Source: Desulfogranum japonicum DSM 18378
Lineage (GTDB): Bacteria; Desulfobacterota; Desulfobulbia; Desulfobulbales; Desulfobulbaceae
NCBI RefSeq assembly: GCF_000429945.1
Contig: NZ_AUCV01000059.1
Location: 1-32,932, forward strand
Direction: 5' to 3'
Length of the DNA: 32,932 nt
Under the pieces are notes generated by a model. It was given only the letters and a program-made list of their open reading frames with translations. It did no database searches and was not told the DNA's origin. A program made the position numbers and the translations under genes. This document shows positions 1-32,932 of the stretch, piece by piece. How positions within the stretch are numbered: position 1 is the stretch's first letter; each line of letters starts with the position of its first letter.

Positions 1-2
1 CA

Positions 3-161
3 GGAATTAAACGATTCTTTGAAGGAGTTAAGAAGCTGCTTTTTAAGTGGCTGAACCGTAGGGGGAAGCGAAACTGTCTCAATTGGGAGAAGTTCAATAT
101 AATGCTGGAGCGATTTCCTTTACCGAAACCACGTATAATGGTCAGCATGTTTGGCTTTTAG
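3..161 (+). CDS. ltrA: Group II intron reverse transcriptase/maturase, C-terminal end (partial)
   Basis: Only the last 52 residues are inside the window, in the frame starting at base 3 and ending with TAG at 159-161. The segment contains FKWLNRRGKR followed by NWEKFNIMLERFPLPKPRI, the characteristic extreme C-terminus of group II intron-encoded proteins downstream of the reverse transcriptase and maturase domains. The product would synthesise intron cDNA and help the intron RNA fold for splicing and retrohoming. It lies directly upstream of the domain V hairpin, the normal arrangement. Whether the upstream part is intact cannot be seen. Confidence 0.85.
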   Translation, partial: GIKRFFEGVKKLLFKWLNRRGKRNCLNWEKFNIMLERFPLPKPRIMVSMFGF

Positions 162-178
162 TGAATTGATCGTGTGAG

Positions 179-211
179 GAGCCGTGTGCGTAAATAGCGC
201 AAGCACGGTTC
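179..211 (+). ncRNA. Group II intron domain V hairpin
   Basis: A 33-nt hairpin. The lower stem GAGCCGTG (179-186) pairs with CACGGTTC (204-211, one G-U). A two-base AG bulge (202-203) follows, then an upper stem TGCG/CGCA closed by a short A-rich loop. This is the conserved catalytic core of group II introns, in the expected place after the maturase gene. Confidence 0.85.
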
Positions 212-387
212 TGAGAGGGGCCGGGGCCAACGGGTAATACTCTATAGACAGGAGCTCATGACACGTAGTAGTCGCGTGCGACGAGGCGTCAAGTAAAAGT
301 CAATGAAGTCCCTATCTATTGTTTGCCTGGAGAAACCGGTCTACTCGACTTCTTGCAAATCATCACCACATCGCTTATCTCTACCCT

Positions 388-1083
388 ATGCCTAGATCAG
401 ACAGAATCATAGTTCCCGATACTCCGCATCATGTCATGCAGCGAGGACATAACCGGCAAGCAGTATTTATAAGCGATGAAGATTACACCTATTATCGTGA
501 TAACCTTCTTCTCTTCAAGCAAGAGTTTGGCTGTAAAGTTTACGCCTATTGTCTGATGACCAATCACGTGCATCTTATTGTTGATCCTGGTCCTGACCCG
601 GAATCGCTTTCCAAGCTGATGAAGCGTGTGGCTGGTCGACAGACTCGGTACGTAAACAAGTCTGAAAAGCGGTCCGGCAGTATTTGGGAAGGACGTTTTA
701 AATCGAGTATTATCTCCACCCACGAGTATCTCCCCGCCTGTTGCCGGTATATTGAGCTTAATCCGTTACGTGCTGGTATGGTTGATGATCCTGCAGAGTA
801 CAGATGGTCGAGCTATGCATGCAAAGTTCGGGATACTCATGATCCAGTGGTGGATTTTCCTCGCTTTTATCTTGCACTTGGTGCCGATTTCGAGGAACGC
901 CGGGCTGCGTACAGGAAATATGTACTCGACACTATCCCTGATAATGAAATCAACCTGATACGAAAAGCCCTGCAACGCGGCCAGATAACTGGTGGCAACA
1001 GGTTTCGGGAAGAACTTTCTACCAGGTTGGGGATGCGGTTTTCAAATCTGGGGCCTGGTAGGCCGAAGGTAGTGAAAAATTAA
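388..1083 (+). CDS. REP-associated tyrosine transposase (IS200-like, Y1_Tnp)
   Basis: A 231-aa single-domain Y1 transposase of the RAYT group (PF01797-like). The N-terminus MPRSDRIIVPDTPHHVMQRGHN matches the family's usual P-x-H-V-x-Q-R-G start. The metal-binding HUH motif is H60-V-H62 in MTNHVHLIV. The probable nucleophile is Tyr88 in RQTRYVNKS, followed by the typical SGSIWEGRFKS segment. RAYTs nick single-stranded DNA at REP-type hairpins. The start at 388 fits the family; an in-frame upstream ATG at 319 would add 23 unrelated residues. No good ribosome site precedes either. The gene follows the group II intron remnant and is followed 38 bases later by copy A of a 124-bp repeat that may be its substrate. 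The frame is intact. Confidence 0.9.
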   Translation: MPRSDRIIVPDTPHHVMQRGHNRQAVFISDEDYTYYRDNLLLFKQEFGCKVYAYCLMTNHVHLIVDPGPDPESLSKLMKRVAGRQTRYVNKSEKRSGSIWEGRFKSSIISTHEYLPACCRYIELNPLRAGMVDDPAEYRWSSYACKVRDTHDPVVDFPRFYLALGADFEERRAAYRKYVLDTIPDNEINLIRKALQRGQITGGNRFREELSTRLGMRFSNLGPGRPKVVKN

Positions 1084-1121
1084 ACATTGTTTTACGGCAT
1101 TTATTCTCTACTTTTTCCCTT

Positions 1122-1245
1122 TAAACCCGGGCGACAGATTGATTTTTCCTTGAGGTAATGAATTACTCTGTGTTTCTATTCAAGAACTGTCGGCACAATG
1201 CTCATCCCGGGAACTATTGAAGAGGAAAAATAAAATCAGTCCCCT
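1122..1245. repeat. 124-bp direct repeat, copy A
   Basis: It matches positions 1538-1661 base for base apart from three substitutions and no indels. The ends carry an imperfect inverted repeat: GACAGATTGATTTTTCC on the left and, in reverse complement, GACTGATTTTATTTTTCC on the right. Together with the adjacent transposase this suggests a REP- or MITE-like non-autonomous unit. The copy lies between the tyrosine transposase and the toxin gene. Confidence 0.9.
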
Positions 1246-1260
1246 AGACTCTGTTCATGT

Positions 1261-1614
1261 TCAAGTCCTTTTGCATGCTATTTGATAGACAGCGTTTTTA
1301 TTTCTTTTGCCTACGGCTATCACCGCCACAACTACTTCCTTGTCTCGAACTTTATAAACAAGGCGGTAGCCAGCGTTACGTAATTTAATTTTATAGCAAT
1401 CCTGTATTCCGCTAAGCCTGGGCCTTTCAACACGTGGGTTCTGAATTCTTTCTCGTATTTTTTTTGCAAAAACAGACCGAATAGAGGGGTCTAACTTATC
1501 CCATTCTTTTTTTGCTTCTTCTTTAAAGACCAGCTTATAAACCCGGGCGACAGATTGATTTTTCCTTGAGGTGATGAAATACTCTGTGTTTCTATTCAAG
1601 AACTGTCGGCACAA
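1261..1614 (-). CDS. RelE/ParE-family toxin with a repeat-derived N-terminus, no antitoxin
   Basis: The last ~92 residues (from VYKLVFKEEAKKEWDKLD) are a near-canonical RelE-type toxin, including NPRVERPRLSG, DCYKIKLRNAGYRLVY and VIAVGKR. RelE toxins cleave mRNA in the ribosomal A site. Family members normally start with M-x-YKLVF, but here that start is missing: the first ~25 residues of the open frame (from ATG at 1614) are encoded by repeat copy B, which ends exactly at the family's usual start. The RelB-type antitoxin usually found upstream is absent; 1662-1755 holds nothing like it. The gene is therefore either a remnant or an orphan toxin expressed as a fusion from a start inside the repeat. 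The downstream end abuts repeat copy A. Confidence 0.8.
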   Translation of the reverse strand: MCRQFLNRNTEYFITSRKNQSVARVYKLVFKEEAKKEWDKLDPSIRSVFAKKIRERIQNPRVERPRLSGIQDCYKIKLRNAGYRLVYKVRDKEVVVAVIAVGKRNKNAVYQIACKRT

Positions 1615-1661
1615 TGCTCATCCCGGGAACTATTGAAAAGGAAAAATAAAATCAGTCCCCT
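1538..1661. repeat. 124-bp direct repeat, copy B
   Basis: Second copy of the 124-bp repeat, same orientation as copy A at an offset of exactly 416 bases, three mismatches. It covers the 5' end of the RelE toxin frame and supplies its only ATG. The two copies enclose a 292-bp unique segment made up almost entirely of the toxin core. Confidence 0.9.
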
Positions 1662-1755
1662 GGTCTTGGTACTAAGGCGGCTGACTGGTGTGCTACCTAT
1701 AAAAAAATGTGGACTCAACGCTATACCTGATAATGGCAAGGAAAGAAGTGACAAC

Positions 1756-2742
1756 CTACCACGGTTTGGCGTATTCATTTAAAACAGACCAGAGAGTTTT
1801 GCTCTTCGGCACCATATCCTGTTTAAAATACCACCAAAAATAGCCACCAATGAATTGTGGCCTTACACGCTCCATACCATAATATTTCCTAACAAAATTT
1901 TCTTTCTGAGCATTCACTGTGGTGCCAATTTCACCAAAACCCAGTTTTGCAGAAGGAAAAATCTCATGGAGTTCTGAAAAGATGCTCTCCCAGTCAGGGC
2001 TGATGTTCTCACAATCGTTTTCATAAAAACTCACCAACACCCAGTCCAATCCCTGCTTCATGTCCTCGGGAATATTGTTTCTGGCCCACACCTGCATTTG
2101 ATGCTCAGAGTCCTCCCAGCAATTTTCTGCGGAAGGTTCTCCGTTGTTATACGTTCCATTATAATAGAGAGTCAAGGCCGTGGGCTCGCCGGCATTTTTG
2201 GCAATGGAATATGCGGCACTGGCTTTGGCCATTGCATTGTCGCCAAGCCACTCGCCATTTATTTCATTACCGATCTCCCATATATCCACATGCTCTTTCA
2301 ACAAATCGATATATTCCCGCACTCGTAACTCATATTCAGCCAAGCTGTACTCAGCCATATACATAGAATCGAGAATCTCTCCCATGATTCCCGCCACACT
2401 GTGTAAATCCTGCACAGTCTCCTTGTAATACGACGGCGAGACATATTCATCAAAAACGATACGAGCATAAGGACGTATAGTAAAACTCAATAGAGCATCC
2501 CGGATTTCACTTATATTACTGATATCATCTACTGTTACACCAAAAACCTTTTCCCCTTCTATTTTATCCTTGCTTTTAAACAACAACGTTAAAATAGAGG
2601 GGATGCATTTTTGTTGGTCAGTAGAAGTGACCTTGGGTGAAGAGTCTGTTTGTGTTCGTGCTTGTCCTTTACCTGGGGAAAGAAGGAGTAAAATGACTGC
2701 CAAGACACAAACAAGCAGCGATGAGGCTTTGTTTGCACACAT
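1756..2742 (-). CDS. Secreted glycoside-hydrolase-like TIM-barrel protein
   Basis: 328 residues with an N-terminal signal peptide (hydrophobic core about residues 8-22, cleavage after GKGQA), so exported. The mature part looks like a clan GH-A barrel: WEIGNEINGEW with an Asn-Glu pair at Glu160 (the usual acid/base position at the end of strand 4) and GFGEIGT with Glu271 as candidate nucleophile, then FWWYFKQ near the C-terminus. The family cannot be named from sequence alone and substrate is unknown; beta-glycan cleavage is the likely reaction type. No strong ribosome site precedes the ATG. It is a stand-alone gene, ending 95 bases from the 124-bp repeat. Confidence 0.6.
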   Translation of the reverse strand: MCANKASSLLVCVLAVILLLLSPGKGQARTQTDSSPKVTSTDQQKCIPSILTLLFKSKDKIEGEKVFGVTVDDISNISEIRDALLSFTIRPYARIVFDEYVSPSYYKETVQDLHSVAGIMGEILDSMYMAEYSLAEYELRVREYIDLLKEHVDIWEIGNEINGEWLGDNAMAKASAAYSIAKNAGEPTALTLYYNGTYNNGEPSAENCWEDSEHQMQVWARNNIPEDMKQGLDWVLVSFYENDCENISPDWESIFSELHEIFPSAKLGFGEIGTTVNAQKENFVRKYYGMERVRPQFIGGYFWWYFKQDMVPKSKTLWSVLNEYAKPW

Positions 2743-2960
2743 TATTATAATGGGTATAAATTAAGTTGTTAAATATCAACATCATATAACCTATATAGAC
2801 ATTAAAAGACAGAGAAAAAGACAGTGCGGTAATTATCTGTTTTTCACTCTATAGGTGGCAACAAAGGCCTCAGGATTATGAAATCACAGGACATAAACTT
2901 CGGTGTTAGGTTTTACTCCTATGGTTTCTGAAAATGAGGTCAGCTTCGACCTTCAAGGGT

Positions 2961-3809
2961 TTATTGAGGTGTCATTTCAGCTTTGATATCTGCCGGTTTA
3001 CCAAAATACATGGCTGTTGTTACCAACGCATCCACACCTGTTTTGGCATATTCAACAGCATTGTCAGGGGTGACACCACCAGCGGCAATCAGATAGAGAT
3101 TTGGGGATTCCTTTCGGATTTCCGCTACCATTTCCGCCAATATCTTAGGTTGGAACTTGTCGAATTGCATGCCATCGATGCCTAATTTCATGTACCGTCT
3201 GGCATCTTCCATGCTGCCTACTTCAAGCAGCACTTTTTTCTCTAAAGCTTCTTTCTTAACACGGATAATCGCTTGATCGGCAGCCGATTCATTCTCGAAG
3301 AATTTGAGATGATGATCGAAGATAAGCACTGATTCCGACAGTCCCAAGCGATGGGGATAGCCGCCGCCACTCATGACGGCTTTGATTGCAAGTTCCTTTG
3401 TCCCGGGAAAAATCTTCCTCGTGGACAACAGGTGAATGAAAGGGTTCACCTCCCTGGCCTTCTTCAGGGTATTATATGTTCTTGTCGCAATACCGCAGTT
3501 ATATTCCAGTATGTTAACCACGACCCGCCAGGCTTGATGCAGGGCAGCAGCATTTCCACGTGCTTCCAAAATGACCTTTCCCGGCTCCAACAGGGTACCG
3601 GAAGGACATATAGCCATTACTTCAAGACCCAATGCCTTGAGGACTTGAGCTCCTTCTTCGGAACAGGCTACCATGGTTTGATTTCGCGTGATATATCGTA
3701 AATGGCCAGGTTTATCGCCAATTCCCATCAGGTGGGTTGTAAGATCAAAATACGGCACATCTTCTTTGATAAGTTGATCAATTTTGTCTTTGGTAAAAAA
3801 AGAGTTCAT
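2961..3809 (-). CDS. modD: ModD/NadC-like phosphoribosyltransferase
   Basis: A 282-aa protein of the quinolinate/nicotinate phosphoribosyltransferase fold, closest in pattern to ModD, the NadC paralogue often linked to molybdate transport genes. Visible features are the N-terminal EDVPYFDLTTHLMGIGDKPG, the STRKIFPGTKELAIKAV segment, GGGYPHRLGLSESVLIF with the conserved His-Arg, and a C-terminal barrel segment LIAAGGVTPDNAVEYAKTGVDALVTT. The start at 3809 is chosen because GAGG lies five bases upstream; alternative starts at 3830 (GTG) and 3824 (ATG) would add 7 or 5 residues. No mod transporter genes are adjacent. True NadC enzymes make NAD from quinolinate; the biochemical role of ModD is not settled, so the exact reaction is left open. 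Confidence 0.75.
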   Translation of the reverse strand: MNSFFTKDKIDQLIKEDVPYFDLTTHLMGIGDKPGHLRYITRNQTMVACSEEGAQVLKALGLEVMAICPSGTLLEPGKVILEARGNAAALHQAWRVVVNILEYNCGIATRTYNTLKKAREVNPFIHLLSTRKIFPGTKELAIKAVMSGGGYPHRLGLSESVLIFDHHLKFFENESAADQAIIRVKKEALEKKVLLEVGSMEDARRYMKLGIDGMQFDKFQPKILAEMVAEIRKESPNLYLIAAGGVTPDNAVEYAKTGVDALVTTAMYFGKPADIKAEMTPQ

Positions 3810-4000
3810 AGATACCTCATACATAGACACTGTCTGTGTCTGCTTTTTTCATAAAAGCACCTTAAAATAAGCTATTCCATTGCATCACCATGCTTCAGGC
3901 TTTGTTTACAGAATATCAAGATTATGACTGCTGCAAAATGCATCGTAGGCTTGAGGCTTGGTATGTGAACAGATTCTTCAAGGTGGCCTAAACTTATTGT

Positions 4001-4453
4001 TTAGTAACTCAATATTTTTGTATCTTTTTTAAATATCGTTCCCATCACCAAGTCAGGCGAACCGACCGTGATTCCGGGTAAAAGGTCTTGAGGTTTCACC
4101 CCCATGCTTTTCATGCAATGACCTCCCACCATAATTTTTGCACCGTTTTGCATAAAGGTAGAAAGCTTTTCAGCCAAATCTGTATTCCCTACTGGATAAT
4201 GGCTTCCTGCCACAGCTACTTTTATCGAATCTAACCTGAGGAGCATGGTGACTTTATGTCCGCGTTTAAGCGCGACAGTACCTATCATAATCGCTCCGTC
4301 AACAACCTGAGTATTGTCGGTAGACATGGAAAGAACAAGGTCATCCATAGGTTCTTCATGTTGTGATACCTCAGTAGCTGCAACGACAGGAAGTGCTCCA
4401 ACTCCACAGAGAATTAAGATAGCTGAGATGAGTAGAAGATAGTTGTTTTTCAC
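4001..4453 (-). CDS. Exported DsrE/DsrF-like family protein
   Basis: A 150-aa protein starting at GTG 4453, preceded by GGAGA six bases upstream; an in-frame ATG at 4480 lacks such a site. Residues 1-26 are a signal peptide or anchor (KNNYLLLISAILILCGVGALPVVAA). The rest is a DsrE-like fold: LVLSMSTDN, AIMIGTVALKRGHKVTMLLRLD, ending GSPDLVMGTIFKKDTKILSY. The only cysteine in the mature domain is in GGHCMKSMGV, the position where DsrE/TusD-type proteins carry a sulfur-relay cysteine. Cytoplasmic DsrE proteins pass persulfide sulfur; this exported version would act in the periplasm. The gene stands alone, without dsrF/dsrH partners. Confidence 0.75.
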   Translation of the reverse strand: MKNNYLLLISAILILCGVGALPVVAATEVSQHEEPMDDLVLSMSTDNTQVVDGAIMIGTVALKRGHKVTMLLRLDSIKVAVAGSHYPVGNTDLAEKLSTFMQNGAKIMVGGHCMKSMGVKPQDLLPGITVGSPDLVMGTIFKKDTKILSY

Positions 4454-4808
4454 ATTGATTCTCCAAAATACATGTGGCACGCAGCTTTACCCACCGAATT
4501 ATTAGCTACAGCCCGATAGGCAGCCTGAAAAATAGTAAACACGCAAACGTTATTCTTTTTTAAAACAACGGTCAAGGCAAAATATAACTCTGCAAGTTTA
4601 CTACGGATGCATGGCCAGTGCTGCGCATCTAGGAGCCTGTCGAAAAAAACTCTTTCCCCATAGTTGTGTTATTTTCAGAAAATCAATACTCGCAATATCA
4701 ACTAAATGGCTGTACTTGATTTCCTAAAAGCGCCTCAATCTGAGGGAAATAGCAATTCTCCGACAGACTCCTACTGCGCACTTTCAGCGTGAAAAATCAA
4801 AGGCAAGA
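4454..4808. other. Intergenic region holding a small MITE
   Basis: About 355 bases between the DsrE-like gene and the M48 peptidase. It contains the 144-bp element described at 4630-4773 with short direct repeats on both sides. I see no gene or clear promoter in the remainder. Confidence 0.6.
4630..4773. repeat. 144-bp MITE-like element with TAGGAG ends
   Basis: Ends are inverted repeats: TAGGAGCCTGTCG at the left and CGACAGACTCCTA at the right (12 of 13 matching). The element is flanked by the direct repeat CTGCGCA (4621-4627 and 4774-4780), consistent with a 7-10 bp target-site duplication. It has no coding capacity. The same terminal sequence recurs at 21833-21874. Confidence 0.75.
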
Positions 4809-6710
4809 TTACATGGGTGGCATGGGAATAGATAAGGTTGCCGCAACTACCCTGAGAAGTTCACCTTCCACTGTTGTGACTTCACCGTCTGCCAGGACAA
4901 TATCCTTGCAGGCAAGAAACAGGCGTTGCTTTTTCCTGGGGGAGAAAGCCCGTAAGGTATGAAACGCAGCATCAATACGTGGCAGCGACAGGAGTTTTCT
5001 GTCGCTCATGGTCAGATGCGGCATATTCATATGGTTTGCCGCCCTGGTGAAAAGTACCTGTTGTTCTTCTGCATCACGGCTGGCAGCATAGCAGAGCACA
5101 GAAAACAACATGCCGACACATGCACCCACCTGTGTACCCTCAAAAGTCGCCTTTCCATTAAAAGACCATCCAAAAAACTCATGCAGATGTTCAACCACTA
5201 TCCGCTGCAGGCACCATTCAAACAACGTGACTTTGTTATCTTCACGAATCACGTTGTCCAGTATTTCCTTAAATCCATAGGCCTGTTGTTCACTCAGTCG
5301 TCGCAGACTGGGTAGGGTTAATTCAAGGACTGCCAATTGTATTTTTCTTGGCAGAAGACCATTTTGCTGTAACAAACGCCGCACTTCGGTGTGAAGGCCG
5401 CGGTCATTTGCTTCTTTCTCCAGAATATCCAGTTGTCGTTGCCTGGCAGTTTCATTTGTATCCAACACTAACAGGATTATAACAGCTCTGGCTGCAAAGG
5501 GATCATGCGCTGCCATGCGGATAACGGGTGAAATCTGTTGCAGCAGGCTTTTCCCTGACTGCATATGCATACTGCCTGGGGAAAGATCCGAGGTGGGCCT
5601 TCCCACGGAAATCACCTTATCTGCTTCATCAGAACCATTATGGAGACCGCTGGTTACGCCTGACCCCGCAGCCCTGGAAACCCTTTCACTCATCCGCTGG
5701 TTAAAACTGCCATGGGATTTTGTGTATCTGCCGTCCCAGGAAGGTAAAATACGTTTAATTCGTTGAGACAGAGGTGGATGGGTAGCAAAAGGTGAACTCA
5801 GGCTATTTTGAACCCCCTGACTGAAAAGGGCATGACTGACCTCATCTGAGCGTCTGTGCGAAAGAATTCCCCCTTGTTTTTCTGCACCGATAATCATCAA
5901 AGCGCCGGCAAGCCCATCTACATTACGAGTAAATTGGACTGCAGAGGCATCAGCCAGAAATTCCCGTTGCCGACTGACTGCTGCTTTTATCAGGTTGCCA
6001 AAAAATACACCGGTATAGCCAATGATGAGCAGCCCCAGACCAAGAAGCAGAGCGCCTCTGTCATTGCTGCGGTGTGAACGGCCACGGAGCAGAAATTGCC
6101 CGATCAGGCCAATAACCAGAATACCATGCAGGATACCGATCAATCTGACATTGAGACGCATATCGCCATTAAGGATATGACTGAATTCATGGGCAATAAC
6201 CCCCTGCAGTTGATCGCGATTAAAATGATCCAATGCCCCCTGTGTTACAGCGACGATTGCATCACTGGTGGTCAACCCGGCGGCAAAGGCGTTAATTCCC
6301 CTTTCCGGCAACACATACACCTGTGGCATTGGAATACCTGAAGCCAGAGCCATTTCTTCCACCACGTTTATCAACTGCTTGTACTTCAAATCATCATCGT
6401 CGGGAAAGACAGGTTCACCACCCATCATCAGGGCAACGGCATCACCTCCGCCGGACAATGCACGCAACTTGTACCAGGTGCCACTGATCACCACCAAAAA
6501 GACAGCGACACTTGCCCAGAACACCACTTCCCAATTAACCCGGGCAAGAAGACCAATGCTCTCGTTACGGCTGCCTTTAAGGCCATAGAGAATGACAATG
6601 AAAAGATCTGTCACACAGATTAAAGAAACTACTGCAAGTACAAAAAGAACAACCAGGAGGCCGGTATTACGACGGGCGTGGTCCTGGGCTGTGAAAAAAT
6701 CCATCTGCAT
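4809..6710 (-). CDS. Membrane-bound M48 zinc metallopeptidase with C-terminal TerB-like region
   Basis: 633 residues. Four membrane segments lie at about 17-43, 62-80, 190-210 and 220-243. The zinc-binding HEFSH motif is at 174-178 with the third ligand Glu250 in SRQREFLADA, as in HtpX-type M48 peptidases. FATHPPLSQRIKRILP closes the peptidase domain near residue 330. The remaining ~300 residues are not part of HtpX; the extreme C-terminus (KKQRLFLACKDIVLADGEVT and VEGELLRVVAATL) resembles the acidic TerB-like helical domain. HtpX peptidases degrade damaged membrane proteins from the cytoplasmic side. The gene follows lemA by 83 bases on the same strand, a common pairing, so co-transcription is likely. 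The frame is intact. Confidence 0.88.
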   Translation of the reverse strand: MQMDFFTAQDHARRNTGLLVVLFVLAVVSLICVTDLFIVILYGLKGSRNESIGLLARVNWEVVFWASVAVFLVVISGTWYKLRALSGGGDAVALMMGGEPVFPDDDDLKYKQLINVVEEMALASGIPMPQVYVLPERGINAFAAGLTTSDAIVAVTQGALDHFNRDQLQGVIAHEFSHILNGDMRLNVRLIGILHGILVIGLIGQFLLRGRSHRSNDRGALLLGLGLLIIGYTGVFFGNLIKAAVSRQREFLADASAVQFTRNVDGLAGALMIIGAEKQGGILSHRRSDEVSHALFSQGVQNSLSSPFATHPPLSQRIKRILPSWDGRYTKSHGSFNQRMSERVSRAAGSGVTSGLHNGSDEADKVISVGRPTSDLSPGSMHMQSGKSLLQQISPVIRMAAHDPFAARAVIILLVLDTNETARQRQLDILEKEANDRGLHTEVRRLLQQNGLLPRKIQLAVLELTLPSLRRLSEQQAYGFKEILDNVIREDNKVTLFEWCLQRIVVEHLHEFFGWSFNGKATFEGTQVGACVGMLFSVLCYAASRDAEEQQVLFTRAANHMNMPHLTMSDRKLLSLPRIDAAFHTLRAFSPRKKQRLFLACKDIVLADGEVTTVEGELLRVVAATLSIPMPPM

Positions 6711-6793
6711 ATTAAAGGGACTGCCTTTAAAAATTTGATCAAATTCGAAGCGGTTTTGAAAACCTGTTGAATAAACGTGATTTCCAGGGAGCC

Positions 6794-7390
6794 CTAAAAA
6801 GACACCTTGGGGGCATCCTGTATAACTTCACTATCCTTGAATTCAAGCAGGGCAGCATCCTCTGTGTGACCGAACATGCCTGCAAATACCACCTGGGGAA
6901 AAGATTGCTTATAGGTATTGTACTGCATGGCCTGATCGTTGAAGGCCTGCCGGGCAAAAGACACCTTGTTTTCAGTTGAGGTAAGCTCTTCACTGAACTG
7001 CATCATATTTTGGCTGGCTTTGAGATCCGGATAGGCTTCCATAACCATATTGAATTTACCAAGAGCACTGCCCAAGAGCCCTTCAGCCCCTGCCAATTGA
7101 TTCATGGCAGCAACGTTTCCAGGTGCGGCAGCGGCAGCTTTCAACCCATCAACAGCCTGGTTGCGGGCAGCTATGACAGCTTCCAGTGTTTCCCGTTCAT
7201 GCTTCATGTATGCTTTGGCAGATTCCACCAGGTTTGGGATGAGATCATAACGTCGTTTCAGCTGAACTTCGATTTGGGCAAAAGCATTTTTATAGCGATT
7301 TCGAAGCGCTACGAGCTTATTAAAAATTGCAACTACGTAGAAGCCAAACAAAACTATTAAAGCTATAAAAATGAAAAAAGCGATGTTCAT
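6794..7390 (-). CDS. lemA: LemA family protein
   Basis: 198 residues. One N-terminal membrane helix (residues 2-22, IAFFIFIALIVLFGFYVVAIFN) is followed by the coiled-coil four-helix LemA domain: LVALRNRYKNAFAQIEVQLKRRYDLIPNLVESAKAYMKHERETLE is split across helices, and the family's Q-x-x-RYDLIPNLV pattern is clear. The C-terminus ends in FKDSEVIQDAPKVSF. LemA proteins are membrane-anchored and face the periplasm; their function is poorly defined. GGAGG lies five bases upstream of the ATG. The M48 peptidase follows directly, the usual LemA neighbour, so the two probably form an operon. Confidence 0.92.
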   Translation of the reverse strand: MNIAFFIFIALIVLFGFYVVAIFNKLVALRNRYKNAFAQIEVQLKRRYDLIPNLVESAKAYMKHERETLEAVIAARNQAVDGLKAAAAAPGNVAAMNQLAGAEGLLGSALGKFNMVMEAYPDLKASQNMMQFSEELTSTENKVSFARQAFNDQAMQYNTYKQSFPQVVFAGMFGHTEDAALLEFKDSEVIQDAPKVSF

Positions 7391-7587
7391 TTCATCCTCC
7401 GTGAGTGCGAAAAACGCTTGTATTCCCTAAAAGAAAAAGATTCAAAATCAGGGCTGCTGAAAAAATGCATTATCCTGTGCCTGTCCAGCCTTGTTTGCCT
7501 CTCAGCCCATTCTGAGAAATCTTGGGACAGGTGGTATTTTCCACCAACCTTGATACTTTCAATGCGTGCAGTATAGTGCAGTTGCAT
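7387..7587 (-). CDS. Possible small protein overlapping the lemA start
   Basis: A 66-codon open frame whose stop overlaps the lemA start as ATGA, an arrangement that would allow translational coupling. The product is rich in Arg, His, Ser and Phe and matches no family I know; there is no membrane segment. AAGGA lies only two bases before the ATG, a poor distance. It may simply be an open leader. Listed because of the overlap, at low confidence. Confidence 0.2.
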   Translation of the reverse strand: MQLHYTARIESIKVGGKYHLSQDFSEWAERQTRLDRHRIMHFFSSPDFESFSFREYKRFSHSRRMK

Positions 7588-8101
7588 GTTCCTTACATAT
7601 CATCCATGATATTCTCCTAAAAGGCAAGCAGGTGTTTATAATCGCAAAATATCACCGAGGGCAAGTGAAGATCTACCGTATTCATTTTTGCTCTTAAAAG
7701 TAGGATGTTAAGACATATATTGAGAATATGTTCTTCACCATATGCTCAATGAATGCAACACCAGTAATTACAGAAGTGAAATTCATACGGTAAAAACGTG
7801 GTGATCAGTGTTAAATTAATTGATCCGGCTTTCTATTCTCAAGATTTCACAATCGCTGAAAACCGTGTCATTGGGAGCGGTGGCCCTGCACCTGGCAGTG
7901 TCTCGCTCTTGGCGTTTGATAGTAATGGTTTTACACTGCTATAATAGGTTCCGGTAAAACGTAATGCCTAGCAGGCTACGCTTACCTACCCCCTTGACCC
8001 TTAAATAAAAATCCTCATTTATGGACAGACACGGGTGAGGTACTTGCGAAAAGCATGAATAATACAGATTACCGGCTGACCACAACAATCTCGCAGATTT
8101 T
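7588..8101. other. Intergenic region between divergent lemA and rlmD-like genes
   Basis: Just over 500 bases with no convincing gene, tRNA or repeat. The one recognisable signal is a sigma70-type promoter at 7916-7945 facing the methyltransferase gene. Confidence 0.5.
7916..7945 (+). promoter_or_regulatory. Sigma70-type promoter for the rRNA methyltransferase
   Basis: TTGATA (7916-7921), an 18-base spacer and a perfect TATAAT (7940-7945). It points at the gene starting at 8102 and would give a leader of about 150 bases. Confidence 0.55.
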
Positions 8102-9328
8102 ATGAACCAAAGAAAACATAATACGCCTCTTGTAGAAATGGCAAATTCTCCTCCAAAGCGTAAACGACAGCCCCAAGGAGAAAATAGAATAACAGCCCCC
8201 TGCCCCTATTTTAAAAGGTGCGGAGGGTGTCAACTCCAGGACAGAAGCTACCAGGATACCCTTCTCTATAAAGACAGGCTCATAAACAGGCTGCTATGTG
8301 CTTTTGGAACGGCAAAACCTATTATCGGGATGAAAAATCCCTGGAGCTACCGCAATAAATCCCATTCCGCTTTTGTGCATGATAAGCGTCTTGGTATACA
8401 AAACGGCCTATATGAAGAATACAGTCATAAACTGGTGCCCATAGATCGCTGCCTTATTCAGGATGAACGAGCCGATCAAATTGTCGCAACAATCAAGTCG
8501 ATGATGAAGTCCTTCAAAATGACCGCCTATAACGAGAGAACCGGTCAGGGGTTTCTTCGTCATGTACTGATAAAGGTGGGTTTTAAAAACCATGAGATCA
8601 TGGTTGTTCTGGTTGTCACCTCCCCTATGTTTCGGGGAAAGAAAAATTTTGTAAAGGCTCTGCTGAATAAACATCCCGAGATATCAACGATCATTCAGAA
8701 TATTAATGACAAAGACACCACAATGGTTCTCGGCCAGAGGGAGATTGTTCTGTACGGTAAAGGATATATACAGGATTCTCTTCTGGGTATGACTTTTCAG
8801 ATTTCCGCAAAGTCATTTTACCAGATCAATCCGGCTCAGACAGAAGTGCTCTATGAAACCGCTATGAATATGGCGGGACTGAGCGGCACAGAAGTTGTTC
8901 TGGATGCATATGCCGGAATTGGGACTATCGGCCTCATAGCAAGCCGGGATGCCAAAAAGGTTATTGGTATAGAGTTAAACGGTGATGCAGTGAAGGATGC
9001 CCGGAAAAATGCCGCTCGCAATAAGGTGACCAACGCCTCATTTCATAATGGTGATGCAGGAGAGGTGATGGTGGCAATGGCAAACCAAGGAACTAAGCTG
9101 GATGTGGTGTTCATGGATCCGCCAAGAAGCGGTTCCACCAAGGCTTTCATACAAGCCATCGGCAAGGCAAGACCGAAGAAAGTGGTCTATATTTCCTGTG
9201 GCCCGGATACCCTTGCCAGGGATTTGGGCTGGCTGAAAGAGGAAGGGTATACGGTAAAAGAAATACAGCCTGTTGATATGTTTCCCTGGACAGAGCATGT
9301 GGAATGCTGTGTTTCACTTGAAAAGTGA
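8102..9328 (+). CDS. rlmD: 23S rRNA (uracil-5-)-methyltransferase, RlmD/RumA type
   Basis: 408 residues. N-terminal iron-sulfur cysteines C34, C40 and C43 in CPYFKRCGGCQ, with the fourth in VPIDRCLIQ; then QINPAQTEVLYE and a SAM-binding Rossmann motif VVLDAYAGIGTIGL. The target-recognition DPPRSG motif follows, and the catalytic cysteine is Cys366 in YISCGPDTLARD. The C-terminus DMFPWTEHVECCVSLEK is typical of the TrmA/RlmC/RlmD family. The enzyme would transfer a methyl group from SAM to C5 of a uridine in 23S rRNA. There is no N-terminal TRAM domain, so this is a compact version; which uridine (or both, as in RlmCD) cannot be decided. The gene converges on the DUF1848 gene with only 19 bases between stop codons. 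Confidence 0.9.
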   Translation: MNQRKHNTPLVEMANSPPKRKRQPQGENRITAPCPYFKRCGGCQLQDRSYQDTLLYKDRLINRLLCAFGTAKPIIGMKNPWSYRNKSHSAFVHDKRLGIQNGLYEEYSHKLVPIDRCLIQDERADQIVATIKSMMKSFKMTAYNERTGQGFLRHVLIKVGFKNHEIMVVLVVTSPMFRGKKNFVKALLNKHPEISTIIQNINDKDTTMVLGQREIVLYGKGYIQDSLLGMTFQISAKSFYQINPAQTEVLYETAMNMAGLSGTEVVLDAYAGIGTIGLIASRDAKKVIGIELNGDAVKDARKNAARNKVTNASFHNGDAGEVMVAMANQGTKLDVVFMDPPRSGSTKAFIQAIGKARPKKVVYISCGPDTLARDLGWLKEEGYTVKEIQPVDMFPWTEHVECCVSLEK

Positions 9329-9347
9329 AAGCTGAACAGGTCACAAT

Positions 9348-10307
9348 TCAAAATAATCTCTGCTGTCGGGGGGCGGGTTTCTTCTTTTCTTTGCCCTTGG
9401 GTGGTTCTGCATCATATCTACCAATAAGGGATGGAGATTTTGGGTCATGCTGCTGATGGTTCTTTCGGGCGCGCTCAAAACTTTGGGTTGCATAGCAATA
9501 GCTGCAGCCAAAAAGACAGGAATCATACATCCCAATATCCCTGGATGCTATGCATCTGCAAGCCTTACGCTGAGCTGTATCTTTTTTTGAAGAAACATTG
9601 ATTGCAAACAATTTCCTGAGCAAATTATCATCAATGCACTTGCCAGGCGTGACGCCAAACCCAGACATATCATGGTTCTCTGCGCAGCTCTGTAACTCCA
9701 TATCATTGGCCGCGGCTGCCCTGACTAAATTGGGTATGAAATCGCTGATATCATTGATGTCCAACTTCTCACCAGGCCAGGCTTGGATACCACTTCGGGC
9801 AAGCCTTCTGATTCGCCTGCAGGCTTTACGGTATTCATCAACAAAGCTGATAATTGATCGTTCGGTGCAGCCGTTCAACAGTTCAGCGATACGGGTAAAG
9901 TTTTCGATATGATAGGAAAATGTGGTTCTATTACTCAAGAAAATCGGATCATAGCGCCAGATAACCCGCTCAGGACCAATCATACCAGCAAGCTCCCGGA
10001 AGATATCAACTGCTTTCTCAAGGGGCGGTGAATATGGATCAATGGGCTTGGGGTTATTGATCAGGGTGAAAAGAAAATAATAGCGAAACCCTCTCTCGCT
10101 CAATTCTCTCAGCCTGGGAAAAAGCGGAGCCGGATTACGTGTCCAGAAAACTATGGCATCAACTTCGTCCGGTTCCAAGGAAACCCGAGAAACCTGTTGA
10201 TGATTAAAGGGATTGGGAACTGCACAATAGCCTGCATCAATTCTATGAAAAAACCAGTCCGCATAAAAAGCAGGAATATCCGTTCTGCGGCTGGCACTGA
10301 CAATCAC
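9348..10307 (-). CDS. DUF1848 protein with C-terminal radical-SAM-type cysteines
   Basis: 319 residues from a GTG start at 10307, with AAAGGAG a few bases upstream. The N-terminus IVSASRRTDIPAFYADWFFHRI and the DAIVFWTRNPAPLFPRL segment are DUF1848 hallmarks. Near the C-terminus, Cys264-X3-Cys268-X2-Cys271 (DSCLFGCSYCYA) has the spacing of the radical SAM 4Fe-4S motif, placed at the end of the barrel rather than the beginning, as is usual for this family. Another pair, CRC, precedes it. Biochemical function is unknown; SAM-dependent radical chemistry is an inference from the motif. The tail after residue 275 is Lys/Pro rich. Upstream lies an inositol monophosphatase on the same strand, 85 bases away. 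Confidence 0.85.
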   Translation of the reverse strand: MIVSASRRTDIPAFYADWFFHRIDAGYCAVPNPFNHQQVSRVSLEPDEVDAIVFWTRNPAPLFPRLRELSERGFRYYFLFTLINNPKPIDPYSPPLEKAVDIFRELAGMIGPERVIWRYDPIFLSNRTTFSYHIENFTRIAELLNGCTERSIISFVDEYRKACRRIRRLARSGIQAWPGEKLDINDISDFIPNLVRAAAANDMELQSCAENHDMSGFGVTPGKCIDDNLLRKLFAINVSSKKDTAQRKACRCIASRDIGMYDSCLFGCSYCYATQSFERARKNHQQHDPKSPSLIGRYDAEPPKGKEKKKPAPRQQRLF

Positions 10308-10392
10308 CCCTGCTCTCCTTTGATTTTACTTTCACGGCACATAAGCACAACTCTTTCAAATGACATGAAATGTCTTGTGACGGCCCCTGCTT

Positions 10393-11151
10393 TCAGAAAA
10401 ACTGTTGCAAGGCTTCTGTAATAAGACCATTGGTAGCCATGATGCCATTGCTGCCATATTCATTTCCGCCTGCAAAATCACTCACCACACCACCGGCCTC
10501 ACGGACAATCAGCTCGCCGGCCGCATAATCGTAAGGCTGCAACCCCATCTCCCAATACCCTTCCAAACGTCCGGCGGCAACAAAGCACAGGTCAATGGCG
10601 GCAGAGCCACATCGGCGAATATCACGAATTTGGGGCAGGATAACATTGAGATGTTTAAGGTTGTTATCTTCCCAGCCGGCACGAATGCATGCAAAACCGG
10701 TGGCAAGGACTGATTCGATCAGTCTGGTTCGTTGCGAAACCTTTATCTGTCTGCCATTCAGGTAGGCGCCTTTGCCTTTCTCAGCATGATAGGTCTCACC
10801 AAGGCGTGGGGAATGAACAACACCAAGAACAGCCTCGCCATTTCTGTGTAATGCAATGGAGGTACAATACCAGGGTTGCCCGTGTACAAAGGATGTCGTA
10901 CCATCGATAGGATCAATAATCCAGCAGTAATCGCTCCCATGGGTAGTTCTGCCGCTCTCCTCTCCAAAAATATCATGATCCGGATAGCGTCTGGTAATCT
11001 GCTCGACAATAAATTGCTCCACGTTTTTATCTACAACGGTTACCAGATCCTTATCGTTTTTGAATTCGATATCTCCATCTTGCATACGACCATATTCGCG
11101 TACGCAAATTTCCCCTGCCTGTCTGGCAATCTCAATGATATCTTCCAGCAT
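10393..11151 (-). CDS. suhB: Inositol monophosphatase family protein
   Basis: 252 residues, full length for the family. Metal-binding motifs are all visible: GEESG (Glu64-Glu65), DPIDGTTSF (Asp80, Asp83) and YDYAAGELIVREAGG near the C-terminus, where most members have W-D-x-A-A-G. The enzyme dephosphorylates myo-inositol-1-phosphate or related sugar phosphates with Mg2+; SuhB also has a role in rRNA transcription in enterics, which sequence cannot confirm here. The ATG is preceded by AGGAA. It lies 85 bases upstream of the DUF1848 gene on the same strand and may be co-transcribed. Confidence 0.92.
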   Translation of the reverse strand: MLEDIIEIARQAGEICVREYGRMQDGDIEFKNDKDLVTVVDKNVEQFIVEQITRRYPDHDIFGEESGRTTHGSDYCWIIDPIDGTTSFVHGQPWYCTSIALHRNGEAVLGVVHSPRLGETYHAEKGKGAYLNGRQIKVSQRTRLIESVLATGFACIRAGWEDNNLKHLNVILPQIRDIRRCGSAAIDLCFVAAGRLEGYWEMGLQPYDYAAGELIVREAGGVVSDFAGGNEYGSNGIMATNGLITEALQQFF

Positions 11152-11760
11152 GATTATTCCTGTAACAGTTCAAGTATAAGTATCTCACATTACCCTGGCA
11201 TCTTACCGAGAAAACATGCATTTTACACGCGATAAAACTGCATGTCCAGTGGCTGTCATAAAGAGTTTTACCTACTTTGTACGTCATGTTCAAAATTTGA
11301 TTCTCAAAGGCAAACGCAGATCCCTACATCAATTTTATGCATAGGCAAAAATGTTGATGATGTCTTATGGGTTTGGCGTTCCCTCTCTTGAGCGAAAAAC
11401 TTGCATGGACGAGCACCCGTTAAAATACCATTCTACAAAATTGTTCTTGCGGCACAATAACTTTTCGTGATTCACCCATCATTACGGGCATTTGAGCTTT
11501 TTTTCACTTGACACTATTGTAAATTTTTCTTAGCCTCGCCGTCGTTTAGAGTTCAATCCGCTCCTGTCCTCGCAAGCAGGATCTGGAAATACTGTTACTT
11601 ATCGGACAACCTCAACGTTAAATTTCACTGTTAAAAATAGCGATATATTATCTCCAGAATAACCAGTTAGATGCCTTGCCAGCCCACCACGTCTCCTGTG
11701 AGTACAAATGAAAACCAATATCTGTATCTGAAATACAGCGATTAACACATCTCATTACGA
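11152..11760. other. Intergenic region upstream of the DUF350 operon
   Basis: About 600 bases between divergent genes with no convincing coding frame. It contains a consensus TTGACA at 11508 that could drive the downstream operon. A GTTCAATCC at 11551 looks like a tRNA T-loop, but no cloverleaf can be built. Confidence 0.5.
11508..11536 (+). promoter_or_regulatory. Candidate promoter for the DUF350/DUF1190/ATP-grasp operon
   Basis: A perfect -35 TTGACA (11508-11513) and, after 17 bases, TAGCCT (11531-11536), a weak -10. It would leave a leader of ~220 bases before the gene at 11761. Confidence 0.3.
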
Positions 11761-12180
11761 ATGATTATGCAATATCACGATCTATTACTCAGCGTCATGC
11801 ACTTTAGTCTCTACTTCAGTGTGTCTTTACTCTTTCTTGTGTTGTTTAAATATGTCTATAAATTCATTACGCCCCACGATGAATGGAAACTCATAAAAAA
11901 TGAGAAAAATCTTGCCGCAGCCATTGGCTTTGGCGGCGCGATTATCGGGTATGCAATAGCTCTGAGCGGAGCTGCCAGAAACTCTGTATCATTTCTCGAT
12001 TTTGCAACCTGGGCCTTTGTCGCATTTATAGCCCAGACCTTTGCCTTTGCCCTGGTAAGATTTGGGTTCATGCGCTCTATAATTAAACGAATTGAAGCAA
12101 ATGAAGTTAGTGCAGGGGTGATGCTTGCCACTACAAGCATAGCTGTCGGCCTGCTTAATGCTTCCTGCATGAGCTATTGA
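11761..12180 (+). CDS. DUF350 family membrane protein (YjfL-like)
   Basis: 139 residues with four predicted membrane segments (about 10-32, 48-66, 76-100 and 112-135). The AAAIGFGGAIIGYAIALSGAARNS segment in the second helix is typical of DUF350 proteins. An internal ATG lies two codons after the first; no clear ribosome site is seen for either. Function is unknown. The gene sits directly before a DUF1190 gene and a glutathionylspermidine-synthase-like ATP-grasp gene, the order seen in enteric yjfL-yjfM-yjfC loci. That supports both the call and a shared role in the cell envelope. Confidence 0.8.
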   Translation: MIMQYHDLLLSVMHFSLYFSVSLLFLVLFKYVYKFITPHDEWKLIKNEKNLAAAIGFGGAIIGYAIALSGAARNSVSFLDFATWAFVAFIAQTFAFALVRFGFMRSIIKRIEANEVSAGVMLATTSIAVGLLNASCMSY

Positions 12181-12193
12181 AAAAGGTGTACGG

Positions 12194-12880
12194 ATGAAAA
12201 GAACTCAGCATATTGACCTGGATCTGATGAGAAAGGTTGCAAATGGAAAATCAAGCCTCCTCAGGCCATTGGCACTGGGTCTGACCGTTGTCACTTTTTC
12301 CTCTTGCAGCAACAATACCAAGGAAGAAGCTATTGTGGCGGGTTCGCCTGCAGAATGTGTGGCAAAGACTTCAATGATCTATGCCGAGTGCGAGGCGGCA
12401 TATAAACAGGCAGAAAAAGAAGCAGAGCGTACAGGACCAAAATATCAGAACAAATACGAATGCGAATCCGAATTCGGCAATGGACATTGTTCGCAATCTC
12501 AGATAAGCGGATATTTTATGCCGATGATGACGGGATTTCTGGTTGGAAATATGCTTTCCAGTGACCATTCGCGCAAAAATAGTATGTATAACCCTGTTTA
12601 TAGATACAAACACCCCTACTCGGAAAAAGAAGATGAAATAATGACTGCTGACGGTACCACCATTGGCAGCCCTGGACAAAGATCCTACTACGTACAGAAA
12701 TCTGCCCTGCAACCCAAGCCTACTGTCTCAAAAACTATTCCCCGTGGCCGTTTTAAGGCAGGATCACTGAATGCCAAACCAGCAGGTGCAACGCAAACAG
12801 TGTCCCGGGGCGGTTTCGGCTCAACGGCTTCTTCGAAATCCAGTTGGGGCTTTGGAAGATTCGGCGGATGGGGAGGCTGA
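12194..12880 (+). CDS. DUF1190 lipoprotein-like protein (YgiB/YjfM)
   Basis: 228 residues. The start MKRTQHIDLDLMRK and the cysteine-containing region SPAECVAKTSMIYAECEAAY match DUF1190 (YgiB). A hydrophobic stretch ending in TFSSCSNN (residues about 23-40) looks like a lipoprotein signal, with the cysteine as lipid anchor. The middle has CESEFGNGHC, and the C-terminal third is Gly/Ser/Arg rich with GGFGS and GRFGGWGG. The function of the family is not known. AAAGGTG precedes the ATG. The stop is four bases before the start of the ATP-grasp gene, whose ribosome site lies inside this gene's last codons, so the two are likely translationally coupled. Confidence 0.82.
   Translation: MKRTQHIDLDLMRKVANGKSSLLRPLALGLTVVTFSSCSNNTKEEAIVAGSPAECVAKTSMIYAECEAAYKQAEKEAERTGPKYQNKYECESEFGNGHCSQSQISGYFMPMMTGFLVGNMLSSDHSRKNSMYNPVYRYKHPYSEKEDEIMTADGTTIGSPGQRSYYVQKSALQPKPTVSKTIPRGRFKAGSLNAKPAGATQTVSRGGFGSTASSKSSWGFGRFGGWGG
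12870..12876 (+). promoter_or_regulatory. Ribosome binding site deciding a GTG start
   Basis: GGGGAGG ends eight bases before GTG 12885, which is in frame with the ATP-grasp protein. Homologues begin just before R-x-D-W, matching this start. A longer frame from 12771 would overlap the DUF1190 gene by 110 bases. Confidence 0.75.
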
Positions 12881-12884
12881 TTTC

Positions 12885-14051
12885 GTGTTTCGCGTGCCTA
12901 TCAGGGAGCGTTCTGACTGGGAAGATCGTGCCGTTGAGTTCGGATTTAAGTTTCACTCCATGTATGGAGAGCGATATTGGGATGAAAGTGCGTATTATCA
13001 ATTCACCCTCCAACAAATTGAGGAGGATATAGAAGAGCCCACAGAGGAAATTCACCAGATGTGCCTTGCGGTTGTTGAGACTGTTATCAACAACGACCAG
13101 CTCTTGCGTCGATTCCGCATTCCTGAGGCACAATGGAATTTTATCCGCAATTCCTGGCTAAACGGAGATCCCAGCCTGTACTCCCGCATTGACTTCGCCT
13201 ACAATGGCAGCGGACATGCAAAGCTCTATGAAAATAATGCCGATACGCCGACAAGTGCCTATGAAACAGGCTTCTGGCAGTGGCTTTGGTTGAAGGATAA
13301 TGTTGATGCCGGAATCTTGCCTCTCCATGCAGATCAGTTCAACAGTCTTCAGGAAAAACTCGTTAACCGATTTAAAGATCTCCAGGTACTGACCCCGGAG
13401 CGTGCACTTCATTTCAGCTGCTGTAAAGACTCAGAGGAAGATAGGGGAACAGTGCAATATCTTGAAGATTGCGCATCAGCTGCTGGCATCAATACATATT
13501 TTGTCTATACCGAAGATATCGGTCGTGACATCGAAGGAAACTTCAGTGACATGGATGACCGGGTCATTTCCTGGATGTTTAAACTATACCCCTGGGAATT
13601 TATGTTTGAAGAAGAGTTTGGCCACCTGTTGGGAACTAACAACATTCGTTGGATTGAGCCCCCCTGGAAGAGCATTCTTTCCAACAAAGCTATCCTCCCT
13701 GTATTATGGAAAATGTTTCCCCACCACCCCAACCTGCTGCCCGCCTATTTTGAAGATGAGCTGCATATGGCGACAGATTGCACCTCACTGGTTAAAAAGC
13801 CTCTTTTTTCCAGGGAAGGTGCAAATATATCCATAATTCAAAATCATTCAGAGGTTGCCTCTTCGCCTGGCCCCTATGGTTCAGAAGGATATATTTACCA
13901 GGCAACTCACATGCTGCCACAGTTTGGCGAGAACCATACCCTTGTGGGAAGTTGGCTGGTGAATGACGAGGCTGCAGGTATCTCAATACGGGAGGATTCA
14001 AGCCCCATCACACAGGATATGAGCCGTTATCTGCCACATATCATCCTGTAA
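12885..14051 (+). CDS. Glutathionylspermidine synthase-like ATP-grasp ligase (YgiC/YjfC)
   Basis: 388 residues from GTG 12885. Diagnostic segments include FHSMYGERYWDESAYYQFT, ENNADTPTSAYE, DQFNSLQEKLVNRF, HFSCCKDSEEDRGTVQYL and LFKLYPWEFM, then the ATP-grasp core WKSILSNKAILPVLW, VKKPLFSREGANI and LVGSWLVNDEAAGI. This is the C-terminal synthetase half of bifunctional Gss; no amidase domain is present. Enzymes of this group form an amide bond between a peptide carboxylate and an amine using ATP, but the YgiC branch has no proven substrate, so glutathionylspermidine formation should not be assumed. The operon with DUF350 and DUF1190 is the usual context of this branch. Confidence 0.9.
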   Translation: MFRVPIRERSDWEDRAVEFGFKFHSMYGERYWDESAYYQFTLQQIEEDIEEPTEEIHQMCLAVVETVINNDQLLRRFRIPEAQWNFIRNSWLNGDPSLYSRIDFAYNGSGHAKLYENNADTPTSAYETGFWQWLWLKDNVDAGILPLHADQFNSLQEKLVNRFKDLQVLTPERALHFSCCKDSEEDRGTVQYLEDCASAAGINTYFVYTEDIGRDIEGNFSDMDDRVISWMFKLYPWEFMFEEEFGHLLGTNNIRWIEPPWKSILSNKAILPVLWKMFPHHPNLLPAYFEDELHMATDCTSLVKKPLFSREGANISIIQNHSEVASSPGPYGSEGYIYQATHMLPQFGENHTLVGSWLVNDEAAGISIREDSSPITQDMSRYLPHIIL

Positions 14052-14159
14052 AAGGAACAATTAGTGTCAAGAAGAACTGTGTTCTGGACGATGCAATGAA
14101 TAAATCCTATCATTATATGCAGTTATACCATATACTGTAAAAAATACGTCTAAAGTATT

Positions 14160-14187
14160 TTGGACAAATTGTAGAAAAGTGTACTAT
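14160..14187 (+). promoter_or_regulatory. Candidate promoter for the small protein and TMEM43 genes
   Basis: TTGGAC (14160-14165), 16 bases, TACTAT (14182-14187), followed by an inverted pair CATGATG / CATCATG at 14202-14229 in the leader. This would let the 14259 and 15 kb genes be transcribed separately from the ATP-grasp operon. Confidence 0.35.
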
Positions 14188-14258
14188 TATCAGGCAATAA
14201 CATGATGCTAATCTCATGCAACATCATGTTTTAACAGAGAGAAAGAATAGGTTTTTCT

Positions 14259-14471
14259 ATGGATCAAGAGAAAATCATGAACGGGTTAACCAAAGAAATA
14301 CGTTCTGCACTCAAAGCAATGGGCAAAACAAAAGATCCGCATGAAAAAGAAATATATAGCCGGATTATCAAAAACCTTTGTGACTCACAGGGGGTATTTT
14401 TCAACCTTGCCAGTGAAATGATGTATTTCGACCTCGACAATGAAATAGATCATTCTGATGTTCCATTCTGA
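14259..14471 (+). CDS. Small acidic protein of unknown function
   Basis: 70 residues, soluble, no signal peptide or membrane helix. The N-terminal half is basic and helical (EIRSALKAMGKTKDPHEKEIYSRIIKNL); the C-terminal half is acidic (MMYFDLDNEIDHSDVPF). I do not recognise a family. GAGAG lies upstream, and the codon use and spacing to the next gene (29 bases) fit a real gene in an operon with the TMEM43 protein. Confidence 0.55.
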   Translation: MDQEKIMNGLTKEIRSALKAMGKTKDPHEKEIYSRIIKNLCDSQGVFFNLASEMMYFDLDNEIDHSDVPF

Positions 14472-14500
14472 ACCATTTCGTTTATCACGGCATTTTCGAT

Positions 14501-15712
14501 ATGAGTGAAGACAATTACACCGAAATCACATCGCAGTCCTGGATCAGCAGAATTGGAAAATCTTTTCAAGGAATACTTTTCGGACTGGTGTTAATAGTGG
14601 TTGCTGTTTGTCTTCTGGTCTGGAACGAAGGCCGTGCAGTCAAACGCCACAGGACTCTGCAGGAAGGAAGTGGAACTGTAATATCTGTAAACAACAACAA
14701 GGTCAATCCGGTCAATGAAGGCAAATTGGTTCATCTCTCTGGCCGAGCTGTAAGCGACGAAATATTACAGGATCCGGTTTTTCAGGTTTCAGCAAAAGCC
14801 CTCAAACTGTACCGTAACGTAGAGATGTACCAGTGGGAAGAGTCCACAACGAGCGAAGAACAAAAGAAAATCGGTGGAGGAACAGAACAGGTTACTACCT
14901 ATACCTACCAGCGTACCTGGAGCGATTCACCCATCGATTCATCGGGTTTCAAAAAATATGAAGGCCATCAAAACCCAAACAGTATGCCCTATTCCGGTAT
15001 AGAATTTCAGGCCTCTCATGTTACAGTGGGGGCGTTCAGTTTATCGCCGCGGCAGGTTTCAAGAATACAAACAGTTACCCCACTGCTCCTTGATCAAGAG
15101 TATTCCGTACCCGAAAGTCTGAAGACAAAAGCCAGGCACAACACGCAAGCTATATATATCGGTGACGATCCTGCACATCCTGTGATTGGGGATATACGCA
15201 TCAGCTATTCCCAAGTTCTGCCGACTGAAATCAGTATAATTGCACAACAGACAGGCTCATCTTTTATTCCATATCAGACAGAATCGCATGGCAATATCCT
15301 GCTGGTTTCCATAGGTACACACAGTGCACAGGAAATGTTCTCCGCCGCCCAACAAAGTAACACCATACTGACCTGGGCGCTTCGACTGTTGGGATACGTT
15401 TTCATGGCCATAGGATTGAGATTATTACTGGCACCGTTGGCTGTTCTGTCTGACCTGCTGCCTCTATTGGGGAATATAGTGGGAGCAGGAACAGGTTTGA
15501 TTTCCGGGCTTATTGCAGCCTTGTTCTCCTGCCTGACAATTGGTATTGCCTGGATTCTGTACAGACCAGTTCTTACAATAATTCTTTTTGTTATTGCTGG
15601 AGGCTTAGCATTTCTTACCACTCTGGTTCTACAAAAAAACGGTGCAAAAACAGGTCATGCCCCAGCCCATAATGGACGACCTGCGCCTCCACCACCTCCT
15701 CCCGGCAGTTAG
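14501..15712 (+). CDS. TMEM43 family membrane protein
   Basis: 403 residues. A first membrane helix (about 22-42) is followed by a large extracytoplasmic region with TMEM43 (DUF1625) hallmarks: NEGRAV, EGKLVHLSGRAV, LYRNVEMYQWEE and TYQRTWSDSPIDSS with F-x-x-x-x-G-H-x-NP. Three or four hydrophobic helices lie at about 290-385, and the tail is proline rich (PAPPPPPPGS). Bacterial TMEM43 proteins have no established function; the eukaryotic protein sits in ER and nuclear envelope membranes. It follows the 70-aa protein and is probably co-transcribed. The frame is intact and near the family's normal length. Confidence 0.85.
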   Translation: MSEDNYTEITSQSWISRIGKSFQGILFGLVLIVVAVCLLVWNEGRAVKRHRTLQEGSGTVISVNNNKVNPVNEGKLVHLSGRAVSDEILQDPVFQVSAKALKLYRNVEMYQWEESTTSEEQKKIGGGTEQVTTYTYQRTWSDSPIDSSGFKKYEGHQNPNSMPYSGIEFQASHVTVGAFSLSPRQVSRIQTVTPLLLDQEYSVPESLKTKARHNTQAIYIGDDPAHPVIGDIRISYSQVLPTEISIIAQQTGSSFIPYQTESHGNILLVSIGTHSAQEMFSAAQQSNTILTWALRLLGYVFMAIGLRLLLAPLAVLSDLLPLLGNIVGAGTGLISGLIAALFSCLTIGIAWILYRPVLTIILFVIAGGLAFLTTLVLQKNGAKTGHAPAHNGRPAPPPPPPGS

Positions 15713-15862
15713 TATGGCGGAACTTCGCCTGCAATTACATTTTTGACTATCCCCGAACAACACACCACTCTGGTGAGCACGGTTGACAAACAATATAATT
15801 TCAAATAGTTATATATTTATTTAAAAAAATCATGGAAAATGCCCGATAGTAAAAATTCACAG

Positions 15863-18688
15863 TTAATTTGCTGTGGTTGCGGCATCGACAAGATGTAAAA
15901 TTGAGCGATAAGGTATGGAACTGTGAACAGCCAACCCGATCTCGCAAGTTTTACTGGTCGAATACCCTGCTTCACACCCTTTCACCTGTGTCTTGAGACC
16001 AGCAAGGGCTGACTTGTTCAGTTCAGGAACGGTGAATCCACGGTCCCCTGCGAATCCACAACAATAAATATCCTTGGGCCAGATAACCTCTGTTGCACAT
16101 TTTTGTGCAAGCTCAAGCAGGCGTTGATCCAATCCCATCTTTATAGTACTGCAGGTGGGATGAATAGCGATTTTCATTTCTTTTTGTTCAAACTGCAGAT
16201 AATCCATTAACACAGATAACACAAATTCAACTGGCTCATAGAGATGTAATCTGGAATCCACTGTGTTTTTCATACGATACAGACATGGGCTGGTATCACA
16301 GAGGATTGGATAGGAACCGTTGTTACTGGCCTTTAACAAAGCATCACTGAGCTCCCTTGCTTTGACATCAGCCTGGTCAGTGAATCCTTTGCTTTCAAAA
16401 GCCTGCCCACAACACAGCCCATGGAGGTTTTCAGGATACAGTATGCTGAAACCGGCCTTATGAAGCAAAGATCTGGTCACTTCCGGCAGACTTTCACGAA
16501 CCTTTTCCTCCCTGGGTGCACCTCCCATAGCCCTGCTGGCACAACTTGGAAAATAAACAACTGTTTTTTCAGCAGATACAATCTGGTCATTTGTATGGTT
16601 CAAGGTTGAGCCAACAGGCATTTGCTTGTTCCATAGAGGAATTTTGTGCCTGGAAGCTTTGTGCAGAAAAGAACTCCCCTTTGTCATCAATCCGGTACCT
16701 GCAAGTTGATGTACTTTATCAACAGTACCCAAAGTAGCTGAGACGGCCCTGGTTACTCCTGCAAAATGATTCTGAATTGAAGTCGCCACTTTTTTGCTCA
16801 GATTGCTGTTAGATTCTTCGCGAAGAGCTTTCACCATTTTACCGGTATCAATCCCTACTGGGCATCTGGTAGCGCATAGGCCATCTGCAGCACAGGTATC
16901 TTTCCCCGAATACTGATAGGCTTTCAGATAACGTTTGAGCGCAGAGGTATCGCCATCGGTTTGCATCTGACGACTGATTTCCCTTCTTCCCACTATACGT
17001 TGGCGCGGGGTAAATGTCAGATTTTTAGAAGGACAGACCGGCTCACAGAATCCACATTCAATGCAGGTATCAACCAGTTCATGGGTTGGCGGTAGAGGTT
17101 TGAGATTTTTGATATGTGCTTCCAGGTCACTATTGAGAATAACCCCTGGGTTAAGGAGGTAATGAGGATCAAAAATAGCTTTAATCTGTTTCATCAGCCC
17201 ATAGGCAGCCTCACCCCACTCTTTTTCCACGAATGGAGCCATGTTTCGCCCTGTACCATGTTCAGCCTTGAGAGATCCATCATATTTTTCCACCACCATC
17301 TTAACCACATCGTCCATGAAGTTTCTGTAGCGAACAACCTCTTCCTGGATAGAAAAATCCTGTGTGAAGACAAAGTGCAGGTTACCATCCAGGGCATGGC
17401 CGAAAATGATGGCTTCATTGTACCCGTACTGTGTAAACAGATACTGGAGATCCATGGCAGCGGCGGCCAGATGTTCACCTGGAAAAGCTACATCTTCTAT
17501 AATCACTGTCGTTCCTATCTGACGAATGGCTCCAACAGCAGGAAAAAGCCCTTTGCGTATGGTCCACAGTTTATTGAACTCCTCTGGAATGGATGTAAAC
17601 TCTATTTCTCTTTCCACTGGGAGGTGAACAAGGGCTGTACAGATGGCATCTATCTGTTGCTCAAGCTTTTCCTGTGACTCGGCCCGGGTTTCCACAAGAA
17701 GAGCGGTAACCGTGCTTCCAAGTTCCTTCAGGTAGCCTGGCATACCTTCCTTGTCCTGTACAGAGGCCAGGCCCGCTCTGTCAATAAGTTCGGCAGCAGC
17801 CACAGGTTGTTTCTGTAATATGGGAATTGCGTCGCAGGCAGTCTTGACATCCGGATACAGAATAAGTGCACTGGCCTTGTGCTTATGTTCAGTAACGGTT
17901 TTGTACACAACATCAGCAATGAATCCCAGGGTACCTTCGGAGCCTATCATGAGATGCTGCATAATCTCAAAAGGATCGGAAAAATCAATCAGTGCATTGA
18001 GACTGTAACCAGTGGTGTTTTTTATTTTAAATTTGTAGCGTATGCGCTCGTGGAGTTCATTATTGCCAAGAACTTCCTCTCTCAGCGTACTGAGTTTCTT
18101 CAATATATGACTGTGACTTTTTGCAAATGCAGCTTTGCTGGAATCATCCCCGGTATCAATAACAGTGCCATCCGCAAGGATAATTCGCATGGTATCCAGG
18201 GTTTTATAGCTGTTTTCCTCGGTTCCACAACACATACCGCTGGCATTATTTGCCAATATGCCACCAATTTTAGCACTTTCTATGGATGCTGGATCTGGGC
18301 CGATCTTTTTCCCAAACTGTGCGAGCACCCGATTGGCCTGGCCCCCTATTATGCCTGGCTGAAGTTGTATTCTGGTAGCCTTATCAAAAACACGAAACCT
18401 GTTCCAGCCTTCTCCAAGACGCACCAGAATTGAATCTGTGATTGCCTGGCCGGAGAGACTGGTACCAGCTGCACGAAAAGTGACAGGTAATTTCCGAAAA
18501 TTTGCTTCCTGTATAATCAAGCGAACTTCATCTTCATCCTTAACATTTACGACTATCTTAGGGATTAAGCGGTAAAAGCTTGCATCAGTCCCGTAAGTGA
18601 GCGTATGCAACGGATCTGTAATAATCTGAGAATCGTCGATGGTTTGAGATATGGCATCTAAGAATAATTGATAACTGTGCGGTAGCAT
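15863..18688 (-). CDS. FAD- and Fe-S-containing dehydrogenase, D-lactate dehydrogenase type
   Basis: 941 residues combining three modules. A FAD-binding PCMH domain (about 35-265) contains VTFRAAGTSLSGQA and IGGILANNASGMCCG. A FAD-oxidase C-terminal domain (about 290-530) ends in HGTGRNMAPFVE. A ferredoxin-like pair of 4Fe-4S clusters follows (CIECGFCEPVCP and CAADGLCATRCP), then two CCG cysteine-rich domains (NLHGLCCGQAFESKG and DIYCCGFAGDRGF). This is the Dld-II/GlcD-GlcF fusion type that oxidises D-lactate or another 2-hydroxyacid and feeds electrons to the membrane. AGGGG precedes the ATG. No lactate permease is adjacent, so the substrate is inferred only. Confidence 0.9.
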   Translation of the reverse strand: MLPHSYQLFLDAISQTIDDSQIITDPLHTLTYGTDASFYRLIPKIVVNVKDEDEVRLIIQEANFRKLPVTFRAAGTSLSGQAITDSILVRLGEGWNRFRVFDKATRIQLQPGIIGGQANRVLAQFGKKIGPDPASIESAKIGGILANNASGMCCGTEENSYKTLDTMRIILADGTVIDTGDDSSKAAFAKSHSHILKKLSTLREEVLGNNELHERIRYKFKIKNTTGYSLNALIDFSDPFEIMQHLMIGSEGTLGFIADVVYKTVTEHKHKASALILYPDVKTACDAIPILQKQPVAAAELIDRAGLASVQDKEGMPGYLKELGSTVTALLVETRAESQEKLEQQIDAICTALVHLPVEREIEFTSIPEEFNKLWTIRKGLFPAVGAIRQIGTTVIIEDVAFPGEHLAAAAMDLQYLFTQYGYNEAIIFGHALDGNLHFVFTQDFSIQEEVVRYRNFMDDVVKMVVEKYDGSLKAEHGTGRNMAPFVEKEWGEAAYGLMKQIKAIFDPHYLLNPGVILNSDLEAHIKNLKPLPPTHELVDTCIECGFCEPVCPSKNLTFTPRQRIVGRREISRQMQTDGDTSALKRYLKAYQYSGKDTCAADGLCATRCPVGIDTGKMVKALREESNSNLSKKVATSIQNHFAGVTRAVSATLGTVDKVHQLAGTGLMTKGSSFLHKASRHKIPLWNKQMPVGSTLNHTNDQIVSAEKTVVYFPSCASRAMGGAPREEKVRESLPEVTRSLLHKAGFSILYPENLHGLCCGQAFESKGFTDQADVKARELSDALLKASNNGSYPILCDTSPCLYRMKNTVDSRLHLYEPVEFVLSVLMDYLQFEQKEMKIAIHPTCSTIKMGLDQRLLELAQKCATEVIWPKDIYCCGFAGDRGFTVPELNKSALAGLKTQVKGCEAGYSTSKTCEIGLAVHSSIPYRSILHLVDAATTAN

Positions 18689-19037
18689 AGAATCCCCTTA
18701 ATAGCAATGAGAGTAATTATTAACACAATAAGGAGGTATAGCCGAAAAATCTATAAAGAAAAATAGCCTGTAACATGTACTTTAACACAATGATATTCTG
18801 GACAAATTCCCCATACACCACAAGGAAAACAATCTCAATTCAACAAATATTTACTGGCGCGTTTTTAAATCAAGCTATACTCAAAGGCGTTGTTATCCGT
18901 AAAAAAAGCTTGAGGAACAACGCCTGGCATCCTATGTTACAATAGTAATATAGAGTTCCGGGATTCTCAAAAGAGGCCTTCATAAAATCATAACAATTTG
19001 AAAAAACTACACAAATAATCGAGCAACCTTACCATTC
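18689..19037. other. Divergent intergenic region with a hairpin
   Basis: About 350 AT-rich bases between the dehydrogenase (minus) and an unknown gene (plus). The only strong structure is the inverted repeat at 18885-18925. No small gene is convincing. Confidence 0.5.
18885..18925. repeat. 10-bp perfect inverted repeat
   Basis: AGGCGTTGTT (18885-18894) pairs with AACAACGCCT (18916-18925) around a 21-base loop. No U-tract follows, so it is more likely a regulator site or leader structure than a terminator. Confidence 0.45.
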
Positions 19038-20051
19038 ATGAGTGCCCCTAAAGCCATCATTGATAATGAATTGATACGGGAAATAATTTCCATTCGGACA
19101 AATACTCTGTGGAAAATGCTGGCAATGGAAGCCCAACAGCTCATGCCAGATGTCCATGAAGAGGGGGCAACCGGAAAATTCGATAATAAAGGTGCCATTT
19201 TCATCCCTGGGGGCCTTGTTACCCATGATGTTGATGAAAATCCCATCTCATATCAGCCATATCCTGAAAAATCAGCAGATGCTTTTCGAAAATCCATTCG
19301 CCAGGCCATGTACTACGATAATGCAACCCTGCTTTCACCTGAAGGTATAGCTTCTGGAATCACTATTGACGGTGGTTTTTTTTCAAGAGCAGCCCGCAGG
19401 GTCATTACTTTCAAGAAAGCTGCATTACGAAGAAAAAAGAAAATAGACTCGTATCGACATTTCGAAGTTCATTCCCATGATATTATCCGCAGCCATTGCC
19501 CTTCCTACTTTAAACCTCCATACGGCTCACGAACTCGAATCAGCAGCTATGTGGCCATTGCTTTGATTGAACCGGCAATGTTTTATTCCTATTACCTGTC
19601 CAGCCTGAATTTGGATAATGATCAAAAACGAACATATACACAACAATTCGACAATGTACGAGACGTAGCTAAAGCCTCTGATGGCACAATACTATATGCT
19701 CCTCAAATCGTCGTTTGTCACGACTCCAGGTATAGCAAATTACACTATACCGGCTTGACACGCATTCTTGGTATAGGAAAATTTGGAGAATTTGCCACTT
19801 TCAGTTTGGAAGAACTCACCAAATCACTGCAAAGAGAATGTAAACGTAAAGGCATTGAATACCAGAATGAAGATATTTTCGCACACTACAACGATCGTCA
19901 ACTCGTCGGAATTTTGAGAGTATACGCCAGCACTACACCGGGCAGACGTTCTAAAAAATATCAATTGCACGTACTGTCCCCAGAGAGGGATCTGGGAATA
20001 GACGTGCGGGAAATTGAAAAAGAGGCACGCGAACAGTACCAGATACTTTAG
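19038..20051 (+). CDS. Protein of unknown function, C-terminus at a repeat boundary
   Basis: 337 residues, soluble, without signal peptide or membrane segments. I recognise no family. Visible features are a basic patch RRVITFKKAALRRKKKID (about 119-136), PPYGSRTRISSYVAIALIEPAM in the middle, and a C-terminal mixed charged region. The stop TAG (20049-20051) lies inside the left end of the 165-bp repeat at 20047, so the native C-terminus may have been cut or changed by the insertion. No good ribosome site is seen before ATG 19038. The next gene on the same strand is an MscS-type channel, with the repeat in between. Confidence 0.6.
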   Translation: MSAPKAIIDNELIREIISIRTNTLWKMLAMEAQQLMPDVHEEGATGKFDNKGAIFIPGGLVTHDVDENPISYQPYPEKSADAFRKSIRQAMYYDNATLLSPEGIASGITIDGGFFSRAARRVITFKKAALRRKKKIDSYRHFEVHSHDIIRSHCPSYFKPPYGSRTRISSYVAIALIEPAMFYSYYLSSLNLDNDQKRTYTQQFDNVRDVAKASDGTILYAPQIVVCHDSRYSKLHYTGLTRILGIGKFGEFATFSLEELTKSLQRECKRKGIEYQNEDIFAHYNDRQLVGILRVYASTTPGRRSKKYQLHVLSPERDLGIDVREIEKEAREQYQIL

Positions 20052-20215
20052 GGCCACGAAAAAAATAAAGTATCCAATCTTGCTTGTCTCTCAACTCGGT
20101 AATGTCGTAGCGTCAATGACTCAATACGGCCAGTATGGAACCCTTGAAGCGACGACGTTACCAAACCGATACCCTACGCAATTTTTGAATAATTATTATT
20201 TTCCGCGCCCCTTAA
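20047..20215 (+). repeat. 165-bp hairpin MITE family, copy 1
   Basis: Left end TTTAGGGCCACGAAAA and right end TTTTCCGCGCCCCTTAA are inverted. A central inverted repeat (20098-20119 with 20142-20162, imperfect here) encloses a conserved loop with ATACGGCCAGTAT. Shares its whole length with copies at 24197, 29055 and 32318. Two variants in its left end, ACGAAAAAA and AAAGTATC, are found only here and in the solo end at 21803. Confidence 0.9.
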
Positions 20216-20243
20216 GCCTTTCCAAAACAACACTTATTTTACG

Positions 20244-21797
20244 ATGCAGTATATCAATACTTATCTCGCCGACGTATATGCTACTCATCCAATACTTAGT
20301 ATTTTTTTCGTTTCAATTATACTCACTGGCATCCCTGTACACAGATGGAAGTCTGTGCAAAAAATAGCCAAACAATTTCCGCTTACATTTTCAGTAGTTG
20401 AGCTCTGTTGTGTGCCGATAGCATTTATTATTTGTCATGGTGCTCTCTTCTATGGCTATACCAATCTGTCTGGACTGCCTCACGATACCTGGCCAATGTC
20501 ATTTTCGACGATGCTCTTCTTTCTTGTTGTCAGCTGGTACACAGCTAAACTGGCACATACGTTTCTTATTCGAAAATATATTTCAAAGGGCAACTCTTCA
20601 AGCAATGCAGTCTCAGGGCTTATCAAAGGTGTGTTGTACGGCAGTTGTATTCTATTAGGCCTTGGCCTCTTTCTGCGACAGCAGGGTTACTCTTTTACCG
20701 GAGTGTGGATTTCTACAGGTATGGCTACGGCTCTACTTGGTTTTGCCCTCCAACAGACATTGGGAGATTTTTTCTCAGGCATAGCCATGGGCCTTGAAGG
20801 AGGGGTTCGTATAGGCGACTGGATTAAACTTGAAGATGGCCGTCAGGGGGTTGTCATTGATATTAACTGGCGCTCATTCTGGCTCCATGACTGGGATAAT
20901 ACGACACATATTATCCCTAATTCAAAACTCGCAAAACAAGGGTTTAATAACCTGGGCGATGAATATACCTACTTTAACCCCTGGTACAGCATCAAGTTAC
21001 CACAGGAAATTGAACCACGATTTGCCAAACAACTTCTTCTGGAAGGGATTTACAGGTGCAAGCACGTGTTAAAACATCCACCGCCTGTTGTCCGCCTGGA
21101 AGATGCCTCTACCATACCTTACACCTACATGTGCTGGGTTTATTTTCCGAACTATCCTGCCATGTTCCGTGGTCGAGACGAATTGTTCAGCGAAATACAT
21201 CATGTACTCCAACAGGCAGGAGTATCACCAAGCGCCGTTACCCATGAGTATCGTCTACGAAAAGCAGAAATACCTGTTGCCGAACCACCAACAATTCAAC
21301 TGGCTCTGAAAAGTCAAAAAATATTTGCTCAACTGCCGGATGACGAAATTGAAGCTCTTGCCAACGTCAGCAACCAGGTACACTATGAGGCCGGTTCAGA
21401 AATACAGTATGAAGACGCCCCTGATTCTTTTGATATTATAACCAGTGGTGTTGTCGAAGTCTCAATGGATCTCTACAGCGGAAGACGCGTTGTTACAGGT
21501 GAACTTGGGCCCGGAGATAGTTATGGACTGGTTTCCATGTTCAGTGAACAACCGATCACCACCATCTGGGTGGCACAGACCGATGTCACTTTGATTCGTA
21601 TTGATATGGAGAGCATGAAATCCTTGATGCAAAAACATCCCAGCCTTACAGATAGAATTGCCGCAGTTGTCAAGCAACGTCAAGATGAAGCAGAGTTGAT
21701 GAATAAACAGGAATATAATGAAGCCGGGCAATCCAGCATTCAAGAGATAAAAAGATACATCAGATACATGCTGAAGCGAAAGACCAAGTCGAGATAA
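20244..21797 (+). CDS. MscS-family channel with C-terminal cyclic-nucleotide-binding-like domain
   Basis: 517 residues. Four or five membrane helices lie within the first ~180. The MscS pore helix and beta domain read TGMATALLGFALQQTLGDFF, then GLEGGVRIGDWIKLEDGRQGVV and NTTHIIPNSKLAKQGFNN. A cyclic-nucleotide-binding fold follows at about 350-470 (FAQLPDDEIEALANVS, YEDAPDSFDIITSGVVEVS, GELGPGDSYGLVSMFSEQP). This is the bacterial bCNG architecture, in which ligand binding may gate an MscS-like pore. The phosphate-binding cassette lacks the usual Gly-Glu and Arg residues (it reads SYGLVSMFSEQPITTIWV), so cAMP binding is doubtful. The ATG lies 29 bases after repeat copy 1, without a clear ribosome site. 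Confidence 0.88.
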   Translation: MQYINTYLADVYATHPILSIFFVSIILTGIPVHRWKSVQKIAKQFPLTFSVVELCCVPIAFIICHGALFYGYTNLSGLPHDTWPMSFSTMLFFLVVSWYTAKLAHTFLIRKYISKGNSSSNAVSGLIKGVLYGSCILLGLGLFLRQQGYSFTGVWISTGMATALLGFALQQTLGDFFSGIAMGLEGGVRIGDWIKLEDGRQGVVIDINWRSFWLHDWDNTTHIIPNSKLAKQGFNNLGDEYTYFNPWYSIKLPQEIEPRFAKQLLLEGIYRCKHVLKHPPPVVRLEDASTIPYTYMCWVYFPNYPAMFRGRDELFSEIHHVLQQAGVSPSAVTHEYRLRKAEIPVAEPPTIQLALKSQKIFAQLPDDEIEALANVSNQVHYEAGSEIQYEDAPDSFDIITSGVVEVSMDLYSGRRVVTGELGPGDSYGLVSMFSEQPITTIWVAQTDVTLIRIDMESMKSLMQKHPSLTDRIAAVVKQRQDEAELMNKQEYNEAGQSSIQEIKRYIRYMLKRKTKSR

Positions 21798-21802
21798 AAG
21801 TC

Positions 21803-21830
21803 GATACTTTATTTTTTTCGTGGCCCTAAA
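21803..21830 (-). repeat. Solo end of the 165-bp repeat family
   Basis: The reverse complement of these 28 bases is identical to 20047-20074, the left end of copy 1, including both private variants of that copy. No further part of the repeat is present. It starts five bases after the channel gene's stop codon. Confidence 0.9.
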
Positions 21831-21833
21831 CCT

Positions 21834-21873
21834 AGAAGTCTGTCGGAGAAAGCTCTTTCTCCGACAGACTTCT
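21834..21873. terminator. 19-bp perfect hairpin, possible bidirectional terminator or minimal MITE
   Basis: AGAAGTCTGTCGGAGAAAG pairs perfectly with CTTTCTCCGACAGACTTCT across a two-base spacer. It lies between the converging channel gene and kdgK. The sequence is the same as the ends of the element at 4630 (TAGGAG-CTGTCG), so it may be two element ends joined head to head. No long U-tract follows in either direction. Confidence 0.6.
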
Positions 21874-21932
21874 GGTTCAGGTATCCATTTTCCTGTAAAA
21901 ATATGAATGCATTGCCCTCAAAAAGAGGGAAA

Positions 21933-22898
21933 TCAATTATCCTGCTTTGTGCAACTGCAAATATCTTTTCCTGTAACAGGTATACCTTCCCTCGGCACAA
22001 CCGCTCCCTTATGACTGACCACATATGCTGCAGTGGCATGTGCCATTCTGGCTGCTTCTCCGGGAGGACACCCAAAATACCTTGCTGTCAAATATACACC
22101 TCCAAAGGAATCCCCTGCCGCGGTGGTATCCACTACCTGAGTTACTGTTCCAGCCGGTACCTGTTGCTCACTGTCATGAATAAAAATGGTACATGGATTG
22201 GCACCATCTTTGAGCACAATTTCCCTGGCACCTTTCTGTCGGAGGATTGAGCCAACCTCAGCTCCCTGGCCTCCATCTAACAGGTCTGCAGCTTCTTCTG
22301 TGGTTAAAAACACTATTTCGCTCAAGGCATAAACTTCGGCATATACACTCTTTGCCTCTTCGATGGATTTCCACAACCGGGGACGATAGTTGCAATCAAA
22401 ATAAATGCGCACGCCCTGAGATGCCAGTTCTTTAAGACGAGTAATTAATATCTTTCGACTCTGCGGGGTAAAAATCGCAAGACTGATGCCACTCAAATAA
22501 ATGGCGTTATATTTTGCAAGTTGCTCTAACAGCGCTTTACTTTCAGGGTATTCAAAACATTTTTTTGCAGCGGCAGTACTTCTCCAGTAGTGAAAAATGC
22601 GCTCGCCGCGTTCATCGGTTTCGATGTAATACAGGCCAGGCATTTCTCCTGCTATGCGTTGCACCAGGGCACTTCCTACGCCTTCCTTTTCCCAGAATTG
22701 AATCATACGTCCACTGAAACTATCTGCACCAACGGCGGTTATGTACTCCACCGTCATGGGCAATTCAGCGCTCAAACGGGCACAATATATGGCTGTATTC
22801 AAAGTGTCTCCACCAAAGGTCTGGCGAATCACGCCTGGTTCAATTTCCTGAAGTTCAATCATGCATTCGCCAATCAGGCCGAGTTGTAAAGATTTCAT
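21933..22898 (-). CDS. kdgK: 2-keto-3-deoxygluconate kinase (PfkB family)
   Basis: 321 residues, full length. The PfkB fold is clear: LGLIGECMIEL at the N-terminus, FGGDTLNTAIYCARL, the AVGADSFSGRMI stretch, YFDCNYRPRLW for substrate binding, and the catalytic DTTAAGDSFGGVYL with Asp263. The YRPRLW and DTLNTA features point to KdgK rather than ribokinase or fructokinase. It would phosphorylate 2-keto-3-deoxygluconate to KDPG, the substrate of the Eda-like aldolase nearby. It lies 94 bases downstream of the LacI-type regulator on the same strand and is likely in one operon with it. The C-terminus ends in a cysteine-rich tail, CSC, of no known role. Confidence 0.9.
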   Translation of the reverse strand: MKSLQLGLIGECMIELQEIEPGVIRQTFGGDTLNTAIYCARLSAELPMTVEYITAVGADSFSGRMIQFWEKEGVGSALVQRIAGEMPGLYYIETDERGERIFHYWRSTAAAKKCFEYPESKALLEQLAKYNAIYLSGISLAIFTPQSRKILITRLKELASQGVRIYFDCNYRPRLWKSIEEAKSVYAEVYALSEIVFLTTEEAADLLDGGQGAEVGSILRQKGAREIVLKDGANPCTIFIHDSEQQVPAGTVTQVVDTTAAGDSFGGVYLTARYFGCPPGEAARMAHATAAYVVSHKGAVVPREGIPVTGKDICSCTKQDN

Positions 22899-22992
22899 TG
22901 CGCCATTCTCAAAAATAGATTTGGTAAAAGTTTCTTCCCTCAGATTTTCACTTCAGCATTGTAACGAATTTGGCTGTAGCCGATATCCATAC

Positions 22993-24024
22993 CTATAAAG
23001 GTATTGGGCGAGCTCCGCAGGATTGTCTGATCACCAACTCAGCATGTAAACGAATTTGCTGTACAGGCGCTTCAGGCTGCCTTATTCTACGCAACAGCAA
23101 TTCAGCGGCCTTTTTACCAATTTCACCTTTACATGTTCGCATGGTGGTCAATTGCACATACCCTCTGGCTGCTTCGTCTATATCATCGCAGCCGACGACA
23201 GCCAGATCTCTACCGGGCACCATACCTTTTCGGTGCATGGCTGAAAGTAAGCCAAAGGCTATCAAATCGGTAAAAGCGATCACTGCTGTCGGCATTTTTA
23301 AAGTGGTTTGCAAAATAGCAAAGGCCTGCTCCCCTCCTGCGGGAGATGTCAAGACATCGAGAACCAGAGCAGGATCCACAGAAAGACCATGCTCCTTCAT
23401 TGCCTGAAAAAACCCTTCCCGTCTATTCTGGGAGACCATGGCCTGCTGCCCTCCACCAACCATGGCAATTCTCGTGTGTCCGAGTGAAATCAAATGGTTG
23501 GTGAGTGCCCTGAAAGCAGCGACATCATCATTTCCTACAAAATCAAGCTCAGCACCTTCAATATTTCGTGCAATCAGGACAGTTGGTAAACGATTTATTC
23601 TTATGGATTGCAGATCCTCCATGCCTGTGCCGTCTACGGGACTCATGATAAGCCCGTCTCCACGATGTTCTATCAACGCTTTGATAAATCGCAACTGGTG
23701 GTCCCGAGACTCCCTGGTACTAGAAAGAAAAGCCAGTCGGTTGGCAGATCGCAATACAGCTTCACATTCAGTGCACACCTCGGCAAAATAGGGATTAGTA
23801 ATATCGTGCACAGCAATACCAACCGTAAGTGAATGTCCTGTGCTTAAGCTGGCTGCTCCACGATTATAAACATAGCCAAGTTCTTCAACCGCACGTAAGA
23901 TATTTTGCCGGGTTTTTACAGCCACCCTTGGATCATTGTTTATTGCCAGCGAAACTGTCGCCTTGGAAATCCCGAGCAGGGATGCAATATCTCCAAGTGT
24001 TATATTTTTTTTTCGTCCGGCCAT
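22993..24024 (-). CDS. LacI-family transcriptional regulator of the KDG module
   Basis: 343 residues. The N-terminal helix-turn-helix (about 8-58) reads ITLGDIASLLGISKATVSLAIN with the hinge region ELGYVYNRGAASL; a periplasmic-binding-like effector domain follows (VGIAVHDITNPYFAEV, GHTRIAMVGG, VIAFTDLIAFGLL, VVGCDDIDEAA). Such regulators bind palindromes with a central CG, and a perfect one, TTTAAACCGGTTTAAA, lies 75 bases upstream. The neighbours kdgK and eda suggest that 2-keto-3-deoxygluconate or KDPG is the effector. The operator also sits next to the eda promoter, so the protein probably controls both directions. Confidence 0.92.
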   Translation of the reverse strand: MAGRKKNITLGDIASLLGISKATVSLAINNDPRVAVKTRQNILRAVEELGYVYNRGAASLSTGHSLTVGIAVHDITNPYFAEVCTECEAVLRSANRLAFLSSTRESRDHQLRFIKALIEHRGDGLIMSPVDGTGMEDLQSIRINRLPTVLIARNIEGAELDFVGNDDVAAFRALTNHLISLGHTRIAMVGGGQQAMVSQNRREGFFQAMKEHGLSVDPALVLDVLTSPAGGEQAFAILQTTLKMPTAVIAFTDLIAFGLLSAMHRKGMVPGRDLAVVGCDDIDEAARGYVQLTTMRTCKGEIGKKAAELLLRRIRQPEAPVQQIRLHAELVIRQSCGARPIPL

Positions 24025-24098
24025 ACTCTATGGTTTCCGCCTGTATTGAGTCAGTTTTCCTTTTCAGTTATCACCTTGTGCAATTTCTGTCAATAATT

Positions 24099-24114
24099 TT
24101 TAAACCGGTTTAAA
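24099..24114. promoter_or_regulatory. 16-bp perfect palindromic LacI-type operator
   Basis: TTTAAACCGGTTTAAA, with the central CG step typical of LacI-family sites. It lies between the divergent regulator and eda genes, 4 bases before a -35 element facing eda. Confidence 0.8.
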
Positions 24115-24118
24115 TCAG

Positions 24119-24148
24119 TTGACAGAGCTGTATATCGAAGGCTAGATT
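24119..24148 (+). promoter_or_regulatory. Promoter for eda
   Basis: Perfect TTGACA (24119-24124), 18 bases, TAGATT (24143-24148). A regulator on the adjacent operator would cover its upstream edge. Transcription from here must pass through the repeat at 24197-24360 before reaching eda. Confidence 0.55.
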
Positions 24149-24196
24149 AATGTCGGACACGTTCTCGTTACCATAGATTTTTTGACCGTTTTCACA

Positions 24197-24360
24197 TAAG
24201 GATCACGGAAAAAATAAATTATCCAATGTTGCCTGTCTCTCAACTCGGTAACGTCCTAGCGTCAATGGCTCATACGGCCAGTGGAAACATTGACGCTGCG
24301 ATGTCACCAAACCGATATCCTACGCATTTTTTGGATATTTATTATTTTCCGCGACACTAA
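24197..24360 (+). repeat. 165-bp hairpin MITE family, copy 2 (degenerate)
   Basis: It matches copies 1 and 3 over the whole length: ACGGAAAAAATAAATTATCC on the left, CTCTCAACTCGGTAACGTC, the loop CATACGGCCAGT, and ATTTATTATTTTCCGCG on the right. The central inverted repeat has several mismatches, so the hairpin is weaker. The whole copy lies in the untranslated leader of eda. Confidence 0.85.
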
Positions 24361-24385
24361 AACAACCTCATACATTGATGGTATT

Positions 24386-25015
24386 ATGTTAAGCTTATTG
24401 ACCAGACTTGAAAAAACCAGGCTTGTACCCGTTGTCAGTCTCCCGTCTGTTGAGGCGGCCCTGTCCCTGGCAGAAATTTTATTGCAATGTAACCTCCCCG
24501 TAGTAGAAGTAACTTTTCGAACACCACATGCAGCGGCTGGTATTGCCGCAATTAAAAACAATTTTCCCCAGATTGAATTGCTTGCAGGGACTATTCTTAC
24601 ACCCAAGCAGGCCGATAGCGCATTGGAAGCAGGTGCGACTGCCATTGTCTCTCCAGGATTTTCTCCGCAACTTGCCGCTCACTGCACCTCACAAAATGTT
24701 CCGTTTTTTCCAGGTGTCTGCACTCCCTCCGAGGTACAGACGGCATTAGAGTCAGGCTGTGACAGATTGAAATTCTTTCCTGCAGAAAAAATGGGCGGAA
24801 CAGGCATGCTCTCTCTGTTCAGATCTTTATATAAAGAAGTTTCATTCATGCCTACCGGCGGAATCAGCCTGAATAACATAAAGGACTACTTGCAACTCGA
24901 CAATGTGCTTTGCTGCGGTGGCTCATGGCTTTGCCCGGAACAGTTGATGGCAGAGAATAAATGGGAGGAAATTAAAAGTCGGGTCAGAAAAGCTGTGCAG
25001 GTTGTCAATACTTGA
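24386..25015 (+). CDS. eda: KDPG/KHG aldolase
   Basis: 209 residues from ATG 24386; an upstream in-frame ATG at 24281 would add 35 residues encoded by the repeat, so the internal start is preferred. Class I aldolase residues are present: Glu41 and Arg45 in VEVTFRTP, LAGTILTPKQ, and the Schiff-base Lys129 in DRLKFFPAE; FMPTGGISLNNIKDYL and GGSWL complete the barrel. The enzyme cleaves 2-keto-3-deoxy-6-phosphogluconate to pyruvate and glyceraldehyde-3-phosphate. With kdgK and the LacI regulator it forms a compact pathway for uronate- or KDG-derived carbon. The ribosome site is weak (TGATGG), perhaps because the repeat displaced the original leader. Confidence 0.92.
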   Translation: MLSLLTRLEKTRLVPVVSLPSVEAALSLAEILLQCNLPVVEVTFRTPHAAAGIAAIKNNFPQIELLAGTILTPKQADSALEAGATAIVSPGFSPQLAAHCTSQNVPFFPGVCTPSEVQTALESGCDRLKFFPAEKMGGTGMLSLFRSLYKEVSFMPTGGISLNNIKDYLQLDNVLCCGGSWLCPEQLMAENKWEEIKSRVRKAVQVVNT

Positions 25016-25128
25016 TCATAAACTTCAAAAAATCTCCAGCTTATCCAAACCTGAAACGAACGAGGCACTTGAAATATATATCTTATAAAAAAAAGATAGA
25101 CCTCTCACGGTCAGTCACCGGAATAGCC

Positions 25129-25172
25129 CAGCCTGAAGAGGATACTGGTCATCCCCCATCCTGTTCAGGCTG
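25129..25172. terminator. Strong hairpin between converging genes
   Basis: CAGCCTGAA pairs with TTCAGGCTG (9 bp), then, after a G-G mismatch, AGGAT with ATCCT, leaving a 14-base loop. It lies between eda and the molybdopterin oxidoreductase, which converge. No U-tract is adjacent, so factor-independent termination is uncertain. Confidence 0.45.
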
Positions 25173-25208
25173 AACGTACGAACAATCACTCATACTCTTT
25201 TTAATGGA

Positions 25209-27245
25209 TTACCCCTCTTTATCACCTTGTACTTCCACAGCTACATCATAGAGGGTGGCCCCATTGCCTTTATCAGTCAACCGCTGGGACATCAGCGCAT
25301 TGACACCATTTTCCCCTGCAACGAAATCCAACCACCAGAGCCCTTCCGTCACTACTGTTCCAGGGATAGTTCTCTCACTCACACTCAACGTGAAACGAAC
25401 GCTCCCATAGTCATTAAATGCCGTCACCTGTTGCCCGTCAACCAATTCTCTGACCTCTGCATCTTCAGGATGCATCAGAAGGCACATAACAGCTTGCTTT
25501 GCACGCAAACCATCCTGCTCATAAAAAGTTGAGTTTAAACTGTACCGACTGGGTGCGGACTGCAGAAGTAATGGAAATGAGTCATACGCAGCATGGGTAG
25601 ACAGTATCCTTGGTAATGGTTCAGATTCACGAACATTAAGAATCTCTATCTTTCCCGACGGAGTAAGCCATTGAGATTTGGGGTCTGTGGGCACATTCAG
25701 AACCACAGCTTTTCCCTGCTGTAAACGTTCATTGGTTCCTTTATCCCTCCAGGCATTCTCGTCAGCCAGCAATTCTCCTATCAAGTCAGTGGCCTGTTTG
25801 GTAAAAAACGGTTCATTCCATCCCATTCCCTCTGCAAGCATCTGAAAAACCTGCCAGTTGGATTTGGCCTGTCCAACCGGTGCAATGATGGCTTTGCCAA
25901 GTTGTGCGCAATAGTGGCCATAGGAACGGTATAAATCGTCATGCTCCAGTGAAGTTGTGGCTGGCAACACTATGTCTGCAAATCTGGCAGTATCAGTCAT
26001 GAAGCGCTCATGGACAACAGTAAAAAGATCTTCTCGCCTAAGCCCTTCATGAATGGCACATTGATCAGGTGAAACCAGTGCAGGGTTGGCATGATACACA
26101 TACAGAGAGTGTACTGGTGGAGTGAAGGTGCCTGAAAGGGCAGCACCAAGTTGGTTCATATTGATAACCCTCGTTGACTGTTTCATGAAATCAGGGCGTA
26201 CGATTTTGTGCATGGCGAAAGCAGCCCCGGTCGAGGTTCCACCAAACACTCCCCCACCACTTCTCGTCCATGCTCCTGTTAAAGACGGTAAACAGGTAAT
26301 CGACCTGACTGCCATGGCACCGTTTCCATACCTGGAAAGACCATTACCCAAACGAATAAACGGTGCTTCTGCAGCAGCATATTGGCTGGCCATCCGTTCT
26401 ATTACTGCAGAAGGAATCCCGGTAAGCACCGACATTTTTTCAGGAGAACAATCAGACAATACAGTCTGGGTGAGTTCTTGGTAACCGAGTACGTTTTCAC
26501 TAATGAAGCTGGTATCTGTCAGATTGTCGCGTACCAGGACATGCATCATCCCCAGAACCAGGGAGGTATCAGAACCAGGCTTCAACAGAAAGACTTCATC
26601 GGCCAATTCGGCAGTGGCCGTCATATACGTATCAATCACCCATATTTTAGCCCCTTGCCTTTTTGCCAGTAAAGCATCCCGCATGGTATGTATGCTTGTT
26701 GCTGCGGCATTAATACCCCAGAGAATAACCAGATCACTCTGAAGAATCTCCTCTGGTTGCATACCTGGCGTTTCCCCCATAACCGTTGACCACCCAGCTC
26801 CTTTGGCCGCTGAGCAGATTGTTCGCTCAAGTTGTGACGCTCCCAGATAATGAAAAAATGCGTGCCCTGCATTTCGCTGAACCATCCCCATGGTTCCCCC
26901 ATAGGAGTATGGTAATATAGCTTCAGTTCCGTACTTCATAGAGATATTTTGCCAGGTTTCGCAGACTCGTTGGATAGCCTCCTCCCATGATATCGGGGTA
27001 AACCTCCCTTCTCCTTTTTTCCCTGTCCTGAGTAAAGGAGTGGTCAATCTTCCTGGAGAGTGAACCGTTTTCCCATAACTATGCATCTTCGGGCAAATAA
27101 AGCCTTGGGTGACAGGATGAGCAGGATCTCCGGCAACGCTTAAAACAGTGTCACCTTCCACTGTAATCAGGAGTCCACAGGCATCCGGACAATCATATGG
27201 GCAAACAGATGTAAGAATTTGTCTTCTATTCACGCTACACACCAT
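25209..27245 (-). CDS. Molybdopterin oxidoreductase (DMSO reductase superfamily)
   Basis: 678 residues. The N-terminal 4Fe-4S ligands are C15, C19, C23 and C51 (CPYDCPDAC and GFICPK). Molybdopterin-binding landmarks follow: PYSYGGTMGMVQRN, ERTICSAAKGAGW, LVILWGINAAATS, KIWVIDTYMTATAELAD, FIRLGNGLSRYGNG, and the C-terminal dinucleotide-binding domain near PSRYSLNSTFYEQDGL. No twin-arginine signal is seen, so it should be cytoplasmic. The lengths and the CPYDCPD motif fit the group of soluble, one-subunit oxidoreductases often annotated as formate-dehydrogenase-like; the substrate cannot be told. ATG 27245 has no ribosome site. A MITE begins 12 bases upstream and separates the gene from a Fur box. 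Confidence 0.88.
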   Translation of the reverse strand: MVCSVNRRQILTSVCPYDCPDACGLLITVEGDTVLSVAGDPAHPVTQGFICPKMHSYGKTVHSPGRLTTPLLRTGKKGEGRFTPISWEEAIQRVCETWQNISMKYGTEAILPYSYGGTMGMVQRNAGHAFFHYLGASQLERTICSAAKGAGWSTVMGETPGMQPEEILQSDLVILWGINAAATSIHTMRDALLAKRQGAKIWVIDTYMTATAELADEVFLLKPGSDTSLVLGMMHVLVRDNLTDTSFISENVLGYQELTQTVLSDCSPEKMSVLTGIPSAVIERMASQYAAAEAPFIRLGNGLSRYGNGAMAVRSITCLPSLTGAWTRSGGGVFGGTSTGAAFAMHKIVRPDFMKQSTRVINMNQLGAALSGTFTPPVHSLYVYHANPALVSPDQCAIHEGLRREDLFTVVHERFMTDTARFADIVLPATTSLEHDDLYRSYGHYCAQLGKAIIAPVGQAKSNWQVFQMLAEGMGWNEPFFTKQATDLIGELLADENAWRDKGTNERLQQGKAVVLNVPTDPKSQWLTPSGKIEILNVRESEPLPRILSTHAAYDSFPLLLQSAPSRYSLNSTFYEQDGLRAKQAVMCLLMHPEDAEVRELVDGQQVTAFNDYGSVRFTLSVSERTIPGTVVTEGLWWLDFVAGENGVNALMSQRLTDKGNGATLYDVAVEVQGDKEG

Positions 27246-27257
27246 AGTTTATTGAAC

Positions 27258-27417
27258 GTAACTGCTCACAGTGCCCCTGATCTTTCCGTGATCAGTCTGG
27301 CATACGTATGGGTCTATACCCAGCGCCCGCTTGCTTGCGAAAACCTCAGGCACCCTGTGAGGGGTTACAAATGCAGGAGAGTTTCCAGGTTTAGTTACTC
27401 ACCCTATGAATAGTTAC
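27258..27417 (+). mobile_element. IS66-like MITE, copy X (160 bp)
   Basis: It begins GTAACTGCTCACAG and ends with GTTAC. The flanks are TATTGAAC (27250-27257) and CATTGAAC (27418-27425), a duplication of 8 bp with one mismatch. IS66-family elements are known for GTAA ends and 8-bp duplications. The interior carries no gene. Copy Y at 27549 has the same length and about 80 percent visible identity. Confidence 0.85.
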
Positions 27418-27465
27418 CATTGAACAATATACTTGCTTGCAGTCAGATTTATTTTCTCTTTCTAC

Positions 27466-27484
27466 AAAAATGATTATCATTATG
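27466..27484. promoter_or_regulatory. Fur-box-like palindrome
   Basis: AAAAATGATTATCATTATG matches the 19-bp Fur consensus at 15 positions and keeps the central ATGATTATCAT core. It sits midway between the divergent molybdopterin oxidoreductase and GltD-like genes, with a MITE on each side. Iron-dependent repression of one or both genes is the inference. Confidence 0.6.
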
Positions 27485-27548
27485 CTATTCTTATTCCGAG
27501 GAGGTACACTTACCGGTTATGCCTTCCTCTGAAAGAAAAACGGTATTC

Positions 27549-27708
27549 GTAACTGCTTACAGTGCACCTGATCTTTCAGCGATCAGCCTGGCTTACGTAT
27601 GGGGCTATACACTGCGCCAGCCTGCTTGCAAAAAACTCAGGCACCCTGTAACCAGTTACAAATACAGGAGGGTTGCCAAGTTTAGTTACTTACCCTATGT
27701 GTCGTTTC
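27549..27708 (+). mobile_element. IS66-like MITE, copy Y (160 bp)
   Basis: Same family, length and orientation as copy X: GTAACTGCTTACAG at the start, GTTTC at the end. The flanks CGGTATTC (27541-27548) and CGATATTC (27709-27716) form an 8-bp duplication with one mismatch. An internal copy of the end, CAGGCACCCTGTAACCAGTTAC-like with the last base at 27659, makes an inner inverted repeat. A GAGGAGGT ribosome-like site and an ATG (27519) lie just upstream, cut off from the next gene by this copy. Confidence 0.85.
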
Positions 27709-27735
27709 CGATATTCTCATTTAATATATACTGCC

Positions 27736-29028
27736 ATGCCACATTCCTCCAATGTTAATCAACATTGTATCGATACACATGTTATAAGAGCTAACCAGGG
27801 CGAAGCCCAACGGTGTGTACTTTGTAAAAAACCACATTGCCAGGTCGGTTGCCCCATTGATACGCCAATTCCTGAAATTGTAAAATTGTATCGTGAAGAC
27901 AAACTGCTGGATGCTGGAAAAATCCTTTTTGAAAACAACCCATTATCTGTTATTTGCGCATTGGTGTGTGTCCATGAGGATCAATGCAAAGGCAATTGTG
28001 TGCGTGGCAAAAAGGGCGAACCAATACGGTTTCATGAAATCGAGTACGAGATTTCACTCAGATATCTCGAACAGGTTCAATTTCCGAAAGTTACGCCAAC
28101 CAAGGCCCGTATTGCGGTTGTAGGAGGTGGACCGGCAGGTATCACCGTGGCATACCTGCTGGCAAGAAACGGATATAATGTAACCTTATTTGATGCCCAC
28201 GACAAAATCGGGGGAGTGCTGCGCTATGGCATTCCAGAATATCGATTGCCAAAAAGGATTATCGATCTTCTTGAAAATGAACTCTATGCCATGGGAGTAA
28301 AAATCCGACCAAATACCATGATTGGCCCGGTTATCTCACTGGACAGACTTTTTGAGGATGGCTATAAAGCTGCTTTCATCGGAACAGGCGTGTGGAATCC
28401 CAGAACATTGGGCATCAAAGGGGAAACGCTGGGCAATGTGCATTATGCCATCGACTATCTCAAATCCCCGAATGTGTATCGATTGGGAAAACGGTTGGCA
28501 GTTATCGGTGCTGGAAACGTAGCCATGGACGTAGCCCGAAGCGCTAAAAGGAACGGGGTACCCGAAGTAACCATTATCTATCGTAAAAACTTTGAACAAA
28601 TGCCTGCAACCAGACATGAACTTGAACAAGCTCGTTCAGAAGGTATTCGTTTCTTGCTGCAACGTGCCCCCATTGAATTAACCGAAACAGGTTTGCGCCT
28701 TGCGGTGCAGGAACAGGTATCAGGAGAAAACGGCAGCATGAACTGGCGCGATAGGGGAATTGCAGAAGAGTTTTTTGCCTGCGATACCATTATTATTGCT
28801 GTCAGCCAGGTTCCTAAAACCAACATCGTTTCCAGCACCACAAAACTCAACACCAATCGAATGGGATTACTGATAACTGATGACAAAGGTAACACCACCA
28901 AGGAGGGAACCTTTGCCTCAGGCGATGTGGTTACTGGAGCTAAAACCGTGGTGGAGGCGGTTGTGCAGGCAAAAGTAGTGGCCGAGACCATAGACAGATA
29001 CTGCAGGGAAAATGGGTACAATACATAA
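27736..29028 (+). CDS. GltD-like FAD/NAD(P)-dependent oxidoreductase
   Basis: 430 residues. The N-terminal domain binds two 4Fe-4S clusters (CVLCKKPHCQVGCPID and CALVCVHEDQCKGNC), the Fer4_20 module shared by glutamate synthase small subunits and dihydropyrimidine dehydrogenase. FAD binding is at IAVVGGGPAGITVAYLL and NAD(P) binding at LAVIGAGNVAMDVARSAKR; the C-terminus has TFASGDVVTGAKTVVEAV. Such subunits pass electrons from NADPH to a partner. No GltB is nearby, so it may serve glutamate synthesis elsewhere or act alone, as in many anaerobes. The start at 27736 leaves out residues from copy Y that an upstream ATG (27673) would add. The frame continues to the normal family end. Confidence 0.88.
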   Translation: MPHSSNVNQHCIDTHVIRANQGEAQRCVLCKKPHCQVGCPIDTPIPEIVKLYREDKLLDAGKILFENNPLSVICALVCVHEDQCKGNCVRGKKGEPIRFHEIEYEISLRYLEQVQFPKVTPTKARIAVVGGGPAGITVAYLLARNGYNVTLFDAHDKIGGVLRYGIPEYRLPKRIIDLLENELYAMGVKIRPNTMIGPVISLDRLFEDGYKAAFIGTGVWNPRTLGIKGETLGNVHYAIDYLKSPNVYRLGKRLAVIGAGNVAMDVARSAKRNGVPEVTIIYRKNFEQMPATRHELEQARSEGIRFLLQRAPIELTETGLRLAVQEQVSGENGSMNWRDRGIAEEFFACDTIIIAVSQVPKTNIVSSTTKLNTNRMGLLITDDKGNTTKEGTFASGDVVTGAKTVVEAVVQAKVVAETIDRYCRENGYNT

Positions 29029-29054
29029 TAATACTCATCCCCCTCTGTCTCTCT

Positions 29055-29222
29055 TTTAGGGCTGCGGAAAAAATAAATTATCCAATCTAGCGTGTCTCTC
29101 AACTCGGTAACGTCGTCGCGTCAATGACTCACAATACGGCCAGTATGGAACCATTGACGCGACGACGTTACCAAATCGATACCCTACACAATTTTTAAAT
29201 ATTTATCATTTTCCTCCACCCT
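29055..29222 (+). repeat. 165-bp hairpin MITE family, copy 3 (best hairpin)
   Basis: The central stem is a perfect 21-bp inverted repeat (29106-29126 with 29152-29172, beginning GGTAACGTCGTCGCG) around a 25-base loop. The left end is TTTAGGGCTGCGGAAAA; the right end, TTTTCCTCCACCC, is degraded. It lies 26 bases after the GltD-like stop codon and could act as a terminator. Confidence 0.92.
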
Positions 29223-29586
29223 TGCACCGAGCCAGGCATACTGCTCGTAAACCTTGTCTGCAATTCTTAGTGATTTTCTGTTTGGTCATAGTACAGAATG
29301 AACGATCAGACGTGCCCAATTTTTTGAAAAACAGTGGTCAGTATAATTGGCTAAATTCATAAATTTAGTCTTTTCCGTAATTTTTTTCCTAAAATACGGA
29401 ATACAAAAAGGGTTGCATTTCACATTTTTTTGCATACAAATCAATTTGTTATATCAAAACAAGCAATATCCGTATTGTATAATGTACAGCCATTGTTTAC
29501 AAAAATGATCTTCAATATACAGATTACGGATACGTATCAAGTCGAAATATACCGATGTCCATCGTTATATGGATATATGATACATG
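29223..29586. other. AT-rich region with repeated TACGGA words
   Basis: No gene seen. A terminator-like inverted repeat TTCCGTAATTTT / AAAATACGGAA spans 29373-29402. The word ACGGATA or its complement recurs (ATATCCGTAT at 29467, ATTACGGATACG at 29523), and a TATAAT occurs at 29478 without a clear -35. These might be sites of one regulator. Confidence 0.35.
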
Positions 29587-29693
29587 AACTGGTTACAGCT
29601 TGTTAAGGTTTCTGCAAGCAGGCTGTTGCAGCATACTGGCCATACGTACGCCAGGCTGAACGCGGAAAGATTAGATGTGCTGTGAGCAGTTAC
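29587..29693 (-). mobile_element. IS66-like MITE, copy W (shortened, reverse orientation)
   Basis: The reverse complement starts GTAACTGCTCACAG at 29693 and follows copies X and Y for 107 bases through TTTCCGCGTTCAGCCTGG and CAGCCTGCTTGCA to CTGTAACCAGTT. The ~50-base tail present in X and Y is missing, and no 8-bp flanking duplication is seen. Confidence 0.75.
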
Positions 29694-29834
29694 CATACGA
29701 TAGAACATCTCCCTGAGCTACCTTGCACATAAAAAGCTAATATACAATAACACGTTACACATCAAATCCTTTTCCCTCTTTTGTTCATTTTCTCTATATC
29801 AGATTCTTTCTGTGCTTCCCCTTATACCTTTTGC

Positions 29835-29985
29835 GTAACCGATCACGGGTGCTTCAGATTTGAGCAAGCGCGGTTTTTCGCAGGTAAGCGAAGACTCCGG
29901 TAGGCTATTTATGTGTGAAACCGGCGGTCGTGCAAAGAGATAAGCGACCAGCGAGAGACTTCGTGGAATACCTGTGATCAATTAC
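29835..29985 (-). mobile_element. IS66-like MITE of a second type, copy V1 (151 bp)
   Basis: The ends GTAACCGATCACGGG and CCTGTGATCAATTAC are inverted (about 16 of 21 positions). Perfect 8-bp flanking repeats CCTTTTGC lie at 29827-29834 and 29986-29993. The interior is unrelated to copies X, Y and W, but the ends follow the same GTAAC pattern. A second copy in reverse orientation is at 32155-32304. Confidence 0.9.
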
Positions 29986-29993
29986 CCTTTTGC

Positions 29994-30330
29994 TCGGTAA
30001 GCACGGACACTTGATGCTCATCTTTTCCCAATAGATCCATAGTGAATTCAATTCAATACATTAGTGTGCCTTTTACCGCTACAGCGAGCAGTATATTTTT
30101 CCGAATTAACGAAATTCCAGCTGGTTTTCTCACGATTGACGTACATATTCAAACCGGTACACCCAGAAAGGTGAATAGAGAACAACAGTAATAGGCCAAT
30201 TACACTCCACATTATATATAAGCGAAGAAAATACCTGTTCAAAGGCACTTTTCTTGCAAAGCAATGTGTAAGAAAGAGTAAGTATTGGTAAGTCTCTTTT
30301 TAAGTACACCTCAAGCAATAGGGAGGGATT
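29994..30330. other. Leader region of the PEP-CTERM gene
   Basis: No gene seen on either strand. The only clear signal is GGGAGGG at 30321-30327, three bases before the ATG of the PEP-CTERM protein. Confidence 0.45.
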
Positions 30331-30945
30331 ATGAAAAAAGCAGCGTTATTCCTACTGTCGTTTTTACCAATCGGGGTATTAAATGCAAATGCAACACCGT
30401 TTACAGTAAACCTTGATACTGAAATAAGCGGTGCAACACCGGCTTCAGCTCCCATCGTACTCACCTTTGATGATTCGGTTTCGGGCACAGTATCAATAAC
30501 AATGGATGCCTCCTCATTAACTTTAGGGGAAGCTATAACAGGTATATATTTAAATTATACAGGAGACCTCAGCGTCCTCACTTCATTTTCATCCAGTGTT
30601 GATCCTAGCGTCCCTACTGTATCCATGGCTTATGATTCCTATAAAGCGGACGGAGACGGCTTTTTTGATATCCTGCTAGAATGGGGTGTAAATGATTTTG
30701 ACGCTGGTGAAATTTTCAGCATCGATTTTATGGCACCAGGTATCATGGCTGACTACTTTAATGCCTTCAGTGTTCCTGGAGGAGGAAATGGCACCTGGGT
30801 TGCGGCCGCACATGTCCAAAGCATTGGCGATGGAGATTTCAGTGGTTGGATGGCAGGTACCACAAGTCAGGTTCCCGAACCTGCTACCATGCTTTTATTT
30901 GGAGCGGGAATTGCGGGACTTGCAAGTCTGAGAAGAAAAAAATAA
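30331..30945 (+). CDS. PEP-CTERM sorting-domain protein
   Basis: 204 residues. Signal peptide at about 1-22 (KKAALFLLSFLPIGVLNANA). The C-terminus is a textbook PEP-CTERM tripartite tail: VPEPAT at about 180, a hydrophobic helix MLLFGAGIAGLASL, and a basic RRKK end. Exosortase recognises this tail and anchors or releases the protein at the outer surface, usually in biofilm-forming bacteria with exopolysaccharide loci; none is in the window. The mature domain (about 155 residues) is acidic, Ser/Asp/Gly rich and likely all-beta; its function is unknown. The gene has its own strong terminator. Confidence 0.92.
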   Translation: MKKAALFLLSFLPIGVLNANATPFTVNLDTEISGATPASAPIVLTFDDSVSGTVSITMDASSLTLGEAITGIYLNYTGDLSVLTSFSSSVDPSVPTVSMAYDSYKADGDGFFDILLEWGVNDFDAGEIFSIDFMAPGIMADYFNAFSVPGGGNGTWVAAAHVQSIGDGDFSGWMAGTTSQVPEPATMLLFGAGIAGLASLRRKK

Positions 30946-30964
30946 TACATTTATCAGCATCATA

Positions 30965-31000
30965 AAAAAATAGCAGAGGCTTTAGCCTCTGCTTTTTTAT
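30965..31000. terminator. Intrinsic terminator after the PEP-CTERM gene
   Basis: AGCAGAGGC pairs with GCCTCTGCT around a TTTA loop, with an A-tract before and TTTTTTAT after. It works for the plus strand and, because of the A-tract, possibly for the minus strand. Confidence 0.92.
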
Positions 31001-31105
31001 TGCCCGGTTATCTCGTTATATGTAAAGGTGTGATCATCAAAAAATACAACCCTCCTGATATAATCAACAAGATTCAGCTTCACTTATGATTTTGCACTTG
31101 GTGTT

Positions 31106-32089
31106 TTGGTGACTCTCTTAAAAAAATACTGGTTCTTCCTCGGTATACTTACGGTCTCCACTCTGCCGCTGCTCGACAAGTCTGATCAAACAGCCAGCCT
31201 GGGGTCATGGTTCAAGATGCACCATGGGCCTGAAGGAAGTATATTCCTCGTCTTTATCTTCTCTGGATTAATGGTACAATCCAGGCAAATTATAGCAGGT
31301 ATGGCAGATGCAAAGGGAACAGCAGCTTCACTGGCTATTACCTTTCTCGTCGCCCCAGCCATTGCCCGTCTATGGAGCGTGTTTCCTCTCCCAGAGAGCA
31401 TCTATACAGGGATAATACTCATTGCCATTATGCCGAGTACCTTAAGTAGTGGTGTTATTATGACGGGACTTGCAGGCGGCAATTCTATCCATGCACTTCT
31501 AATCACCATTCTTGGCAATATTATGGCCATTTTTACTATCCCTGTAACACTCCAATGGCTTATGAGCGGTGACAATATACAAACAGGTAATATGGAGTTT
31601 GCCCAGTCGAGCTTGATGTTGAAAATCGCATTACTGGTTGTTATCCCTCTCGCCGTGGGAGTTACCTGGAGAAAGGCCTTTCCAACTACTGTAAAACGCT
31701 TTACACCTTACGCAGGCATATTTAGCCAGATAAGCATCCTTTTCATCATCTGGATGGCCATATGTAATGGAAAAAACGATGTCGTCCAGGGTGGTATCGT
31801 CTTTATTGCAATCATACTTCTTAGTACAGGTCTTTTTCATTGTATGTTAATACTGGTTGGGATGTATATATCCCACCTATGCGACATACACAAAGGACGA
31901 AGAGAAAGTGTAATTATCATGGGAGGACAAAAAACATTACCTTTAAGCCTGATTATACAATCATCTTTATTTCCTGATTTAGGCCTGGCAGCTGTTACCT
32001 GTGTTCTACACCATATTCTCCACCTGGCAGTAGACGCATTTCTGGTTCAATATCTTAAACAAAAAGGTAACTGCTCACAGCGCACCTAA
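31106..32089 (+). CDS. Bile acid:sodium symporter family transporter
   Basis: 327 residues with about nine or ten membrane helices. Family signatures are IAIMPSTLSSGVIMTGLAGGNSIHALLITILGN, split over helices 4 and 5, and MGGQKTLPLSLII, as in the SBF-like (PF13593) branch. Real substrates in bacteria are organic anions with Na+; bile acid is only the family name. The start is unclear: TTG 31106 and GTG 31109 are possible, with no ribosome site. The last residues, GNCSQRT and the stop, are encoded by the GTAACTGCTCACAG end of a MITE at 32067, so the native C-terminus has been replaced. Confidence 0.85.
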   Translation: MVTLLKKYWFFLGILTVSTLPLLDKSDQTASLGSWFKMHHGPEGSIFLVFIFSGLMVQSRQIIAGMADAKGTAASLAITFLVAPAIARLWSVFPLPESIYTGIILIAIMPSTLSSGVIMTGLAGGNSIHALLITILGNIMAIFTIPVTLQWLMSGDNIQTGNMEFAQSSLMLKIALLVVIPLAVGVTWRKAFPTTVKRFTPYAGIFSQISILFIIWMAICNGKNDVVQGGIVFIAIILLSTGLFHCMLILVGMYISHLCDIHKGRRESVIIMGGQKTLPLSLIIQSSLFPDLGLAAVTCVLHHILHLAVDAFLVQYLKQKGNCSQRT

Positions 32090-32127
32090 TCTTTGGTGAT
32101 CAGCCTGACTTACGTAATTCCTGCCTG
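32067..32127 (+). mobile_element. IS66-like MITE fragment, copy Z
   Basis: GTAACTGCTCACAGCGCACCTAATC, split here as end plus interior, follows copies X and Y for about 50 bases (through CAGCCTGACTTACGTA) and then loses similarity. It supplies the stop codon of the transporter gene. Confidence 0.75.
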
Positions 32128-32154
32128 TTTATTGCCCACTCTCCCAAAAAAAAT

Positions 32155-32304
32155 GCATCAAACCACAGGTACCCCACGAAGTCTCCCGCTGGTCGCTTAT
32201 CTCTTTTCACGATCGCGGTTTCCCCCACAGATAGCCTTCCGGAGTCATCGCTTACCTGCAAAAAACCGCAATTGTCCAAATCTGAAGCAACTGCAACCAG
32301 TCAC
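32155..32304 (+). mobile_element. IS66-like MITE of the second type, copy V2 (150 bp)
   Basis: The sequence matches the reverse complement of V1 over its whole length: ACCCCACGAAGTCTCCCGCT, GGTCGCTTATCTCTTTTCAC, CGGAGTCATCGCTTACCTGC. The ends have drifted from GTAAC and no flanking duplication remains, so this is an older copy. Confidence 0.8.
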
Positions 32305-32317
32305 AACTCAAAACTAA

Positions 32318-32468
32318 TTGAAATATCCAAAAATTGCGTAGGATATCGGTTTGGTAACGTCGTCGCGTCAATGTTTTCATACTGGTCGTATTGAGTAATT
32401 GACGCGACGACGTTACCGAGTTGAGAGACAAGCAAGATCGGATAATTTATTTTTTCCGTGCCCCTTAA
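32318..32468 (-). repeat. 165-bp hairpin MITE family, copy 4 (reverse orientation)
   Basis: A 20-bp perfect stem (32353-32372 with 32398-32417) encloses the TACTGGTCGTAT loop. The end next to hcp reads, in reverse complement, TTAAGGGGCACGGAAAAAA; the other end is lost beside copy V2. The TTAA at the end gives hcp its TAA stop codon. Confidence 0.9.
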
Positions 32469-32932
32469 CCAAGTATAGCTTGCAGGTCTTCGTCAGGTGT
32501 GGAGATTGGCATGATATTGAAATTCTCCACTAACACATTGAGAACATTTGGGGTCACAAACGCCGGTAAACTTGGCCCGAGTCGTATACCCCTGATTCCC
32601 AGGGAAAAGAGTGATAGTAGAATAACGACTGCCTTTTGTTCATACCAGGAAAGAACCAGTGATAAGGGGAGATCGTTAACTCCGCAATCAAAAGCATCGG
32701 CCAGTGCCATGGCAATTTTCACTGCGGAATAGGCATCGTTGCATTGACCTACATCGAGCAGCCTTGGAATTCCTCCTATATCGCCCAGTTTTTTGTCAAA
32801 AAAGCGGAACTTACCGCACGCCAGAGTAAGAACCATGCAGTCCTCTGGAACTTTTTCGACCAGCTCAGTGTAATAGTTGCGCCCAGGCTTGGCACCATCA
32901 CAGCCACCTACCAGGAAGAAATGACGGATAGC
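32465..32932 (-). CDS. hcp: Hybrid cluster protein, C-terminal part (5' end outside window)
   Basis: The last 155 residues of Hcp, open to the window edge. Visible are [61 protein letters not shown] and [13 protein letters not shown]. The three cysteines of GGC, LACG and GQC are spaced by 28 and 25 residues, as for the hybrid-cluster cysteines of Hcp, and the Glu-x-Lys ligand pair is in WYEQK. Hcp reduces nitric oxide or hydroxylamine and is linked to nitrosative stress defence. The stop codon lies within the repeat at 32318-32468. The ATG at 32836 is internal, not the start. Confidence 0.95.

Follow-up and report, generated by a model that had tools for sequence, protein, structure and literature searches.

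The question raised by this locus is whether two mobile insertions, one on each side of a putative operator, have cut that operator off from the two divergent genes that it would serve.

Two repeats in a divergent intergenic region

Within the window, i.e. the whole stretch of 32,932 nt that was analysed, a molybdopterin oxidoreductase gene (mop) and a gene for a GltD-like flavoprotein are transcribed away from each other. The space between them is largely filled by two copies, X and Y, of a short repeat, which enclose an AT-rich island with a Fur-like palindrome:

25209..27245, minus strand: mop, molybdopterin oxidoreductase, 678 aa (open reading frame; PF00384, PF01568, PF04879)
27250..27257, no strand: left target duplication of X, TATTGAAC (7/8 against 27418-27425)
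27258..27417, plus strand: MITE copy X, 160 nt (repeat alignment and flank comparison)
27258..27368, plus strand: module 1 of X, imperfect palindrome GTAACTGCTCACAG...CTGTGAGGGGTTAC (self-inverse matches, fold z)
27418..27425, no strand: right target duplication of X, CATTGAAC (7/8 against the left duplication)
27418..27548, no strand: island between X and Y, 131 nt, 34% GC, including one duplication of each
27466..27484, no strand: Fur-like palindrome AAAAATGATTATCATTATG, 3/19 mismatches to GATAATGATAATCATTATC
27499..27505, plus strand: Shine-Dalgarno-like AGGAGGT, upstream of the ATG at 27519 (read from the sequence)
27519..27758, plus strand: predicted upstream ORF, 79 codons, open through Y and overlapping the GltD-like start
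27541..27548, no strand: left target duplication of Y, CGGTATTC (7/8 against CGATATTC)
27549..27708, plus strand: MITE copy Y, 160 nt (repeat alignment and flank comparison)
27549..27659, plus strand: module 1 of Y (self-inverse matches, fold z -3.41)
27709..27716, no strand: right target duplication of Y, CGATATTC (7/8 against CGGTATTC)
27736..29028, plus strand: GltD-like flavoprotein gene, 430 aa (PF14691, PF07992; first ATG after Y)

The positions of X and Y, their GTAAC-type ends—both copies begin with GTAAC—and the single mismatch in each 8-nt duplication are as the sequence-only reading had described them. Between X and the ATG of mop there remain 12 nt, and between Y and the ATG of the GltD-like gene at 27736 there remain 27 nt; the mechanically called ORF of the latter gene starts at a TTG inside Y (27673). 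For mop, the NCBIfam matches listed all fall under their cut-offs.

The Fur-like palindrome and relatives of the gene pair

The palindrome between X and Y, claimed as a Fur box by the sequence-only reading, is a 19-nt dyad with three mismatches to GATAATGATAATCATTATC and the only site at such a distance in the window. Its occurrence by chance is unlikely: a site of this quality appeared in 2 of 100 dinucleotide-shuffled versions of the window and in 8 of 20,000 Markov sequences that matched the island in length (131 nt) and composition (0.0004). If X and Y are removed, its centre lies 62 nt from the ATG of the Mo-oxidoreductase and 93 nt from that of the GltD-like gene, close to the approximately 60 and 80-90 nt estimated previously. 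The palindrome is thus a predicted, and probably genuine, operator of the FUR family. It resembles the sites of Fur-regulated promoters (PMC3788343) in being a 19-mer close to GATAATGATAATCATTATC; as a predicted site, it differs from them in being absent upstream of the relatives scanned.

A quite plausible, though less probable, alternative is that the palindrome does not serve as a Fur box. It could be an AT-rich palindrome that arose by chance or survives as a relic, or it could belong to a different member of the FUR family. This alternative is favoured by the four FUR-family matches of the genome and by the lack of any site at five or fewer mismatches in the regions of its three feoB matches. 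On the other side, a 4-mismatch site precedes the start of one FUR-family gene (L206) by 51 nt, which together with the rarity of such sites in Markov sequences speaks for a Fur box in use; two other FUR-family genes have 6-mismatch sites close upstream and the fourth has none. The core 13-mer AATGATNATCATT is found at three places in the genome, and the other two, one inside an ORF and one between divergent ORFs, are not at an iron gene as read by eye.

The alternative also draws on the relatives. Sixteen mop loci, chosen as the closest of 47 and 50-65% identical, have no Fur-like site at five or fewer mismatches in 400 nt (0/16; L111 and L119 have one at six), and the relatives of the GltD-like gene have none at six or fewer mismatches in 350 nt (0/6). 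Conservation of the site upstream of orthologues was thus not observed, the orthology itself being uncertain. The sequence-only reading had named relatives lacking the Fur box as a finding that would count against it. This absence is indeed seen upstream of the relatives of both genes, but it is weak evidence because the proteins share only about 47-65% identity and their genes have different neighbours.

An empty site between the two genes was also sought in relatives and not found, because no relative searched has mop and the GltD-like gene as a pair. At 47 named mop-relative loci and three loci from the same genus, covered for up to 5 kb on each side (named loci) or about 1.5 kb (others), some of them short, there was no GltD-like match over 100 bits. 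Conversely, a search at E 1e-100 or better with six candidates scored per genome yielded six GltD-like relatives besides the gene's own in 257 genomes of the order, none with mop within about 1.5 kb and none with a MITE of the X/Y family at its locus. Among the relatives searched, the gene pair with its operator was therefore seen in this genome only.

Promoters, leaders and start signals

The sequence-only reading had concluded that the insertions separate the operator from both genes, so that either control has been lost or the elements act as promoters or spacers. Such a separation is not supported. Where Fur acts as a repressor, its box overlaps the site of RNA polymerase, as described in PMC3788343, and DNA inserted between promoter and start codon therefore only lengthens the leader. 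The 12 nt and 27 nt that remain next to mop and the GltD-like gene are too little for a promoter plus a leader; if the old promoters lie within the island, both insertions are in leaders. On this assumption about promoter position, both MITEs probably sit in 5' leaders, with operator and promoters left together.

Taken as a whole, the explanation that we favour, with a little more confidence than doubt, is one of MITEs with IS66-type ends in two 5' leaders and an operator island that was kept. The intergenic region would originally have been a short divergent one, with a promoter/operator island shared by both genes, and X and Y would have inserted into the two leaders, each between this island and a start codon. 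With the putative FUR-family operator retained in the island, any control of transcription by metal would most likely persist. Each leader would be 168 nt longer and rich in hairpins, and any effect would be one on translation or mRNA stability.

Two other readings of the insertions are both unlikely. According to the first, which is that of the earlier analysis, the promoters were nearer to the genes than X and Y, such that the operator has been moved 168 nt further away and metal regulation has been lost. The original distances of 62 and 93 nt do leave room for promoters that X and Y could have split off. Moreover, at Fur-activated genes the box precedes the transcription start by 90-200 bp (PMC3788343), and in the case of activation by Fur, spacing could matter more. 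However, the short remainders on the gene side cannot hold promoter plus leader, and broken control would call for new promoters. A simple scan of 27200-27780 found no sigma-70-like promoter (shuffles average 1.5) and no terminator-like site (shuffles average 0.6), and neither lost control nor a MITE promoter has positive evidence in its favour. MITEs acting as terminators or as sigma-70 promoters were rejected on the same scans.

According to the second, the MITEs drive or start their neighbours, with Y providing the start signals of the GltD-like gene or an outward promoter. Inside Y there is an AGGAGGG at 27666-27672 as well as an in-frame TTG (27673) and an in-frame ATG (27697), with no stop before the GltD-like gene, and there is a precedent in MITEAba12 of Acinetobacter, which contributes start codons and initial residues to some of its neighbours and contains outward promoters (PMC6382973). 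Against this, AGGAGGG touches the TTG and is 24 nt away from the ATG, both of which are poor spacings; a relative of the GltD-like protein (G002) starts about 15 residues further in than the ATG at 27736; and the simple scan that found no promoter-like site in 27200-27780 included X and Y.

For the leaders themselves, folding predicts little change. The mean unpaired probability is 0.44 with and 0.42 without the MITEs at the mop start, and 0.67 versus 0.58 at the GltD-like start. A loss of start accessibility was therefore rejected, and no effect on initiation is predicted. Reading of the sequence revealed no clear Shine-Dalgarno motif at normal spacing from either start, whether the MITE is present or removed. 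The upstream ORF beginning at 27519 would have 23 codons without Y and has 79 with it. That the MITEs have been kept for their two long structured leaders, with the upstream ORF, extended in frame by Y and still overlapping the GltD-like start, adding translational coupling to metal control, is very improbable; the insertions are real, but the case looks ordinary.

The repeat family and its probable mobiliser

X and Y are separate, independent insertions of one 160-nt element, and both would be old. They have the same orientation and flank the island on both sides, as parts of a composite unit moved together might, but each has its own 7/8 duplication whereas the flanks to the left of X and to the right of Y agree at only 2/8, which refutes a single X-island-Y composite. 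A local duplication was likewise rejected, with X and Y 84% identical and their duplications different. In an alignment of copies chosen by likeness to X, the nearest to Y is another copy (0.869, versus 0.838 for X) and the nearest to X is Y (0.838, the next being at 0.831). Two copies in one gap need no special cause, because for 100-200 copies chance alone would give about 0.3 to 7 close pairs, a rough estimate ranging from the whole genome being open to insertion to an assumed 15% of it.

X and Y belong to a MITE family that is very common in this genome. The element is short, has no transposase gene and carries terminal inverted repeats (GTAACTGCTCACAG- and GTAACTACTCATAG-type ends); at least 40 matches to X, including X and Y, were found with 40 of 167 candidates scored. 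We compared 31 near-full-length copies, X and Y included, i.e. those of the window and of loci L003-L030 taken from the list of matches to X and hence biased to X-like copies. In 23 of these, the 8-nt flanks agree at six or more positions and in 17 at seven or more, while eight fall below 6/8. Mismatched flank pairings reached six or more in only 7 of 930 cases, and with the right flank slid by 1 to 3 nt none or one of the 31 reached six, all of which argues for a target duplication of fixed length, 8 nt. By a simple rule that considers ORFs of 110 aa or more, none of the 31 copies is inside an ORF, and the gaps that they occupy are of all gene orientations.

The copies consist of two modules, the first 111-112 nt (module 1) and the last 48-49 nt (module 2). 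Module 1 is an imperfect palindrome, with the family profile matching the reverse strand in 31/31 copies, and folds better than all 200 shuffles both in X (z -4.85, on 27258-27370) and in Y (on 27549-27658). Module 2 carries at its terminus another, diverged end (consensus GTAACTACTCATAG). A hairpin in module 2 was rejected: for X, 157/200 shuffles fold at least as well, and for Y, which folds slightly better than its shuffles, 16/200 do.

Counting its own genome, 7 of the 37 genomes searched have a match to the family. A solitary module 1 with a duplication of its own (ACAAGGAG) is present in a genome of the same genus (L092), and two further genera of the family have full forms with 8/8 duplications (L093, L096). 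A count of GTAACTGNTYACAG over the genome gave 203 (104 on one strand and 99 on the other), and that of its reversed control gave 0. When 44 ends in 40 further loci were checked, five could be paired with a partner end, their 8-nt duplications being perfect, namely L221 (200 nt), L240 (159 nt, weakly family-like) and the family copies L237, L246 (shortened to 83 nt) and L248; four more agreed at six or seven of eight, and the same rule gave no partner end for 35 of the 44.

Other repeats are scattered over the window. Module 1 of the X/Y family is found alone downstream of the GltD-like gene (29587-29693, minus strand), and a 50-nt MITE fragment (32067-32116) covers the 3' end of an SBF-like transporter ORF (31106-32089), including the last codons and stop of that ORF. 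A second repeat family, of GGTAACGTCGTCGCGTCAATG-type palindromes, occupies 20047-20213, 24196-24359, 29055-29223 and 32321-32468 (71-90% identity to the reference). A direct repeat of 129 nt is present at 1122-1250 and 1538-1666 (96% identity), and an inverted pair of yet another repeat (CACGAAGTCTCCCGCTGGTCGCTTATCTC) at 29835-29976 and 32164-32304; by eye, the latter resembles the genome's repeat family beginning with GTAACTGATCACAG. At gathering cut-offs, Rfam returned nothing in the window besides a group II intron at 177-349 (plus strand; RF00029, 42.2 bits, cut-off 40).

GTAA-type ends are typical of the IS66 family, and X and Y were probably moved in trans, as non-autonomous elements, by an IS66-type transposase. 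The same genome contains an IS66-type element with ends GTAACTGATCACAGGG and with CCTTAACG bordering both sides. Its right end adjoins a TnpC C-terminus at 1-338 of contig C59 (PF03050, E 6.5e-9), and its left end is on contig C20 from 89569, 339 nt off the contig end and bordered by CCTTAACG. Because of this shared 8-mer and the end sequence, C20 and C59 appear to be the two sides of one IS66 insertion whose middle was not assembled. No Pfam family matches the left-end ORF above its cut-off, and a search of the genome for the IS66 TnpB (PF05717) did not find it. An identical right end occurs in C78 (L159), and C58 has a broken IS66 transposase with an internal stop. X and Y share their ends with this coresident element, their right end being a diverged version, and it is these like ends together with the duplication length that point to it as the candidate mobiliser. 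Of 20 fetched loci with GTAACTGATCACAG, 12 share sequence with one another and represent another repeat family with the same end, and four have the X/Y family at that end.

The wider IS66 family agrees with X and Y in GTAA-type ends and 8-nt duplications. It differs in that X and Y have 160 nt and no transposase gene and resemble the genome's IS at the ends only. Six of 33 IS66 loci scanned for GTAA ends plus a 7/8 duplication contain elements of 2.2-2.4 kb with perfect 8-nt duplications (L166, L167, L169, L185, L186, L189), and two Paracoccus IS66 elements are tabled with 8-nt repeats in PMC3281130. A comparable case is MITEAba12, which is mobilized by ISAba12 and is likewise short and non-coding, with IS-shared ends and target duplications, but which has 113 nt, 9-nt duplications and another parent element (PMC6382973); the outward promoters described for it have no counterpart at X and Y in the simple scan. 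Among the titles and opening lines of abstracts listed in our literature searches, none dealt with a MITE family of IS66 type or with a MITE next to a Fur box.

Overall, the locus presents a clear case of a high-copy MITE family with ends matching those of an IS66-type element in the same genome, two independent insertions of which have spared an operator island. Should the leaders prove metal-responsive, MITEs would here rewire bacterial 5' leaders while the operator itself stays untouched.
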